Shown here piece by piece: positions 1 to 64,000 of a stretch of DNA of 64,000 nucleotides. Made by a program: the position numbers and the translations under genes. Source of the DNA: Armatimonadetes bacterium Uphvl-Ar1 (GTDB lineage: Bacteria; Armatimonadota; Fimbriimonadia; Fimbriimonadales; Fimbriimonadaceae); NCBI GenBank assembly GCA_002162075.1, contig CP021423.1, forward strand, positions 2,232,001-2,296,000. Direction: 5' to 3'. Under the pieces are notes generated by a model that did not search any database, was not told where the DNA came from, and was given only the letters and a program-made list of their open reading frames with translations. Positions within the stretch are counted from its first letter, which is position 1. The number at the start of each line of letters is the position of its first letter.

Positions 1-136
1 GCGAAACCCCTTTCTCTTTCGCCAAACGCTCACCTCGTACCCGACCCGTAAAAGACTTTCGTGGCTTCAGACGCAACCGCTCCAGTACCCGTACATCACG
101 GATGTCAAGAAGCGGAGTCAGGGTCTGTTCACTCAC
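1..136 (-). CDS. DUF58 domain protein, N-terminal 45 codons (partial)
   Basis: Reading down from a GTG at 136 gives an open frame to the window edge beginning SEQTLTPLLDIRDVRVLERL and continuing RLKPRKSFTGRVRGERLAKE. This is the usual N-terminal region of DUF58 proteins (LL...rlerl.l.prk.f.GrvrGer), which precede a von Willebrand-like fold and are nearly always encoded directly after MoxR ATPases. The GTG overlaps the TGA stop of the MoxR gene (GTGA), so the two are translationally coupled. Family members are thought to work with MoxR in assembling or regulating envelope complexes; the function here is inferred from context. The rest of the gene lies outside the window. Confidence 0.75.
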   Translation of the reverse strand, partial: MSEQTLTPLLDIRDVRVLERLRLKPRKSFTGRVRGERLAKEKGVS

Positions 137-1125
137 ACTTTGATCGGGTCTTTGTCGCCCGCATTAACCATCTCAACAATGCCATCAACCACTTGGTCAG
201 CCGTGACGCCATCCGCTTCAGATTCATAATTCATGATCAGTCTATGCCGCAGAACGGGCTTGGCCGCTTTCACTACATTTTCCTTACTCACGTTGAACCG
301 ACCCTCCAACATCGCAAAGACTTTGCCCGCCGTAATGATCGCTTGTGCACCTCGTGGAGAGGAGCCATAACGCACATACTTCTTCGCCATGGTCGCCGCT
401 GATTCACTATCCGGATGACTCGCAACAATAATCGAGAGAGCGTAATCCAAAACCTCAGGACTCACACTGACCTCGCGAGTGATCTGTCGCGCTCGGATCA
501 AGTCTTCCGCGCTGGCCACGCGCTGAACCTGCGCCATCTCCCCTTGAGTTGTGCGGTTCACAACCTCTGCAAGCACTGCTTTACTAGGATAAGGCACCAA
601 GAGCTTAAAGAAAAACCGGTCAAGCTGAGCTTCCGGAAGAGGGTAGGTTCCCTCCTGCTCCACCGGGTTTTGAGTTGCCATCACCATGAACGGCTCATCC
701 AAATGGTGGACTTTTCCTCCGACCGTCACCTGACGCTCTTGCATCGCTTCCAGCAACGAACTTTGCGTTTTCGGTGTCGCCCGGTTGATCTCATCCGCTA
801 AAACAAAATGCGCAAATACTGGACCGCGTCGGAATTCAAATCCCCCAGCTTGGGTAAAAACGTTCGTCCCGGTCACATCCGCTGGCATCATGTCTGGCGT
901 GAATTGAATTCTCGAAAAGTCCAAATCCACCGCCTGCGCCATCGTGCGGATCAAAAGCGTCTTCCCCAGTCCCGGCATCCCCTCAAGCAAAACGTGACCG
1001 TTCGCCGCCAATGCGACCAGAACTCCCTCCACAACATCATCCTGTCCAACGACAACCTTGCCAATCTCACTCCGCAAAGATGTCCATGTATTTCTGAACC
1101 ACTCCGCTGCCTCTAGTCCTTTCAT
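133..1125 (-). CDS. MoxR-family AAA+ ATPase
   Basis: Cytoplasmic AAA+ ATPase of 330 residues, the normal MoxR length. Walker A is GMPGLGKT (about residues 49-56), Walker B is LADEIN (109-114), and the sensor segment MVMATQNP is at 147-154; the AAA lid follows with PRGAQAI. MoxR proteins act as chaperone-like ATPases paired with DUF58/VWA proteins. The pairing is kept here: the stop overlaps the GTG of the DUF58 gene, and the start lies 3 bases after the stop of the coiled-coil membrane protein gene at 1129. It therefore belongs to the operon read from 7981 downward. The substrate cannot be told from sequence. Family assignment is secure; no gene symbol is justified. Confidence 0.93.
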   Translation of the reverse strand: MKGLEAAEWFRNTWTSLRSEIGKVVVGQDDVVEGVLVALAANGHVLLEGMPGLGKTLLIRTMAQAVDLDFSRIQFTPDMMPADVTGTNVFTQAGGFEFRRGPVFAHFVLADEINRATPKTQSSLLEAMQERQVTVGGKVHHLDEPFMVMATQNPVEQEGTYPLPEAQLDRFFFKLLVPYPSKAVLAEVVNRTTQGEMAQVQRVASAEDLIRARQITREVSVSPEVLDYALSIIVASHPDSESAATMAKKYVRYGSSPRGAQAIITAGKVFAMLEGRFNVSKENVVKAAKPVLRHRLIMNYESEADGVTADQVVDGIVEMVNAGDKDPIKV

Positions 1126-1128
1126 TGC

Positions 1129-2856
1129 TTAATTTCCTCCTCCCGACAACTGCTCAAAATATTCCTTCACTCTCTCCCGGTGCTTCCCTTTCACTTTGTT
1201 GTTGCTCACCGCCGATTCAGCTGACTTCTTGTAACCAGGCAAAGCCTCTTTGTACGGCACACTGGTCCGGCTTCCCAACATCGTTGGCGCTTTGATTTCA
1301 CTAAAGGAATCGTTCCCTCGTTTCTCATCTCGATCCCCGCGAACCGCTGTGACCTTTCCTTTCCCCTCCAGTTCCATCGGATCATCACGTTTCTCGTTCT
1401 CACCTTCGCCCATGTATTGACCACCTTGGGTTCCACCCTGACCGTCGGTACCACCCATTCCCAACATTTGCATCATCTGTTGCATTTGCTCCAGGTTCAT
1501 ATTGCCTTGGCGCATCTGCTCCATCATCTCTTTCATCGCCTGGCGCATCGCCTCCCGCGCTGCCGGATCTTTCATCATCTCCGCCAACTGCTCCATCTGC
1601 TCTTGCATCTGCTTCATCTGCTCTTCCGTCATCGGTTCCCCTTGTTGCATCTGCTGTTGAGCCTGCTGCATTTGCTTCATCAGCTCCTGCATCTCCTTAA
1701 ACTCCGCCATGTTCTGCAGTTCTTCAAGCGCCTTCTTAACATCCTCGCTCATCTCCAATTTCTGAGCAAGGTTCTCCATCGCTTCCATCTGCTGTTCCAA
1801 AGCCTTTCGCTCACTATCCGAAAGCCCACCTTCGCTTAACTGCTGCTCCGCTTCTTGCTTGGCCCGAGCCATCACTTCCGCCAATCGCTCCTTCTGCGCC
1901 TCACTCATGCGCATCAGTTCGCTCGTCGTCTGGTCTGCCCCAAGAGCCGTCATCATCTGATCGTCAATCTGATCTCCCCGCATCTGGTCAGCCCCCGATT
2001 GCTGCATCAAATCACGCATCATCTCCATCTCCATCGAATCGAGTTTCAAATCCGCGAGCTTCCCCAGGTCACCCCCCGCTTCCTCGAACTTCTCCTGCAT
2101 CGCCCGAGCTTGGATCTGCTCCATCTTCTCTCCTGCCTTTTCCAACCGCTGTTCCGAAAGCCGCTTGGCGTCTTGCGCCAGCTTCTCTGCCTTCTGCATC
2201 GCCTCCTCCCGATCCAATTTCCCTCGCTCCAACTCCCGCCCAAACTTTCTGAGTTCCGCCGCGAGTTTTTTCTCTGCCGCTCGGTCAGGTGCGCCCCCTT
2301 CGATTTCCAAGTTCTTGGCCACTCGCTCTACTTGAGCCGCTACGGATTTAGGCTCCCCTTTTGCCGCTTTCTGCGCGTCGGTGAGCAAAAGATCGTTCTC
2401 TGCAACATAAATCCCCGTAACCAAAAGCGCCAATGCCAGGCACGCCCCCATCTGCTGTGCCCCAAAACGGAACGGATAGATCGCCTTAGCTTCAACGCGA
2501 TCAAGTGACATCTCCGCATCTCGCTCCAAATCTTCTTCAAAAAACTCTCCACTCCCCTGCTTGTGGAACGCCGTAGCCGCCCGATCCTCAAGCCCTGCTC
2601 GCCGATCAACACTCCGCGCAACCGCAAGTTCAGAAACGGGGAGAACAAATCCAATCGCTCCCCCCACAACAAGCCCAACTCCCGCTAAAATTGCCCCCCA
2701 CAGAGCCGGGAAATTCACGACCAAAACATAATCTAAACCAACCCCAACCATCGCAAGGCACGCTCCGGCAAGCAAACCGAGCCAAGCCCCTCGCCACAAA
2801 CGAACGAATCGAATTCTGCGCCCAAAACGCTTAAGTTGCTGATCCAACAATTTCAT
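1129..2856 (-). CDS. DUF4175-like membrane protein with Met/Gln-rich coiled coil
   Basis: A 575-residue protein with three predicted membrane segments in the first 150 residues (about 22-45, 50-72 and 132-150), followed by a long, highly charged helical region. Residues about 380-470 are extremely rich in Met, Gln and Glu (repeats of the type MQQM, EQMKQMQEQM) and are surely low-complexity coiled coil. The architecture resembles DUF4175-type proteins found beside MoxR/DUF58 genes. The start overlaps the end of the upstream ABC permease gene by 26 bases, and the moxR start is 3 bases downstream. A role as a membrane-anchored scaffold for the MoxR module is inference from position. The C-terminal region (about 485-575) is non-repetitive and basic. 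Confidence 0.7.
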   Translation of the reverse strand: MKLLDQQLKRFGRRIRFVRLWRGAWLGLLAGACLAMVGVGLDYVLVVNFPALWGAILAGVGLVVGGAIGFVLPVSELAVARSVDRRAGLEDRAATAFHKQGSGEFFEEDLERDAEMSLDRVEAKAIYPFRFGAQQMGACLALALLVTGIYVAENDLLLTDAQKAAKGEPKSVAAQVERVAKNLEIEGGAPDRAAEKKLAAELRKFGRELERGKLDREEAMQKAEKLAQDAKRLSEQRLEKAGEKMEQIQARAMQEKFEEAGGDLGKLADLKLDSMEMEMMRDLMQQSGADQMRGDQIDDQMMTALGADQTTSELMRMSEAQKERLAEVMARAKQEAEQQLSEGGLSDSERKALEQQMEAMENLAQKLEMSEDVKKALEELQNMAEFKEMQELMKQMQQAQQQMQQGEPMTEEQMKQMQEQMEQLAEMMKDPAAREAMRQAMKEMMEQMRQGNMNLEQMQQMMQMLGMGGTDGQGGTQGGQYMGEGENEKRDDPMELEGKGKVTAVRGDRDEKRGNDSFSEIKAPTMLGSRTSVPYKEALPGYKKSAESAVSNNKVKGKHRERVKEYFEQLSGGGN

Positions 2857-4390
2857 CTCGATCTACCTTCTGGCCCCGACTCCGCATCATATCTAGGTTC
2901 TTTTTACGACGCTTCTCACCCCACCAAAGCAACAAAGCACCCAAGACCATCAAAACCAAAATCTTAGCCCCCATCATTTCGTAAGCCTCCGCGTACGGAA
3001 TGAACGGATTCAGCCTCAAACCCCAAGGAACATCAAGTTGATTCCAGAAATATTGCAAGGCCACACCCAGAGCCATGGGTGACGCTCCAATCAGAAATCC
3101 AAAACCCGTTACCGCTCTCCGGCTTGCAACCGCATCATCAAAACTTGTCGAAACAAGCCAAACCAGCGCGAAGGAGAACAAAACAAAGCCTAAAATCCAA
3201 CCGACTGAAAGCGCAATCTCCAAGTTGCGAATCCGGCCCATCAGTTCAAACGGCAAAATCGATGCCGCCGCCATCATCACCGTAGTGATCAACAAAAAGC
3301 CAATTGCTCCACTGGGGCGACCCCGCCAAGTATCCCGGAATACAAAAAGCCGATCGGCAAAAAACTTGCGCTCCTCTGTTCGTCCGTGCGCCGCAACTGC
3401 CAATGCCAATCCCGCGACCAGATACGCCGGCAAGCATAGAGCCACAAACAACGCCGTCAATCGTTCAGTCTGACCTGTCGGCATCGGCGGCAAAGATCCA
3501 TAACTCCAGCCAATGATCGCCGCTAGCATTCCCACAAGCAAAAGTCCATGCAACCGCAAACTCAAGGTCTCTTCTGACCCTGCCCGCGTCATCGCTGAAC
3601 CTGCCCCCAAGAGCAGAACTTTCACGAAAATCGCCGTCAACATGCCCGCTGACACCCAATTCGGAATCTCAACCCCAAAAATCGGTAACGACTTACCAAC
3701 CGAAAAAGCTGAGGCAAACGGAATCAAACCAACGAATGGAGGAACAACCGTAAAGCCCGCTCCCATCGAAAGTAAAGCCAAGATCATCAAGAGAAAAGAA
3801 AAACCAAACATGACGCCAAAGTAGCCAAACACCGTCCGAATGACCGTCTTCGTCGAAACCGCCAGCGGTACCGCAATCGCCGTTGCCAATCCCGCTTGCA
3901 TATACATATATCCAAACTGCTCAAAAATCTCCGCCCACGTTGCGCCCCCCAATGTCACACCAACCGCCGCAATGGGCAATGCCAAAAACAGCAACAAACC
4001 AACCTGCCGCATCACCGCCAAATACTTTCCAACGAAGAAATACTTTGACGATGTCGGCGAGCATTTCACCAAATCCATTGACTGAAGCTCATACTCCGAA
4101 ACAATCGCCGAAGCCGCTAGCATCGGTGCAATCAACAAAATCGCCGCATGAATAAAACCGGAGACAACTTGGTAGTAAGTCGTCAAAGACGACTGCACTC
4201 CAGAAGCCGAACGATTCCAAGCAGAATTTTCAATCGCCCCGTAGTTAGAAATCGCAACCAGAACTAAAACACCCAAATAAATCGCCCAATACCAAGCTGT
4301 TTTGGTTGACCGCAATTGAATCCGGTAATCCTTCACCGAATTCGCATTCCGGAAATAAATCCGGCCCTGCTCTGCCAACCAACCGGTCAT
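2831..4390 (-). CDS. ABC-2 type transporter permease
   Basis: A 519-residue polytopic membrane protein with about 12 hydrophobic segments. It starts with a short cytoplasmic stretch (MTGWLAEQGRIYFRNANSVK), then a TM near residues 32-48, and has a second bundle after about residue 280. The pattern matches ABC-2 permeases of the YhhJ/GldF kind (ASAIVSEYELQSMDLVKCSPTSS resembles the conserved E-R-G/L-L cytoplasmic loop of these permeases). The start codon is directly adjacent to the stop of the ATPase gene at 4391, so the two are coupled. It likely forms an exporter with the ATPase at 4391-5320 and the second permease at 5323-6183. The substrate is unknown. Confidence 0.82.
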   Translation of the reverse strand: MTGWLAEQGRIYFRNANSVKDYRIQLRSTKTAWYWAIYLGVLVLVAISNYGAIENSAWNRSASGVQSSLTTYYQVVSGFIHAAILLIAPMLAASAIVSEYELQSMDLVKCSPTSSKYFFVGKYLAVMRQVGLLLFLALPIAAVGVTLGGATWAEIFEQFGYMYMQAGLATAIAVPLAVSTKTVIRTVFGYFGVMFGFSFLLMILALLSMGAGFTVVPPFVGLIPFASAFSVGKSLPIFGVEIPNWVSAGMLTAIFVKVLLLGAGSAMTRAGSEETLSLRLHGLLLVGMLAAIIGWSYGSLPPMPTGQTERLTALFVALCLPAYLVAGLALAVAAHGRTEERKFFADRLFVFRDTWRGRPSGAIGFLLITTVMMAAASILPFELMGRIRNLEIALSVGWILGFVLFSFALVWLVSTSFDDAVASRRAVTGFGFLIGASPMALGVALQYFWNQLDVPWGLRLNPFIPYAEAYEMMGAKILVLMVLGALLLWWGEKRRKKNLDMMRSRGQKVDRDEIVGSAT

Positions 4391-5320
4391 CTAGTTCAAT
4401 GCCCCCTTCGTCACCCGCATGAACAGGTCTTCCAAATTCGCTTCTTCATCAAGATATTCGACAACTGGGAATCCTTCATTAATCAACGCTCGAAGCAATT
4501 CCGCCTGATCCTCGGGTTGACCCGTAAAGTCAAACCGCAACTCGTTCGGATTCACAAACTCTGTTCCGCTCACATGAGCTTTGCCGTGCAACCACATGCT
4601 CGCCTCTGCTCCTTTTTCCAGAAGCCGAACCTGAACTTTCTTCGCTGGCGTCATTGAGCGGACAACGTCTTTCACGCTTCCAAATGCCAAAAGATTGCCC
4701 TGCTCAATAATCCCAACAACCGTCGAAAAGTCCGCTAATTCCGGCAAGATGTGAGAGCTCACAATCACGATCTTCCCCATGCGTCCCAACTCGCCGATCA
4801 ACTCCTTGAGTTCCGATCGCGCCCGGGGGTCAAGTCCACTCGCCGGTTCATCCAAAAGCAAAAGACTCGGATTGTGAACCAAACATCTGGCCAAGCAAAG
4901 CCTTTGCTGCATCCCTCGGCTCAAGCTTTGCGCAAATGCATCTTTCTTAAACCCTAAATCAGTCAGCTCTAAGACTTCATCAATGACCCGACCGCGATCC
5001 TCCGACGGCACCCCATAGAGCGTCGCAAACATATCCAGATACTCCCAAACTTTAATGTCTTCATAGAGCCCAAAAAAGTCGGGCATGTAGCCAATCTGCT
5101 TTCGCACTTCCAAGTCGTTCGAGTCAATCACACGCCCGTTGAGCTCTGCCCGACCGCTTGTCGGCTCCAAAAGCGTCGCCAACATCTTGATCGTTGTCGT
5201 CTTCCCTGCGCCGTTGGATCCAATAAATCCCATGATTTGGCCCGGCTCCAATGTGAAACTCACATTGTTCACCGCCTGAAACTGCCCGTACCGCTTATCA
5301 AGTGATTCAACCTTCAGCAT
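4391..5320 (-). CDS. ABC transporter ATP-binding protein (ABC-2 type)
   Basis: A 309-residue ABC ATPase. Walker A GSNGAGKT is at about residues 34-41, the signature LSRGMQQR at 133-140, Walker B LLLLDEP at 153-159 with the D-loop SGLD, and the switch His lies in SSHILPE. The roughly 80-residue C-terminal extension is typical of ABC-2 (CcmA/YhhF-like) ATPases that energise export or membrane remodelling. It sits between two permease genes (5323-6183 upstream, 2831-4390 downstream) with only 0-2 bases between them, so the three very probably form one transporter. In many genomes such a trio lies next to moxR/DUF58, as here. The substrate is not identifiable. Confidence 0.93.
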   Translation of the reverse strand: MLKVESLDKRYGQFQAVNNVSFTLEPGQIMGFIGSNGAGKTTTIKMLATLLEPTSGRAELNGRVIDSNDLEVRKQIGYMPDFFGLYEDIKVWEYLDMFATLYGVPSEDRGRVIDEVLELTDLGFKKDAFAQSLSRGMQQRLCLARCLVHNPSLLLLDEPASGLDPRARSELKELIGELGRMGKIVIVSSHILPELADFSTVVGIIEQGNLLAFGSVKDVVRSMTPAKKVQVRLLEKGAEASMWLHGKAHVSGTEFVNPNELRFDFTGQPEDQAELLRALINEGFPVVEYLDEEANLEDLFMRVTKGALN

Positions 5321-5322
5321 TT

Positions 5323-6183
5323 CTATCCCTTCCCAACCGTAGACACGCCACGCCGACGCAAACTCTCAATCCTGTCTGCCGCAAACAACATCCCAAAAAA
5401 ACCCGCCGCCAATTGCAATGCAATTCCGCCTGCAAGGCACACCCCAACCGCAACTCCGTACAAATCTCTCCAAATATCCGCCGTGATCGTAAACGTTGAG
5501 AATCCATAAGGCTGAAAGGCAAACAGATACCGAACGAGCTCATTGCTATCAGTGATCGCACTCGCCAACGGCAATACAATCCCTGGCAGAACCACATAGA
5601 CTCCAAAAATCAATCCGTAACTCGAAATCAAACTCGCCGTCGTTGTCCTGGTCACCGCCGAAACCGCCAGCACCATGCCCGTCAGTCCGTATGCGTAAAT
5701 CAAAGCCCCCAAAGTCGCGAGCGGAAGTGAAAACCAGAACGGCACAAAACTGTCATTCTCTTGCCAACCAACACTCAATTTTGCAACTGCTACGACGAGG
5801 AACAAAATCAGCATCAAAGCCACAATTGATAAAACCGGAATAACCCCTCTTAATCCCTTCGCTTTGACAATTTGAAATGAGCTAAGCGGAGCCGCCAATA
5901 TCCCTTCTAAGCTCCGCTTCTGGAGTTCGCCCGAAATCGTTCCGCTCACAACCGGCGGCAGAATAAGCGAAAACACTCCCACCAAAGCAAACGGGAAAAT
6001 CTCAATCGGAAAATCATAGGCAATCTGTAAAATCGAATAACAGACCACGAAGAATGCACCCAAAATCACAATCGCTACGGCAATCTGTCCTCCTTTGGTC
6101 GCTCCCGACAACAAGCGGCGAGTCTGCTGCCTCACCTCATAAAACACAACCTTTTCCGGAATCAACCGCTCAATGAAGTTCAT
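5323..6183 (-). CDS. ABC-2 type transporter permease
   Basis: A 286-residue permease with about six membrane segments. The N-terminus MNFIERLIPEKVVFYEVRQQTRR precedes TM1 at about residue 35, and the cytoplasmic loop ISGELQKRSLEGILAAPLSSFQIVKAK carries the typical ABC-2 element (E.q.r.le.ll..Pls...i...K). It pairs with the ATPase encoded 2 bases downstream. Its ATG overlaps the TGA of the preceding gene (6180-6183), indicating translational coupling. This protein differs in length from the 519-residue permease, so the exporter is likely a heteromeric assembly. Function beyond export or membrane remodelling is not visible in the sequence. Confidence 0.82.
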   Translation of the reverse strand: MNFIERLIPEKVVFYEVRQQTRRLLSGATKGGQIAVAIVILGAFFVVCYSILQIAYDFPIEIFPFALVGVFSLILPPVVSGTISGELQKRSLEGILAAPLSSFQIVKAKGLRGVIPVLSIVALMLILFLVVAVAKLSVGWQENDSFVPFWFSLPLATLGALIYAYGLTGMVLAVSAVTRTTTASLISSYGLIFGVYVVLPGIVLPLASAITDSNELVRYLFAFQPYGFSTFTITADIWRDLYGVAVGVCLAGGIALQLAAGFFGMLFAADRIESLRRRGVSTVGKG

Positions 6184-7981
6184 TCCCCAACCCCCAAAAT
6201 GGAATAGTAAAACTTAACTCCATCTTCCCCGACCGCCTTACCAAAGTTACTTCCAAATCCTGCACCGTCAATCTCACCCCGGATGGCAATCCCCAATCCT
6301 CGTGCCTTGGTCAAGTCAATCGGAACCGAAACCACAACCGACTGCCCAGGATCCAAACCACCCAGATCCGTCTGCGGTGCCCCAACCGAAATTTGCAAAC
6401 CTTCAATCCGACTCTCAAACCGATTCGTAATCCTGCCAACCACTTTGCTTCCTTCAATACGAAGGTCAGCTAATGCCCCTGGGGAATCCTTCGACTGAAC
6501 AAACGAGAACTCACGGAAAGACAAATTGGAGACCTCAAATCGGGGGCAACCACTCCATCCATGTCTAAAAACTGATTGGTCGATCTCACCTGACCAAACA
6601 TATCTCGCTCAGCCCATCCTGACGACTCAATTGACTCTACACCTTGCAAACCAAGATCATAAGCTCCCGTTCCTGGGAAGAACAACTGCTGAGAACCTTC
6701 AAACTGCCCCGTTGTCGAACCATCACTACCAATCCACGCCCCCGTCGAATAGCGAGATGCCTCGGCTGAATACAATCGGCCCGCAAAAGCAAAAAGAATT
6801 CCCGCCGCCCCAACCGCAATCAATGGCGCCGTCAACCAAGCCAATTCGCCTCGCTTGAGTTTCCGTAAAACCAAAAAATTCACCGGCACTACCAGCAGAA
6901 AATAAGCTAATAAAACCAAGCTGATGCGGCCCGAACTCGGCATTTCAACTCCAAAGACCGATGCCGAAGGCTCATTGATATATCCATAATCGTCCCCGAT
7001 CAAATTCATTCGCACATCGGCCCTAGGTTGCCACTGGAGGAGCTCATAGAAAAGCGCATACCGACCATCCCATTCGCGCCAAGCTGGAAAAAACGGATCA
7101 AACGCCAAGAAAGTGACCGCCCCAACTCCAACCGAGTGCCGCACTACGACCGGAGCATCTTCCCGCCCCAAAACTTCCGCCAAAATCTTCGGTTTGACTC
7201 TCAACATCGGGGTCGCACCCGGCACCGAATTAGAAAACTGACCAAAAACTTCTCTGCTCGCTGCAACCATTCCCACCTGGCCCGAACCTTTTACTGGCAA
7301 AAACTTCTCCCACCGCGAGTCACTCAAAAGCGGTTGGATTGACCCGCCTGGGACAACCAAGTTCACTCCCCCCAAAACCGCTCTCTGGATCGCCGCGACC
7401 GAAGCATCACTCAGTCGCTCCGATCCCTCCCCCAGAACCAACAAGTCAAATTCACTGTAACCAACCGAACGGTCCGGAGCGTTATCGGGGCTCACTGCCG
7501 CAACCAAGAATCCTCCCTCCCAATTTTTGCCCTGAAACTGATTCTTTCGATCACTTTTCAAAAACGTACGCAACCCGAGAGAATCTGTGATCAATCCAAT
7601 TCTCTGCCCTTCCCCAATACCCTCGCTTCCTAACTCAATTGACAAATTCGATTCAACCAAGCCCCGCCGAACGCGAACTTCAGAACCTCCATAAAGAGCC
7701 TGATTCAAATATATCACCCTCTCTTTCTTTGATCCTGTCGGCATCTCGAAAAAAGTTGATATCTGGTTCTCCCCCGCCGTCCACTTCACCTCAACAATCT
7801 CAGGTTTTCCTGTGTTCTCCAGAGTCAATCGAACTGGAACGACCTCCGAGCCTAATCCCAAACCATCCCAAACCGGAGCATAACTTACAGTCAAATTATC
7901 TGTCTTCTGCCCAAAACTGAATCCAACTGCCGCCAATCCAAGCCCCACCACCATCGCTCGAATGTGCCGCAAAAAAGCCAT
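6180..7981 (-). CDS. Secreted/membrane protein of the MoxR-ABC cluster, interrupted by a one-base frameshift
   Basis: First gene of the operon. The start at 7981 (MAFLRHIRAMVVGLGLAAVG, a signal peptide ending near FSFGQ) is preferred over the open frame running back to 8137, because the latter overlaps the small lipoprotein gene on the other strand. The periplasmic part has a CARDB-like region (VRLTLENTGKPEIVEVKWT) and a Rossmann/GATase-like stretch (FDLLVLGEG, VNLVVPGG). Two membrane segments around ISLVLLAYFLLVVPVNFLVL resemble proteins encoded with GldF/G-like exporters. The frame breaks near 6541-6545: the first part reads to a stop at 6470, while 6180-6524 continues the protein in another frame. 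One extra C (minus strand) in the C5 run restores VAPRFEVSNLSFREFSFVQS, giving about 600 residues. Probably a consensus error. Confidence 0.6.
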
Positions 7982-8021
7982 ATCTTTGAACTCTAACACG
8001 TTCGCGCCAACTTCCGTTGCA

Positions 8022-8050
8022 TTGCCTACAAAATAAATCGAAAAAATAAT
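8022..8050 (+). promoter_or_regulatory. Putative sigma70-type promoter of the small lipoprotein gene
   Basis: TTGCCT at 8022-8027 and AATAAT at 8045-8050 are separated by 17 bases in an A/T-rich stretch, 35 bases before the ATG at 8085. This is pattern matching only. Confidence 0.4.
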
Positions 8051-8084
8051 GCTCATTTCCCCGCAAAAATGCGTAAACTGGTTG

Positions 8085-8219
8085 ATGATGAAAGCAAAAA
8101 CTCTTTCCCTCATCTTCCTCGCCTTGATCGGCCTCAACGTATTCGTTGGTTGCGCACCCGCCGCCGAAGCACCAGCCGAAGAAACGAAGACCGAAGCTCC
8201 GGCTGAAGAAGGCGAATAA
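8085..8219 (+). CDS. Small lipoprotein (44 aa)
   Basis: An open frame of 44 codons beginning ATGATGAAA. The product has a basic N-terminus (MMKAKT), a hydrophobic core and a lipobox FVGC with the Cys at residue 23, leaving a mature lipoprotein of only about 22 residues. The mature part is made of Ala, Pro, Glu, Lys and Thr (APAAEAPAEE, TEAPAEEGE). Such tiny entericidin-like lipoproteins are often missed by annotation. Its TAA (8217-8219) directly abuts the TAA of the convergent nucleotidylyltransferase gene (8220-8222). No clear ribosome binding site is seen. The lipobox, the adjoining stops and a plausible promoter support it as real; its function is unknown. Confidence 0.65.
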   Translation: MMKAKTLSLIFLALIGLNVFVGCAPAAEAPAEETKTEAPAEEGE

Positions 8220-9149
8220 TTACTCCATAGATCCGTGAAGGATCACGTCTAAGAGGTCACCCGAACGGGTGACCTCTCCTGCTATCAAAGACCCCGAAAT
8301 CGCCCCATCCACTTCCACAACCGCGTCTGCCAAGATCACCGAATCCTCAATTCGCTTCGCCCTTACTCGAACCCCAGGGCCAATCACGACGCACCCCACC
8401 AACTCCGCATCAACCTCCGCCGATTCGTCAACCAACTGACCAGAACCCGTGAGGAACTGCGTGGTCGCCAAGAACGAATCCAACGTCCCCGTATCAAACC
8501 AACTTCCTTCATAAACTCCAGGAACAACAACCTCGCCCCGATCCACCAACATCTGGATGGCATCCGTGATCTCATATTCCCCCCGTCCGCTCGGTTGCAA
8601 ATCCGGAAGAACATCCCAAATCTGCGGCCCAAACACATACATCCCCGCCATCGCTAAATTAGACTCAGGCTCGGCTGGCTTTTCAACCAACTTGACAATT
8701 CGTCCATCCTCAACATTCGCGACTCCAAAGCGCCGCGGGTCTTCCACTTCCTTCACCAAATTCAAATTCGCCGCTCCGCTATTCTGAAACTGCTCAACGA
8801 ATGGAGCCAAAGGCTGATCGTAAATCGCATCCCCCAAGTACAAAACAAAATCATCTCCCCCAACAAACTCTTTCGCAAACCCAACCGCATGAGCCAGCCC
8901 CTTCGGATCATTCTGCCGCACATAACTCAAGCTCAAGCCAAATTGACTCCCGTCGCCCAGCGCATCTCGCATCACGCCTTCGTTCTCGCCCACCACGACG
9001 CAAACCTCGTTGATCCCGCATCCCTTGAGCTGATCAAACGCATATTCAAGCGTCGGCTTGTTCGCAATCGGCAGGAGAGGCTTCGGAATCACCTTCGTTA
9101 CCGGATAAAGTCGACTCCCCTTTCCTGCTGCCAAAATCACACCTTTCAT
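8220..9149 (-). CDS. Sugar-1-phosphate nucleotidylyltransferase (RmlA/GlmU-like, long form)
   Basis: Start placed at 9149 (MKGVILAAGKGSRL), preceded by AAGGA ten bases upstream; the open frame extends to 9230 but would overlap the divergent gene starting at 9215. Residues 1 to about 230 form a nucleotidyltransferase fold: G-rich signature LAAGKGSRLYPVT, PKPLLPIANKP, and the metal/sugar residues in YLGDAIYD. Residues about 235-309 (ESAEVDAELVGCVVIGPGV) are left-handed beta-helix repeats. This matches the long glucose-1-phosphate thymidylyl/uridylyltransferase class that makes NDP-sugars for surface polysaccharide. Which nucleotide and sugar it uses cannot be decided. It stands alone, convergent with the small lipoprotein gene. 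Confidence 0.85.
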   Translation of the reverse strand: MKGVILAAGKGSRLYPVTKVIPKPLLPIANKPTLEYAFDQLKGCGINEVCVVVGENEGVMRDALGDGSQFGLSLSYVRQNDPKGLAHAVGFAKEFVGGDDFVLYLGDAIYDQPLAPFVEQFQNSGAANLNLVKEVEDPRRFGVANVEDGRIVKLVEKPAEPESNLAMAGMYVFGPQIWDVLPDLQPSGRGEYEITDAIQMLVDRGEVVVPGVYEGSWFDTGTLDSFLATTQFLTGSGQLVDESAEVDAELVGCVVIGPGVRVRAKRIEDSVILADAVVEVDGAISGSLIAGEVTRSGDLLDVILHGSME

Positions 9150-9214
9150 TTCAGTTAAATCCTTGCGGCCCGTTTGCACCGTCCGTAGGTTAGCACGGCG
9201 GTAAATTAACGAAC

Positions 9215-10438
9215 ATGAAAAGGATTTCATTCGGTCAAATATGCCTAGGATTGGGCCTGATTTCCGTCACTCTCCCCGCTTGCCAACCCCAAAAAGAAAT
9301 CCCTTGGCAAACTTTCGCCGAGACTCCAGAACCTTTTCAGCCCCGACCAAATTCCGGAAATGCGTGGGACGAATACTTCCTCGCCGCCAACCTCGCCCGA
9401 CGAGCCACTGAAAAATTCTCAAACCAAGCTGACCTCCGCGATGTCGAAGAGTCAAGCTATCTGTCCCGGGTTCAGAATTCCATCAGCATCGCAACTCGCG
9501 CAAGCTCGCTCCCCTGCAACGCCGAGTTCGTTCCGCATGATCCCTTCAAGCCGCGCCTAGAACATGAAGGCCTAACCGCAATTGGTCGCGGAATTGGAAT
9601 ACAAATAAAAAAAGCGGCGTCTTCCAATTCTGCCAGCCAAGCTGTAACTCCCATCATCACCGCCCACCGCATCGCCGATCATCTCACCCACGGTGATGTC
9701 CAAGATGCAATGCTCGGCTACTGGATCGCGTCGAACGCCCGCCAACAAGCCGCCCCCCTCCTGGACAAACTCGATGCCGGGTCGCTCACCCGAATTGGCA
9801 ATAGCATCCTCGCCAGCCTGGATGAAGCCGCACCGCCATCCGAAACAATCAACAATGAATACAAGAACATGCTGATGGGTGTTCAATTCGTACAAGATGC
9901 CCACAAAACTCAAGATTATGGCCTCTTGACCACTGCTTTTTACAAGCAAGCCGCCCCCGCCATCGACTACCTGCGCGGGCTCCGACCGCAAGATCGACCA
10001 CAGTTCTTCACCGATTTTGCCGCCGAAGCCAAACTATTCTCTGATCAAGCTCAATCGGTCGCCGATCAACCCGCCAACGAACGAAAATCCATTACTCTTT
10101 CCGGAGAACGTCCGTGGAAGCGCTTTAGCCAGCACTTATTCGAGCCCGTACTTACATTTCTCGAAGCCCGTGACCGACACATCGCCCGAAGTCGCCTCTT
10201 TGCCTTAACATGCCTGGCCACCGCCGCCGGAAAGACGACTGGAAAAGCCCCTCTCGATTTCACAAACCTGCCTCCCGAAGCGAGCACCGATCCGTACACG
10301 GGTAAGCCATTTCCGTATCAGCGCGCCGAGCGTGAATTCAAAATCTACAGCGTCGGCCCGGATGGTCGGGACGATGGCGGCGAATCCCGTGGAAACGGTC
10401 TCGAACCCGATATCACCATCGAGCCTGAGCCAAATTAA
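9215..10438 (+). CDS. Lipoprotein with pseudopilin-like C-terminal tail
   Basis: A 407-residue protein with a lipoprotein signal peptide (lipobox TLPAC, Cys at residue 23). The mid-region is helical without a recognised family. The last 60 residues (DPYTGKPFPYQRAEREFKIY, then SVGPDGRDDGGE) copy the C-terminal strand pattern of type II secretion/type IV pseudopilins and many planctomycete and armatimonad proteins (DPftGkpl.Y....g..vYSvGpDg.Ddgg), in which Asp residues bind calcium. No pilin N-terminus is present, so this domain is displayed on a lipid anchor instead. Its stop (10436-10438) overlaps the stop of the convergent cyclase-like gene, the two sharing a TTAA. Confidence 0.7.
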   Translation: MKRISFGQICLGLGLISVTLPACQPQKEIPWQTFAETPEPFQPRPNSGNAWDEYFLAANLARRATEKFSNQADLRDVEESSYLSRVQNSISIATRASSLPCNAEFVPHDPFKPRLEHEGLTAIGRGIGIQIKKAASSNSASQAVTPIITAHRIADHLTHGDVQDAMLGYWIASNARQQAAPLLDKLDAGSLTRIGNSILASLDEAAPPSETINNEYKNMLMGVQFVQDAHKTQDYGLLTTAFYKQAAPAIDYLRGLRPQDRPQFFTDFAAEAKLFSDQAQSVADQPANERKSITLSGERPWKRFSQHLFEPVLTFLEARDRHIARSRLFALTCLATAAGKTTGKAPLDFTNLPPEASTDPYTGKPFPYQRAEREFKIYSVGPDGRDDGGESRGNGLEPDITIEPEPN

Positions 10439-11733
10439 TTGCGTTTCATTGGAACCGGCGGCACGATACTGCCCGGAGCAAAGTTTTGCATACTCGACCT
10501 CGGACGCCAAACCGCGGCTGTCACGTCCTCAGCCATGATCCTTTCCGAACCAATTGCGTTTAGTCCGCCAACATAAATCGCCGTAGCAGAACTGACGGCA
10601 AGCGTCCCTGGCTCCGCAACTTTCTGCAAATGCGCCGCAACATCAATGACATGAGCAAAGTTCACCGCTGTGGACTCCCGACCTGGCGCCAAAACTGGGC
10701 CAGTATGAACCGCCGCACGCAAGACCAACGGAGATTTCAGTTTGTTGCGATAGGCGTTGAACTCAAATAACCCCGCCTGCATGGCCTTCCCGGCCGTAAC
10801 TGCATCTTTGGGATCTTCGAAAACACACGTCACCCCATCCCCCGCCGTGGAGTGAATCTTTCCCCCATTCTTCAGCGTAATCTGCTCAATAAATTGATGA
10901 TATTCGTTCAGTGTATATTCCACCGCAACCTGATCATTCTCAGTCTTCATCCGGGTTGAACCCACCGCATCCACACTAATGAACGTAACGAACTTCTCGT
11001 CTTCTTTCAATTTACTTTGAATCTCGAGAAGCTGGGTCAACAACTGATGACGCTCCGCCGCCGGATCGCCAAGACCTAGCCGCTTGCGATTCTTCGACAG
11101 CAATTCAAATCCCAATCCCCCTACCAAAGCTCCCGCCAGCGTTAATCCAATCATCGCCGGAGGTGAACTCCCTCGGGCCGCAACCAGCGTAAACAACCCA
11201 TCAAACAAAGCAAACAAGGCCAATGTAATCTGGGAAACCAACCCCAAAAGCGCACCCGAACCTATCGCCGTTTTGATGTTTCGCGAAACCGTCGCATTGT
11301 AAAGCCCTGCCAGAATGAATAAAGTTGAGAACAACGAAAAGAAACCACTGGAATCACCTCCGGGCAAAGCTCGGCTCCAAAACGCCATAAAGCCCGCACC
11401 CATCCCCAAAACCGCCCCCGCTACCAGTCGACGTGTATCTGGATCAAACGCCAAAAACGACTGCCGGAGCTGCTCAAAGAACGAACGTTTGCGCTGAGTT
11501 TCCGGAACACTGCGCACCGCCAGCCGGATGTAATCCAGTGGCGCGCCCGTCGCCTCGCTCACTGCCATCAGCGCATCATCATCCAGTTCACCGCCCGCTT
11601 GCTCTCGCAACCGCGACGCCAAAACGATCATCTGCTGAATTTCTTCTTCCGACATCGAACCCGGCTGAGACGCGACCATCGCCCCTCTCAAACCAGACTC
11701 ATCTTCAAACTGCTCTGTACTCAAAATCTTCAC
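10435..11733 (-). CDS. Membrane class III adenylate/guanylate cyclase-like protein
   Basis: A 432-residue protein starting at a GTG. Residues 1-95 form an acidic helical N-terminus, about 100-215 hold four or five membrane segments, and about 245-430 form a class III nucleotidyl cyclase domain. Metal-binding Asp residues are present: D255 in FISVDAVGST and D299 in STAGDGVTCVF. The usual catalytic pair in N-x-A-A-R is replaced: the motif here is D364-VAA-H368, so both the transition-state Asn and Arg are missing. Either the enzyme is catalytically impaired (a regulatory or nucleotide-sensing domain) or it is a divergent cyclase. Convergent with the lipoprotein gene and monocistronic. Confidence 0.8.
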   Translation of the reverse strand: MKILSTEQFEDESGLRGAMVASQPGSMSEEEIQQMIVLASRLREQAGGELDDDALMAVSEATGAPLDYIRLAVRSVPETQRKRSFFEQLRQSFLAFDPDTRRLVAGAVLGMGAGFMAFWSRALPGGDSSGFFSLFSTLFILAGLYNATVSRNIKTAIGSGALLGLVSQITLALFALFDGLFTLVAARGSSPPAMIGLTLAGALVGGLGFELLSKNRKRLGLGDPAAERHQLLTQLLEIQSKLKEDEKFVTFISVDAVGSTRMKTENDQVAVEYTLNEYHQFIEQITLKNGGKIHSTAGDGVTCVFEDPKDAVTAGKAMQAGLFEFNAYRNKLKSPLVLRAAVHTGPVLAPGRESTAVNFAHVIDVAAHLQKVAEPGTLAVSSATAIYVGGLNAIGSERIMAEDVTAAVWRPRSSMQNFAPGSIVPPVPMKRN

Positions 11734-11834
11734 TCATTCTACTTCGCCCGATCACATCCAGGTTTCAGTGAGCTACTCTTCAGTGCCTGAACCAACACCG
11801 GAAACCCCAGCAAATCAAGGATGACTACGTGTTG

Positions 11835-12152
11835 CTATTCCGCAAGATCACCATCAATCGTAGTCAACTCGATCCCTGTGTGGACGACTCTGAGAATAAA
11901 TCGTAATCACGATGAATCCGATAAAAAACCTTGTGACCATGACTCCATCTGCTTCCACCAACCTTAAATAAGTAAACAAGTACATTCTCACCTAGAATCG
12001 TTGCAGAACCAATTCCAGGAAAGTCTCTCAGAATCTCAAAGGATTCTTTCATTAAGGAGATGTATTTTTCGGCCTGATTTATTCCCCATGTGTCAGCAGT
12101 CGAATAATAAACCCAGCGCAAATCATCTTGAGCCTGACGCGACAGTAATCAT
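11835..12152 (-). pseudogene. ParE/RelE-superfamily toxin, disrupted at both ends
   Basis: The uninterrupted part (11864-12121) encodes DLRWVYYSTADTWGINQAEK to HKVFYRIHRDYDLF, a clear ParE-type toxin core (A..DL..I..Y....wG..qA, then vfYri). An ATG at 12152 overlaps the antitoxin stop (ATGA), the standard arrangement, but its frame is out of register with the conserved SRQAQDDL that follows; two bases, or the loss of one, separate them. Near 11897-11905 a further single-base loss throws the C-terminus out of frame. Adding one base after GATTTA restores RVVHTGIELTTIDGDLAE with a stop at 11835, the expected ParE ending. With two lesions this may be a real pseudogene, although the 3' lesion resembles the homopolymer losses elsewhere in the window. 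Confidence 0.7.
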
Positions 12153-12337
12153 GCGCCTTTGGTGCGATTCTTCTTCCAAACCAAATAATCCTCTCTAATT
12201 TCTCTAACAGCTTCATCAAATGGCACCCCCCCATCCCTGTCTAGACTGACCAAAGCCTCCTCAACCAAACGCTTTTCTGCTTCGGTCATCACATAAGGCC
12301 CCAAATGGCTTTGATCCAAAGGATGCTTCTCCGACAT
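12149..12337 (-). CDS. Antitoxin of ParDE-like toxin-antitoxin pair
   Basis: A 62-residue acidic protein (MSEKHPLDQSHLGPYVMTEA, then EKRLVEEALVSLDRDGGVPF and REDYLVWKKNRTKGA) encoded just before the ParE-like toxin and overlapping its likely ATG by four bases. Helical content, small size and the coupling identify it as the antitoxin. The segment with D-x-G-x-x-x-D/E and E-x-x-x-x-I/L-R is typical of short ParD-like antitoxins that lack a large DNA-binding domain. If the toxin is inactive, this gene is a relic or protects against a related toxin. It lies 22 bases after the rtcB stop on the same strand. Confidence 0.7.
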   Translation of the reverse strand: MSEKHPLDQSHLGPYVMTEAEKRLVEEALVSLDRDGGVPFDEAVREIREDYLVWKKNRTKGA

Positions 12338-12359
12338 AGCTCTAGTTTACGTCAATCCC

Positions 12360-13523
12360 TCAATCTTTGTACGGATCAAAAACATCCCGACCCGCCATGG
12401 CCACCCCAACTGGCGTCAAGGTATGCACCACCCGAACAGTTCCCTCGTGGTGAGCCAAAACTTCATCGAGTCGCTTATAGCACTGAGGGGCTTCATCCAA
12501 ATCCCCGCCCCGCAATTCAACATTCGCCTTGCGCACCCAATTCTCCATCGCATCCAGCCGAACCATTCCTTCGACTCCTTTTTTCTTGTTTCCTTTAGCT
12601 TTCGTTCGGCTCATCACCCGACCCGCCCCGTGAACCGTCGAATAAAGCGAAGCACGAGAATTCTCTGAATCAATTCCTTCCAAAATCACCGAAGGCTCCG
12701 CCATCGTTGCCCCAACAAAACCTCGCTGGCCCGGAAATGCCGGAGTGGCTCCCTTCCGAACAACCCAATAACTCTCACCACCATGCTCCTCCCGCCATGC
12801 AAAGTTGTGGTGGTTATGAATCTCATCCTGAATCTTTGCTCCGAGAATTTTCGCTACTCGGGCACAAACCCAGTCCCGGCCCGCATAGGCATAACGACCA
12901 GCAAGCTCCATGCAAGCAATGTACTCCTGCCCAACATCCGAACGGTCGTGCAACCAAGTGATAAAGTGCCGATCATTTCCAATCCGCTTCGCCTGGTCAA
13001 TGTAGTAACTTGCAATCCCATGCCCCAAACCCCGGGAGCCAAAGTGGACTCCCACCCAAACCCGATCAAGCTCATCCACCATGATGTTGACATAGTGGTT
13101 CCCGCTCCCAACCGTACCGAGTTGCGCGCGCGCTTTCTCCTTGAGTGACTTCATCACCGAGTTCGCTTCCCAAAGCGGATCATCAAACAACTCGTGATCC
13201 ACTTCCTCATTGTTCACCCGGCCAACCCCAAAACTAATGATCCTCTGAACATCGTCCATGATCTCGCGGATCTTCTGCCGAACGTTCTCGGCCCGCGCAT
13301 CTGTCAACACCGCCTTGTTCCCACAAGCAATGTCATATCCCACCCCGCTCGGAGAAACAAATTCGTGATACGCCACAACTCCCCCAATCGGAACCCCATA
13401 ACCGACATGATGATCCCCCATCAAAGCCAGGCGCGCCGCGCCTGTCTCCTCTGCATTTTTGATCTGAGCAAATGCGCTGAAATCAACTTCACCATATACA
13501 GGAATCCCATCTATAATCTTCAT
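12360..13523 (-). CDS. rtcB: RNA-splicing ligase RtcB family
   Basis: A 387-residue RtcB-type RNA ligase, which joins RNA 2',3'-cyclic phosphate or 3'-phosphate ends to 5'-OH ends using GTP and Mn2+. Family motifs are in place: DHHVGYGVPIGGV, the metal Cys/Asp in GVGYDIACGN, the TVGSGNHYVN loop, HFGSRGLGH, and the C-terminal guanylylated-His segment TVHGAGRVMSR. The length fits the short bacterial subgroup. The start at 13523 (MKIIDGIPVYGEVDF) is the only plausible one. No rtcA or RtcR-type regulator gene is nearby. The upstream terminator at 13544-13576 isolates it from the gene before, so it should have its own promoter in the short gap 13524-13543 or within the hairpin region. Confidence 0.95.
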   Translation of the reverse strand: MKIIDGIPVYGEVDFSAFAQIKNAEETGAARLALMGDHHVGYGVPIGGVVAYHEFVSPSGVGYDIACGNKAVLTDARAENVRQKIREIMDDVQRIISFGVGRVNNEEVDHELFDDPLWEANSVMKSLKEKARAQLGTVGSGNHYVNIMVDELDRVWVGVHFGSRGLGHGIASYYIDQAKRIGNDRHFITWLHDRSDVGQEYIACMELAGRYAYAGRDWVCARVAKILGAKIQDEIHNHHNFAWREEHGGESYWVVRKGATPAFPGQRGFVGATMAEPSVILEGIDSENSRASLYSTVHGAGRVMSRTKAKGNKKKGVEGMVRLDAMENWVRKANVELRGGDLDEAPQCYKRLDEVLAHHEGTVRVVHTLTPVGVAMAGRDVFDPYKD

Positions 13524-13543
13524 TTGGGGTGAGCTTCAGACGC

Positions 13544-13576
13544 AAAAAAGCCCGGAGCGTTACCAACGCCCCGGGC
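13544..13576 (-). terminator. Rho-independent terminator
   Basis: On the minus strand a GC-rich stem (plus-strand GCCCGGAGCGTT at 13550-13561 pairs with AACGCCCCGGGC at 13565-13576, one mismatch, 3-base loop) is followed by six T. It ends transcription of the lipoprotein gene at 13591-14391. Confidence 0.88.
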
Positions 13577-13590
13577 CTATTACGCAAAGC

Positions 13591-14391
13591 TCAGTTACAG
13601 CCAGATGGCGGTGGCGGCGGCCCATCTTGCTGACGCGGCAAGAAGATATTGGACGGAAAACTCACCGACCCTCCCGCGACCAGTCCCGGAAGCGTCAACA
13701 AGCAGGCATTCCCCGTCACTGCATAGTCCACGTTCTGGTACTTAATTGCCGCGAAGTAGAGTGCAGAAACCGTTTGCGGCTTCAACCTCAGGCGAGTTGC
13801 GTTGTTTCCAACAACTCCCGTAAACCGACCATCATAGCCCGTGATCGCCGCTCCAACAACGTTCCCACCATTGTCAACAAATTCGAACTGAACTCCACCA
13901 ACCGCAACGTTCGACGTATTAGCCAAAAGCCGACCCGAAACCCGTGTATTCGTCGCCGGCGAAACAAAAACGTCCTGATTCAAAGTTTTCGGCTGACCAA
14001 TCACGGTTGCCGTCGCCGTCAGGTTCAAAAATCCAGTCGGGCGACTAATGACCTGCATGACTCCAGTGTTCGTCAAGGTCACCGCGCTCCCCGCGCCAGA
14101 ACCCGTCAATCCCCAGTTCGTGACCGCAAGTGCCGTACGCACTCCCAACTGGTCATAGTTCACATACTGAACCGTAACGATATCCCCAACATTCAAGTTG
14201 AGCGGGTCAACCAAACTTCCACTTCGGAAAAATTCCAAGTATTGCCCTGCGGCTGGCTTCGCTCCCCCACCCAAGCCGCCAGAAGTCGAACCAGAACCTC
14301 CGGTTCCACCACCGCCCCCACCACAACCCAAAACAACCACAATCGCAACAAACGCTGCAATCCACCTGACCAACTTGTTTGTATCTTTCAC
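13591..14391 (-). CDS. Lipoprotein with carboxypeptidase-regulatory/Ig-like domains
   Basis: The start chosen is GTG at 14391 (VKDTNKLVRWIAAFVAIVVV, lipobox VLGC), which has AAGGA six bases upstream; the longer open frame to 14493 would overlap the cytidine deaminase gene. After the lipid Cys comes a Gly/Ser-rich linker, then a beta-rich domain (about 45-150, resembling an Ig-like domain). A carboxypeptidase-regulatory-like domain follows (VSGRLLANTSNVAVGGVQFE, ITGYDGRFTGVVGN), ending in a Pro-rich tail. Total about 266 residues. It is probably on the cell surface or in the periplasm. Function is unknown; such domains usually sit on larger surface proteins. A strong terminator follows. Confidence 0.75.
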   Translation of the reverse strand: MKDTNKLVRWIAAFVAIVVVLGCGGGGGGTGGSGSTSGGLGGGAKPAAGQYLEFFRSGSLVDPLNLNVGDIVTVQYVNYDQLGVRTALAVTNWGLTGSGAGSAVTLTNTGVMQVISRPTGFLNLTATATVIGQPKTLNQDVFVSPATNTRVSGRLLANTSNVAVGGVQFEFVDNGGNVVGAAITGYDGRFTGVVGNNATRLRLKPQTVSALYFAAIKYQNVDYAVTGNACLLTLPGLVAGGSVSFPSNIFLPRQQDGPPPPPSGCN

Positions 14392-14402
14392 GTTTTTCCT
14401 TA

Positions 14403-14801
14403 TCAATCCTGTCCCAGTGACGCTCGGAATGTCGCCGGAATCAACTCCGCCAACGTAAATTTCCGCTCTGTACCACCTTCTCCGACGAGCCAAATCATCA
14501 CTCGTTCCGGTTCATCGGTGAATTCTGCAAGCGTCTGGCGGCACATCCCGCACGGACTTCCCGCATCACGAGTGACAACTGCGACTTCTCGAATCCGGCG
14601 ACATCCCGCCGCCACCATCTGTCCGATCGCAACCCGTTCCGCACACATGCAGAGACCAAAGCTTACGTTTTCCACGTTGCATCCAGAGTAAATGGCTCCA
14701 TCCGCGCCTCGAACCGCCGCACCCACCGAATAGACGGAATAAGGCGCATAAGCGTTCGCTCGAACCGCCCGCGCCGCATCAACCAAATCTTTCGGTGCCA
14801 T
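14403..14801 (-). CDS. cdd: Cytidine deaminase
   Basis: A 132-residue homotetrameric-type cytidine deaminase that converts cytidine and deoxycytidine to uridine and deoxyuridine in pyrimidine salvage. Zinc-site residues are visible: Cys and catalytic Glu in CAERVAIGQ and the two Cys in PCGMCRQ; the substrate motif YSGCNVENVSFG is also present. Start at the ATG at 14801 (MAPKDLVDAA) rather than the TTG one codon upstream. The gene lies 6 bases after the mutS2 stop and 11 bases before the next gene's GTG, so it is probably cotranscribed with mutS2. Confidence 0.95.
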   Translation of the reverse strand: MAPKDLVDAARAVRANAYAPYSVYSVGAAVRGADGAIYSGCNVENVSFGLCMCAERVAIGQMVAAGCRRIREVAVVTRDAGSPCGMCRQTLAEFTDEPERVMIWLVGEGGTERKFTLAELIPATFRASLGQD

Positions 14802-14807
14802 CAAGCC

Positions 14808-17161
14808 TTATTGTAGCCGAGCCACCGTCGCCCCCTGCCCCCCACTATCCGCATCCGCCTCTTCAAAACTCACAATCTGCGAGTGACGCCGAAGCATGTC
14901 ATGAGTCAATTTTCGCAAGACCCCGCCTCCTTTGCCATGCACAATCCGCACTTCATCAACCCCCGCGACAATCGCATCATCCAAGAACTGATCGAGCTTC
15001 TCTTCCGCTTCTTCAAACCTCAACTGGCGAATATTCAATTCCCGGCTGATCTTCGTCGCTTTCTCCAGCCTCATTCGCGTCGCCATCCGGGAACTCCCCT
15101 TAGACTTTTTCTGAACAACCGGTTGTGGAGCCTCAAGCGGCACAACTTGCTTCAAATCAACATCCATCCGAATCGCCCCGACCATCACGACCACTTTCCC
15201 GTGTCGAGGATCATCCGTCACAACTCCCGTCATATTCAGATTCTTGATCCGAACTTTGACTCCCTTCCGAACGGCGATACCCGAATCAACCACCTTTTCC
15301 TCTGGTCGAATCTCACGACTGAGTTCTCCTGCCGCCGAATTGATTGACCGAATCTCGTTCCGCGCCGCATTAATCGACTCCTGAGATTTCTCTTTCTTGA
15401 CTCGTTCAAAAACCTGATCCGCTTCAATCCGAATCTGCCGGAGCAACTCATCCAACTCCGAACTTGCTCGCTCCCCGACTCTCCGACGCGCTGCCTCTGC
15501 CTGCTCAATCTTCCTTTCTGCTTCTTCTTCAACTCTCTTGAGGCGGGCCGCCAACTTATCCGCTTCACTTTGCGCTTTATGTGCCCTGCGTTGAGCATTC
15601 TCAAGTTGCTCAATCATCCGTGCGACATCCCGCTCTTGCTGGCTAAATCCGTGCTCCGCGCGCTCGATCACGTCCTTTGGAACTCCGTATCTTCCCGCGA
15701 TCTTGAACGCATGAGAACTCCCCGGCGTCCCTGGCAAAAACCGATAAGTCGGCGCGAGCGACTTCAAATCAAACTCCATCGAAGCATTAACGAGCTTCGC
15801 ATGGTCACTGGCAAACAGCTTTAACTCGCCGTAGTGCGTACTCGCCATCACCACCGCCCCCCCATCCAAAAACGCATCCAGCAAGGCTGCCGCCAAGGCC
15901 GCTCCCTCATCCGGATCCGTACCCGCTCCTGCTTCATCAAGCAACACTAATGCCCCTTTCTTCAGCCCACTCAAAGCCCGGGCAATGTTTTTAATGTGAC
16001 CACTAAAAGTCGAAAGATTCTGCTCAAGTGACTGTTCATCTCCAATATCCGCCCATATCTGAGTAAACACCCCGAGCTTCGCATCCCCGCTGGAATCATC
16101 ATCCCGCTCTGCGCCATCGCCGCGAACAAACCCACTGTCTTGATCGCGATCGTTTTCCCACCCGTATTCGGGCCCGTAATCAGAATGCTTGGCCCGCCAA
16201 GCCCAATCGTCAAGCTCAATGGCACCGCAATCTTCGGATCAAGTAGCGGGTGCCGTCCTTGCGAAACCTTCAGACCCACTCCGTCAACAAGCTCGACAAT
16301 TGTTCCGTTCTGTGCGCTCCCCAACCGAACCATCCCAAATACTAAATCAAACCCCGCCCCGATATCCATCCCCATCCGAATGGCTTGGCTGTGCTGACCA
16401 ACCTCCCCGCTCAACTCTTTCAAAATCCGCTTGATCTCGGCTTTCTCTTCTGCTTCCGCTTGCCGCAGTTGATTCCCCGCCTCAACCACGGCTTCCGGCT
16501 CAATAAAAACCGTCAAACCACTAGCGCTTGAATCGTGAACAATTCCCTTGACTTTGCCCCGATGCTCACTCTTCACGGGTAACACATACCGACCGTTCCG
16601 CTGTGTCACCACCGTATCGCTCAGATACTCCCGCGTGGGCCCGCTTGTAAACCTTTGAATCTGAGTCTGAATCCGTTGGAGGCACTTCCCTATCTTTGCC
16701 CGCGCCAGAGCCAAAGCCGGACTCGCCGCGTCCAGCATTTCTCCGTCCAAATCAAAACATTCGCCTAGCTTTGCCCCTAGCCACCCCATATCCGGGATCA
16801 ATTCCGCCTCAGCTCGAAAAACGGGAATATCACCTCCAAACCCCAAAACCGCTTTCCTCGCGCGGTCAACTGTTCGGATACTCTGGCCCACTTTCGCCAA
16901 AATTGACCCCTCCAATACCGCCCCCTTCGCCGCCAATCCCACCAATTCCCCGACATCATAGAGCCCCCTCAGTCCCGGTAACTCGGTCTCAAAAAGTTTC
17001 GACGCATCGCGAGTTTTCGCCAGCCTTTCCGCAACCTCCCCCCTGTCATAACTGGGCAGTAGCCCCTCCGCCAGAGCCTGACCCAATGGCGATTCGCAAT
17101 GCGCGGAGAGCTCCCCGCGCACCCGATCCCATTCCAAGACTCTGAGCGCATGCGTCACCAC
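14808..17161 (-). CDS. mutS2: Endonuclease MutS2, interrupted by a one-base frameshift
   Basis: MutS2 (about 784 residues) is a dimeric ATPase with an Smr nuclease domain that suppresses recombination or rescues collided ribosomes. The gene reads in two frames: 15971-17161 (N-terminal core and Walker A GPNTGGKT) and 14808-16070 (WADIGDEQSLEQNLSTFSGH, Walker B VLLDEAGAGTDP, a long coiled coil, and the Smr domain with VHGKGGGVLR). They join at the C4 run 16085-16088: one more C restores MMIPAGDAKLGVFTQIWADI, the exact family sequence. The start is GTG (two in a row at 17161 and 17158, giving VVTHALRVLEWDRV). The break is most likely a homopolymer error; if real, the ATPase would be split. Confidence 0.9.
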
Positions 17162-17494
17162 TTCATTTTGAATCTAAACCGTATATCCGTTTCGGGAATT
17201 GCCGTAGATTCAAATTCCGCACCCCCTTGTCCCCAAATATGGAAATAGCCGGCCCCATGCTTGAACCGGGAAATGAAATGCGGGCGAACTTGAGGAGCTT
17301 GACGAAAGGTCAGTCGCCCCCCTCCCCCTCCGGGGGAGGACTTAGGAGGGGGCAAGTCTAAGTCCACATTTCTTCAGAGATCACCTCAAATCTCATCAGA
17401 AAAACCAACGTCAATTCACCTCAAAGTTCAAAACACGCAACCCACCATCATCCCAGTCAAAACCCCCACACCAAAAACCCGTCAAAATAAGCGC
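17162..17494. other. Intergenic region without a supported gene
   Basis: Between the mutS2 start and the divergent gene at 17495. It holds one copy of a palindromic repeat (17314-17355). The rest is A/C-rich sequence close to 17400-17494 that may contain both divergent promoters. A 70-codon open frame across 17155-17367 reads through the repeat and has no protein-like features. Confidence 0.6.
17314..17355. repeat. Palindromic intergenic repeat, short copy
   Basis: C-rich arm (GCCCCCCTCCCCCTCC) followed by GGGGGAGGACTTAGGAGGGGGC. The arms pair with each other, and the right arm (GGACTTAGGAGGGGGCA) matches the right arms of the copies at 18181-18240 and 18271-18332. It lacks their middle segment. 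Confidence 0.7.
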
Positions 17495-18127
17495 ATGATC
17501 ACCGCGCTCACCCTCCTCGTCGCCGCCCAAACCATAATCCTCAACCCGACCGACGACGTCTGGGTATACAAATTCGCCGCCGACCAAACCTCAGACCCCT
17601 TCCTTCGCTGCTGGGGCACAAACTCCAAATCCGTAGCCGATCCCGATGCCGGCGAAGCTGGATCATGGTCAGTCATGAAGTTTGATATAAGCAAACTCCC
17701 CAACACCAAGCTCACATCCGCGACCCTCGATCTCTACTTCGTCCCCAATCCCAATATCGACGAAGCCCTCGGGAAAAAGTATCCCATCGAAGTCCGCTCA
17801 GTTTCTTCGAAATTTGAAGAAGAAAACTTCTCCCTTGACCAAGCCGCTTCGATCAAACCCTCCCTGGATTCCCTGATCGCCACAAACCCCGTAACCCTCT
17901 ACAGCAATGCCGAAGGCCCGAGCAAAGTCACCATCAACCTTCTCGCAAAGAAAGACTCGTTCGAAAAAATCCTCGCCGAAGCCCAAAAGTCACAATCCAA
18001 AGAACTCGCCTTCGCTCTCACCAGTGCTCTCACTCCCGACGAAGCCGGCGAATCCCTGATCTACAAGTTCTACAGCACCAACAGCGAAAAATCCACCCGC
18101 CCCACCCTCACTCTCACCTTTGAATAA
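17495..18127 (+). CDS. Secreted DNRLRE (CBM96)-type protein
   Basis: A 210-residue protein with a short signal peptide (MITALTLLVAAQT). It matches the DNRLRE/CBM96 beta-sandwich pattern: a start with NPTDDVWVYKFAADQTSDPF, then S.MKFDIS.LP....TSATLDLYFV, and a final S.KS..RPTLTLTFE strand. This domain is usually a carbohydrate-binding or cell-surface accessory module attached to larger enzymes; here it stands alone and may act as a secreted binding protein. Flanked on both sides by copies of the palindromic repeat, and codon choice is C-rich at third positions. Monocistronic. Function is not inferable beyond the fold. Confidence 0.75.
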   Translation: MITALTLLVAAQTIILNPTDDVWVYKFAADQTSDPFLRCWGTNSKSVADPDAGEAGSWSVMKFDISKLPNTKLTSATLDLYFVPNPNIDEALGKKYPIEVRSVSSKFEEENFSLDQAASIKPSLDSLIATNPVTLYSNAEGPSKVTINLLAKKDSFEKILAEAQKSQSKELAFALTSALTPDEAGESLIYKFYSTNSEKSTRPTLTLTFE

Positions 18128-18180
18128 GACGAATCTTCGTTAACAACTTGAACTAGGTTCAAATTCAAACGAGGACTATC

Positions 18181-18240
18181 TCCCTCCCCCTATGGGCGAG
18201 AGCCTGCCCTGGGCAAGAACCAGGGACTTAGAAGAGGGCA
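18181..18240. repeat. Palindromic intergenic repeat, copy A
   Basis: About 60 bases: TCCCTCCCCCTATGGGCGAG, then AGCCTGCCCTGGGCAAGAACC, then AGGGACTTAGAAGAGGGCA. It aligns along its whole length with copy B at 18271-18332 (about four of five bases the same). The inner CCTGGG...CCAGGG and outer CCCTCC...GAGGG arms can form a hairpin. Confidence 0.7.
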
Positions 18241-18270
18241 TTTTAGAACCTTGTTGGAATATGGATGCGC

Positions 18271-18332
18271 CCCGCTCCCCCTCTGGTGGAGAGCCTGCCC
18301 CGGGCTTGAACCGGGGACTCAGGAGGGGGCAG
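18271..18332. repeat. Palindromic intergenic repeat, copy B
   Basis: Second full copy in direct orientation, 30 bases after copy A: CCGCTCCCCCTCTGGTGGAG, AGCCTGCCCCGGGCTTGAACC, GGGGACTCAGGAGGGGGCA. Changes relative to copy A in the inner stem are compensatory (CCTGGG/CCAGGG against CCCGGG/CCGGGG), which suggests selection on structure or a mobile REP/MITE-like origin. Confidence 0.7.
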
Positions 18333-18362
18333 CCCAAAAGCCCCTCAGTTCAAAACGATCAA

Positions 18363-21300
18363 TTACATCGTCGGCAACTCTTCCGAATGATGATCAGACT
18401 CAGTCGAAGTTGATCCACCGCCGTTAAACCGCCGCAAGAACCGACCCAAGCGATCTGAGAACTCGTCAAAGATCAAGTACGAACAAGGGATAACGAGGAG
18501 CGTCAAGACCGTTGAAAGCAATGTCCCTCCAATAATCGTAATCCCAATCGTCTCCCGGAACTCCGAACCACGACCAATCGCCAGCGCAACTGGCAACATC
18601 CCTGCGATCAATGCAATTGTCGTCATCAAAATCGGACGAATTCGAGTCCCACCAGACTCAATCAAAGCCTCGACCCGGTCATACCCCCGCTCGCGCAAAG
18701 TATTCGCATAGTCAACCAGCAAGATCGCATTCTTCCCGACCAAACCAACCAATGCGATAATCCCGATGAAGCCAACAATGTTGAGCGGTTTATCCGTAAT
18801 TACGAGGGCCAAAATCGCCCCAACCATCGCCTGCGGCTGTGCGAGCTGAACAATGAACGGATAAAGCAAGTTGTTGAAGAGTGACGCAAGGATCATGTAA
18901 ACCAAGATCAAACCGAGCCCCAGCGCGCCAAACAGGAAGACTGTTTCCCGCTGCTGAGCATCCGCCTGGCCAAGAGCCCGAATCGTCACTCCCTCTGGCA
19001 GCAACTTTTCTTCGGCAATCCAAGCGTCAATATTCGCCTGAACCGATCCCGCCGCAAACCCAGGCAGCAAGTCCGCGTTGACCTGAATGACCTCCTCACG
19101 ATCACGGCGCTCAATCTTGTCCAAACCAACACCCCGATCAATTGTCGCCACTTCATCCAAGAAAATGGGCTGACCCTCCCGGAAAGTCACTGGCACCGAC
19201 CGAAGCAACTCAGGATTGTTCCGATCTTCAAGGTCAAGCATCACCCGAATGTCGTACTCTTCACCCGCAACTCGGAACTTTGCCGTGTCATCCCCTTCAT
19301 AAAGCGTTCGCAACGCTCCACCGAGTTCCTGAACCGAAACATTTGCCGCCGCCATTCGTGCCCGATCTGGCAAGGCCCTTAGCTCAGGCTTCCCTGGCTT
19401 ACTCGACATCTCCGGCGAAATAACCCCATCAATCGCCCCCGCCGCCAATCGGTCTCGGATATCCGACGCTGTCCGCTGCAAGAGTTCTCGGTCGTTCGAC
19501 TTAAATGCCAGCTGAATCGCCGCCCCAAAACCAAAGCCTCCTGCCTCGGTGATGTTCACTTTGACCCCCGGTACTTTGCCCACCGATTGAATCAAATCCG
19601 CAACAACATCCTGACTACTCACACTCGCCGGACGCATCTCGCCCTCGTGCTTGACCCAGAACATGATGTTATCCAGCAACGCTTCCTTTTCTCGAAGTGT
19701 CGCCGTGATCTGTGCGTACTGCGTTCCACTCGTACTCGCCGCAAATCCGCCCGATTGCCGTCCTAATTGGCTCACCGTAAACTCCACCTGAGGATGCGCC
19801 ATCACGATCTTTTCAACCTGCGCGACCGCATCCCTCGTCGCTTCCAAGGTCGTCCCCGCCGGCAATTCCACGTTCAACTGAACCTGACCACCATCACTTT
19901 CAGGCACAAACTGGAACTTAAAGACATCCTCTTTTTTCCAAGCTCCAAAAGCCTGACCAACCAGCGGAGCTGCAATAAACAGTGCCGCAAACCCTGCCAT
20001 CCCCAGCAATATCGAAAAGCGGGGTTTCCGGGTGACAATCAAGTTCCCAATAAAAATCAAAGCACCTATCCCGACAATCATCGGCATCATTCCCATGCCA
20101 GATTTCAGAGCCGTCGCACGATCCGGAGCAAAGCCACCTCCGATGAACGTAAACATTGCCACCAGAACCGCAAAGCCTCCCCCGAAGAAGTACCACTTGT
20201 TATTCAAACTGACCCTCAAGATCTTTCGGTAACCGTTTCCAAATTTCTCGAACTGGTGCTCAAACCACTTCGCGAATCGCCCCTCTGGCTCTTCCCAGTT
20301 CTCACCCTGCCGGTACCAACGCGCCGCGAGCATCGGAGTAATCGTAAACGAAACAAACAGCGAGAACAGAACCGCAATCGCATAACCAATCCCGAGCGGT
20401 CGGAAGAACTGACCAACAACCCCGCCCATAAATCCAATTGGGAGGAAAACAACAACGTCGGCCATCGTGATCGCAATCGCCGCAAGCCCAATCTCCGCCC
20501 GTCCATTGATCGCCGCCTCAACCGGATTTTCACCCATCTTGAGGTGCCGATAAATGTTCTCAATAACAACGATTGAGTCATCAACCAAAACCCCAATCGC
20601 CAAACTCAACGCCAGCATCGACAAGTTGTTGATAGTGAAGCCGAACACCCATAGAGCAATCAAAGTTGCCGCCAAACAAACCGGGATCGAAATACTGACA
20701 ATCAAAGTCCCCGAATGTTGTGCAGGAACATCCAAATGACAATCCCCACCAAGAAAATCCCAAAGAAAATCGCGATGTTCAAGTCGAGCAAACTTTCAAC
20801 AATCTGAACCGACGTATCCAGCGTTACGATAAACTCAATCCCATATTGTTCTTGCAACGATTCCAAAAGGCTCTTTCCGCCAAAGTCCGGACTAGCTTCA
20901 CGAATTGCTTTGCTAATCTCAACCGCATTCCCTTCCTGCGACTTCTGAACAATCAAAACAACCGAGTCATCCCCGTTCACCCGGCTACTCTCTCGGAGTT
21001 CCTTGTTCGCGTCAATGACCGTTGCCACATCCCCCAGCCGAACTTGCTTACTCGGAGCCCGCTGTTGAGGATCAGATATCGTCAAATACATATTTTCAAG
21101 CGCTTCGACCGATTCAAATTCACCCAAAACCCGAACCGTAAACTCTTCTTCCCCTGCGACAATCCGGCCCGCGGGTACGTTCAGCGCCGCCGCCGTTACC
21201 GCGCGCTGAACATCTGAAACTCCAAGCCCATATCGCAGCAACGCATCGCGCTTCAGCTGAACCTGAATCTCTCGTTCATCCCCTCCCAAGACCGAAACTT

Positions 21301-21817
21301 GAGCGACCCCCTTCACCCGCGCAATCTTATCCTTGAGCTGGTTATCCGCCAAATCGCGCAGCTGCCGATTACTCAACCCCTTCGACCGAAGCGCCATAGT
21401 CAATACCGGGTCACTTGCCGAGTCAAATTTATCAATCAAAGGACGCTCAGCTTCTCTTGGCAACTGTGAGACAACCGAATCAACCTTTGTCCGAACTTCG
21501 TTCAGACCAACCTGAATATCCGAGCCAATAACGAACTGAACAACAACATTAGAAAAGCCTTCCTGGCTCACCGAGGTCACTTCCTGGACATTCGCAATCC
21601 CCGTAACCGCATCTTCGATCTTCTTACTGATCAAAGTGTTGATTTCGTCCGGGCCAGCCCCCGGATAAACCGTCGTCACCGTGACAACACCAAAGTTGAC
21701 GTCCGGGTTCAACTCCACCCGCATACTGTTAAACGCAATCCATCCTCCGAGGATAGAGGCCAGCATCAACATCAAAATGAAGACTGGTCGCGTAATTGCT
21801 GTTTTAGTTAAACCCAT
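18363..21817 (-). CDS. RND efflux transporter permease (AcrB/HAE1 family), interrupted by a one-base frameshift
   Basis: Inner-membrane proton-driven pump of about 1151 residues. It begins MGLTKTAITRPVFILMLMLA. The proton-relay Asp pair in GVLVDDSIVVIEN and the relay Lys in VGLVGKNAILLVDYAN are present, as are porter domains with YPGAGPDEI and LPGFAAGSVQAN. The frame is split: 20702-21817 ends after FLHNIRG and 18363-20735 resumes with TLIVSISIPVCLAATLIALW. One extra C in the C4 run at 20709-20712 joins them exactly. After TM7 there is an insertion of about 65 residues (19928-20126) with two more hydrophobic segments, absent from AcrB. Last gene of the regulator-TolC-fusion protein-pump operon. 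The drug or metabolite exported is unknown. Confidence 0.9.
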
Positions 21818-21868
21818 TCGTCTGTGCCTTTACTATCTTTGTTCGCTTCGCAAATCTCTCAATCGAAC

Positions 21869-23382
21869 CTACTCAGCTTCAACCTCAGCTTTACTCGGTT
21901 CGACTTCCGGCTTCTTTTCCGTACCATCGTCGATCCGAATTGCTGCCCCGTCAAATAACGTCGACTGTCCACTTGTGACCAATTGCTCCCCATTCTCCAA
22001 GCCATCCACGATTGCGACATCTGCTTCTGTTCGGATCACCGTAACCGCCTTCTTTCGGGCAACCATTTTGCTTTCGCCATCCACAGTCTCTCGCATCGCA
22101 ATGAAAACAGAAATGTTCTGTCCATCCCGCTGAACCGCCGTATTTGGCACAACAAAAACATCTCGTAGCGTGCCCAGCTTCAATGTCCCCGGACAAACAT
22201 GCCTGGTTTCACCTTGCCCGCAGCTTCATTGATCGAAACTCGAACCTTGAACAACCGTCCCAAATCACTCGCCGACGGGCTGACCGAAACGACCGTGCCA
22301 CTCAACGCCACATCACCAAGCGCATCAACAGAAGCGTCAACCACCATTCCCGGAGCGATGTCTGCAATATCTTTCTCCGGCACTTCAGCTTCAAAGAAAA
22401 TCCCATTCGTCCCCACCAATCGCGCAACCGGAACCCCCGGCGAAACCACTGTCCCCGGTTGAAGTGGCTGACCACTGATCTTCCCGCTCATTGGCGCAAT
22501 CACTTTCAAGTCATCCACCGCGATCCGCGCCAAGCTCACCGCATCTTGGGCCGCCGAAACTTGAGCCCGAGCCGCATCAACCCGATCCTGAGCTGCCGGA
22601 TCAAGCTTCTTATTCGCCCGATCCAAATTCAACTGCTCCTCCGCTTGCCGAACCTGTTCTCGCAACTGATCAATGTCCTCAGGCCGCGTCACTTCCAAAA
22701 TCAAGTTGTACTGCTCAACCGCACTGGTATAGCCAGCTTGCGCATTGTCAAATCGGTTCTGATCAACCTCCAACTGGGCTTTTGAAATGGCTCCTTCCGC
22801 CTCTAATCGCTTAGATCGCTCCAAGTTCTTTCGCGCAAACTCCAAGTCACTTTTTGCCCGGTCAACGTTTGCCTTAGCTTGAGCCTTTTCTTCACTTCTC
22901 GAACCGTTTTGCGCTTTTGCCAAAGCTGCCTTCGCTTGCCGAACTCTGGCTTCGCTCGCCCTAACCGCCGCTGTGCTTCGCTCCGGGGTCACTCGTGCGT
23001 CCCGTTGAGCTTGGCTCAGTGTCGCATTTGCTGATCGCACGTTCGCCATCGCCTGACTCAACCGAGCCTGGGCTTCTTGACCCTCTTGAACTGCAATCAC
23101 TTGGCCGGCTGAAACCGTTGCGCCTTCCTTTACATAAACTGCGATCAGCCGACCCGGTGACTTGACGCTCACTTGAACATCGTCATCCGTCACAACAGAG
23201 CCCGTCAATTCAAGTGTTCTCGGTGCATCAACTGAACTGACCGTCTTCACCTTAACTGCAGTCGTCTGATCAGTTACAATTTTCTCCACCTTTTCGGCTT
23301 GTTCCTGACCCGCGCGATCGACACATCCGGAAAGAGCCAAAACGCTCACTCCCGCCACCAATCCAATTGCCCAATTTCTCAC
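21869..23382 (-). CDS. RND efflux membrane fusion protein, interrupted by a one-base frameshift
   Basis: Periplasmic adaptor linking pump and TolC, about 504 residues when joined. It is a lipoprotein (MRNWAIGLVAGVSVLALSGC). The order is beta-barrel/lipoyl (VKSPGRLIAVYVKEGATVSA), a very long coiled-coil hairpin (about 110-270, Ala/Gln/Arg rich), the second lipoyl half (VIAPMSGKISGQ) and the membrane-proximal domain (FVVPNTAVQRDGQNISVFIA). The frame breaks at the C4 run 22187-22190: 22180-23382 ends with PGMFVRGH, and adding one C gives VRGTLKLGTLRDVFVVP, in register with 21869-22183. The start overlaps the tolC-like stop by four bases (ATGA). The pump gene follows 51 bases downstream. Confidence 0.88.
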
Positions 23383-24697
23383 TGTCCTTCCTCCTTGTTT
23401 TCGCCTTCCGCTGGTGCCGGAGTCGCTTCCGGCAAATTCGCCAAATCGTCCACACCAACCGCCTTCTGAAGCGCCACATATGCCGCCCTAAGCTGGTACA
23501 ACGCTGCTACTTCGGCTGACTGAGCCGAAACTAAATCCTGCTGGCCAACAATCACGTCCAGCAAAATTCCAACCTCCTCGTCATAACGAAGTTGGGCGAG
23601 CCGCAAGGCCTCTTCTGCCAAAATTCGATTCGACTTGGCTGATTCATAACTCGCAAATGCCGTCTCGTATTGCGTCACCGCAACGCGAACTTCAAACGCA
23701 ACTGCTAACTGAACCTGCTGAAGCAAAATCTTCGCCCGCTCTTCTTGTTCCCGTGCTCGCTGTGTATTCGCCTTAATCGCCCCACTCGTCACAATCGGAA
23801 CGCTGACCGTAGCACTCGCACTGGTTTGCCGCTCTGGCTGACCAAACCCCGGATCAATAATCTCCGTATGCCCCGCCGATAGCGTCAAAGTTGGCAAAGC
23901 TGCGCGCTGTTCCGCTTCTCGGTTTTTCGCCAAAGCCTCGATCCCTGCTTCGGCTCGTTTGAGTTCAGGTCGATTCAAAAGTGAACCCCTCACATAGATC
24001 GCCGTTTCCCGCAACATCTGCGGATCATTCTCAACTGGAACCGGAGTAAATTCCGTCTCAATCGGTCGCGCCAACAAATTGTTCAAATCTTGCTTCGCGA
24101 TTCGCAAATTCCCTTCGGCTTGAATTTTTGCTTGCTGCAACCGCTTCAAGTCAGATTCCAGTCGCAACACATCAAACTTTGGAATCGCCTCTGCATTGAA
24201 CCGAATCTGCGCATCCGCAAGTCTCTTTTCCGCCGAAACAACCGCCGCACTTTGTATGTCAAAGAACTCCTGCGCCTGCAAGACCGACAAATACTTCGTC
24301 CGAACTTGACTCCTCAGATCGTTCCGCACGGTTTCTTTCGCAAACTCATTGACTTTCACATTCAACGTCGCCGCATCGAGCCGGAGCGTGACAACTCGCG
24401 AAATATCAATGATCTGCGAAACCCCAAATTAATCGTATTCGTGACATTTGAACCATTTTGACCAAACGCTCCTGGCGTGACCGTATTTGACCACTGAGTT
24501 GTCCCCGATAGCGTCGCTCCCGGCCCAAGTGCTGCCTCGGCAACTCGCCGATTCGACCGTGCTTCCGCAATATTGCTCTCCGCAACTCGCAATTCAAAGG
24601 CCTGCGCCTCAGCAATGGCGAGTGCCTCGTCCAAAGTCATCGTGGGAGCTTCCTGCCCCCCCAAGACCACCGCTAATGTCAAATAGAATCCCAGCAT
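23379..24697 (-). CDS. TolC-family outer-membrane efflux protein, interrupted by a one-base frameshift
   Basis: Outer-membrane channel of about 439 residues with a short signal sequence (MLGFYLTLAVVLGGQEAPTM). Two repeats of the outer-membrane-efflux fold are seen: LDEALAIAEAQAFELRVAES starts the first, RPELKRAEAGIEALAKNREA the second. The reading frame is split at the C4 run 24422-24425: 24362-24697 runs off after INLGF, and one more C gives INLGVSQIIDISRVVTLRLD, which leads straight into 23379-24365. It lies three bases after the stop of the AbrB-type regulator gene and overlaps the fusion-protein start, so it is the second gene of the efflux operon. Confidence 0.87.
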
Positions 24698-24700
24698 CTC

Positions 24701-24954
24701 TTATTTTTCCTCCGGTGCCTCGTAGGGCTCGCTTTGTTCCGCTTTCATAATCCTCGACTTGATCTCTTCCAAAAACTCATTCATCACCCCAAACGAACAA
24801 ACCATCAACCCTGGATGAACCGGATCACGCATCACCAAAAGCTTGTCCCCCGGCTTGATCCCCAACTCCTCCCGCGCCTCCGCCGGAATAACAATCTGCC
24901 CCGTTCACCCACTGTTACGGAGCCGTAAAAGCACTCATCAAAGTTGATTCCCAT
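24701..24954 (-). CDS. AbrB/SpoVT-type transcriptional regulator, interrupted by a one-base frameshift
   Basis: A small gene hidden by a frameshift. From ATG 24954 the frame reads MGINFDECFYGSVTVGERG and then fails. One more C in the C4 run 24899-24902 continues it as QIVIPAEAREELGIKPGDKL, LVMRDPVHPGLMVCSFGVMN and EFLEEIKSRIMKAEQS to a TAA at 24701, 84 residues in all. The first half is the swapped-hairpin AbrB DNA-binding fold (G.I.IPaeaR..LgIkpGDkl). It is the first gene of the efflux operon, next to a palindromic site at 24967-24988, so auto-regulation and control of the pump are likely (inference). This gene is too broken to appear in simple gene prediction. Confidence 0.8.
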
Positions 24955-24966
24955 GTTAACCTCGGC

Positions 24967-24988
24967 AAAGTATACAAAATCATACTTT
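24967..24988. promoter_or_regulatory. Inverted repeat, putative operator of the efflux operon
   Basis: Perfect 7-base inverted repeat AAAGTAT (24967-24973) and ATACTTT (24982-24988) with an 8-base spacer, in an A/T-rich intergenic stretch 13 bases upstream of the AbrB-type gene. A related GTAC/ATAC half-site lies at about 24991-25005, and a TTGACA-like hexamer for the minus strand lies near 25008-25013. Binding by the AbrB-type protein is inferred, not shown. Confidence 0.5.
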
Positions 24989-25044
24989 TCATACATGGGT
25001 ACTTTTTTGTCAAGAATAGGTTAAAATTGACAAAATTCAAAAAC

Positions 25045-26018
25045 ATGAAATTCCTCCCAGTAATTCTAACAGTGATTACAGCTTGCGCCGCTGGGGCAGT
25101 TCCCTTTTCTCAAAACGACTTCGAAAAGTCCCAGCCTGAAAAAATCCTTCCCATACAAAACACTCGTTCCATCAATCAAGCCTATCTGCGCCCTCTCCCC
25201 TCGGACCCCTTCTCAGGCCCGGTCACAACCAAACGAGCTGGCTCCTTGCTGTCGAAAATGAGTTCCGAGTGAACCAAACGATCCGCGAAGATGGCGAAAC
25301 GTGGCGGCTCCGATATCTTTACCGCCAAGCAACCGAACAAGGCGAATGGCTCGTTTCAATCCCCCTCATTCACCGAGGCGGGGGACTCCTCGATTCCTTC
25401 ATCGACCTCTGGCACCAAAATGTTGTCAACCACTCCGCCCCCAATCGCGAAATCACTCCTTACGGACGAAACCGCTATATCCTGCACGACGGCACCCGTC
25501 CCTCCCCTGGCACTAACTTCGGCGATCTCACCACTGGGTACCGATTCCGGTTGCCCGGTTCCCCGCAAATCAGTATCAAACTCCCAACCGGAAATCCTGG
25601 ACAACTTCTGGGCTCCGGCGGTCTCGACATTGCCCTTTCCGGCGAGCAAACTTGGTCCCTAACTCCTCGATACGATTTCACTGCGCAAGCAAGTCTCATC
25701 TATCAATCGCCAAGCTCTGGCTGGACAGCCACTCGTCCATGGATAGCCAGCTACAACCTGGCTCTTGCTTATCGAATAACCGAGCGCCAAGCTTGGATTC
25801 TCCAGCTCACCGCAGAAACCGCTGCAGTTCAAAATAACGAACCCTTCCTCGATCAGCCCAATCGAATCATCTCACTCGGCCTCAGTCAAGCCACCAAAGC
25901 TGGAACCTGGACATATTGGATCAGCGAAGACGGCGATATCGGTTGGTTCAATCTGAATCGGGGAATCACAACCGGCGCTGACTTCGCCATCGGAATCCGG
26001 TTCACTCAAAAACAATAA
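25045..26018 (+). CDS. DUF3187 family outer-membrane-like protein, interrupted by a one-base frameshift
   Basis: Divergent from the efflux operon. Start at ATG 25045 (MKFLPVILTVITACAAGAVP, signal peptide); a TTG at 25027 is less likely. The second part (25269-26018) has the DUF3187 hallmark: DGETWRLRYLYRQATEQGEW, LIHRGGGLLDSFIDLWH, NRYILHDG, followed by beta-strand repeats suited to a barrel. The two parts are in different frames; one extra C or G in GGCCCGG at about 25217-25222 gives SGPGHNQTSWLLAVENEFRV, which joins the frame at 25269. Joined length is about 324 residues. DUF3187 proteins are uncharacterised, predicted outer-membrane barrels. Being beside an efflux operon may be chance. Confidence 0.75.
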
Positions 26019-26047
26019 AAATCCCCGGACAAATTATGCCGGGATTT
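26017..26047 (-). terminator. Rho-independent terminator after rpsR
   Basis: Plus-strand AAATCCCCGG (26019-26028) pairs with CCGGGATTT (26039-26047), one bulged C. On the minus strand the hairpin is followed by TTTTTATTG. It overlaps the end of the convergent DUF3187 gene. Confidence 0.75.
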
Positions 26048-26067
26048 CCACTCAATCGATCCTGCGG

Positions 26068-26475
26068 TTATTCGCCAGCTTCTTCAGTTTGCTTTGACTC
26101 GCGCGGTTCACGATTCTCTCGCGGTTCTCGTGAGTCGCCCATTGATCGGCGTCGCGGGCCGGTATCAACTGCTTCCCGAACAACGAACGGCAACAAAGCC
26201 ATCTCTCGCGCACTCTTGATCGCGTTAGAAATCATCCGCTGTTGCTTCGCCGTGTTTCCGGTCTGGCGAGCGGCCAAAATCTTGCCTCGCTCGCTGATAA
26301 ACTTCTGCAACGTCGCCACATCTTTATAGTCCACCGACTCAACTTTGTTCAGAGTCAAGAAGCTAACTTTGCGACGGCGACGGGGTCGGGTGCGACCATC
26401 ATTGCGGCCCTCCGACATGTCCACGGACATTCCGTCCGCAGCGCCATCCATATTTTCTTTGTCAAATTCGCTCAT
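26068..26475 (-). CDS. rpsR: 30S ribosomal protein bS18
   Basis: Start at ATG 26475 ([20 protein letters not shown]) with AGGA seven bases upstream; the longer frame to 26667 has no ribosomal-protein character. Total 135 residues, against about 75 for typical S18. The core [40 protein letters not shown] and [20 protein letters not shown] is standard S18, which binds S6 and 16S rRNA in the platform. Both ends are extended: about 35 acidic residues at the N-terminus and an Arg/Glu-rich tail with repeats ([12 protein letters not shown]). It is not in the usual rpsF-ssb-rpsR-rplI operon; none of these is adjacent. Confidence 0.95.
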
Positions 26476-26826
26476 CAAACGATCCTGATCCCACTCGGGA
26501 ATCGAACCAACATTATGCCACACACCCTTCATCCATCTTTCATAAGGTCCCCAATGCACCGGGTCCCCGCCCATTTCCCCGCAAAACTGCAACCGCAAAA
26601 ACCCTCGCTTTCTCTTGCCCTCGCAAACCCACCAGCTACCCAACCACAGAAAACCGGAACAACCCAATCAGCCCTCCCGCAAGGGAAGGGTCGCCAGAAA
26701 GCCCCAATCAGATCCGGGGGATGCCCTCCTCCCGTGGTCTGAATAGCAACCCTCCAGCCCAGGGCCATCGCTTGCGATGGCCCCGATTAACTTTACGCCT
26801 TTACTAAAAGTTTTCGCCTTTAGAAG
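26476..26826. other. Intergenic region without a supported gene, containing a hairpin
   Basis: About 350 bases between the C11-like gene end and rpsR. It includes a perfect 10-base inverted repeat at 26762-26783 and C/G-rich palindromic stretches around 26671-26735 similar in flavour to the repeats near 17.3 and 18.2 kb. The rpsR promoter and leader should lie here. Open frames through it (for example 26529-26768) are Trp/Gly-rich and not protein-like. Confidence 0.6.
26762..26783. terminator. Perfect hairpin, possible terminator of the C11-like gene
   Basis: GGGCCATCGC (26762-26771), TT, GCGATGGCCC (26774-26783). No clear T-run follows in either direction, so it may be a terminator without U-tract, an attenuator before rpsR, or simply a structured element. 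Confidence 0.4.
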
Positions 26827-28707
26827 TTAAGGTGCAAGCCCCAACCACTCATTCCAACTCGTGTCCTGAGCCAGCTTCATCCGTTCATAATCCGTCCGGA
26901 ACGTCGCATAGGTCGAAGTATCAGAAAAGTCTATGGACAGACCATGACTGTTCGGCGATTCCGCGTTACTGTATTCATAAACCACCGCCTGGGCGATTGC
27001 CGTCCGAACATTGCTCGCTGCCGTCCTGACCGATTGAGGAATCGTCAAATCTCCTTCCAATCGGAAACACACGTCAACAATGTCTCGATAGACCCGCGTT
27101 GAAGCCGGAGAATAGCTCTGAGCGGTGTTTCGAATTGTCTGAATCTGCCCCGCAATCGCCAGCCGATGCGTAATCAACTGATCCGCCAACGCCGAAAGCG
27201 ACGTGGCGACGTTATTCAACTGACTCGAAGACACAACGCTCTGCGTGATTTTCCTAAATTGATAAAGATTCCCTGGCTGAGCTTGTTCCTGCATTCCGTC
27301 CACAAATGCCCGCGCCAAGTTCAAACTCGATGCGTTCGGATTATCTCGGAATTCGTCGAAAATCAAGTGATACGGATACCCTTCTCCCGGAGGGCTCTCT
27401 TCGCTCCCGACTACATAATCTGCAAATCCACGGACTTCGTACGCCACCTCCATCATCTGCATCAAACTCGCATCCCAAGCAATGATGTCAAAGTGATTCC
27501 CCGCCAACGCCGCATCGGTTTCCCAACTCTTAATGGAGGTCCCGTACTGATCATCATAACTAAACGCTCGAGTGGTGAGACCCTCCGTGCTCCGTTTCCA
27601 ACCGTTGCCGTGATTCCAAAGAATCAAAACGTACCGATCTGCGGGATAATTCTCCTTGCCCCACTCGATGAAATCCGCTAGCGTCTGAGTGCTCCCCATG
27701 TCCAGGGCATTTCCATTCGCATCGCGAATGTTGTTCTGAACGAGCTCGCTCGCAATTGCTGAAGTCGTGTCTGGCTTCACCAAGTACCGCCGCACACCAT
27801 CAAAACTAGACCCGCCAAAAGCCGATTTTGATTGCTTCCACTGAACCACAAACCGCACATCCGGGTTCCCAGCGACCTGCTCCATCTGGTTCACATTGAG
27901 CGTACTAAACGAAAACAAATCATTGGCCGCATTCAAATAAACCAGAACTGTCCACTTACCCTGCGTCGTCGTCCGCTGAGTGACATCAACAACTGCTGAC
28001 TTGGACAAGCTGTGCGCGGTAGAAGCAGCCCTCACTTCTCCTGACCCAACCGTGGTCGCCGTGAATTGTCCCGTCGTCGCACCGACCGTCCCAATTCCTC
28101 CAACCACCGACCACCTCAAATCACCGACCGGTAAGAAAACCGCCTGACCACCGTTCAGTCCGGTGCTCACGAATTGAGTAATGGATTGCTCCTTGACCGA
28201 ACCAGATCCTGGCACAACTTTCAATTCGGTAGGCGCAATCCCATATCGTGAAGTCGCGGTAAACGTCGTTCCCGCCGTTCCCCCCGAACACAGATCAACG
28301 ACCTGAGTCAATTCCCCAATTGCCCCTCCTGCCGCATTCGCCTGGTTATAGATCGTCGCCTTCAAAACATGAACCCCCGCGGCCAAATTCGTCAACGTCA
28401 CATCACTCGACAAAGTCCCGTTTCGGTTCACCGAATCTGATCGCAGAACAAACCCGTCCGCATCAATGATTTGAATAACCTGGCTCGCATTTGCCGGGGC
28501 GCTTCCCCAAAGGGTTTGATAACTCACATTCCCCAATCCTGTCGCGACCGAGCACTGACCGGGCGCCCGATTCGAAGAATCCCCTGAAACTCCACCCCCT
28601 CCCCCTCCACAACCCAACAGAATTCCAATCCCCGCCACCAAGAGGCCGTTCAGCAGTCCTCGACTCCAAGAAAATGATTTCACCTCTAAGCTGACGATTA
28701 TTCCCAT
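26827..28707 (-). CDS. Clostripain-like (C11) peptidase homologue, lipoprotein, catalytic Cys replaced by Ser
   Basis: A 626-residue lipoprotein (lipobox LLGC, Cys 33) with a Gly-rich linker, beta domains at about 45-240 (an Ig/Big-like unit around 160-240), and a C11 peptidase domain from about 250. The fold signatures are clear: WTVLVYLNAANDL, DRYVLILWNHGNGW with the catalytic His at 366, and FDIIAWDASLMQMMEVAYEV. In clostripain-type enzymes the last motif is DACLM with the nucleophilic Cys; here position 414 is Ser (codon AGT). The protein may be an inactive peptidase-like binder or use Ser. Start ATG 28707 preferred over TTG 28710. Divergent from the GGDEF gene. Confidence 0.85.
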   Translation of the reverse strand: MGIIVSLEVKSFSWSRGLLNGLLVAGIGILLGCGGGGGGVSGDSSNRAPGQCSVATGLGNVSYQTLWGSAPANASQVIQIIDADGFVLRSDSVNRNGTLSSDVTLTNLAAGVHVLKATIYNQANAAGGAIGELTQVVDLCSGGTAGTTFTATSRYGIAPTELKVVPGSGSVKEQSITQFVSTGLNGGQAVFLPVGDLRWSVVGGIGTVGATTGQFTATTVGSGEVRAASTAHSLSKSAVVDVTQRTTTQGKWTVLVYLNAANDLFSFSTLNVNQMEQVAGNPDVRFVVQWKQSKSAFGGSSFDGVRRYLVKPDTTSAIASELVQNNIRDANGNALDMGSTQTLADFIEWGKENYPADRYVLILWNHGNGWKRSTEGLTTRAFSYDDQYGTSIKSWETDAALAGNHFDIIAWDASLMQMMEVAYEVRGFADYVVGSEESPPGEGYPYHLIFDEFRDNPNASSLNLARAFVDGMQEQAQPGNLYQFRKITQSVVSSSQLNNVATSLSALADQLITHRLAIAGQIQTIRNTAQSYSPASTRVYRDIVDVCFRLEGDLTIPQSVRTAASNVRTAIAQAVVYEYSNAESPNSHGLSIDFSDTSTYATFRTDYERMKLAQDTSWNEWLGLAP

Positions 28708-28775
28708 CAAATCGTTCTAAAAACTGCTCCCAAACCACTAAGAACCGGGCTTCCTTCCGCCAATAATTCCAGAGA

Positions 28776-29846
28776 ATGGAATCGGTACCTCCCTCTCTCA
28801 TAAATCATATTATCGAGTGGCGAAAACTCCCTTTCGATTCGCCTGAAGAGGAAGAGTTCCGCCTGGCCATCACGTCGCGCATCAACCAACTCGAATCCGC
28901 CGAACGAGAATCTCTCGTCCTCAAGCGCATCGGTACGGCATTCAAGCTCCATCACACCACCGCACCAACCTCTCTTCATGCGGCTCACAGCATTCGCGGA
29001 GCCCTCGACCTCCTTGCTGTTCGGGTCTGGCTCAACATCAACGGCAAACTCACCAACGTCGCCACCGCCCAGGAACGCCCTGGTCGAACCAACATCCCAC
29101 TCAGCCAAACCCCCGCTAATGCCACAACCGTCGCCACCTGGGAAATTTGGGACACATGCCTCCGCGCTCTCCTACCCCTCCAAGTTGATCAAGACAAACT
29201 CGGCTTCATTGAGCTCTTTGGCCCCCGCGAGCGCGACCGGTTTCTCCACGAACGCGATCTCCACATCACCATCGCCGAACAACTTTCTCTCGTCATCCGC
29301 TCGGCTCAGCTCTTCGAAAACGTCGAAACCCTCGCCACAACCGATCCCCTCACCGGGCTGAGCAACCACCGAACCCTTCAGGATTTCCTCGCTGAACAGT
29401 GCGATGAAGTCCGCCGTCATCGCTCCCGTGTCGGAGTCGTCATGGTGGACGTAGATCACTTTCGACTCTTCAACGAAACCTATGGACACGATGCCGGAGA
29501 CGATGTTCTCATTCGAGTTGGAAAAGCCCTCCAAAAAGCAGTCGGCGAAAAAGGCCTTGCCGCCAGATATGGTGGCGAAGAATTCACCCTCATCCTCCCC
29601 GGTGCCGATGAGCAAACTACCGAAATCATCGCCTTATCCGCCCTCGACCATATTCGTCACGTCGTTTTCACTGCCCCAAACGGCGAACAAAAACCGATCA
29701 CTGCATCAATGGGCTACGCTTGCGGCCCCACCCACGGCACCCACCCCGAACGGATTCTGAAAATCGCCGACCAAGCTCTGTATGCATCCAAACATAACGG
29801 TCGTAACCAAGTCTCCAGCCCGGATCGAATCCCCAAAGCAGCTTAA
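28776..29846 (+). CDS. Diguanylate cyclase with GAF-like domain
   Basis: A 356-residue cytoplasmic protein. Residues about 45-180 look like a GAF sensory domain, and about 185-350 form a GGDEF domain: DPLTGLSNHRTL (190-201), DVDHFRLFNETYGHDAGD (225-242) and the active-site GGEEF (266-270). It should make c-di-GMP from GTP. The usual product-inhibition I-site RxxD, five residues before GGEEF, is absent (GEKG instead), so feedback inhibition is not expected. No membrane segment. In this window it is the only clear second-messenger enzyme, and a type IV pilus apparatus encoded further along is a plausible target of c-di-GMP (inference). Confidence 0.92.
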   Translation: MESVPPSLINHIIEWRKLPFDSPEEEEFRLAITSRINQLESAERESLVLKRIGTAFKLHHTTAPTSLHAAHSIRGALDLLAVRVWLNINGKLTNVATAQERPGRTNIPLSQTPANATTVATWEIWDTCLRALLPLQVDQDKLGFIELFGPRERDRFLHERDLHITIAEQLSLVIRSAQLFENVETLATTDPLTGLSNHRTLQDFLAEQCDEVRRHRSRVGVVMVDVDHFRLFNETYGHDAGDDVLIRVGKALQKAVGEKGLAARYGGEEFTLILPGADEQTTEIIALSALDHIRHVVFTAPNGEQKPITASMGYACGPTHGTHPERILKIADQALYASKHNGRNQVSSPDRIPKAA

Positions 29847-29902
29847 TCCCGATGATTTCTCAGCCCAAAGGACCCCAATTCCCCGCCGAAACTCCCCGGA
29901 CC

Positions 29903-29932
29903 TTGCCCCGACTTCAAAACCCCTGCCATAAT
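29903..29932 (+). promoter_or_regulatory. Putative promoter of rplU-rpmA
   Basis: TTGCCC at 29903-29908 and CATAAT at 29927-29932, 18 bases apart, about 50 bases upstream of the rplU start. A strong GGAGG-type ribosome binding site (CTCGGAGGAAATTGGATC) precedes the ATG at 29986. Confidence 0.5.
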
Positions 29933-29985
29933 TCCTGTTCGCGACTTCACGTCTGAGGAGAATTGACCTCGGAGGAAATTGGATC

Positions 29986-30303
29986 ATGTACGCAATTGTC
30001 AAAACGGGTGGAAAACAGTATCGAGCTGCAAAAGACGAAACCATCATCGTCGAAAAGCTCGAAGGCGAAGCCGGCGATGCCGTCGAGCTGAGCGAAGTAG
30101 TTATGGTCTGCAATGGTGACAAAGTCTCCATCGGCAGCCCATTCGTCAAAGGCGCAACTGTCAAGGCAACCATCGTTCGCCAAGGCAAAGCCAAGAAAAT
30201 CAACGCTTTCAACTATAAGGCCAAGAAGAATCAGCGCAAGCGCTGGGGCCACCGACAACCTCAAACCATCCTTCGTATCACCGAAGTCGCAGCAGGTAAG
30301 TAA
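29986..30303 (+). CDS. rplU: 50S ribosomal protein bL21
   Basis: A 105-residue L21, a primary 23S rRNA binding protein. The family signature is complete: [40 protein letters not shown] and the RNA-binding [20 protein letters not shown] with [10 protein letters not shown]. It starts behind a near-consensus Shine-Dalgarno sequence (CGGAGGAA), as expected for a highly expressed gene. It is followed four bases later by rpmA, the usual rplU-rpmA pair. The obg gene that often completes this operon is not present here. Confidence 0.97.
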
Positions 30304-30306
30304 TCA

Positions 30307-30570
30307 ATGGCACATAAGAAAGGGCAAGGCTCATCCAAAAACGGTCGCGATAGCAACTCCAACCGCCTCGGCGTCAAGCGGTTCGGCGGCGAAGTCGTCA
30401 AACCCGGCATGATCATCGTTCGACAACGCGGCACCAAGTTCCACCCCGGCGCAAACGTCGGCATCGGCAACGACCACACCATCTTCGCCAAAATCGATGG
30501 TCAAGTCAAGTTCGAAGGCCCCAAGAACAAACGCCGCATCAGCGTCTACGCTGAGCAAGTGTCAGCTTAA
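30307..30570 (+). CDS. rpmA: 50S ribosomal protein bL27
   Basis: An 87-residue L27, whose N-terminus reaches the peptidyl-transferase centre. It reads [20 protein letters not shown] and [20 protein letters not shown], with [20 protein letters not shown], all standard. The protein starts directly with the AHKKG sequence, so it needs no N-terminal protease processing of the Firmicutes kind. Cotranscribed with rplU (four-base gap) and followed by a strong terminator. Confidence 0.97.
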
Positions 30571-30590
30571 AAACGCTAAACCACTACCGC

Positions 30591-30621
30591 GCCCCCAAAA
30601 TTAGTTTTTGGGGGCATTTTT
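30591..30621 (+). terminator. Rho-independent terminator of rplU-rpmA
   Basis: GCCCCCAAAA (30591-30600), loop TTAGT, TTTTGGGGGC (30606-30615), then ATTTTTG. A perfect 10-base stem. Confidence 0.92.
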
Positions 30622-30623
30622 GT

Positions 30624-31190
30624 TCATAATTTTTTAACTTTCCGAATCGTATAAATTGCACGATGAATTTCCAAGTCTAGAGTTTCGTTCATAAAAGAAT
30701 CGTTGATTTGTGGCGCTCTAGATTCGAGCCTATCCAAGAGTGCTTCCAAAATTTCAAGAAAAAGTCGTAACTGGTATGTCGACAAAATACTAATCAGGTT
30801 AGTTAATCTGCTTTGCCATTCTAGATGGCCCGGCCACGTTAAGTCGCGAGTCAATTCTGGATCATGGCTTTTCGGAACCGAAAGCTCCTGGAGTAGGCAA
30901 TCCCCCCAGGCTAAATCAACCCATACTTCGCAGTCAATAAGTCGAGCACATTGGTAACAAAAACATCCAATAATTCGGTACATAGCGTACTTCTCACATC
31001 CTATAATGAGCCAGTATTCAATGCCCGAAGCTTTCACAGAACTCAGTTGCATAATTCTCTCTGCAACACCAGGATCATTATCAACTGCCCCACTTCTGTA
31101 CCACTCCATGACACTTTCAGGAATATCGGGCCAAGCAGACCACAATCGTAAAACTTCCTCTGTAAAAGTCTCCGATCGACTGCCATCCAT
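30624..31190 (-). CDS. Hypothetical protein, 188 aa
   Basis: No family recognised. The product is soluble and helical, without signal peptide or membrane segment, and rich in Trp and Cys (GCEKYAMYRIIGCFCYQCAR, LRLWSAWPDIPESVMEWY). Its ATG overlaps the stop of kdsD (TAATG), so it is at least positioned as the last gene of the arginase-kdsD operon. Base composition is visibly more A/T-rich than its neighbours, which hints at recent acquisition, and the size and single-gene insertion would suit an immunity or defence-related gene. That is speculation. It ends three bases from the rpmA terminator on the other strand. Confidence 0.6.
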   Translation of the reverse strand: MDGSRSETFTEEVLRLWSAWPDIPESVMEWYRSGAVDNDPGVAERIMQLSSVKASGIEYWLIIGCEKYAMYRIIGCFCYQCARLIDCEVWVDLAWGDCLLQELSVPKSHDPELTRDLTWPGHLEWQSRLTNLISILSTYQLRLFLEILEALLDRLESRAPQINDSFMNETLDLEIHRAIYTIRKVKKL

Positions 31191-32149
31191 TACACAATCC
31201 CACTCCGCAGCAAATCCTTCAAAACCAATAACCCCACCACCCGACCATCCGCCACAACTGGCATCTCCCCAATCTTCGCCGGATAATTCTGAAACGCCTC
31301 AAGCGCATCAATCGCCAACAACCCCGGCTCACAAGTTGGACCGCCCGAACTCATCAACTCGCGAGCTGTCCCCGCCATCACCGAATGTCCATCCACAATC
31401 CACCGCCGCAAGTCCCCGTCCGAAACAAACCCCAACAGCTCACCCGACTCTCCCACAACACAAGCCCCGCCCGCTCCTGCCGATGTGATCACCCGCATCA
31501 ACTCCACAACTGAAGTCTCAAGCCCAACCACCGCCAAGTCCTCACCCTGACGCATCACATCGCCCACCGTCAGCAAGAGTCGCCGACCCAAAGCCCCCGC
31601 CGGATGGAACTTCGCAAAGTCCTCACTCGTGAACTTGCGTTCTTCCATAACCGCCACCGCGAGCGCGTCGCTCATCGCCAGCATCATCGTCGTCGAAGTC
31701 GTTGGCGCCAAGTTATTCGGACAAGCCTCACGCTCCACCCCAACATTCAAGACCAGATCCGCCGCTCGTCCTGCCGAACTTCCCGGCCGACCCGTCATCA
31801 CCGCACTGCGTGCTCCGATCTGCCGGAAACTTGGAAAAAGCCGAACAACTTCGTCGGTCTCTCCCGAATACGTATAAGCAAGAACGACATCATGCTCCGT
31901 CACCATCCCCAGGTCGCCATGAACCGCCTCCGCCGCATGCAAAAAGAACGAAGGCGTCCCCGTACTCGCGAACGTCGCCGCCGCTTTCGCTGCAATATGG
32001 CCACTCTTCCCAATCCCGCAAGTCACAAGTCGCCCCCGACATCCCAAAATCCACTCCATCATCAAGTTGAACTCACGCTCCACCGCCGAAGCCTTCGCGA
32101 TCAACGCCTCCCCTTCTTCCCGCAAAACGCGACCAATTGCCTCACTCAT
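31190..32149 (-). CDS. kdsD: D-arabinose 5-phosphate isomerase (KdsD/KpsF/GutQ family)
   Basis: Interconverts ribulose 5-phosphate and arabinose 5-phosphate, the first step towards Kdo of lipopolysaccharide. The start at 32149 (MSEAIGRVLREEGEALIAKA) overlaps the arginase stop (ATGA); the frame extending to 32197 is an overlap artefact. Length 319, typical. The N-terminal SIS domain shows VTCGIGKSGHIAAKAAATFA, TGTPSFFLHAAEAVHGDLGM, YTYSGETDEV, the active-site His in the AVHGD loop, and LAPTTSTTMMLAMSDALAVA. The C-terminal half holds two CBS domains (TVGDVMRQGEDL, SDGDLRRWI, GLLVLKDLL). Supports a lipopolysaccharide-bearing outer membrane. No other kds genes are nearby. Confidence 0.94.
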   Translation of the reverse strand: MSEAIGRVLREEGEALIAKASAVEREFNLMMEWILGCRGRLVTCGIGKSGHIAAKAAATFASTGTPSFFLHAAEAVHGDLGMVTEHDVVLAYTYSGETDEVVRLFPSFRQIGARSAVMTGRPGSSAGRAADLVLNVGVEREACPNNLAPTTSTTMMLAMSDALAVAVMEERKFTSEDFAKFHPAGALGRRLLLTVGDVMRQGEDLAVVGLETSVVELMRVITSAGAGGACVVGESGELLGFVSDGDLRRWIVDGHSVMAGTARELMSSGGPTCEPGLLAIDALEAFQNYPAKIGEMPVVADGRVVGLLVLKDLLRSGIV

Positions 32150-33126
32150 CTCCCTCGAACCCCCATTGTTCGCTTGCCAAAAAGCGATGCGATCCACTCC
32201 ACCGCCGCAATCGCCGTGTTGGAACCAATATCCTCCATGGGGTTCACTTCCACCAAATCAACTCCCAACAACTGATAGTCAGAGCTCGTCCGAGTGACCA
32301 TTTGGTAAAGCATCTCCGCGAGCAAATGCCCCTCCCGATAGGTCAAACCACCCCGAACCGCCGTACCGGTTCCCGGTGCCAAGACCGGATCAAGCGAATC
32401 AACATCAAAGCTCAACCACAGCTTCTTCGCCCCCGATTTTCTCAACCAATCATCAATCTCCTTGAGAACCGCTGGAATTCCCAAATGATCAACTTCTTGC
32501 ATCGTCCAAGCCGTTTCAAGCCCCAGTTCGCCGTAATGCTGAATCTCCCCCGCGTCAACATCTCGCAAGCCCAACCACCCAATTCGATCGCTCCGCAATC
32601 CCTCTGCCGGTACAACCTCCTTCAAAATTCGATCCCAAACAACTTCCGCCCCCGAATCCCGAACCGGGGATCCGGACGGCAACCTCAGCAGCCCGGCAAC
32701 TGGCATCCCATGAAAGTTTCCGCTCCCACTCGTGCCCGGAGTATTCAAATCCATATGCGCGTCAATCCACAAAACCGCCACATCATCTCGACCCGCCGCC
32801 CGCAATGCCCCACTCACCGAGCCAAACGACAAACTGTGGTCTCCACCCAAAACCACTGGCACCGCCCCCCGCCGCACCGATTCCTCCGTCGCCGCCGCGA
32901 GTTTGAGGTAACAATCGACCGCAGCTTCCATCTTCGACTCATAATCCACCGGCAACTCAAAATCAAGCTCTACAACATCCCCCATCGGAGTGACTTCATA
33001 TCCCAAATCAACGAGCGTTTTGCGAATCTGCTTGAGCCGCAAAGCACCCGGCCCAAGCCGACTACCATAGATCCTCCCGCAAAAGTCAAAGGGAACACCC
33101 CAAATTTCAATCGGCAAATTCTTCAC
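32146..33126 (-). CDS. rocF: Arginase
   Basis: A 326-residue ureohydrolase of the arginase subgroup, hydrolysing L-arginine to ornithine and urea with two Mn2+. Metal ligands are visible in VVLGGDHSLSFGSV, WIDAHMDLNTPGTSGSGNFH and SFDVDSLDPVLAPGTGT. The DLNTP-T-S-SGN-HGMP stretch is diagnostic for arginase rather than agmatinase. A Glu near the C-terminus (DLVEVNPMED) is also conserved. Read divergently from pdxT, 80 bases apart, and translationally coupled to kdsD downstream. No other arginine-metabolism gene is near. Confidence 0.93.
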   Translation of the reverse strand: MKNLPIEIWGVPFDFCGRIYGSRLGPGALRLKQIRKTLVDLGYEVTPMGDVVELDFELPVDYESKMEAAVDCYLKLAAATEESVRRGAVPVVLGGDHSLSFGSVSGALRAAGRDDVAVLWIDAHMDLNTPGTSGSGNFHGMPVAGLLRLPSGSPVRDSGAEVVWDRILKEVVPAEGLRSDRIGWLGLRDVDAGEIQHYGELGLETAWTMQEVDHLGIPAVLKEIDDWLRKSGAKKLWLSFDVDSLDPVLAPGTGTAVRGGLTYREGHLLAEMLYQMVTRTSSDYQLLGVDLVEVNPMEDIGSNTAIAAVEWIASLFGKRTMGVRGR

Positions 33127-33205
33127 CTCCCCATTCTACTAGCCCCAACTCGCTCAAAAGCCTCAAGACCTCAACCTCACACCCCCGTACACTCTCAGAA
33201 ATTCT

Positions 33206-33778
33206 ATGGCACCCCAAGTCGGCGTTCTTGCCATCCAAGGCAGTTTCCAAAAGCATATTGAGTCCCTTATCCGCGCTGGGCACCCCGCCGACCAAATCTA
33301 TGAAGTCCGGACTCCCAAAGACCTTTCTCAAGTAGACCGCTTGATCATTCCCGGCGGAGAATCAACAACCGTCGGACTTCTGATGCAACACACCGGTCTC
33401 GATCAAACTATTGTCGAGCGCGCCCACCAAGGAATGCCGATCTGGGGAACGTGCATGGGGATGATCATGCTCGCCCGCACGGTCGAAAACCGCGAGCAAT
33501 TTTCCCTCAACCTTCTCAACATCACCGTCCGCCGGAACGCTTTCGGAGCCCAAGTCCACAGCTTCGAGACGAAACTCGCCGTCGTCGGCTTAGTTGACCC
33601 AATTGAAGCCGTTTTCATCCGCGCTCCCATCGTCACCGAACACGGCCCCGAAGTCCAGGTACTTTCCACGTTCAATGACCAAATTGTCGCCGTGCAACAC
33701 AACAAAATCCTTGGTACCAGCTTCCATCCCGAGCTGACAACCGACACTCAACTCCACCGATATTTCCTCAATCTCTAA
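33206..33778 (+). CDS. pdxT: Pyridoxal 5'-phosphate synthase glutaminase subunit PdxT
   Basis: A 190-residue class I glutamine amidotransferase that supplies ammonia to PdxS for vitamin B6 synthesis. Motifs: IPGGESTTVGLLM, the nucleophile Cys in PIWGTCMGMIMLA, NAFGAQVHSFE, and the catalytic His/Glu in GTSFHPELT. The usual GTCAG is GTCMG here. pdxS is not adjacent, which is unusual, because the two genes are commonly paired; it must be elsewhere. Monocistronic, flanked by arginase and ribD genes on the other strand. Confidence 0.95.
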   Translation: MAPQVGVLAIQGSFQKHIESLIRAGHPADQIYEVRTPKDLSQVDRLIIPGGESTTVGLLMQHTGLDQTIVERAHQGMPIWGTCMGMIMLARTVENREQFSLNLLNITVRRNAFGAQVHSFETKLAVVGLVDPIEAVFIRAPIVTEHGPEVQVLSTFNDQIVAVQHNKILGTSFHPELTTDTQLHRYFLNL

Positions 33779-33838
33779 AATTCAAGTGCCCGGCTCCGAG
33801 GGCGCGGAAACCGGGCTATTGGGGTTTTGGGAGAAAGA

Positions 33839-33862
33839 AAAACCTTCTTACATTCAGTAAGA
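33839..33862 (-). terminator. Possible terminator of ribD operon
   Basis: Plus-strand TCTTAC (33846-33851), ATTCA, GTAAGA (33857-33862); on the minus strand the stem is followed by AGGTTTTTC. Short six-base stem, so only moderately convincing. Confidence 0.45.
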
Positions 33863-33900
33863 CTCTTCCCCCATCCTCATGTTCCCGGGTCCCAAAAATC

Positions 33901-34866
33901 TTAAAGTTGATAAGTCCGCCGCTCGGTAGTTCCGAACATCGTTCGATCAATTAGTTTCAACCCGTCCAGACCACCCCAGCCCCCATCCCATACTAATCCT
34001 TCTCCAAACTCCATGTCACCAACATAAAGCACCAACTCATTTCCAACCCCCAAAGTCAAAAACCGCCGCAATGTGTCCGCTCCGCCTTCCACCAAAACGC
34101 CGCGAACTCCTCGCTCATCCAAAATTTTCAATATCCCATCCGGACTCAAATTCGCCCCGTGAAATTGATCTAACCAGAGTGTCTCAGCGGAATCATCAAA
34201 CACTCGCTCCTGGCCCGTCAACCGGTGCCAAGGGTCAACAATGACTCGGAGCGGCTGATTCACCACACCCGGAATTCGCGCTGTCAATCGGGGATTGTCC
34301 GCCAAAACCGTTCCTCGCCCGACCAAAACGCTCCCCCGCTCCGCCCGTAATCGATGAGCGTCCAGCCGCGCTTCTTCCGAGCTAATCCACTGGCTGGTCC
34401 CGTCGGGTCTTGCCAAAAATCCATCCCTGGTGATCGCTGCCTTCAAAGTGACATAAGGCTTCTTGAACTCCACCGAGTACAAGAACTGGTGATTCATTGC
34501 CCTAGCTTCTTCCTCAAGTACCCCGGTATCAACTTCAATCCCCGCTGCCAAAAGCGCCCCCGCACCTCCCCTTGCCTTCTCAAATGGATCGCGAACGGCA
34601 AAAACCACCCGACTCACCCCCGCCTCAATCAATGCCACAGAACAAGGGCCAGTCCGCCCCGTATGATTGCACGGTTCCAAAGTGACATAAGCAGTTGCCC
34701 CCCTCGCAGAATCACATTGGGATAATGCGACAACTTCTGCATGTGGTCCCCCTGCATGGTCATGAAATCCCTCCCCAATCACGACCCCGTCACGAACTAA
34801 AACACACCCAACCCTGGGATTCGGTGCCGGAAATCCCCCTCGCGCTAGCTCAATCGCCCGCGCCAT
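33901..34866 (-). CDS. ribD: Bifunctional riboflavin biosynthesis deaminase/reductase RibD
   Basis: Two steps of riboflavin synthesis: deamination of the pyrimidine from GTP cyclohydrolase II, then reduction of the ribosyl group by NADPH. Residues 1 to about 145 are the CMP/dCMP-type deaminase: PNPRVGCVLV, zinc His/Glu in GGPHAEVVAL and Cys pair in TLEPCNHTGRTGPC. About 145-321 is the reductase: KPYVTLKAAITRDGFLA, SQWISS, VGRGTVLADNPRLTAR and LVEGGADTLRRF. The ATG at 34866 gives MARAIELARGG; no earlier start codon is available, so the N-terminus is a few residues shorter than usual. ribE/BA/H are not nearby. The preceding gene ends 10 bases upstream. Confidence 0.95.
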   Translation of the reverse strand: MARAIELARGGFPAPNPRVGCVLVRDGVVIGEGFHDHAGGPHAEVVALSQCDSARGATAYVTLEPCNHTGRTGPCSVALIEAGVSRVVFAVRDPFEKARGGAGALLAAGIEVDTGVLEEEARAMNHQFLYSVEFKKPYVTLKAAITRDGFLARPDGTSQWISSEEARLDAHRLRAERGSVLVGRGTVLADNPRLTARIPGVVNQPLRVIVDPWHRLTGQERVFDDSAETLWLDQFHGANLSPDGILKILDERGVRGVLVEGGADTLRRFLTLGVGNELVLYVGDMEFGEGLVWDGGWGGLDGLKLIDRTMFGTTERRTYQL

Positions 34867-34876
34867 AAACTGGATA

Positions 34877-35269
34877 TCAGCTTCGCGGGACGTCGTCTTC
34901 CTCCGGCCAATCCTCGGGGTTTACAGGAAGATCAGCTTTCAAACCATCACTCTCTTCCCGCTGATCCTTCAAACTAAAATCTTGCTCCTTATGATCAGTC
35001 AAACTCCCCTCTACAAACGTCTTCATATTCCGTTCAGCTTCTTCCTTGAGGTTCCGCGTCGTCTGCCGCAAAACCAAAAGTGCGCAGACAATCGCGGTGA
35101 TCATCACTGCAAAAATCGTGAGGGTATAGGTTCCAAATTGCAACGCATAAACCGCCAATTCTCGCTCGCTTGACCCCTTGGGCGGTTGCCGCTGCATCAT
35201 GAACGGAATCCCGCACAACAACGCCACCCCAAATATCATCAACCCAGTCGTAAAAGTTTTTAGACGCAT
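34877..35269 (-). CDS. Two-TM membrane protein, 130 aa
   Basis: Start at 35269 (MRLKTFTTGLMIFGVALLCG), which overlaps the rpe stop by ten bases; the longer frame to 35359 would bury rpe's end. Two membrane segments (about 8-24 and 46-69) are separated by a short loop (MMQRQPPKGSSERELAVYAL). They are followed by an acidic, charged C-terminal tail (RNLKEEAERNMKTFVEGSLT, NPEDWPEEDDVPRS). No family is recognised. It lies between rpe and ribD and could be cotranscribed with the kinase-like gene upstream; the function is unknown. Confidence 0.65.
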   Translation of the reverse strand: MRLKTFTTGLMIFGVALLCGIPFMMQRQPPKGSSERELAVYALQFGTYTLTIFAVMITAIVCALLVLRQTTRNLKEEAERNMKTFVEGSLTDHKEQDFSLKDQREESDGLKADLPVNPEDWPEEDDVPRS

Positions 35270-35904
35270 TCCCGCCTCAGCTCTGCTATACCTTCGGAAA
35301 TAGAATTCGCCCTCATCAGGTAGCTTCCAGTAACAAAATCTGTTGCCCCTGATTTCCAAAGTCCGCGAATCGTCGTTGGATCAACCCCTCCATCAACCTG
35401 AATTCGCAATTGAGGCCGAGCCAATCTGATCGCCGCAACCTTATCCAAACAACTCTCAATAAACTTCTGACCTCCCCAACCCGGGTTCACCGTCATCACT
35501 AAGGCCAAGTCCATAACATCATAAAGCGGTTCCAAAACCGCCACCGACGTTCCCGGATTGATTGCAACCCCAGCTTGGATTCCTCGTCCTCTCAACTCCT
35601 GGCACAGCCGATGCGCATGGGGCGCAACTTCGGCATGGAAGATGATTCGCTTACACCCCGCTTCGATAAAAGCATCAAAGTGATTCTCCGGTGTCAGAGT
35701 CATCAGGTGAGCTTCCAACGGAATTTGAACCTGCCCCCCTAAACTCTTTGCCAAATCCGCACCAAACGTAATCGGCGGCACAAACTGCCCGTCCATCACA
35801 TCCAAATGGATCCAATCCGCTCCTCCTGCTTCCATCTTTACCACCGGATTCAGGAATCCCGCCGGATCGCAACTCAATATTGATGGGCAAATTTTGACCT
35901 CCAT
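35260..35904 (-). CDS. rpe: Ribulose-phosphate 3-epimerase
   Basis: A 214-residue TIM-barrel enzyme of the pentose phosphate pathway, interconverting ribulose 5-phosphate and xylulose 5-phosphate. Motifs: CPSILSCDP, the metal His/Asp in WIHLDVMDGQFVPPITFG, EAHLM, TVNPGWGGQKFI and VDGGVDPTTI. Start at ATG 35904, overlapping the TGA of the pseudokinase gene (TGATG); one codon upstream is a GTG. Cotranscription with the PASTA protein gene is typical, since rpe and PASTA-kinase genes are neighbours in many Gram-positive and related genomes (prkC-rsgA-rpe). The rsgA gene is absent. Confidence 0.95.
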   Translation of the reverse strand: MEVKICPSILSCDPAGFLNPVVKMEAGGADWIHLDVMDGQFVPPITFGADLAKSLGGQVQIPLEAHLMTLTPENHFDAFIEAGCKRIIFHAEVAPHAHRLCQELRGRGIQAGVAINPGTSVAVLEPLYDVMDLALVMTVNPGWGGQKFIESCLDKVAAIRLARPQLRIQVDGGVDPTTIRGLWKSGATDFVTGSYLMRANSISEGIAELRRECV

Positions 35905-37667
35905 CACTCCTCTTCCTTTTCTTCCTCTGGTTTAGCCGTCATCTGTTCGACAAGCTCACCATCAAAAAACACTCGGATCAAAAGCTCATCACCAACCCAT
36001 CGCACTCTCTCGTCCACTTCTTGTCCGGCAATCATCACTTGCTCAAACAGTGTTTTGGTGCCTTGATCGTCCGTAACGTCAATCCGCACCACAACATCCC
36101 GGCCCACATCATCCGGAATCGTGAACTTGACTCGATTGGTGTGCCAATCCTTGCTCCGCACATTCCCCACGCTCCGATTCCCATTGCTCACCTTCAGCCG
36201 GATTCTAGTAAATCGTTCAACTTTCTTTCTTGCTTCCGGAACCTGAGAAACAATCAACCCTTCTTCTAATTCCCGATCACGAACCAACTCAATATCTGTA
36301 TCGTTCAGTTCAAGGTTTAAGGTGCCGGCAAGTCGCCGAGCGTCTTCAACTGTTCTGCCCCGAAAATCTGGAATCTCAACAAATCTAGACCCTTTGCTGA
36401 CAACCGCTTCGACTTTCGATCCCTTCCGAATCTCCTCGCCAGCCGCCGGAATCGTTGAGATAACGGCTCCCTCTGCATGTGTCTCGCTCTCCTCCCGTCG
36501 CCCCTCCCGCAGAACCAATCCCAAGTTAGAAAGTTCTTCTCTGGCTTCTGCAATCTGTTTGTCCGCAATATTAGGTACAGCCAACGTCTCGGGCTTCTGG
36601 GAGTTAAAGAAAATCCAACTTCCAACAAATCCCAAGAAGACAATCAATATCAAGTAGAACAGCCACGCCAACCACACTGGCATACCATCTGACTTCTCCT
36701 GATCCTTCTTAACCTTCTCCTTTTTCTTCTTCACTTTTGGTGTATCTTGCGGTTCCCCATCAACTGCGTTGAGCGCGGGCGCGACCGATTCCGCTTCTTC
36801 CGTACTCACCGATCCCTGAATCGGCCAATTGATCTTCTTGCCAAACCTCAATGCGTCCTGGACCGCTTTCAGATCATTCAGCAAATCCTGAGCCGACCCA
36901 TACCGTCGCCTCGGATTTTTATCCATACATTTCTTAATGATCTCGTCCAAAGCCATCGGCACCGTTGCCGCGACCAGTCGAAGAGATGGATACGGATCAT
37001 TCGCATGCTTCGCCGCCATCGCCTGTGCCCCATCTGCAAAATAGGGCGAGCGTCCAACCAAAACCTGCCACATCAAAACCCCTAGCGCATATAGATCGCT
37101 CTGTGCCGTCGGCATATCCCCTGCCGATACTTCCGGAGCTAAGTAAGGAGCCATCTGGCCATGAACCGCGACCGCAAGACTTCCATCCTGGCCATAAGCC
37201 CGCCACATTCCCGGGAGCAAAAGCTTCGCTCCATCATTACTCGTCGACAAAACTGTCCTCGGCGAAATATCTCCGTGAACAATATCCGCACCATGGAGAG
37301 CCTTCAACCCTTCACACAATTCAATCGCCATAGATACGGCTGCCGGCACACTCAAACTCGATAGCCGCCGCAATCTGGACTCCAAAACCGATCCAGGGCT
37401 GTAAGCTGAGACAATATAGAACCCATTCGACTCCTGCTGAGCCAACTCCAATCGCTCCACTCCCGGATGATTCACCGACTTCAACCGCACAATCAGAGCA
37501 TTCACTTCCCGAACAAAATTGTCGTTTCTCGGCTCAGTGCCAGAAATACCTCTTACGAAAAAATTCTTATCCGTGCCCTTCTCCGTTGATTTATAGAGAT
37601 CGTAGAGCGCGTCCGACCCAACTTCTTCAACGAGCTTATACTTGCCTCCGATCTCTTGACCAATCAT
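35904..37667 (-). CDS. PASTA-domain Ser/Thr protein kinase homologue, probable pseudokinase
   Basis: A 587-residue membrane protein with the layout of PknB/PrkC: kinase fold (about 8-270), a Lys-rich juxtamembrane stretch (KKKKEKVKKDQ), one TM (331-354), and two PASTA repeats (about 362-426 and 427-495), then a beta domain. Key kinase residues are altered: the Gly-rich loop is VGSDALYDL, the VAIK Lys is Arg (FVRGIS, position 39), and HRDxxxxN is HGDISPRT (Asp 133 kept, Asn replaced by Thr 138). The DFG motif is missing (LPGMWR at 151-156), while APE (177-179) is kept. It therefore probably binds rather than phosphorylates. PASTA repeats normally sense muropeptides or beta-lactams. Operon with aroKB, rpe. 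Confidence 0.85.
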   Translation of the reverse strand: MIGQEIGGKYKLVEEVGSDALYDLYKSTEKGTDKNFFVRGISGTEPRNDNFVREVNALIVRLKSVNHPGVERLELAQQESNGFYIVSAYSPGSVLESRLRRLSSLSVPAAVSMAIELCEGLKALHGADIVHGDISPRTVLSTSNDGAKLLLPGMWRAYGQDGSLAVAVHGQMAPYLAPEVSAGDMPTAQSDLYALGVLMWQVLVGRSPYFADGAQAMAAKHANDPYPSLRLVAATVPMALDEIIKKCMDKNPRRRYGSAQDLLNDLKAVQDALRFGKKINWPIQGSVSTEEAESVAPALNAVDGEPQDTPKVKKKKEKVKKDQEKSDGMPVWLAWLFYLILIVFLGFVGSWIFFNSQKPETLAVPNIADKQIAEAREELSNLGLVLREGRREESETHAEGAVISTIPAAGEEIRKGSKVEAVVSKGSRFVEIPDFRGRTVEDARRLAGTLNLELNDTDIELVRDRELEEGLIVSQVPEARKKVERFTRIRLKVSNGNRSVGNVRSKDWHTNRVKFTIPDDVGRDVVVRIDVTDDQGTKTLFEQVMIAGQEVDERVRWVGDELLIRVFFDGELVEQMTAKPEEEKEEE

Positions 37668-37885
37668 GCTTCTTCCTCAGACGGATCATCCTCTTTGCTT
37701 GGCACAAATGCCAACCCCACAACCGCAAGTAACAGAACTAGCGAAAGCATTGGAACGGGAGACGATTCGATCCTCGCCGAATACTCTGCCGCCGTTCCCC
37801 CAAAATATGCCGACAACGATGCTAAGTAACCTCCAACGAGCAACAATCCCGTCACGCTCGCCACGACCAATCGCATCAAGTCCAT
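37664..37885 (-). CDS. Two-TM membrane protein, 73 aa
   Basis: A small protein with two hydrophobic segments (about 5-25 and 46-62) and an acidic tail (VPSKEDDPSEEEA). The ATG overlaps the aroB end by ten bases, and its stop overlaps the ATG of the PASTA gene by four bases (ATGA). This tight double coupling argues that it is a real gene and is made together with the PASTA pseudokinase; a small partner or stabiliser of that membrane protein is possible (inference). No family is recognised. Confidence 0.65.
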   Translation of the reverse strand: MDLMRLVVASVTGLLLVGGYLASLSAYFGGTAAEYSARIESSPVPMLSLVLLLAVVGLAFVPSKEDDPSEEEA

Positions 37886-38904
37886 AAGTCCGCCAAAACC
37901 GACTGAACCATGTCTGGTTCAACGCCGTGGCATAGTTTACACTCGCCCGGTACTGTTACCAGACTCAGACTCAGTCCATCGCCAATATTCTTCTTATCCC
38001 CCATCATCAAATCAACGAGGAGATTCAAATCAACCTGACCCTTCGGTCGCACAGGTAACCCATAGAGGTCAAAAACTTCGGCCACTTCAAGCGGATCTAT
38101 TTGCGAAATACCGGCTCGATAAGCAATGGCCGCCTCTGCGACCATCCCCATCGCAATTGCCTCGCCGTGAAGCAACTCGGTGTATCCATCAAGTGTTTCG
38201 AGGGCATGACCAACCGTATGCCCAAAGTTCAAGATTGCCCTAATTCCGCTTTTTTCCCCAAAATCAGCCTCAACTACGTCCCGCTTGATCGAAACACAGC
38301 GCGCCACCACTTCTCGAAGATCGCTGGATTCTAACGTCAATCGCTCAGCTTTGAGCCTGTCGAGAAGAGCAACATCCCAAATCCAACTGTATTTGATGAC
38401 CTCCGCCATTCCGTTCGTAAAATGTTCCGGCGGCAACGTATTCAGAAAATCAGTGCTCAGCCGAACTTCCTTTGGGTTATGAAATGCACCCAGCAGGTTC
38501 TTTCCGTGCCTAAGGTCAATCCCCACCTTCCCTCCCACCGAACTATCAACCATTGCTAAAAGCGAAGTCGGGACCTGCACAAATTCAACTCCTCGGTGAA
38601 CCGTCGCTGCAACAAACCCCGCTAAATCTCCCACGACCCCACCACCAACCGCCCAGACAACGCCGTTTCTTTTCAAGCCTAAGGACAAAACTTGATCGAC
38701 TACGGAAAGGTAGACCTCTGAAGATTTGCTCGATTCTCCGGCCTCAATCACAACGAGACTTTCAGTTGAAAAGCAATCCTTATAAATGGAGTGCAGATTC
38801 GAGTCTGTGATGACGACCCCGGAGCGGTTTATTCCATCCCATGTTGCATCACTCGACAAAAAGCGAACATCATATCCGGATGCTCCTCCAACTTTAATGT
38901 CCAT
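37876..38904 (-). CDS. aroB: 3-dehydroquinate synthase
   Basis: Second step of the shikimate pathway: DAHP to 3-dehydroquinate with NAD+ and a divalent metal. Start at 38904 (MDIKVGGASGYDV), giving 342 residues. NAD and active-site motifs: AVGGGVVGDLAGFVAATVHR, PTSLLAMVDSSVGGKVGID, HNPKEVRLSTDFLNTLP, metal Glu in GMAEVIKY, and the metal His in LNFGHTVGHALE and LLHGEAIAMGM. It overlaps aroK by 11 bases. The aroK-aroB pair directly follows the pil operon, an order known from proteobacteria (pilMNOPQ-aroKB). Confidence 0.95.
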   Translation of the reverse strand: MDIKVGGASGYDVRFLSSDATWDGINRSGVVITDSNLHSIYKDCFSTESLVVIEAGESSKSSEVYLSVVDQVLSLGLKRNGVVWAVGGGVVGDLAGFVAATVHRGVEFVQVPTSLLAMVDSSVGGKVGIDLRHGKNLLGAFHNPKEVRLSTDFLNTLPPEHFTNGMAEVIKYSWIWDVALLDRLKAERLTLESSDLREVVARCVSIKRDVVEADFGEKSGIRAILNFGHTVGHALETLDGYTELLHGEAIAMGMVAEAAIAYRAGISQIDPLEVAEVFDLYGLPVRPKGQVDLNLLVDLMMGDKKNIGDGLSLSLVTVPGECKLCHGVEPDMVQSVLADLWT

Positions 38905-39406
38905 CGAGAGCCACCCGGATTCTCTCCGCAATCACTTCAATCGGCTGCTCATCTACCTCAACGCGGACGTCTGCCTGCTCATACAGGGGACGCCGAGAAG
39001 CATAAAGATCACGCAACTTTGTTTCCCAATTATCTGTCTGCAACAGAGGTCTCTTGCGACTCGATTGATCGAGACGAGCTTCCAAAAGCTCAACTGGAAC
39101 ATCGAGGAAAACACTCCGACCGAGACGGGCGAATTCAACCCAATTCTCTGGTCGCAAAACAATCCCCCCACCCGTGGCTAGCACGCGTCCCTCCAAATCC
39201 ATATTCTTCAAAATCGAAGTTTCATGGTATCGAAACGCTTCTTCACCATAAAGTTCAAACAACTGTGGAATCGGTCGACCAAGCCTGTGTTCAAGCATCA
39301 TATCCGTATCTTGAAACGGCACTCCAAGCAAATCAGCAAGTGCCCGACCAACCGTGCTCTTACCACTGCCCATCATTCCAATCAGGATTACTGATTCCAT
39401 CTTCAT
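38894..39406 (-). CDS. aroK: Shikimate kinase
   Basis: Phosphorylates shikimate at the 3-OH with ATP. From ATG 39406 (MKMESVILIGMMGSGKSTVG) 170 residues, normal for AroK; ATG 39400 is an alternative. Walker A GMMGSGKST, the substrate Asp in FQDTDMMLEHRLGRPI, GGG in LATGGGIVLR and the LID Arg in SSRKRPLL are all present. A terminator at 39415-39448 sits immediately before it, so it either reads through from pilQ or has its own promoter. The frame extending up to 39580 is the reverse of the pilQ end and should be ignored. Confidence 0.95.
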   Translation of the reverse strand: MKMESVILIGMMGSGKSTVGRALADLLGVPFQDTDMMLEHRLGRPIPQLFELYGEEAFRYHETSILKNMDLEGRVLATGGGIVLRPENWVEFARLGRSVFLDVPVELLEARLDQSSRKRPLLQTDNWETKLRDLYASRRPLYEQADVRVEVDEQPIEVIAERIRVALDGH

Positions 39407-39414
39407 AAATCCGA

Positions 39415-39448
39415 TAAAAAAGCAGCGGCAACCAAAGGTCGCCGCTGC
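39415..39448 (-). terminator. Terminator between pilQ and aroK
   Basis: Plus-strand GCAGCGGCAACC (39422-39433), AAA, GGTCGCCGCTGC (39437-39448) pair with one mismatch; on the minus strand seven bases of T-rich sequence follow (TTTTTT then A). Located 23 bases after the pilQ stop and just before aroK, so it should separate or attenuate the two. Confidence 0.85.
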
Positions 39449-39470
39449 CCGTTTTGACCGTCCTTCGAGC

Positions 39471-41114
39471 CTACGGAATTCCGAAGCCCGGCGTTCCTTC
39501 GTCAACAATCTTCGGAGTAACGAAGATGATGAGTTCAGAAGAACTTTGTCGGGATTCTTTCTTTCGGAACAACTGGCCAATAACCGGCAAGTCGCTCAAA
39601 AGCGGAATCCGATTTTGGTTGTAGGAATCTTGCTTAGTGGTCAATCCACCAAGCGCAACTGTTTCTCCGTCCTTAACTCGCATCGCAACGTTGATCGTTT
39701 GGAACGCAGTTTCGGGGAACTGCTGACCATCCGGACTGGTTCGGAAACCAGTGATATTCGTGATCGTCGGCGACAAGGTCATAGTGATCGTGTTGTCACC
39801 ATTGATCCGAGGTCGAACTGCCAAGGTTGAGTTCAAGTTCAGCGGAATCGGAACCGTCGTCGTGTTTGTAACGCCGTTGCCAGAAACAACGTTGTTGGTC
39901 ACAAAGATGAACGTTTGGGTTCCTGCCGTCATGACGGCTGTTTGGTTATTCAGTGTTCGAACGATCGGTGCAGTGACGACTCGACCGTCGCCATCCGAAA
40001 GCAATGCTCGGAGTCGCATTGAAACGTTACCAGTTGCGTAGTTCAAGAAGACAGGATCGGTTGCGTTTGCAAATCGACCCGGTGCAACTCCAGCAAACAC
40101 TCCACCGCGCTCGTAGTTCCAGTCAATACCAAGACTCTTGTCAATGCTTCGAGTCGTCGTCACGAATTCTACTTTGACCGTAACTTGCTTCGGAGCCTTG
40201 TCAATTCGGCTCAAGATGTCAAGCAATTCTTGGTAGGCCTGGCTCGTGCCCCGGAAAATCAATTCGTTTGTCGCCGGGTTGTATGTAAGATCGGTAGTTC
40301 CCGCCGGAAGCAAACCTTGACCACCTGCGTTAGCACCTGCGACCGATGCACCGCCACCTTGCTGACCGCCACCGAGTCCTCCTCCATTTTGCCCTCCGCC
40401 AGCTTGTCCACCGCCGCCTAAAGCACCGCCGCCGCCGCCGCCGCCGCCACCGCCGCCAGCTCCCCGCTGACCCGCCGAACCACCCGGCAATTGCAGTCCT
40501 CCATCATTTGAGGGTGAATCATTAATGGCCCCAAAGGAACGATTTTCGTTGCTCAAGCGATTCCGATTGATAAAATCGGAGGGAGCACCAAAAGTCGAAC
40601 TGTCCATGCTCTGCGGATTTGACCGTCGGGCCAGATCCCACATTTCTTCAAAGACTCGATCCGGATTCTTGACCGCTCCATCAACCAAAAGATCGATGAT
40701 ATCTCTTGGGTCAGCTTGCTGAACCTTAATTTCCCGAATGATGAGCCGATCGTTATCAACCTGAGCATTGAGGGGTAAAGCTTCGCGCTTCGTACCGAAG
40801 TAGATCACGAAGACTCCATCTTCGTTTCGCTCAGCATAGCCACCTGCGGCTTGGCAGAGATACTTGATTGCTGTTTCCGCTGAAACATCATCCAGAGACA
40901 AATTGATCTTCTTGAACTCACCAGCATTTTGATTGCTAATAACAAACTGCAGTCCAGTTTGCTGCGAGAGCAAACGAGTTGCTGTCAAAAGATCAGCATC
41001 TTTCAAGTAAAGATCAACCTTCGTATCGAGTGCTGAGCTTTGGGCAAAAGACAATGCTGCAACCGCACCCAAGCTGAGTGTCAAAACCGACTTTGTGAAA
41101 ATTCCTTTCTTCAT
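39471..41114 (-). CDS. pilQ: Type IV pilus secretin PilQ
   Basis: Outer-membrane secretin pore for the pilus. Start at 41114 (MKKGIFTKSVLTLSLGAVAA, signal peptide ending AQS), 547 residues; the longer frame to 41351 is the reverse of the upstream gene's Gly-rich tail. Order: STN/N0 domain (about 28-105, LYLKDADLLTATRLLSQQTG), an N1-type region (QADPRDIIDLLVD), a very Gly-rich linker (about 190-235), then secretin_N (LTYNPATNELIFRGTSQAYQ) and the secretin core with TAPIVRTLNNQTAVMTAGTQ, VKDGETVALGGLT and IPLLSDLPVIGQLFR. The Gly-rich insertion between modules is unusual. Last gene of the pilM-Q operon. Confidence 0.94.
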   Translation of the reverse strand: MKKGIFTKSVLTLSLGAVAALSFAQSSALDTKVDLYLKDADLLTATRLLSQQTGLQFVISNQNAGEFKKINLSLDDVSAETAIKYLCQAAGGYAERNEDGVFVIYFGTKREALPLNAQVDNDRLIIREIKVQQADPRDIIDLLVDGAVKNPDRVFEEMWDLARRSNPQSMDSSTFGAPSDFINRNRLSNENRSFGAINDSPSNDGGLQLPGGSAGQRGAGGGGGGGGGGGALGGGGQAGGGQNGGGLGGGQQGGGASVAGANAGGQGLLPAGTTDLTYNPATNELIFRGTSQAYQELLDILSRIDKAPKQVTVKVEFVTTTRSIDKSLGIDWNYERGGVFAGVAPGRFANATDPVFLNYATGNVSMRLRALLSDGDGRVVTAPIVRTLNNQTAVMTAGTQTFIFVTNNVVSGNGVTNTTTVPIPLNLNSTLAVRPRINGDNTITMTLSPTITNITGFRTSPDGQQFPETAFQTINVAMRVKDGETVALGGLTTKQDSYNQNRIPLLSDLPVIGQLFRKKESRQSSSELIIFVTPKIVDEGTPGFGIP

Positions 41115-41145
41115 TATGTGTTCCTCCTCAGGACCATCAATGGCT

Positions 41146-41802
41146 TTAGAAGCCACCACCGCCAAAGCCGCCGCCGCCGAAGCCGCCGCCGCCATTTCCT
41201 CCACCGCCGAGGCCACCGCCGCCGAAGCCACCGCTTCCACCGCCAAAGCCGCCTCCACCGTTACCACCAAAGCCACCGCCTCCGTTCCCGCCGAAGCCGC
41301 CGCCGCCGCCACCAAAGGCCGGGACAGAACTTCTTTCGGGCTCAGAACCAAAGGTCGCCTGGTCGAGCAAAATGTCCAGAATCATTTGCGGATCATTCAA
41401 CAGAATGATCGGTGGGAAGAACTCAGCCGCTTGGTTTTGAGTTCCAAAGTCGGGAGTCGTGTTCGTCGCTGCAGTAGGATCCGGCTTGCGAATGATATTG
41501 AAAATGTTGCCTTCTTCGCGCCATGTTGCATCAACCTGGGAAAGAATCCCTCGCAATGCAGTCTTAAACTGAACGTTCTTCAACGAGACCGTAACAACTC
41601 CTTGAACATCAGGAGCAACCGTGTAGTTCAAAGATGTGGATCGGAAAAGCACCTTGAGTGCGTCCCGAATGTCTGCCTGATCCAACTCAATCGACTCGAT
41701 GATGATGTTGTTGGGATCATCCTGAGCCTTGACCTGCGCCGGTGCCACAAAGAGCCCCAAGGCAAGTGCAAATGTCAATGCTGCTGCAACTTTTGTTTTC
41801 AT
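41146..41802 (-). CDS. STN-domain protein with long Gly/Phe-rich tail, pilus-associated
   Basis: A 218-residue exported protein with a signal peptide (MKTKVAAALTFALALGLFVA). Residues about 35-105 form an STN/secretin N0-like domain (IELDQADIRDALKVLFRSTS, VSLKNVQFKTALRGILSQVD) paralogous to that of PilQ 31 bases downstream. After about residue 160 the protein consists of GGGGFGGN-type repeats made of GCC/GGC codon runs. The tail may be a flexible linker or a phase-separating or surface-adhesive element. Its position between the PilP-like lipoprotein and PilQ suggests that it docks to or substitutes for secretin N-domains (inference). Confidence 0.75.
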   Translation of the reverse strand: MKTKVAAALTFALALGLFVAPAQVKAQDDPNNIIIESIELDQADIRDALKVLFRSTSLNYTVAPDVQGVVTVSLKNVQFKTALRGILSQVDATWREEGNIFNIIRKPDPTAATNTTPDFGTQNQAAEFFPPIILLNDPQMILDILLDQATFGSEPERSSVPAFGGGGGGFGGNGGGGFGGNGGGGFGGGSGGFGGGGLGGGGNGGGGFGGGGFGGGGF

Positions 41803-41867
41803 GTTCTTGCGTTCCTCAACGATACCTGTTTCTTACTTGTTTTCGCACTCAATTTCAATCTTCAACC

Positions 41868-42584
41868 CTATTTGTCGCCCTCATCATCCGGGCCACGTCC
41901 ACCGCCACCACGGGGATCATTCCCCCCGCTTCGACCACCTGCTGGCCCACCCGTAGGTGCGTTTCCGCCACCCAACTGACCAGGCAGTCCTGCCTGTAGC
42001 GGCACAACAATCTCCGACGGAACCCGATTAGAATCTCGTCTAAAAACTGCCTTTTCCGTGTCAATGGATACACATCGCCATTCAGTTCCTGATACTGGTT
42101 GGCCAGGAACAATTGTGTCGACCGACCCGCCCTGATCAAGCAATGCAATGACTGCACCTTCGCTCACAACAATTCCCGCCAGACGCCAAGCCGGAGTCGG
42201 AAATTGTTGGGGTCGAGTATCTGCCTGACCTGATTCATCTGGAAATTCAAATTCTTGTGAAAACCCACCTGATTCATTCAAGAGGCGCTCCAGCATTTGC
42301 TCCTGATCAAATCGACGCTCAGCCGCTAGCAGGCTAAAGGCATCCGATCGCCGCGATGACCAGTTCTTTCTCTGAGCAATATCAAATACGGAATCCATAT
42401 CTGCATAAGCCATGTCCGAAGGAACTGAAACCCCTGCCTGCGCATCAGGCATGTAAAGTTCTCGAACCTTGGGATCAATCGCCCCCGTCTTTGCACTTGG
42501 CCCTGGTCGGGCTTCGGTATCACATCCCGCAACCACGAAGGCAATTGCGACCAATGAAATCAGCTTGAGCATATCCTTCATCAT
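41868..42584 (-). CDS. PilP-like lipoprotein of the pilus operon
   Basis: A 238-residue lipoprotein (lipobox VAGC near residue 20). The middle is helical and acidic (DIAQRKNWSSRRSDAFSLLA). The C-terminal domain reads TPAWRLAGIVVSEGAVIALL, GGSVDTIVPGQPVSGTEWRC and SIDTEKAVFRRDSNRVP, the beta-strand pattern of PilP/GspC HR domains (L.G.......al...G.....v..Gq.v.g..v..I....v.l...g). It ends in a Gly/Pro/Asp tail. By position (after PilO, before the secretin) and domain it is the PilP equivalent, bridging PilNO and PilQ. The start overlaps the pilO stop (TGATG). Confidence 0.8.
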   Translation of the reverse strand: MMKDMLKLISLVAIAFVVAGCDTEARPGPSAKTGAIDPKVRELYMPDAQAGVSVPSDMAYADMDSVFDIAQRKNWSSRRSDAFSLLAAERRFDQEQMLERLLNESGGFSQEFEFPDESGQADTRPQQFPTPAWRLAGIVVSEGAVIALLDQGGSVDTIVPGQPVSGTEWRCVSIDTEKAVFRRDSNRVPSEIVVPLQAGLPGQLGGGNAPTGGPAGGRSGGNDPRGGGGRGPDDEGDK

Positions 42585-43396
42585 CAATCCTCTTCATCCC
42601 GACCACGGCCGCCACCTCGGCTGTCAGTCGCTGGAACACCGCCGGGTGCACCAAGAGCCGGAACTCCACCAGGAGCAACTCCCGCCGCAGCCGCCGCACC
42701 CGCAACAGCTTTGTCTCGCGCCATCTGAATTGTCGGCGAAATTTTCTTACCTCGCACAAAAGCGACCAACGTTACGTTATAACGTGCTGTCAACTGTGGT
42801 GCTGTACCCGTTATGACCAAGCCATCCGCAACCGCAAGATAGTTCGGCATACGACTCCAGGCCCGAATATTCTCGGCAATTTGTGAGAACGTCCCCCGCA
42901 CTTCCACTTGACCCATGTCGAAAATAGCGACCGGATAAGGAGTATTGGGATAGTTGTAGTAGCTCGACATGATCGTTTCTGGATCATCTGTCGGCGCCGG
43001 AACCAAAGGCCCTGTCACAACTGTTACGCCACCAGCTTTCACCTGGCGGTTAACCGCCGACTGAACGTTATCTCGGAACAACAGTGAATCAACTGTCAGC
43101 TGATAAGGGTTGACCGCAACGTTTACGCCACCGGCCGAAACACTTGCCGGAGGAGTTTTGACTCGCACCGTCTGATCCCATTTATCGTTAATTTCCTTGA
43201 CTTTTGCCTGCGCAGTTTCAACACGCTTGACTGCTTGAGGAAGCTTCCCTCCTTCAGCATCAAGCTTTTCACCCCATTCGGAGTAAAGCCGAGCGTCGTT
43301 CATATTCGGCAAGAATCGCTGGAAGAGTCCGTAAGTCAACCCAATGACCCCGAACATCAACCCGATCATCAAAATTGCAAGTGGTGATAATTTCAC
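42584..43396 (-). CDS. pilO: PilO-like inner-membrane pilus assembly protein
   Basis: A bitopic membrane protein of about 270 residues. The start chosen is GTG 43396 (VKLSPLAILMIGLMFGVIGL), four bases after the pilN stop and behind a G-rich Shine-Dalgarno. The frame running up to 43489 would overlap pilN by 90 bases and encodes unlikely Arg-rich sequence. One TM at about 5-25, then a coiled coil (WGEKLDAEGGKLPQAVKRVE), then a ferredoxin-like fold (VAIFDMGQVEVRGTFSQIAE, WSRMPNYLAVADGLVITGTA), which matches PilO even though the identity is low. The tail is Ala/Gly/Pro-rich and ends RGGGRGRDEED. Confidence 0.78.
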   Translation of the reverse strand: MKLSPLAILMIGLMFGVIGLTYGLFQRFLPNMNDARLYSEWGEKLDAEGGKLPQAVKRVETAQAKVKEINDKWDQTVRVKTPPASVSAGGVNVAVNPYQLTVDSLLFRDNVQSAVNRQVKAGGVTVVTGPLVPAPTDDPETIMSSYYNYPNTPYPVAIFDMGQVEVRGTFSQIAENIRAWSRMPNYLAVADGLVITGTAPQLTARYNVTLVAFVRGKKISPTIQMARDKAVAGAAAAAGVAPGGVPALGAPGGVPATDSRGGGRGRDEED

Positions 43397-43400
43397 TGTC

Positions 43401-44288
43401 TTATTTCCCCCCGTCCGCATCCGGGCCACCAGCCCCTGTTCTCGGCGTCCCCGGCCCTGGAGCCGCTCCGCCACCTGGAACTCCACCAAAACCGTTCGGA
43501 GCTACTGACGCAGCACCAGCCGCACCCGCTCCCGCAATCGTTGACCGCGGGTCTGGCGTTTGAACATTCCGCGCCAAAGTCACTGTCATTGTGACCTGCT
43601 TATAACCCGGCATCGCTTGCCGCACGCCTTCAACAGCACCAAAGTTGCCTTGATTCAAAAATCCGCGAGGCTCACCCGCTGCTCGGGCAATCATTGCCTC
43701 CATCCGATCTAGCGGATCAGTTGGCAATGGAGTTTGGCCCGGTTTCACCGGAAGGCCAGTTTGATCTGCTTCGGTCAAGTTCGGAACCGAAGCCCGGTCA
43801 AGCTGGTAGCCCGCTCGACTTACTGCAACCGCATCAGGAATTTTCCACAATGCAACGGATAAATCAGCATACTGTCGAAAAGTTTCCAAGTAGCCGTTCA
43901 GAGTCACTGTCGTTTGCTGTGGACTCGCTGGAACCGCCGAGATGGAATCAATTCGATAATAAGCTGGAACATGCTTCAACACATCCGCATAAAGATCAAC
44001 GTATGTGCGGTTGTGCGCAATCATTGCTTCGGAGAGAGCTTGGCTTCGGTTAATGATCGCCGCTTCAGCAATTTGCTTGTCCGCATGATCTGCCGTTGCT
44101 TTCGCATCAACTGCTCGTTGCATCTTGGCCTCGGCATCGGCCTTGGCAGTTGCAAGCGCACCCTCTGACATCAAAGTCAGTCCGACGCCCGCCAAAATCC
44201 CAAGTACCGCAAGGAGAAGCGCAACGAAGATCATTCCCTTCGCGGCCCCCGCTTTCGATACGCTTTGTGGAAGTAAGTTAAGTTTCAT
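43401..44288 (-). CDS. pilN: PilN-like inner-membrane pilus assembly protein
   Basis: A 295-residue bitopic membrane protein. Its N-terminus MKLNLLPQSVSKAGAAKGMI is the PilN cytoplasmic peptide (INLLPwR in classical PilN) that docks to PilM, followed by one TM (about 20-40), a long Ala-rich coiled coil (about 45-85) and a ferredoxin-like fold (YRIDSISAVPASPQQTTVTL, ALWKIPDAVAVSRAGYQLDR). It ends with an unusual Gly/Pro/Ala tail (about 245-295). The gene lies 13 bases after pilM. The three pil genes pilM, N and O form the inner-membrane alignment complex. Confidence 0.82.
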   Translation of the reverse strand: MKLNLLPQSVSKAGAAKGMIFVALLLAVLGILAGVGLTLMSEGALATAKADAEAKMQRAVDAKATADHADKQIAEAAIINRSQALSEAMIAHNRTYVDLYADVLKHVPAYYRIDSISAVPASPQQTTVTLNGYLETFRQYADLSVALWKIPDAVAVSRAGYQLDRASVPNLTEADQTGLPVKPGQTPLPTDPLDRMEAMIARAAGEPRGFLNQGNFGAVEGVRQAMPGYKQVTMTVTLARNVQTPDPRSTIAGAGAAGAASVAPNGFGGVPGGGAAPGPGTPRTGAGGPDADGGK

Positions 44289-44301
44289 TCAGTCAACTGC
44301 C

Positions 44302-45483
44302 TCAAAAGCCAATGTGCATCCCATTTCCAATCGCCATCGCGAAGGAACTCTTCGTTTCCTCCAGCCGTGCCGGATCGCCACTCTTCAAACTCATGTTCAC
44401 ATTTCGGAAGGGGTCCATCCGTTCAACCGTCATTCCAACCGCTGAAGTCAAGAACTTGTCCAGATTCTTCATCTGAGCCGAGCCGCCCGTGATCATCATC
44501 ATATCCACATCACCGCCCTTGTTCTTGTAATAATCCACACTGCGGCGCAACTCTGAGACCAATTCGTCTAGTGCAGGCGCAACTGCCGCATACAAAGGAT
44601 TTTCTTCTACCGGAGCCGGAGTCGCCGGCGCGGGAGCATCGCTCGCCATCGTCTGTTCACTCGGATCAGCAAACGGGTTGTAGCTCTGAACTGGAGCTGC
44701 TCCTGCAAAAGGATTGAATGAAGGAGCCGGGGCCGCATCTTCGGGCAACACGAGTTGCTCATGCTTCGCCTGCTGTGCATCCGCAAATGACAGACTCCGC
44801 GAGTCCGCAATCGCCCGGGTGAACATCTCTCCACCCACCGGAACCGTTCGCGAGAACAGCAAACGCTCATTCTTGTAAATGTTGATCGAAGTGGTCTTGT
44901 GACCAATTTCAGCTACGCAAATCGTCTTGTTCCCCGCCTCTTGCGCATACCCCACATCAAGAAGCCGAAGCAAACTCAGTGGCTCAACATCAAGTGCCGC
45001 TGCTTTCTTACCCGAACGCTTCAAAATATCAACGTTCATGTCAACTCCCGAACGAGTCGCAATCGCCATCACGACATCCAAGTTCTGAGATGCCGGGTCA
45101 GCCAAGGGATAAGCTTTGAAATCTGTCTCAACTGTGCTTTCTGCAAAAGGAATGTTCCGAGTGAACTCCCAGGCCATATGGTCTTTCAATTCACTCTCAC
45201 TCATGTTCGGCACTTCAAGCGGTCGAACCAATACTGAACCCTGACCATTGAGCGAAACCACCGCATTGGATTCAGAAGACCCTGATTCCATAATCGCTTG
45301 CTTCACAATCGAAACCAACTGATCCGGATCGTTGATCCCCACGTGATCAACTGCGCCTTCCGGCACCGGAGCCATCCCCAACGCAGTAATCGTCGGTTGG
45401 TTGCCCTGCAGACGGATTTCCGCCACCTTCACCGACTGGCTGCCGATGTCAATTCCCAAAACGCTGTTCAGTCTTTTCGCCAT
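44302..45483 (-). CDS. pilM: Type IV pilus assembly ATPase-like protein PilM
   Basis: A 393-residue actin-like protein that binds PilN's cytoplasmic peptide. Signature: NSVLGIDIGSQSVKVAEIRL, VVSLNGQGSVLVRPLEVPNM, WEFTRNIPFAESTVETDFKA, VAEIGHKTTSINIYKNERLL and MMMITGGSAQMKNLDKFLTS. It has a linker of about 55 residues (about 243-295) with repeated NPF motifs (FNPFAGAAPVQSYNPFADPS) inserted before the last subdomain, which is not usual for PilM. First gene of the pilM-N-O-P-STN-Q operon, with a strong promoter 34 to 63 bases upstream. Confidence 0.94.
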   Translation of the reverse strand: MAKRLNSVLGIDIGSQSVKVAEIRLQGNQPTITALGMAPVPEGAVDHVGINDPDQLVSIVKQAIMESGSSESNAVVSLNGQGSVLVRPLEVPNMSESELKDHMAWEFTRNIPFAESTVETDFKAYPLADPASQNLDVVMAIATRSGVDMNVDILKRSGKKAAALDVEPLSLLRLLDVGYAQEAGNKTICVAEIGHKTTSINIYKNERLLFSRTVPVGGEMFTRAIADSRSLSFADAQQAKHEQLVLPEDAAPAPSFNPFAGAAPVQSYNPFADPSEQTMASDAPAPATPAPVEENPLYAAVAPALDELVSELRRSVDYYKNKGGDVDMMMITGGSAQMKNLDKFLTSAVGMTVERMDPFRNVNMSLKSGDPARLEETKSSFAMAIGNGMHIGF

Positions 45484-45516
45484 AACGGAAACCCGCTGTG
45501 CCCTCTAAGCCAAATG

Positions 45517-45546
45517 ATCTTAGCACTCGGACGCGCCGAGAGTCAA
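45517..45546 (-). promoter_or_regulatory. Sigma70-type promoter of the pilM operon
   Basis: On the minus strand TTGACT (45546-45541) and TAAGAT (45522-45517) with an 18-base spacer and an extended minus-10 (TGC before TAAGAT), ending 33 bases before the pilM ATG. Close to consensus. Confidence 0.72.
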
Positions 45547-45626
45547 CACATTCGGAAGAACTCGACTTAAATCAAGACGAAACCCCGCTCCCCAATGGTT
45601 ACAAATCAGCCAGCATATTAAAGAAT

Positions 45627-45657
45627 AAAAAGCCCCGGATCATATGATCCAGGGCTT
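45627..45657 (-). terminator. Rho-independent terminator after the giant gene cluster
   Basis: Plus-strand AGCCCCGGATCAT (45631-45643) pairs with ATGATCCAGGGCT (45644-45656), one C/A mismatch; on the minus strand TTTTTATTC follows. Located 21 bases after the end of the 2338-residue gene, so the giant cluster and the pilM operon are separate transcripts. Confidence 0.9.
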
Positions 45658-45677
45658 TGCTGAGCTCTTACCCAAAA

Positions 45678-48600
45678 TTACGGACGTCGGGAGATTCTCG
45701 GGGCCGTCTTGGGAGCAAGAGTTTGCATGTAAATGTCCTGCGCACCCGCCCGAGTCGAGCTCCATACCATCCAGATCAGCGGCGGTCGTCGCTCGGTCAG
45801 AGAAACATTGTTTGTTTCAAGCCGATCCATCGTAATCGACAGATCGCCCTCCTGGCCGATCTGTTCAATCGGCACCAGCTGCTCACCTTGCTCAATAATC
45901 AATCCAACACGTGCTTGAACTTGCTGATTGAAGACAAACTGGCCATTTGCATCAATGCCCGTGTAAGTCACCGTTACAACTGTTCCTTCTTCTTCAGCTT
46001 GCATGTAGATCTTTCCACCAACCGGGTCAATCTGAACCACATTCGATCCCGATCCAGTCAACCCTGTTATATTGAGTCCAACTGCCGATGTGTCTGAATT
46101 AACCGCAATCGGCATTGGCAAGTGAATTCCAAACCGAAGCGAACTCATCACGGGCCGTGCCGCAGCAGAGCCATCATTCGAACTACGACCAAACGCTGCA
46201 TAGAACCGATCCTGACGCAACAGATTCGCGGGCAATGGATTACTTGGTGGTGCAATGGGTGTTCCAAAGGAATTCACCCAAAAGTTCATATCCTCTCTCA
46301 ACCTTCGCGATGGAACTCCGTTGTCAAAAACTCCGAGCAAGCGGTCGTCAAACACAACTGACGCACCTCGGTAGTTCAGTCCGGCACTCGCATTCGCAGT
46401 CGCAATCAAACCAGAACCAGTTCGGAACGCTGTCGTCGCCCCACTCACCCGAATAAATTTCGGCGAATAAGCGATAAAGACTTGACTGTTCCGCCCCAGC
46501 ACCGTTCCCGATAGCCGGACCGAACCCCGTCGTGCATCTACATAGACTTTGCCGCCTCGTGGACTGCCGAAAACCATTTCTCGGGTTTCTCGGTCAATCA
46601 GCCGCTCTCGCATATCCGCCGGAACTGCCGTATCATTGTTGATTAGTCGGCTGAGAGCACCTGTTCGAGGGTCAACAAGGAAGAGCTGGAAGTTATCAAC
46701 ATCCGCTCGTCCCATCGCAAAATCCACGCCCGGAGCCCAATACATGCCCGTTGTTGCATCGTATTCCAATCGATCAAACCGGTCTTCAAAAATGTTCCAT
46801 GCTTGATTGGCAACTGGCATTCCATTTACTGCAACTGGCAACTGACCCATGTAGGCTTCTGAGTTCTGCCGACCGCGTACCTGACCCGTGAAGAACATTT
46901 CAACCGCTGTACCACTTGCCGAAATTCCAAGCGGAACCCGACGCGCACTCGCAGATATGCCAGAGATTTCTTCAAAAGTTGCGCCAACACCCAGCGACTG
47001 AACTCCGTTCCATGTCGCTCCATTGAACACCGCCGAGTAAATTTCTGTTCGACCAGATGACTGAGCCGGATAGAACGCCGCCACACTTGATCCTTGTTGG
47101 ATAATTGATGGCTTTCCTTTTTTGGAGGTCGGATCCGTCGCCAATGGGTAAATCCCATTAAGTGGACCTGATGGCAGACGAGTCGGCACTCCCGCAGAAA
47201 TTTGAAGGTCAACAAGCATCAGCTGACTCAATGGAACAACGTTGCCTGTTCGATCGCGTTTAGTTGTTTCACCAACAAAGGCCATGAATCGGCGAGCCTG
47301 ACCAGCCCGTGTTGGTGTTGCAACATCAATTGGGTCAACAGCTCCGTGTCCAGAGAATGTCGGATACAAGAACCGAGCGGAACTTTCATCCGTCGGCCCG
47401 GTGAGCGATTCACCTGCATTAACCGCGAACCAATTGGTCCATTCGTTAACGGCGGGCAAAGTAGTGGCAGGCTCAATCCAAGTTGCTGTCGGCACTGTCC
47501 GAGAAAGGTTCGCTGCTAGCGGGCTTTGGGACGGGCCAAATGGGGTTAACCCAGCCGTAGAACCGGCAAAGTGAATCCTCCAAACACTCGGCACTGAACC
47601 ATCCGCCGCCGTTCTACCTCGAGCAAATATTGAGCTTCCTCCGACGCCCAAACGGTTCGAACTAAAGGCGATGACCTTATCACCTTCATCGGTCACCGCA
47701 AGCGTAGGCTGTCGGTTCGACCAATCAAACCCTGGATCAGCTACCGGAATATTCTCAAAGATCGACTGCGTCTTCGCTGTCGGTCGAGTCGTAACCCGCG
47801 TCTCACGCACGTTGAACTTAAGGGAAATCGCCGGATCAGTGTAAGCCTCCGGAACCAATCCTGATGCCCCTACTTGGAAGCCCAAGGTTGGGAAATTCGC
47901 GCCGTAATCTGCCGATCCCGCAATCGTATCCTCAAAGAGGAAAATATCGCGGACATACGAGCCCACCGGAGCCCCAAGCGGAACCGCAATTCCAACAAAA
48001 GGATCACCTGCCGGGAAGGCCGTGGTGTTCGCAATCAGCGTGCCCGAAGCAACATTCAAATTGCTGTTTTGACGTCGCCGAGGATTCGTCGAAAGCCGAG
48101 TTGGAGCTGGGTCGCCCGGACGTGGTTTTTGCAGAGCAATCGCCCCCGCAGGATCAATTCCCGCCCGATTCGTTGGGCTCAGGGCCGGATCAAGGTCACT
48201 GAACAACGTATTCGCCGCATCAAACCAAGCCAATTCATGCTCAGCCGGAGCGAAAAGCTCAAGCGGGCGTTCAACTTGGTTGAATGGATTGACCAATTCT
48301 GCCAATCGCCGACTCACCCGTACGTTGAGCAAGTTGACGTTGCCTTCGTTAAAGCCCGTCACGTTTTGGAATTGCGGAGCATTCGGGTCCAAGAATCCTG
48401 CATTGAACGGCGCAAAACTGTTGAACTGACCCGGATAAACCGCGTTGCCTGTTCCCGAGTTGTAGTGACCACCACCCCCCGGAATCGAGCCCAAGTCAAC
48501 CGTCCTTGTAGTCGTGACAATGTTCTCATCCGGCGCAACATTCGCTGCCATCGTGAACCGACGTGCGGAGTCAGAATCAGAGAATCCAGCCTCGCCAGAA

Positions 48601-51600
48601 TCAATGTAGACAATGTTTTCAGCAACGTAACCGAATGGGCGAGTTCCTCCCGTTTGGGTAGCAGGTTGATACTGAGGAATCGCCATTCGCATACTGAAGA
48701 TCGTCGGTCGGAGTGCTCGACCAAGGCCCGCCTCATAACCCAATCTCGTGTTGTAAGTTGACCGATCCAAAGCCGTAAATGTTGGCGGAACCAATCGAAC
48801 TCCACCAAAGAGCGGATTTTCTGTATCTCCGCCAAGCGACTTCGCGATCTGCAATCCACCCCGATTCATATCAGGATAGTCCTGACTGATGTTCGGGAAA
48901 CTGGTGGGGAAGTCCTCAAATCCCGCATAAGCGGCCGGCAATGGCTTATAAACCCCGGCTTGTGCCGCATTTGTCGGAACCGAGTTGCTCGCCGGTTGCC
49001 AAACCATGTCATTGGCCTGAACTCGAACGCCTGTCAGTCCAACCGTTGACCGATTGAGGAGAACCATCAATGAGCGGTCAACAACTTCCATTGCTGAAAC
49101 CCCAATTGAGTTGTGTGAAACCGGATCAGGGCCGTTTACTCGTGAACTAAATCGTCCGCCTGGAACACCAAGTCCCGCACCCGGATCAACAAACGCATTC
49201 GTCCATTTGTTGAACGGCGTCGCGCCTCCGGTATATCCCGGAGCCAAGTTCTGGCTGACCAAGATATTCGCTGGATCAGTTGTGACCCCCGCTTGGTTAA
49301 TGACAACCCCACCTGAATCGCGGAACTGCAAACCAAGCGGCAACGCTACTCGAATTGAAGATACAAACGGCGGTGGAACGGTCGGCAAAGCGAGCGTTTG
49401 GACATCACCGCGAACGCGCTGCTGAATAGCTCGCACTTCAACATTGAGGTCACCAGCCGTCGCGGAACCGCCTCCGGTTGGCGAAATCGGCAACTTGAAG
49501 AAGGCATAGCCGCTTTCTTCCGGAGATGGTCCACCCGAAGCATCCCGAACCGCCGAAACCGTGCCTCTTCGTGATGGCGTTCCGTTACCAACCAATCCCG
49601 ATTGAATGGAGTACCCAGCCGTTTCAACAACGGTCGTCGCATGGATATCCTTCACCAAAATGTGGAGCGTCTCACCATGCTCAAAGTTGCGCCGTTGAAT
49701 CTGATTCGCCTGGTACGTGGTCAAATCACCGTATGTGACCGTGCCCGCTTGCGCAGCTTGCTCCAAAGCTTCGTAATCTTCGGGTGACAAGAGCACAACG
49801 TCATCTTGCTGAATCATGTCGTTTAGCAACGTCTGATCAGGATCATTCGGATTTGCTGATTGACTTCCCGGCGGCAAGCCCGGAGTCAAAGGCGGTACCG
49901 CATTGAAATCGTCTTCGCTCGAAAAGGCATACAGAATCCCGCCTGCATCCGCCGCATAAATATGCGTTCGATTCGCCAGGAGACCCGCCGCATTCGGCCA
50001 ACCCCCGACCGCCAAACTTGCCAGTTGCGGCTGACCATCTTCACCTTCCAGGAAGTAACCCCAGTTCCGGCGATTGCCATTGATATTGAGCGAGCCGTCC
50101 GCATAGTAACCAAGCAACGCACCCTGCGTACTCGAAACAAGCACCGTTGGCACCGCATTATCAATGAATGTTCCCGCCGGATTGAATGTGCGCATGTAAG
50201 CGAACCGAACCCCGGTCGAACTTCCACTGGTCACTGAAAATTCTTGCCACTGAATCGCCCCCGTTGCCGCATTGAGGCTTGTGATGAATCCACCTCCATC
50301 AACCATGTAGAGGGAGTCATTCACAACTATCGGTGCTTCCACTGCCGCTGGGGAACCAGAAATCCGACCGAACGGCGTAACGTTGTCTGCCCTCTCAGAC
50401 CGTTGCCAATCGAGAAGACCCGTGTCTTCATCAAGCGCAACCATGCCTTGAATACCCGACCCATCAACATCGTCCGTTCCAACGTAAACCCGACCAAAAG
50501 CAACAACCGGAGTCGTTGTCATCGCGCCAAGTGGAGGATCAATCGCCGCCGGGTACTGCCACAAAATGTTCGTCGTGCGGGTCGCACCATTACCAGCCGC
50601 ATCAATTGCAAAAATTCGACCAGCATCCGTAGCAACAATGATCGCCGGAGTCCCTGCAACATCCGCCAGGGCCACGGAACCAACAATCTTACCGATCCCA
50701 GAAAGGGACATCGGCGTCGTCGGATTGCTCGGATCATAGTCTGCGGGCCATGTCCATCGACGTTGCGTCGTACCATCGCCGCGACCATTCATATCGAGCG
50801 CATAAACCCGGTCGTTCAAACCACCAATATAGGCAACGTCTGAACCCGTGGCATCACTCACCAACGCGGAACTCATTCCAAATCCCGGAGGCATTTCGGC
50901 AATTCCACCGTCTTCTGCCAGAGCGGAGTTCGGGTCAGCATCCGGGTCTTGGCTTGGGTATGTCCAAAGGACATTCGGAGCGGTTCCGGTGACTTCGTCC
51001 CCGTGGGCTTCCATCGCCACAATCGAACCGTTCTCCCGCGCCGCCAAAATCACGTCAATGACGTTTCCGCCAACGGTCGCGACGGTCTGAACCGGAGTCG
51101 AGGTAATTCCCAAATCAGCATCACCCACGAACCGAATCGCATCCGCATAAACTGACCGATTGTTTGCAACATCGTTTCCATCGCCGGAGCTCAGCACACG
51201 AACTGTCAAGGGATTCAAAACTGTATGAGCAAAGCCGTCCGGCTGGTTCGGCAATCGAATCCAGTTGTTAAAGCTTGCTTGGTTGATCGTACGAGTCGCC
51301 ACGACCGCTCCACCTTGCAAAATCTGGTAGGTAACCGTGCGCGCCAAATCATTTGGCCCGTCGTTATTCGGCAAATGAACCTCGATGAAGTAAGTCCCCG
51401 GATTCGCAACCGGTTCCCACTCCACAAAGCTCGTCGGAGCCGCCGTCGCCGGAATGATCGCATAGTTCGGACCAACCGAGTTGAACGTATTATCGTCAAT
51501 AAATCCTGCGCCGATTGACGTCCCCGCGCTCAAGTTATCACTTTGTCGGAAAATCAAGTTCCTCGGATAAGCCGGATTGACACCTCCAGAAATCCAGTTC

Positions 51601-52694
51601 TGTCGCTCAATCGCGTAGCGATCCGTCTCAGATTGATTCAAATTAAATGGTCGAACCGCCGGCCAACTCCACACCATGTTTCGGCGCAAAGGCTCACCTG
51701 CATCCACAACTTGACCATTGTGGGTAAACGAACTCAGAACCCCAAAACGAAACTCCTTGTTCAACGCACCAACAAAAACAGGCTCATTCCGGGCCGAGAC
51801 CACACGCTGGTCAAAAACTGTTGGTTGAGCATCAAGTCTGGGTTCGGTCAGCTCACCAACCACGGGCGAAGCCACATAAGTACCCGCTGAGCTGGGACTC
51901 TGACCAACCGCCTTCACCGCATCAGCATAAACAACATCCTGACCCGGCTGATCCGTATTGTCAATCAAGGTTCCAAAGTCATTCCGTCGGTGAACGTTGT
52001 AAAGCGTAACTACAACCGATCCTCCAAGTGCTGGCCGTGCAACGAATGGGGCCGTAGAGGTATCGCCCAGCGGTGCATAACCACCCGCTTGAGCCCGCAT
52101 ATCAACCCAGAAGAAGCGTGTACCATTCGCATCTTCAACCCCGTAAAGCTGAAACGCTGGCGTAAAGCGCAAATCATCATTGATCGAAGTATCAATGTCC
52201 GTCGGACCGATCGGCAAGTTGACTTCAACGTCAAATTCGTTCCCCGCCCCAAGGTTATCCAGAGTCCAGGTGAAAGCCGCAGTTGCCCCAACTTGTGGAT
52301 TCGGACCGTCATTCCCACCGGTTGTCGAAGTCACCGCGTACCGATAAGGAGCCTGAGCGATGTTGAGCTGGAGATACCCACCCGCCAGAGTAAAGTCTCC
52401 GTTCGCCGGGTCAACAAACACCCCGAGCGAAGTCCCCGCATCCGGGTCATCATTATCAACTTCATTACCGGTTTCAAAAATCGGATCCCACCACCGCAAG
52501 AAGCCCCGACCCGCGTTGCCCCAAGTCGTTTCCGGAACCGCCACCGCTGGTTGAGGCGTACTCCTCCCTGCGCGCTCGTTGCTCCCCGCAAACGTTCGGA
52601 AATCCTGGGCATATGCCACGCCTCCGATGACCGCCGCCAAAGCAATCGCTCCGGTCATCGACCACAATTTCGTCCGTTTACTGGTCTTCTCCAT
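45678..52694 (-). CDS. Giant secreted beta-propeller/golvesin-like protein, about 2338 aa
   Basis: Start at ATG 52694 (MEKTSKRTKLWSMTGAIALA), with AGAAGG eight bases before; a GTG at 52712 is the alternative. After the signal peptide come beta-sandwich domains of golvesin/xanthan-lyase CBD type (GTYFIEVHLPNNDGPND and SVYADAIRFVGD in the clearer copy, about 430-530). Next is a PQQ-like beta-propeller of about 350 residues (about 540-910: IIVATDAGRIFAIDAAG, RVYVGTDDVDGSGIQGMV, TGAIQWQE), then about 1400 residues of beta-rich sequence with TolB/WD-like blades late in the protein (VIAFSSNRLGVGGSSIFARG, WMVWSSTRAGAQDIYMQTLA). A propeller on a pilus-linked secreted protein recalls PilY1. Last gene of the coupled giant cluster. 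Confidence 0.75.
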   Translation of the reverse strand: MEKTSKRTKLWSMTGAIALAAVIGGVAYAQDFRTFAGSNERAGRSTPQPAVAVPETTWGNAGRGFLRWWDPIFETGNEVDNDDPDAGTSLGVFVDPANGDFTLAGGYLQLNIAQAPYRYAVTSTTGGNDGPNPQVGATAAFTWTLDNLGAGNEFDVEVNLPIGPTDIDTSINDDLRFTPAFQLYGVEDANGTRFFWVDMRAQAGGYAPLGDTSTAPFVARPALGGSVVVTLYNVHRRNDFGTLIDNTDQPGQDVVYADAVKAVGQSPSSAGTYVASPVVGELTEPRLDAQPTVFDQRVVSARNEPVFVGALNKEFRFGVLSSFTHNGQVVDAGEPLRRNMVWSWPAVRPFNLNQSETDRYAIERQNWISGGVNPAYPRNLIFRQSDNLSAGTSIGAGFIDDNTFNSVGPNYAIIPATAAPTSFVEWEPVANPGTYFIEVHLPNNDGPNDLARTVTYQILQGGAVVATRTINQASFNNWIRLPNQPDGFAHTVLNPLTVRVLSSGDGNDVANNRSVYADAIRFVGDADLGITSTPVQTVATVGGNVIDVILAARENGSIVAMEAHGDEVTGTAPNVLWTYPSQDPDADPNSALAEDGGIAEMPPGFGMSSALVSDATGSDVAYIGGLNDRVYALDMNGRGDGTTQRRWTWPADYDPSNPTTPMSLSGIGKIVGSVALADVAGTPAIIVATDAGRIFAIDAAGNGATRTTNILWQYPAAIDPPLGAMTTTPVVAFGRVYVGTDDVDGSGIQGMVALDEDTGLLDWQRSERADNVTPFGRISGSPAAVEAPIVVNDSLYMVDGGGFITSLNAATGAIQWQEFSVTSGSSTGVRFAYMRTFNPAGTFIDNAVPTVLVSSTQGALLGYYADGSLNINGNRRNWGYFLEGEDGQPQLASLAVGGWPNAAGLLANRTHIYAADAGGILYAFSSEDDFNAVPPLTPGLPPGSQSANPNDPDQTLLNDMIQQDDVVLLSPEDYEALEQAAQAGTVTYGDLTTYQANQIQRRNFEHGETLHILVKDIHATTVVETAGYSIQSGLVGNGTPSRRGTVSAVRDASGGPSPEESGYAFFKLPISPTGGGSATAGDLNVEVRAIQQRVRGDVQTLALPTVPPPFVSSIRVALPLGLQFRDSGGVVINQAGVTTDPANILVSQNLAPGYTGGATPFNKWTNAFVDPGAGLGVPGGRFSSRVNGPDPVSHNSIGVSAMEVVDRSLMVLLNRSTVGLTGVRVQANDMVWQPASNSVPTNAAQAGVYKPLPAAYAGFEDFPTSFPNISQDYPDMNRGGLQIAKSLGGDTENPLFGGVRLVPPTFTALDRSTYNTRLGYEAGLGRALRPTIFSMRMAIPQYQPATQTGGTRPFGYVAENIVYIDSGEAGFSDSDSARRFTMAANVAPDENIVTTTRTVDLGSIPGGGGHYNSGTGNAVYPGQFNSFAPFNAGFLDPNAPQFQNVTGFNEGNVNLLNVRVSRRLAELVNPFNQVERPLELFAPAEHELAWFDAANTLFSDLDPALSPTNRAGIDPAGAIALQKPRPGDPAPTRLSTNPRRRQNSNLNVASGTLIANTTAFPAGDPFVGIAVPLGAPVGSYVRDIFLFEDTIAGSADYGANFPTLGFQVGASGLVPEAYTDPAISLKFNVRETRVTTRPTAKTQSIFENIPVADPGFDWSNRQPTLAVTDEGDKVIAFSSNRLGVGGSSIFARGRTAADGSVPSVWRIHFAGSTAGLTPFGPSQSPLAANLSRTVPTATWIEPATTLPAVNEWTNWFAVNAGESLTGPTDESSARFLYPTFSGHGAVDPIDVATPTRAGQARRFMAFVGETTKRDRTGNVVPLSQLMLVDLQISAGVPTRLPSGPLNGIYPLATDPTSKKGKPSIIQQGSSVAAFYPAQSSGRTEIYSAVFNGATWNGVQSLGVGATFEEISGISASARRVPLGISASGTAVEMFFTGQVRGRQNSEAYMGQLPVAVNGMPVANQAWNIFEDRFDRLEYDATTGMYWAPGVDFAMGRADVDNFQLFLVDPRTGALSRLINNDTAVPADMRERLIDRETREMVFGSPRGGKVYVDARRGSVRLSGTVLGRNSQVFIAYSPKFIRVSGATTAFRTGSGLIATANASAGLNYRGASVVFDDRLLGVFDNGVPSRRLREDMNFWVNSFGTPIAPPSNPLPANLLRQDRFYAAFGRSSNDGSAAARPVMSSLRFGIHLPMPIAVNSDTSAVGLNITGLTGSGSNVVQIDPVGGKIYMQAEEEGTVVTVTYTGIDANGQFVFNQQVQARVGLIIEQGEQLVPIEQIGQEGDLSITMDRLETNNVSLTERRPPLIWMVWSSTRAGAQDIYMQTLAPKTAPRISRRP

Positions 52695-52712
52695 GGGAAT
52701 TACCTTCTTCAC

Positions 52713-55700
52713 TTACTGTCTCTCCGCAAATACTGGTCGGGAAATACCGCGAATGCCTTGCACCGGCGGTAATTCAAACAAAATGCTCAATGCGTTGAAC
52801 CCAAGATTCGCACGAGTCACGCTGTAGCTCGGCTGTCGAGGATCCGCAACGGCTCCAATCGATCCATCAATCACCACGACTTCGCCAGCAAACGGCTCGT
52901 TGTTCTTCTTTGTGCCCGCATAGCCATTGACAACCAAGACGTCACCAGATTCCAAGCGACGGGCGTGCATCGGTCGGAATCCTTCAGGATTCTGTCCAAG
53001 CTGACCAATCACAAATGGCCCCGCTGACCCAATCGGTCGGCGCATGAATTCATAAACCTCAACTGGCAACATCCATCGCACCTCCCAGCGGTTCAAGATC
53101 GTATTCTCTACGACTTCATACACACCCCGGTCAGTCGAAAGCATCGCCGTCAATACCGGTCCCGCGCCCAAATCGATGTAGCGCACACTCACCGAAGTCA
53201 ATCCGCTGACATTCAACGTCCGCTCTGCCCTAGCTTGCGACAAGAACGAATAACTCCCGGCCGATACCGACATCAGTACATTCGCAGGCAAAGCCGGAAC
53301 CGTGAATTCATTGATGACCTTCGTCTGGGGACCATCATAAATCACGACCCCACCAAAACCGCTCGGATTATCTGTACGGGCTCCCGGATTCGTATCTAAA
53401 CCAAACGTCTTCGCCGATGGCTGAACATTGTTAAAGCCCATCGCATAGGCCGTTCGTGGTGTTCCGCCCACATCAACCGTCGCCCGGCTGATCGTGTTAT
53501 ATGCGTAACGCTTACCACTAAACTCTTCCGGCGAATGCCACCACACAATGCTTTGCGCCGGAGTCAAGCCTGCTTCGCTATCCAATCCGCCTTGGTATTG
53601 AACAACTCCCGTCACTCGGCCCTGTGCATCGAGCGTATAGCGGTCAATGACCTGCACAACTCGGTTGTTCCCCGCATCAGCAATCAACCAGTTATCCCAA
53701 CGCTCGTCCGTAATCGTTCTGTAGCCGCTTTCAGTCGGGAAGAATGTATTCACATCCGCCGCTGAAACAAATGTCGTCCAGAACTGAACATCTTGTGGAT
53801 TGCGCAGTTGGTTCGAAGAATTCTGCGGCAAACCGTTGATCGCTCGGTCAGGGTGGAATCGCAATCGCTGAACCGCCCGCAATTCTCGACCGCTAGCATC
53901 AATTCGAGCCACGAGGTTATTGCCCGGATCAGCAAAGACATAGCCGTTGTTTCCGTCCGGATAAACCCGATTCGGCGCACTCATCCGGCGCGGTCGCTCG
54001 GCAACACTCGGTTGATTGGCATTCACTTCACCCGTATTTTCTAACGCCCACAGGGGGTTACCAACCGGGTCAAATCGCCCGATCCGCCCTGCATCAGCAA
54101 TCAAGAAATCACTGCGCTCAAAGACCGTCGTGTTCACATCAGACGTGACCGCAATCGCACCTTCACCCACCGCAAGTCCAAAAATCTGCGGCTCACCGAG
54201 CAAAGCGGCTTGCAAAAGTCGAATTCGGAAATCTTCACCCGAGGTCACTCCCTTCAACTGAGGCCATCGAATCGACTTCGCTGGCGTCACATTGCTAAAG
54301 TCATTCACCGTGACCGGCCCATTGACTCGAACATTGTAAAGCTGACTCACCCAGGGCCGCGCACTGGTACTCACCAAATGAGTGTCGTCTGGGCTAATCC
54401 GACGATCCGCCCCAATAAGCAATCCATCAAAAGTGGGAATCCCGCTAAATCCGTTCAGAATCAGTGACGGCAGCGCACTCGCTCCGGCAATCACCATTCG
54501 CTCCCCGGCAACAACCGGCCCCTGGTCAATGCGGTAGCCATTAGCTACTGTGTAGAAATTGACGTGGCTCCATCGGCCCGACGCCGCACCCGGGAAGAAT
54601 CCACCCGAAGCAAGCGGAGCCTCCGGCTCGTAAATCGTGTCCGTTTGACCATCTCGCGAAACGATAACCGGAAGATTGTTCGAGAGGCACGAATTCAATG
54701 GCCCGCGAGTTGCCGAAGCGAGAGTCCGCAATCTCACCCGTGACCGCGTTGAATTCGGAATCGGTTCAATCGAAAACGCATTCGAACCCAAAGTACTGAA
54801 CAAGCCAGGATTCGCTACATAGCCGCTTCGCGACATATCCGGTTGCTTCAACAGCAGTCCTTGGTTCTGACCACTGCCGACTTCCGCAATAAATTCTGGA
54901 TCATCTGGCGATGCTTCCAGGCTCACGACCACTCCCGTTGGCACTCCGAATCCACCAAAGGACTTTGTTGAATTCACCGCAACGTAGAATGCGTCACCCG
55001 CTGTCGCAAGGCCTTGCGGATTAAAGTTGATCATCTCTCGATTCAAAAATGGAATCAATCGAACCAGGTCATCTTCATCGGCAAATGCCGCAGGATAACC
55101 CGCCGAGGAGCCCAAAGCTCCAAGATTGTTAATCCGAGAATGGAATTCAAATCGAGACTTAACCAGGAACTCTCCTCGCCCAAATTCAAGGAAGTTGTAG
55201 AACGACCCACCGATTGCCGAACCAACAATGAGCCCGACATTCCCACTCGCTGCCACCGCTGGCGCTGACCGCAAGTCAAGCTGAGGCACCGAAGAGTCCT
55301 GAACAAAAATGTTCCCTCTCACTTGTGCCGCCATAGGATTAACGCCATTGGTCCAATCAATCATGTAATCAATTCGATAATTAATGTCGTTTTCCCAGTC
55401 AATTCCCGATGCCGAACCCGCCGCCGAGAGCTGCAATTGGATCACACCATTCGTCGGCTGAAGGACGACGCCCGTGAAATTCGTATTGACAAAACCTTGG
55501 TCAAACGGAACGCCCGATGCATTCAAAAACTGAACTTTTAGCCCCCGAGGTGAGCGATCTCCCGTCACCGTGGAAAGCCGCAAGGCGTTTTGAGCAGCAC
55601 GAGTGGTCAAATTGATCGCCGCCCCCGCAAGGTTCACATTGGAAGGAACTTCTCCACGGGCTCCCAAATATACACTTGTCAATCCAGCCGGAGTGTTTGT

Positions 55701-57371
55701 CGAAGACTGCCGATCAGTGCCAATGTAGGCAACCAAGTCAAGGCCACCCGACGAGTCTTGAATCGGGATATAAGCCACTGATGGGCTCGCACCGGGCAAA
55801 CGATAAGTTCCTGCGCCCGCACCGCTCCAGAAGTAATTCCCGAGCGTATTTCCATCGTCATCAATATTGCGAGACTCATCACCTGCGCCTTCCGCCGCCA
55901 TCTTCGGATTCACCATCCACAGGCGACCTTCATTGAGCGTCCCCGCATCGGCAACGTACAGCACGCCTTCGTGATAAGTCGGCGCAAAGACCTTCGGCTG
56001 AACCCCTGGCCCACCTGCCGGAGGAGTGATGCTCACAAACGGCGTTACTCCCGTACCCACAGTCTGGTTCAAATTAAATCCATGCAACCGGCCATCAAGA
56101 GACTGCACCCAAACCTGTTCTGCGATCGGGGAGCCCGGAACCTCAACATAAGTCGGCTCAGAGATCGTCCCCAAAGACGCACTCGACCATACTCGGTCAT
56201 ACGCTGTCCCCACCGGATCAACAAACCCGTCGTCATCGTTCCCATCACGATCCAAATCAGTATCCGTATTCGCATCATAAACGAAAAGCGTCCCCCCCAC
56301 ACTCGTAATCAAGCGACCATTCGCCAAGATCGGTGTCCCTTTGGAACCCGCAAAAGCCGGAGCCTGGAGCCGCCGAATCGCCGGCATCGAAACCGTTACT
56401 GCTGTCGCACTCGATCCACGCGCGCCACTCTGGGCCGAAGCAAACCGTGACCGCGCTTCGAGAGCGTTCAAAACCAGCTTCGCCGAAGCAAAATAAGCCG
56501 CATCCCGACGACCCCTGCTTGAAATCACGTCTGTATTGGGAGCGCCCACCCGATTACCGTTTAAAATCGCGCTCGTTCCCCGTGTTGTCAGCAGGACAAA
56601 ACCATCTCCAATCTGAGAAAAACCAACAACCGTATTACCGTTGGAACCAATCACCGTTTCAAGCTTAAATGAGTCAAGCTCAACGCCTCGCGCAATCGTC
56701 GCCGCTGGTGTCGCACCAAAGTTCACGGGGCTTGCCGTGACATTACTCGCGCCATCGGTCAAAGCATATGCATCTGCGAGCGATATCCGATTCGGCCCGA
56801 GTGTGAGCGGATGAAACTGATTCAAATTCAAAAAGGCATTCCCAAATGTCCGCGTTACAGGAACCGGGAAGTTATTCATCAGATCAACATCTGCCCCACC
56901 ACCAACGAAATCAACCCAAAGCAAACCACCCTTGTCAACGAACCGGCGCAACTTCTCCCGACCTTCCGAGGAAATCGAGATAACTCCGTTCACGCTCAAA
57001 AGTAAAACGTCATAGCGCGCCAAACTGTCGCTTGTCTCACTTCGGAGGTCAACCATCCAATAAGGAGCATAAGTTTTGTTGATCGGATCGCCGGGAGTTC
57101 CCGGATAAATAGTTGCAGCATCTTGGGTAAAAACACCGTTTCCACCACCAGAATCAAACCGCCAATCAGCCGGCTTGACTGCCCGGTCACCGTCCAAAAC
57201 ACTCCAAACGTGTGGAGCATTAGAAGGAATAATCGTCCCCGCCGGATCCCGAAGCACAACCACCCCGGCCTTGATCGACACCGTATCGGTCGAGTAAGTA
57301 ACGGGCTGGGCCTGCGCAGCAATTGCGCAGGCTACTAAAGCACCAATGGGAATTATGCGAGTCAATTTCAC
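52713..57371 (-). CDS. Giant secreted protein with ThuA/GATase-like and beta-propeller repeats, 1552 aa
   Basis: Starts at GTG 57371, overlapping the previous stop (GTGA). Signal peptide MKLTRIIPIGALVACAIAAQ. Residues about 25-310 contain a Rossmann-like region (LARYDVLLLSVNGVISISSE, RFVDKGGLLWVDFVGGGADV) of the kind seen in DUF4350/ThuA-like domains. Then follow propeller repeats (TPILANGRLITSVGGTLFVY, WVQSLDGRLHGFNL) and later NHL-like blades (GYVFADPGNNLVARIDASGR, WLIADAGNNRVVQVIDRY). No catalytic site is apparent. The neighbouring pilin-type genes upstream and the giant propeller gene downstream suggest that the proteins act together on the cell surface or pilus (inference). The stop is 18 bases before the next ATG. 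Confidence 0.72.
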   Translation of the reverse strand: MKLTRIIPIGALVACAIAAQAQPVTYSTDTVSIKAGVVVLRDPAGTIIPSNAPHVWSVLDGDRAVKPADWRFDSGGGNGVFTQDAATIYPGTPGDPINKTYAPYWMVDLRSETSDSLARYDVLLLSVNGVISISSEGREKLRRFVDKGGLLWVDFVGGGADVDLMNNFPVPVTRTFGNAFLNLNQFHPLTLGPNRISLADAYALTDGASNVTASPVNFGATPAATIARGVELDSFKLETVIGSNGNTVVGFSQIGDGFVLLTTRGTSAILNGNRVGAPNTDVISSRGRRDAAYFASAKLVLNALEARSRFASAQSGARGSSATAVTVSMPAIRRLQAPAFAGSKGTPILANGRLITSVGGTLFVYDANTDTDLDRDGNDDDGFVDPVGTAYDRVWSSASLGTISEPTYVEVPGSPIAEQVWVQSLDGRLHGFNLNQTVGTGVTPFVSITPPAGGPGVQPKVFAPTYHEGVLYVADAGTLNEGRLWMVNPKMAAEGAGDESRNIDDDGNTLGNYFWSGAGAGTYRLPGASPSVAYIPIQDSSGGLDLVAYIGTDRQSSTNTPAGLTSVYLGARGEVPSNVNLAGAAINLTTRAAQNALRLSTVTGDRSPRGLKVQFLNASGVPFDQGFVNTNFTGVVLQPTNGVIQLQLSAAGSASGIDWENDINYRIDYMIDWTNGVNPMAAQVRGNIFVQDSSVPQLDLRSAPAVAASGNVGLIVGSAIGGSFYNFLEFGRGEFLVKSRFEFHSRINNLGALGSSAGYPAAFADEDDLVRLIPFLNREMINFNPQGLATAGDAFYVAVNSTKSFGGFGVPTGVVVSLEASPDDPEFIAEVGSGQNQGLLLKQPDMSRSGYVANPGLFSTLGSNAFSIEPIPNSTRSRVRLRTLASATRGPLNSCLSNNLPVIVSRDGQTDTIYEPEAPLASGGFFPGAASGRWSHVNFYTVANGYRIDQGPVVAGERMVIAGASALPSLILNGFSGIPTFDGLLIGADRRISPDDTHLVSTSARPWVSQLYNVRVNGPVTVNDFSNVTPAKSIRWPQLKGVTSGEDFRIRLLQAALLGEPQIFGLAVGEGAIAVTSDVNTTVFERSDFLIADAGRIGRFDPVGNPLWALENTGEVNANQPSVAERPRRMSAPNRVYPDGNNGYVFADPGNNLVARIDASGRELRAVQRLRFHPDRAINGLPQNSSNQLRNPQDVQFWTTFVSAADVNTFFPTESGYRTITDERWDNWLIADAGNNRVVQVIDRYTLDAQGRVTGVVQYQGGLDSEAGLTPAQSIVWWHSPEEFSGKRYAYNTISRATVDVGGTPRTAYAMGFNNVQPSAKTFGLDTNPGARTDNPSGFGGVVIYDGPQTKVINEFTVPALPANVLMSVSAGSYSFLSQARAERTLNVSGLTSVSVRYIDLGAGPVLTAMLSTDRGVYEVVENTILNRWEVRWMLPVEVYEFMRRPIGSAGPFVIGQLGQNPEGFRPMHARRLESGDVLVVNGYAGTKKNNEPFAGEVVVIDGSIGAVADPRQPSYSVTRANLGFNALSILFELPPVQGIRGISRPVFAERQ

Positions 57372-60300
57372 GGGTTTATGTCTCCAAAGTAAGCCAATGT
57401 CGGGCTAACCGGAAGTCGGGGAGCCGGAGGCAAAATTCGCCCAACCGAATCCAGTCGAATTGCCTCCAGCGGAGCTGTTGGCGTGTCATTTTGCGGAACC
57501 GCCGCTGTCGCCAGCACCGGGTCGTAATTCAAAATCATGTTCGGAACGGTCAACTGGCCCGCCAAGACACCACCCGGCACATGAGCCGTCGGCAAGACTC
57601 GGCCTGTACCGCCAATTCGTCGCGGCATCCAGCCCCATTTCTTCAACCATTCAGCTTGCATACTCATCGGCGCCGGCATGTTCTCCGCAATCGATCCAAT
57701 GATCGAAATCCGGACCGCCAAAGGTTCACCGTAGAACGGCATCTCCGGCGATGCACCATACCGCTCATATCGACGTTGTTGAGCCGTATCAAGGTTCACT
57801 CCTCCGCCGTAATCCAGAGCCGCGGTCGCCAAGTCATCCGTATTGTCAGCTGGCGTGTAATTCTGCTCAAAACTCGTCCGCAAGTCATCCGGATTCGTGT
57901 TGAACCACTGGCCAGGAATCACAAAGAACGATCCATTCTGCGCGTACATTACAGCTTCAATCCGCACATCTGCCGGGGTGATCGCCGTTCGCGCCATCAA
58001 GACATTCTTCGAGGGTTGAGCCCCCACCGGATTCAAGAAGAATCGGAAGTCGGTCGGGTGTTGCGTCGCCAGGTCAAATCCGCCAAACGGATTCGCGCCC
58101 GTTGCTTCAAGCTTCCGTGCAAGCGGATTGTAAGCCGCGAATGCCCCCGCAGTTGGATTGAAAATCGGCATCGCCCAGCTTTCAAATTTCGGATAAGCAT
58201 TCACCGTCGGATCGGTCAATCCATATTCAGGAATGTTTGTTGGAACTGGAGCCGGATAGGCCGCCGCCGCTCCATTCGTCAAGACGGAATTCAAGAAGAA
58301 GTTCATATCCGTCGGGAACAAATAGCTCCCCGTCGCCGGAGTCGGATCACGGAATACTTGTGAGCTGATTTCCAGCCCCAAGAATGCCGGCCCATTGTCA
58401 TCGCCACTTACCGAAGCAATCATCCAGCTCGGCAAGACTCCCGTCCCGTCCGCCGCCGCATAACCCGTAGCAAACGGTTGCCACGTGCTCGGATTGTTTC
58501 CAACCGGGTTGAGTACGAATTCGGTACTCATGACAATGTCCGTACTCGGATCAAGCTCAATCGGGTTCGGCGTATTCGGAACCGGATTCGTGGATTTCGG
58601 TCGCGGACTCTCGCCCACTTTCGGACCAAAGAACATCGTCGTGTTTACTGTCACATAATCCTTAGCAAGGAGCGCAAGCATTGACCGACTCGGTCGCGTG
58701 AGCATTGCACCCGCCCAAGGCTCAAAAACACCCTTGGTAATGCTTCCTTCAACGTAAATCGAACCCATGGAAACCAGAGTCAGCTGCTGATCTGTCGGAA
58801 TCACCCCGCGAACGCGGACATCTCCTTCAAACATCAGAACGCCGTTGAAAATCTGACCTTCCGTCGCAAAGTTCCCCGTGAGCGGATCAAACGCCGGATT
58901 CGCAATGTTATTCACGATGAAGTTCACTCCGCCAACGTTGCGCACCCAATACCGAGCGTACGTTGAGCCCGAACTCGCACCGTTCGGATCAACCCAGAAC
59001 GCCTTTTCACTGCGGTTGTCCCGGCGAATCTCAAAGCCATCCGGCAAAAGCTGAACGTGAGGAGCGTTCGGAATGTAGTAAGGCCCCTGCCATCCCTGAC
59101 TCGTTGCATTGTTCGGATTCAACCAGTCATTCGGCATCGACTTTTGCGGGTCAAAACCTTTTCCAGCGTCAGAACCACGACGGTTCCCTCGTTCGTTGCT
59201 ATCAACATAAACGCCTTCTCCGTGCCCAAACTGACCAATCAAATCACCCGCCGCATTCAAACGACCTGTTCGCTGAGTCAATTCCAAATAACGGTTCAAC
59301 CCGTTCTGCGGATTAGTGGCGGTAATCGAAGGAGGATCCTTCCGCTTTGTCGTCCGGATATATCCTTGAGCATCCTGAGCATCTCGACCATCTTGCAAAA
59401 CACCTGAAACGGTCGTGTAATTCGGATTATCGCTGCTCATCTGGTTACCCGTAAGCGTCACTGGCGAAGTCACCGGGTCACCCGCTCCCGTATTCAGCTC
59501 GTCCCAGTTTCCGGTTGCGTTGTTCAACTTAAACAGGCTCAGAATCAATTCCGCCGAGCTATTCGCCGGCTTAATTCCACCAACCGCCGTGACATTCTCG
59601 CCCAGACTACGGTTAATCACCAAGCGATTCACACCGTGGACTTCAAGCGGCGCATTGGAATAAATGCTCGCCCCACCCGGCAACAGATCCCAGCGACCTT
59701 GGTCAACCGGAATAGAACTCGCACCCGAATTGTTTGAACCAAAATTGATCCCCGTCGCAACGTTAACGCCCTCATATCGAGCCCCAACGTTCGTTTGATC
59801 AGTAAACAGACCCGCTCCGCCCGCCGTTGGGAATCCAATTTCTGCCGGACGATTCAATTCGTAGATGTTCGAGATAAACCGACCCGATTCCAAGAACCCA
59901 ACCGATGCAAATGCAATCATTGTCCGGCTATTCGTGATCGTGTTGTTTGCCGCCTTGAGCTGACCAACACCATCTCGAACCGCATTCCCATTCGCAAACC
60001 CCGTAACGCGCAAACTTTCCGTCAACAACTGACTTGGGTCAATTCTCCCCTGGTCGTCAAGCGCCCCGGCTCGGCCCACCGACTCAATGACGATATGGCC
60101 CTTGGCCCGGCCAAGCTCGCGCAAGGCACCCGTTGCCGCGCTGAACTGGTCATACGCCGAAGGTGAGTACCGCACTCGAACCAAAGCTCGACCCCGGTCG
60201 AATCCAACCCGGGAATAAGCTCCCAAGTAGTCTGGGCCGCCCAGGTCAGTAATGAAAAATCCCGGACGATTCACCGGATCAATTTCAACCGGAAAACCGC

Positions 60301-60616
60301 TACCCGGTCGCAAGAAACTCGCATCTGGATCTTTCGTGACCCCGCCAACCGCCGTGAGTGCCGTCGCGTCCGGACGCCAGTCCGCACCCGAGGCCGAATT
60401 CAGCATCTGATTGTGCGCGTACTTAATCCCGGCTGTTGCCAAATCACTTGCAACCGTCCGCCGCGCAGATCGACCGGTTTCCGTAATATTCCGACTGATA
60501 ATCCCGGCAAACGCAATTCCCAAAATCAGGAGAACACCCAGAACCAAGATCGCAATCACTAGCGTCTGACCCGATCGCCGGGACCGCTTCGTTGAACTCA
60601 TTTTCATCTCGTACAT
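57368..60616 (-). CDS. Giant PilX-type minor pilin-like protein, about 1082 aa
   Basis: Start at ATG 60616 (MYEMKMSSTKRSRRSGQTLV) with AGGAG seven bases before. The frame runs on to 60664, and a nearer ATG at 60622 lies too close to the Shine-Dalgarno. The N-terminus is a short basic stretch, then SGQTLVIAILVLGVLLILGI, the PilX-type transmembrane helix, then ITETGRSARRTVASDLATAG. The rest (about 1000 residues) is soluble, beta-rich and repetitive in style, with no cysteine motif noticed. It overlaps the end of the PilW-type gene. Classical PilX has about 200 residues, so this is about five times larger. Probably the minor pilin that caps or primes the fibre (inference). Confidence 0.72.
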   Translation of the reverse strand: MYEMKMSSTKRSRRSGQTLVIAILVLGVLLILGIAFAGIISRNITETGRSARRTVASDLATAGIKYAHNQMLNSASGADWRPDATALTAVGGVTKDPDASFLRPGSGFPVEIDPVNRPGFFITDLGGPDYLGAYSRVGFDRGRALVRVRYSPSAYDQFSAATGALRELGRAKGHIVIESVGRAGALDDQGRIDPSQLLTESLRVTGFANGNAVRDGVGQLKAANNTITNSRTMIAFASVGFLESGRFISNIYELNRPAEIGFPTAGGAGLFTDQTNVGARYEGVNVATGINFGSNNSGASSIPVDQGRWDLLPGGASIYSNAPLEVHGVNRLVINRSLGENVTAVGGIKPANSSAELILSLFKLNNATGNWDELNTGAGDPVTSPVTLTGNQMSSDNPNYTTVSGVLQDGRDAQDAQGYIRTTKRKDPPSITATNPQNGLNRYLELTQRTGRLNAAGDLIGQFGHGEGVYVDSNERGNRRGSDAGKGFDPQKSMPNDWLNPNNATSQGWQGPYYIPNAPHVQLLPDGFEIRRDNRSEKAFWVDPNGASSGSTYARYWVRNVGGVNFIVNNIANPAFDPLTGNFATEGQIFNGVLMFEGDVRVRGVIPTDQQLTLVSMGSIYVEGSITKGVFEPWAGAMLTRPSRSMLALLAKDYVTVNTTMFFGPKVGESPRPKSTNPVPNTPNPIELDPSTDIVMSTEFVLNPVGNNPSTWQPFATGYAAADGTGVLPSWMIASVSGDDNGPAFLGLEISSQVFRDPTPATGSYLFPTDMNFFLNSVLTNGAAAAYPAPVPTNIPEYGLTDPTVNAYPKFESWAMPIFNPTAGAFAAYNPLARKLEATGANPFGGFDLATQHPTDFRFFLNPVGAQPSKNVLMARTAITPADVRIEAVMYAQNGSFFVIPGQWFNTNPDDLRTSFEQNYTPADNTDDLATAALDYGGGVNLDTAQQRRYERYGASPEMPFYGEPLAVRISIIGSIAENMPAPMSMQAEWLKKWGWMPRRIGGTGRVLPTAHVPGGVLAGQLTVPNMILNYDPVLATAAVPQNDTPTAPLEAIRLDSVGRILPPAPRLPVSPTLAYFGDINP

Positions 60617-60629
60617 CGCCATTCTCCTA

Positions 60630-62882
60630 TCACCGCAGCTTGTTTCGCACCGCCGCGGAACCACGCACCGTCACCATCTGAGGATTCGGAATCGATGTCT
60701 GCGGATAATTGCGGATCGTCAACACGACCTCCATCAACTCCGAAGACCCATAGTCAACCGACACAACATCGTTCGGCTCAGTAAATTGGAAGCGATACGA
60801 GACATAAATGTTCCCGTTCGGCTTCGGTGTCGCCAAAGGAAGGATCGCATCGTCACCAGGAATCGGCTCACCGTATCGAGAATTCAACTCCATGTATCCC
60901 GCACGGTATCGAGCCTGCAATACTCCCGACAAGAAATCTGTACCGTCATAGAACGACTTGTCAAAATTCACACCGGCAAATCCAAAATCCGCCGCCCAGT
61001 TCGGCTCTTTCCGATCCGTATAGTTGATCTTGTACTGGTTCGGCCCAACCGGAACCGAATCAATATTCGGCACTCGGCTATAGCGAACAATCTGTCCGTA
61101 GTTCGGCCCCGGATTTTGATCCGGCCCATAAACCACCTCGCTCCCCGGCACAATGTTGATTCGAGGGAACAGCCCCGGTGTCAACGGACTCGGTTCTGCG
61201 CTTGGACCAGCCATCGGCAAGGTTCGAAGGTCAATAAACCGCTTCACACCATTCGCCAGATCATCACGAGCTGGTGCCAGAGCCGGATTCGGCCACAGCG
61301 AATCCCATTGATGCCACAACCGGGCGTATTGCTCGTTTACGCCTGCAAAAGTGTGCCAAGCCGGACCAGCCGTATAAGCCGGATTCGCTGGTGTGACCGT
61401 TACGCCTACTTCCACTCCCGGATCAGTTGTCTGATTACTCGGAACCCGTGCGTCAAATGCAACTCCTGCATCGACTCCATAATCCCGAATGTCAAATCCT
61501 GCATCAATCGTTCCTACCGTGGGGTTCGGAACTAGCGCAATAAATTCTTGCCGCGCCGCTGGGCTCGCTGCCAGAACTGCAAGGTTCAACGACCGAGTGA
61601 ACGGATAATCTGCCCCTTGACCTTTCAAACTGCGATACCGATCCACGTTGAAGTACTCACCCGCGCCGCCAAAGATCGCATTCTCACCTGCCGCATTGGG
61701 TTGCATGATGAGCGTATTCGCCGCCGGAAGAGCTGGACCTCGAACGGCACCCGCGCTCTGATTCAGCGGCCCGAACACCGCCGGATAGGTACTCGGCCAA
61801 ATCCGCATCTGCGCATCCGACCATGCACCGAGCTGAGTCTTATACGTTGCCGGACCCATCTTTTCCGAATTGTCCGTCTCTTCGTTCGGTCGAACCGCAA
61901 GCTGCGCTTCCGCCGCTTCCGTATTCATCCGCGTCGGCTGGAACCGAATGAGCGGCACAACAATCGGGTTCACCCCATCAAACTGAACTGTGTTGTTCGC
62001 CTTATTAAATACCGGCATGATCATGTCGTACCGGCTGACCTCGGTGACAATCGTCGCCTTGTTCATCCAGTTCCGAACCATCTCGTCCCGATCCGCCGGA
62101 TCGTAAGCCTGACCCGTTACATACGGCAAAGCTGGCCCGCCACCAAGGAGGTTGCGCGCCAAAGGATCCGTAAAGACTGGATCATCAAAAAGCGGCCCAC
62201 TCGTATTGGGATCAGCATCCCGGTCAAGATCAATGAAAAAGCTGGAATTCACAACCCGCGTCGGGACGCCCGCAATCGTCTGATAAACGTACGGCTCAAC
62301 TTCCGCACGCATCAGTACATAAAGATTGTCCTGTTGTGAGTTTGCCGGAAGCCAGCGACCCCCGCCCGGTCGGTTGTATTGGACCCAAGGGTTGTTATAA
62401 GGTGCAAAAGGATCGCGCCGCGCGATGAAGTACCGCACAATCGTCGTCCCCGGAACACCCGGAATCTGCATCTGACCTTTACTGGTCTCCAAGGTCGGGT
62501 CAACTTTCCCCGTATCTGGATCAATAAATCCTGTTCCAACCCGGCTCGCTGGGTCACCCTGCGCTGGAGCTTGAATGTCGAGTTTCACATAGCTCATCGG
62601 CAAAGCAACTTGTGCCCCCGTCGAATCCGGCAAAGTCACATAAAGCACACCTTTTTGGCCCGCATTGTCTCGAACGCCTGCACTGTTAGAAACCTCCCGC
62701 TCAATCTGCGAAACCACTCGCCGCGCCACGTCTTGCGCATTCGCAAATCCCTGGGCCGCTCGCGTGATGTTGAAACTCTGAACGACCGGGATGATGATCA
62801 GCCCCAGCAAAATACTGGTGATCGCGATCACCACGATCAACTCAATCAGCGTAAACGCTCGTTTCATCACTCGCTTGGCCAT
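60630..62882 (-). CDS. Giant PilW/PilV-type prepilin, 750 aa
   Basis: N-terminus MAKRVMKRAFTLIELIVVIA followed by ITSILLGLIIIPVVQSFNI. This is a classical prepilin leader with F at +1, E at +5 (FTLIE) and a long hydrophobic helix, cut by the prepilin peptidase after the Ala. Then AQDVARRVVSQIEREVSNSA resembles the PilW helix. The soluble part (about 60-750) is Pro/Asn/Asp-rich beta sequence and about three times longer than normal PilW. Start at ATG 62882, overlapping the upstream stop (TAATG). Translationally coupled with both neighbours. Confidence 0.85.
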   Translation of the reverse strand: MAKRVMKRAFTLIELIVVIAITSILLGLIIIPVVQSFNITRAAQGFANAQDVARRVVSQIEREVSNSAGVRDNAGQKGVLYVTLPDSTGAQVALPMSYVKLDIQAPAQGDPASRVGTGFIDPDTGKVDPTLETSKGQMQIPGVPGTTIVRYFIARRDPFAPYNNPWVQYNRPGGGRWLPANSQQDNLYVLMRAEVEPYVYQTIAGVPTRVVNSSFFIDLDRDADPNTSGPLFDDPVFTDPLARNLLGGGPALPYVTGQAYDPADRDEMVRNWMNKATIVTEVSRYDMIMPVFNKANNTVQFDGVNPIVVPLIRFQPTRMNTEAAEAQLAVRPNEETDNSEKMGPATYKTQLGAWSDAQMRIWPSTYPAVFGPLNQSAGAVRGPALPAANTLIMQPNAAGENAIFGGAGEYFNVDRYRSLKGQGADYPFTRSLNLAVLAASPAARQEFIALVPNPTVGTIDAGFDIRDYGVDAGVAFDARVPSNQTTDPGVEVGVTVTPANPAYTAGPAWHTFAGVNEQYARLWHQWDSLWPNPALAPARDDLANGVKRFIDLRTLPMAGPSAEPSPLTPGLFPRINIVPGSEVVYGPDQNPGPNYGQIVRYSRVPNIDSVPVGPNQYKINYTDRKEPNWAADFGFAGVNFDKSFYDGTDFLSGVLQARYRAGYMELNSRYGEPIPGDDAILPLATPKPNGNIYVSYRFQFTEPNDVVSVDYGSSELMEVVLTIRNYPQTSIPNPQMVTVRGSAAVRNKLR

Positions 62883-64000
62883 TAGTAGTTTCCTCCCGCA
62901 TCAAAGGTCTCGGTCGTCGTCGTGTTGTATCGCTCAATCCACCGACGCAAGTTGTCAAAATTCGTTGTCGTCGATCCACCCAAAGTAAACGTATCCGGGT
63001 TGTAGAACGAACGCACCTTAATCGAAGCCCCGTTCACTCGCCGAACCGCATATCCGTTCCGACTAGAATCGAAGGTGTTGCCGCCAGGAATCTCAGCATA
63101 AGCAACTGAAACCCCCGCGAACTGCTCAACCCCACTGATCTTCAAATCCCGATCTCGCACCACCGGAGCAGATGGGCCCGCAAGCCAAAGTTCACCAATC
63201 GTCACCTTCTGACCACGATCAATCAGCGGGAAGTAAAGCCGGTTCGGTTGACCCCAACCTGCACTCGCCCCTTCGTAGCACTGACCCGCCACCAACTGGT
63301 TCGGCGCACTCGGATAAACCACGTTGTATGATGCTGATGCCTTCAAGACTTGAGTCGCGAGTTCGCTACTCGGGATGTACATCCCCCGAACTGAACGGCC
63401 CGCCAATTCAACCGGACCAGAGTCCGTGAACCCTTGGAACGTTCCATCTGGCAACGCAATCCGACCAGTAATTGCAAATCCATCCGACGTGTCCGTGTCG
63501 CGGAACTGCACATTGCCGTTCGATTTGTCCACAAAGTACGGACTTCCCGTCGCTTGGTCATTCCCCAGGATAAAACCACCGGTCTGCAAGTCCATCAAGA
63601 CAAAATCTTGCTGAGCCAGCGGCCCGGCCAGAGTCGGAACTTGCATGAACACATCTGTCGCAAGACCAATCCCACCAAAATTCGTACCGTCTGCCGACGA
63701 ACCACTGCCCGGCTTGATCGAGTTCACCAAAAGCTTGACGTTCGGGCTGAATGTGCCCGCAACTGGACGAGGAATCGAGAAGTCGTCCTGCATGATCCGC
63801 CAATCGTAAACCGAATAATCCACACGCGCCACCAGCGGAGTCGAGTTACCATCAATGTCACTCACCCGATAATTCGCACCTGCTGGATTCAACATCAACG
63901 TTCCATAAGCGTGATTCCAAGGGATAAATTGGTAAGGATCATCCTGATTGAATGTGCCGGTAGAAGGAACTTCGCTAAAAATTCGCTGAACCCGCAAACT
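62882..64000 (-). CDS. Large pilus-cluster protein, C-terminal part (partial)
   Basis: Open frame from the window edge to the TAA at 62882 (at least 372 codons); an internal TTG at 63997 is not a start. The visible part is beta-rich with Asn/Gly/Asp and short repeats (PNVKLLVNSIKPGSGSSADG, TGRIALPDGTFQGFTDSGPV). It ends in WIERYNTTTTETFDAGGNY. By its position directly before two pilin-type genes it may be another minor pilin or FimU/PilV-type protein whose N-terminus is out of view. No domain is recognised in the visible region. Confidence 0.6.
   Translation of the reverse strand, partial: SLRVQRIFSEVPSTGTFNQDDPYQFIPWNHAYGTLMLNPAGANYRVSDIDGNSTPLVARVDYSVYDWRIMQDDFSIPRPVAGTFSPNVKLLVNSIKPGSGSSADGTNFGGIGLATDVFMQVPTLAGPLAQQDFVLMDLQTGGFILGNDQATGSPYFVDKSNGNVQFRDTDTSDGFAITGRIALPDGTFQGFTDSGPVELAGRSVRGMYIPSSELATQVLKASASYNVVYPSAPNQLVAGQCYEGASAGWGQPNRLYFPLIDRGQKVTIGELWLAGPSAPVVRDRDLKISGVEQFAGVSVAYAEIPGGNTFDSSRNGYAVRRVNGASIKVRSFYNPDTFTLGGSTTTNFDNLRRWIERYNTTTTETFDAGGNY

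Follow-up and report, generated by a model that had tools for sequence, protein, structure and literature searches.

Can a PASTA receptor signal when the kinase domain it carries has lost most of its catalytic residues? PASTA kinases have been studied as cell-wall sensors that act via phosphorylation, and the PASTA repeats of known kinases (e.g., PknB) bind peptidoglycan or lipid II. The window considered here, a stretch of 64,000 nucleotides from the genome of Armatimonadetes bacterium Uphvl-Ar1 (contig CP021423.1, positions 2,232,001 to 2,296,000), encodes a protein of 587 residues that an initial annotation, made from the sequence alone, had described as a PASTA-domain pseudokinase.

Receptor Architecture and Gene Neighborhood

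The gene is an intact frame of 587 codons with an ATG start (Table 1). Above the Pfam cut-offs, its product is matched by kinase models (Pkinase, 80.4 bits; PK_Tyr_Ser-Thr, 83.6 bits) and by PASTA (80.8 bits, two repeats), and by nothing else. Together with a transmembrane helix identified by eye, these matches give the kinase domain, membrane anchor and PASTA repeats that define PASTA Ser/Thr kinases; the kinase fold, APE motif, transmembrane segment and two repeats described initially as retained are present, as judged from the Pfam matches, Glu179 of the APE motif in the alignment and the hydrophobic stretch. The full-length PASTA-kinase model NF033483 spans residues 3–553 at 266.4 bits, below its cut-off of 450, and the solved structures closest by sequence are of kinase domains that go by the names Stk1-type, StkP, and PknB. 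AlphaFold2 models built on five-row alignments reached a mean pLDDT of 56 for the full length and 40 for the kinase part, too poor for judging pocket occlusion or the placement of Trp155.

Table 1. Coordinates in the window of the receptor gene, its parts and its neighbors.
Feature	Position	Strand	Basis or remark
PASTA pseudokinase, 587 aa	35904–37667	−	kinase-like domain, transmembrane helix, two PASTA repeats, C-terminal beta domain
Kinase-like domain (Pfam Pkinase)	36879–37640	−	residues 10–263
Arg39 codon, replaces beta3 (VAIK) Lys	37551–37553	−	alignment
HGD (131–133) where HRD expected; catalytic Asp133 retained	37269–37277	−	alignment
Thr138 codon, replaces catalytic-loop Asn	37254–37256	−	alignment
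Leu-Pro-Gly (151–153) where DFG expected	37209–37217	−	alignment
Trp155 (DFG+2)	37203–37205	−	invariant in window's family (48/48) and sister family f5 (7/7)
Single transmembrane helix, ~residues 331–356	36600–36677	−	hydrophobic stretch in translation; helix in low-confidence model
PASTA repeat 1	36393–36578	−	Pfam
PASTA repeat 2	36183–36380	−	Pfam
C-terminal beta-rich domain, ~residues 505–578	35934–36155	−	low-confidence model; NF033483 match reaches 553
73-aa two-helix membrane protein, candidate partner	37664–37885	−	linked gene; helices by hydropathy
rpe, ribulose-phosphate 3-epimerase, housekeeping neighbor	35260–35907	−	Pfam, NCBIfam
aroB, 3-dehydroquinate synthase, start codon unsure	37876–38931	−	name from translation
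aroK, shikimate kinase, start codon unsure	38894–39580	−	name from translation
ribD-like gene, downstream of unit	33901–34866	−	tentative name
Small gene, 160 aa from TTG start, between rpe and ribD	34877–35359		two hydrophobic stretches by eye

The neighboring genes, of which we take three to be aroK, aroB, and ribD, follow an order found across the class Fimbriimonadia: aroK-aroB-[two-helix gene]-kinase-rpe-ribD. By their coordinates, aroB and the 73-residue gene overlap by 10 nt, and the 73-residue gene and rpe each overlap the kinase gene by 4 nt, which bears out the tight operon coupling proposed for both. Counting fragments, 72 class loci were compared: 65 have rpe as an adjacent gene, 63 have ribD, and 58 have aroB. 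Contig ends account for several of the misses, and aroB is not nearby in most rows of one genus of family f2. Neither Pfam nor NCBIfam gave a match for the small gene located between rpe and ribD, a counterpart of which lies downstream in 49 of the 72 loci. In Firmicutes the order is prpC-prkC-rsgA-rpe.

Loss of the Catalytic Residues

Motif positions were read after aligning the protein to 16 canonical PASTA kinases from its phylum. The alignment agrees with the initial annotation that the VAIK Lys has become Arg39 and the catalytic-loop Asn Thr138. The Gly-rich loop, which had been called lost, keeps its first Gly (Gly17) and lacks its second (Asp19). The Asp of DFG is indeed missing, but the aligned triplet is Leu151-Pro152-Gly153 and not the Pro-Gly-Met first read there. 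Three further changes emerged: HRD has become HGD with Asp133 kept, the catalytic-loop Lys is replaced by Ser135, and Leu58 stands in place of the alphaC Glu. Retained are Glu179 of APE, the alphaF Asp191, and Arg255, and the segment from LPG to APE is of canonical length. Asp133 is thus the sole survivor among the catalytic Lys, Asp, Asn, and DFG Asp, and two of the three residues used to recognize bacterial pseudokinases, by loss of at least one of VAIK Lys, HRD Asp, and DFG Asp, are gone. Because the Lys, alphaC Glu, loop Lys, Asn, and DFG Asp are all missing, established kinase biochemistry predicts that ordinary phosphate transfer by this protein is very unlikely, and its catalytic death appears well supported by the motifs.

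The named genomes that resemble the window most are of the Fimbriimonadaceae, the family in which it is placed. Orthologues were taken as best matches below 1e-30. Across the class, 111 of 113 genomes gave a match, 106 of them with the orthologue itself (table read by eye); five had the other kinase alone (G049, G086, G089, G091, and G112) and two had no match (G062 and G109). Five of these seven genomes are less than 90% complete, the exceptions being G086 and G049. In a search run without a positive-control genome, rpe had no match in the G049 or G086 assemblies and aroB none in G086; since G086 lacks matches to both, an assembly gap is the likely cause there. From the 106 genomes, 71 orthologue rows were aligned, the window's included, and 70 were counted after removal of L069, a fragment without the kinase domain. 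G090 carries two full-length copies (G090:C43:910-2673 and G090:C17:3196-4956), reflecting a duplication or a mixed assembly; one was aligned.

All 70 rows contain the kinase-like domain. Conservation of the losses had been proposed as a check, and in the window's family (n = 48) they are conserved: the beta3 position is Arg in 45 rows, Lys in two, and Gly in one, the alphaC Glu, loop Lys, and DFG Asp are each absent from every row, and the loop Asn persists in 27. The HRD position reads HGD in 44 rows, HGE in three, and HGH in one, so that the catalytic Asp remains in 44, with His131 and Gly132 in all 48. Close relatives with both VAIK and DFG intact, which would have spoken against a pseudokinase, were likewise sought: within the family, Lys recurs in those two rows and the DFG Asp in none, while more distant relatives in the order keep either one or the other. 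Family f5 (n = 7) has Arg, HGD, and the DFG Asp in all seven rows and the Asn in none, whereas f2 (n = 13) has Lys and HGD in all 13, the Asn in 12, and Gly in place of the DFG Asp throughout. In L066 (f3), FGR replaces HRD while Lys, Asn, and DFG are kept; L070 (f4) keeps Lys, HAD, Asn, and DFG. Altogether, a single one of the 70 rows has all of beta3 Lys, catalytic Asp, and DFG Asp; each of the other 69 is missing one or more. As far as residues can tell, members of the window's family are rightly called pseudokinases, and their loss of motifs appears derived and stepwise. Since Lys or DFG persists in the sister families, and the full set in L070, ATP binding or phosphorylation may survive in some orthologues.

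In the f2 orthologues L064 and L068, DFG has become GFG while Lys and Asp133 remain, and L064 also retains the Asn. CASK is a Mg-independent kinase that is active without the DFG Asp, and WNK is an active kinase with a moved Lys; by analogy, L064 and L068 may be active despite GFG.

Origin and Order of the Losses

NF033483 matched in all 251 genomes of the phylum searched. From the best-scoring matches of the 178 non-class genomes, 33 loci were hand-picked, roughly one per family, and comprised 16 canonical HRD kinases and 17 of an HGD type. The motifs of the HRD kinases are intact apart from a single alphaC Gln and a G-loop that is truncated in one row. Neither rpe nor aroB lies near any of them (two of the 16 are on contigs below 5 kb), and FHA-type genes lie near seven (L116, L117, L120, L122, L123, L124, and L127), a neighborhood unlike that of the HGD type. 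At the HGD-type loci, in the same order as in the window, rpe directly follows the kinase in 16 of 17 and aroB precedes it in 15 of 17; Lys, catalytic Asp, and DFG Asp are all kept in 15 of the 17 rows and the alphaC Glu in seven. Searching 27 genomes with an HGD query (E up to 1e-60; no match in six) gave no sign that possession of both types is common: in matching HRD genomes the query recovered the known HRD gene at its known place, with a second match in G179 only.

A quick maximum-likelihood tree of 103 rows, with motif columns left out and SH-aLRT as the only support, places the HGD rows on one side with the class rows nested within them, and one non-class row, L134, among the class branches. 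Support is below 80 for 32 of its 100 inner branches, which makes details of the loss order provisional. The window's family and f5 group together with support 100 and have Arg for Lys in common, the DFG Asp being absent afterwards across the window's family; in f2 the DFG Asp was lost on a separate branch, and in f3 the HRD Asp. The fewest changes required are three for the beta3 Lys, three for the DFG Asp, four for the catalytic Asp, and 13 for the loop Asn, apparent returns included (Lys in L023 and L046). Read from this tree, the decay appears to be a mosaic in which the Lys is gone from one family, the DFG Asp from a second, both from the window's family, and the HRD Asp from yet another.

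The gene for the two-helix protein can be followed in part. A BLAST-detectable relative is present at 41 of 72 class loci, and a plain hydropathy rule predicted an open reading frame with two helices in the 360 nt before the kinase at 50 of 69 class, seven of 17 non-class HGD, and one of 15 HRD loci, compared with 146 of 4000 stretches drawn at random from these loci. Allowing CTG starts and reading the aroB-kinase gap directly yielded further candidates; the gene is missing in L071 and most f2 rows. This distribution supports a link to the kinase that would be old but not universal.

Constraint on the Degenerate Domain

Between the window gene and its nearest relative, which is 99% identical in protein and comes from a second assembly, dN/dS is 0.016 over the whole gene (dS 0.57); for the kinase domain and PASTA taken separately it is 0.022 and 0.011, respectively. 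A second pair gave 0.026 and 0.013, and more distant pairs were saturated at synonymous sites. Loss by pseudogenization is ruled out by the whole-gene value and the conservation. Within the kinase domain of the window's family, conservation is lowest in the N-lobe, with a mean majority share of 0.46 compared with 0.67 in HRD kinases drawn from many families, whereas the stretch from P+1/APE to alphaF is equally conserved (0.72 vs. 0.73). Non-catalytic sites of the C-lobe and activation segment (Trp155, Tyr193, Gly196, Pro208, Pro237, Arg255, and Phe275) are invariant in all 48 rows. At the DFG+2 position, the 16 HRD kinases all have Ala and the window's family and f5 have Trp155; as an idea only, this residue could plug the pocket, like the aromatic residues in MviN.

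The strong constraint on the kinase-like domain argues that it still has a role, and because the ATP side is relaxed and the C-lobe kept, that role is suggested to be one of binding. Combined with the binding of ligands by PASTA repeats in known kinases, this pattern of constraint favors recruitment or allostery.

Probable Signaling through Binding Partners

The locus probably encodes a PASTA receptor with a pseudokinase domain that acts through binding partners and descends from an HGD-type PASTA kinase. We infer the catalytic inactivity itself, as well as the ligand, dimerization, partner, and output. The ancestor would have been a kinase of this type, present in many families of the phylum and encoded between aroB and rpe; in Fimbriimonadia, its ATP-handling residues would have decayed on separate branches while the C-lobe surface, transmembrane helix, and PASTA ectodomain stayed under selection. 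In the most likely mechanism, the two PASTA repeats would bind a peptidoglycan-type ligand in the periplasm, and the resulting dimerization or change of state would pass to the pseudokinase domain, which would recruit or allosterically regulate partner proteins without phosphorylating them. Candidate partners are the linked two-helix protein, which possibly takes part in such signaling, and/or a separate intact kinase.

A special case of this proposal, unlikely in so specific a form, is that the protein acts as a subunit regulating the only intact Hanks-type kinase of the genome, by binding it, being phosphorylated by it, or activating it. The 2.99 Mb genome, a single contig, holds exactly two Pkinase matches, the window gene and one with intact motifs (AVK, HRD..N, and DFG), and the phosphorylated pseudokinase MviN offers a precedent (PMC12599244). 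There is also one PP2C phosphatase match, directly upstream of which lies a gene with two apparent FHA domains (L115:436-2160; G000:C1 near 847000), and parts of phospho-Thr signaling therefore seem to persist in the genome. The genes for pseudokinase and intact kinase are unlinked, however, and in other classes FHA genes adjoin HRD PASTA kinases and not the pseudokinase locus. The initial annotation had suggested searching the rest of the genome for an active PASTA kinase; none was found, the second Pkinase match being without PASTA and PASTA matches being confined to the window gene. In 40 of 41 genomes searched, this one included, PASTA occurred twice, in the orthologue, and in no other protein apart from a third match in G016 that fell below the cut-off; G049 had no PASTA match.

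The intact-motif kinase (L001; G000:C1:201195-201890) is open for 373 residues, most relatives having ~550–610; the remainder lies in other frames within a Pro-rich linker with one or two frame breaks, real or due to assembly. One relative, L073, has a transmembrane segment and repeats resembling TPRs by eye.

Unusual catalysis or nucleotide binding would make different use of the same residues: Asp133 with a non-canonical ATP pocket around Arg39 might sustain a weak kinase or a transfer of the AMPylation or glutamylation type. What weighs most against a purely passive site is the retention of Asp133 in 44 of 48 rows, and invariant His131 and Gly132, the specific choice of Arg at beta3 (45 of 48), the modeled ATP binding of the DYD family with its beta3 Arg, and the new activities of SelO and SidJ (PMC12599244) point the same way. 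We regard such an activity as unlikely, given that the DFG Asp, alphaC Glu, and loop Lys are lost from all 48 rows and the loop Asn from 21, that the N-lobe is the least conserved region, and that the DYD family has a salt-bridging Asp and an Asn of its own where the window protein, with LPG and Thr138, has neither.

It is distinctly improbable that only the ectodomain and transmembrane helix matter, with the kinase-like domain a folded remnant that serves expression, membrane insertion, or dimerization and not signaling. Repeated, differing catalytic losses on separate branches and the relaxed N-lobe would be expected of a remnant, but a kinase-domain dN/dS about as low as that of the rest, the invariant C-lobe and activation-segment sites, and presence of the domain in every counted row would not. 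A pseudogene or an annotation or assembly artefact is a negligible prospect despite the frame breaks in the linker of the other kinase, in view of the intact frame, the near-identical copy in a second assembly, the low dN/dS, and orthologues in 106 of 113 class genomes.

Relation to Known Systems and Implications

With the Stk1/PrkC/PknB kinases (NF033483; 4eqm, 9ru3, and 3f61), the window protein shares the order kinase-transmembrane-PASTA-C-terminal domain and its locus the neighbor rpe; unlike them, it falls short of the model's cut-off, has lost the five residues listed above, and is encoded far from the genome's one PP2C match. Searches of the openly licensed PubMed Central literature found no PASTA-type pseudokinase. 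A 2025 review describes a handful of bacterial pseudokinase families besides EssB, SidJ, and SelO; no PASTA receptor is described in the sections consulted, and the word PASTA occurs once, in the reference list (PMC12599244). The MviN/MurJ pseudokinase of mycobacteria (ActPs3) is likewise a bacterial membrane pseudokinase with a cell-wall link and a role in recruitment; in M. tuberculosis it is phosphorylated by PknB and recruits FhaA (PMC12599244). There, however, the pseudokinase lies within MviN, has a hallmark activation-loop deletion, and is the target of a PASTA kinase, whereas here the PASTA receptor is itself the pseudokinase, with no MviN/MurJ part and no such deletion. DYD pseudokinases (PMC12599244) resemble the window protein in the beta3 Lys-to-Arg change, loss of the alphaC Glu, and membrane association, but the latter has LPG instead of DYD, has lost the Asn, and is from neither Actinobacteria nor Firmicutes. 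EssB/YukC is also a single-pass membrane pseudokinase with a scaffolding role, yet it is part of Type VII secretion (PMC12599244), and the window protein matches PASTA kinases by sequence.

More tentatively, the whole class Fimbriimonadia (Armatimonadota) may have made its sole PASTA receptor non-catalytic through stepwise, family-specific losses, with the two-helix protein as a conserved partner. A class that relies on a PASTA receptor without an ordinary kinase site can separate the scaffold role of the kinase fold from its role as an enzyme, and a receptor in sole copy makes for a readable knockout. L070, f5, f2, and the non-class HGD kinases form a series for dating the loss of ATP binding and of activity. 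If the class-wide proposal is true, Fimbriimonadia would offer a natural series whose starting point is an HGD kinase, probably active, and whose end is a pseudokinase that is fully degraded, as well as an instance of PASTA signaling by binding alone.
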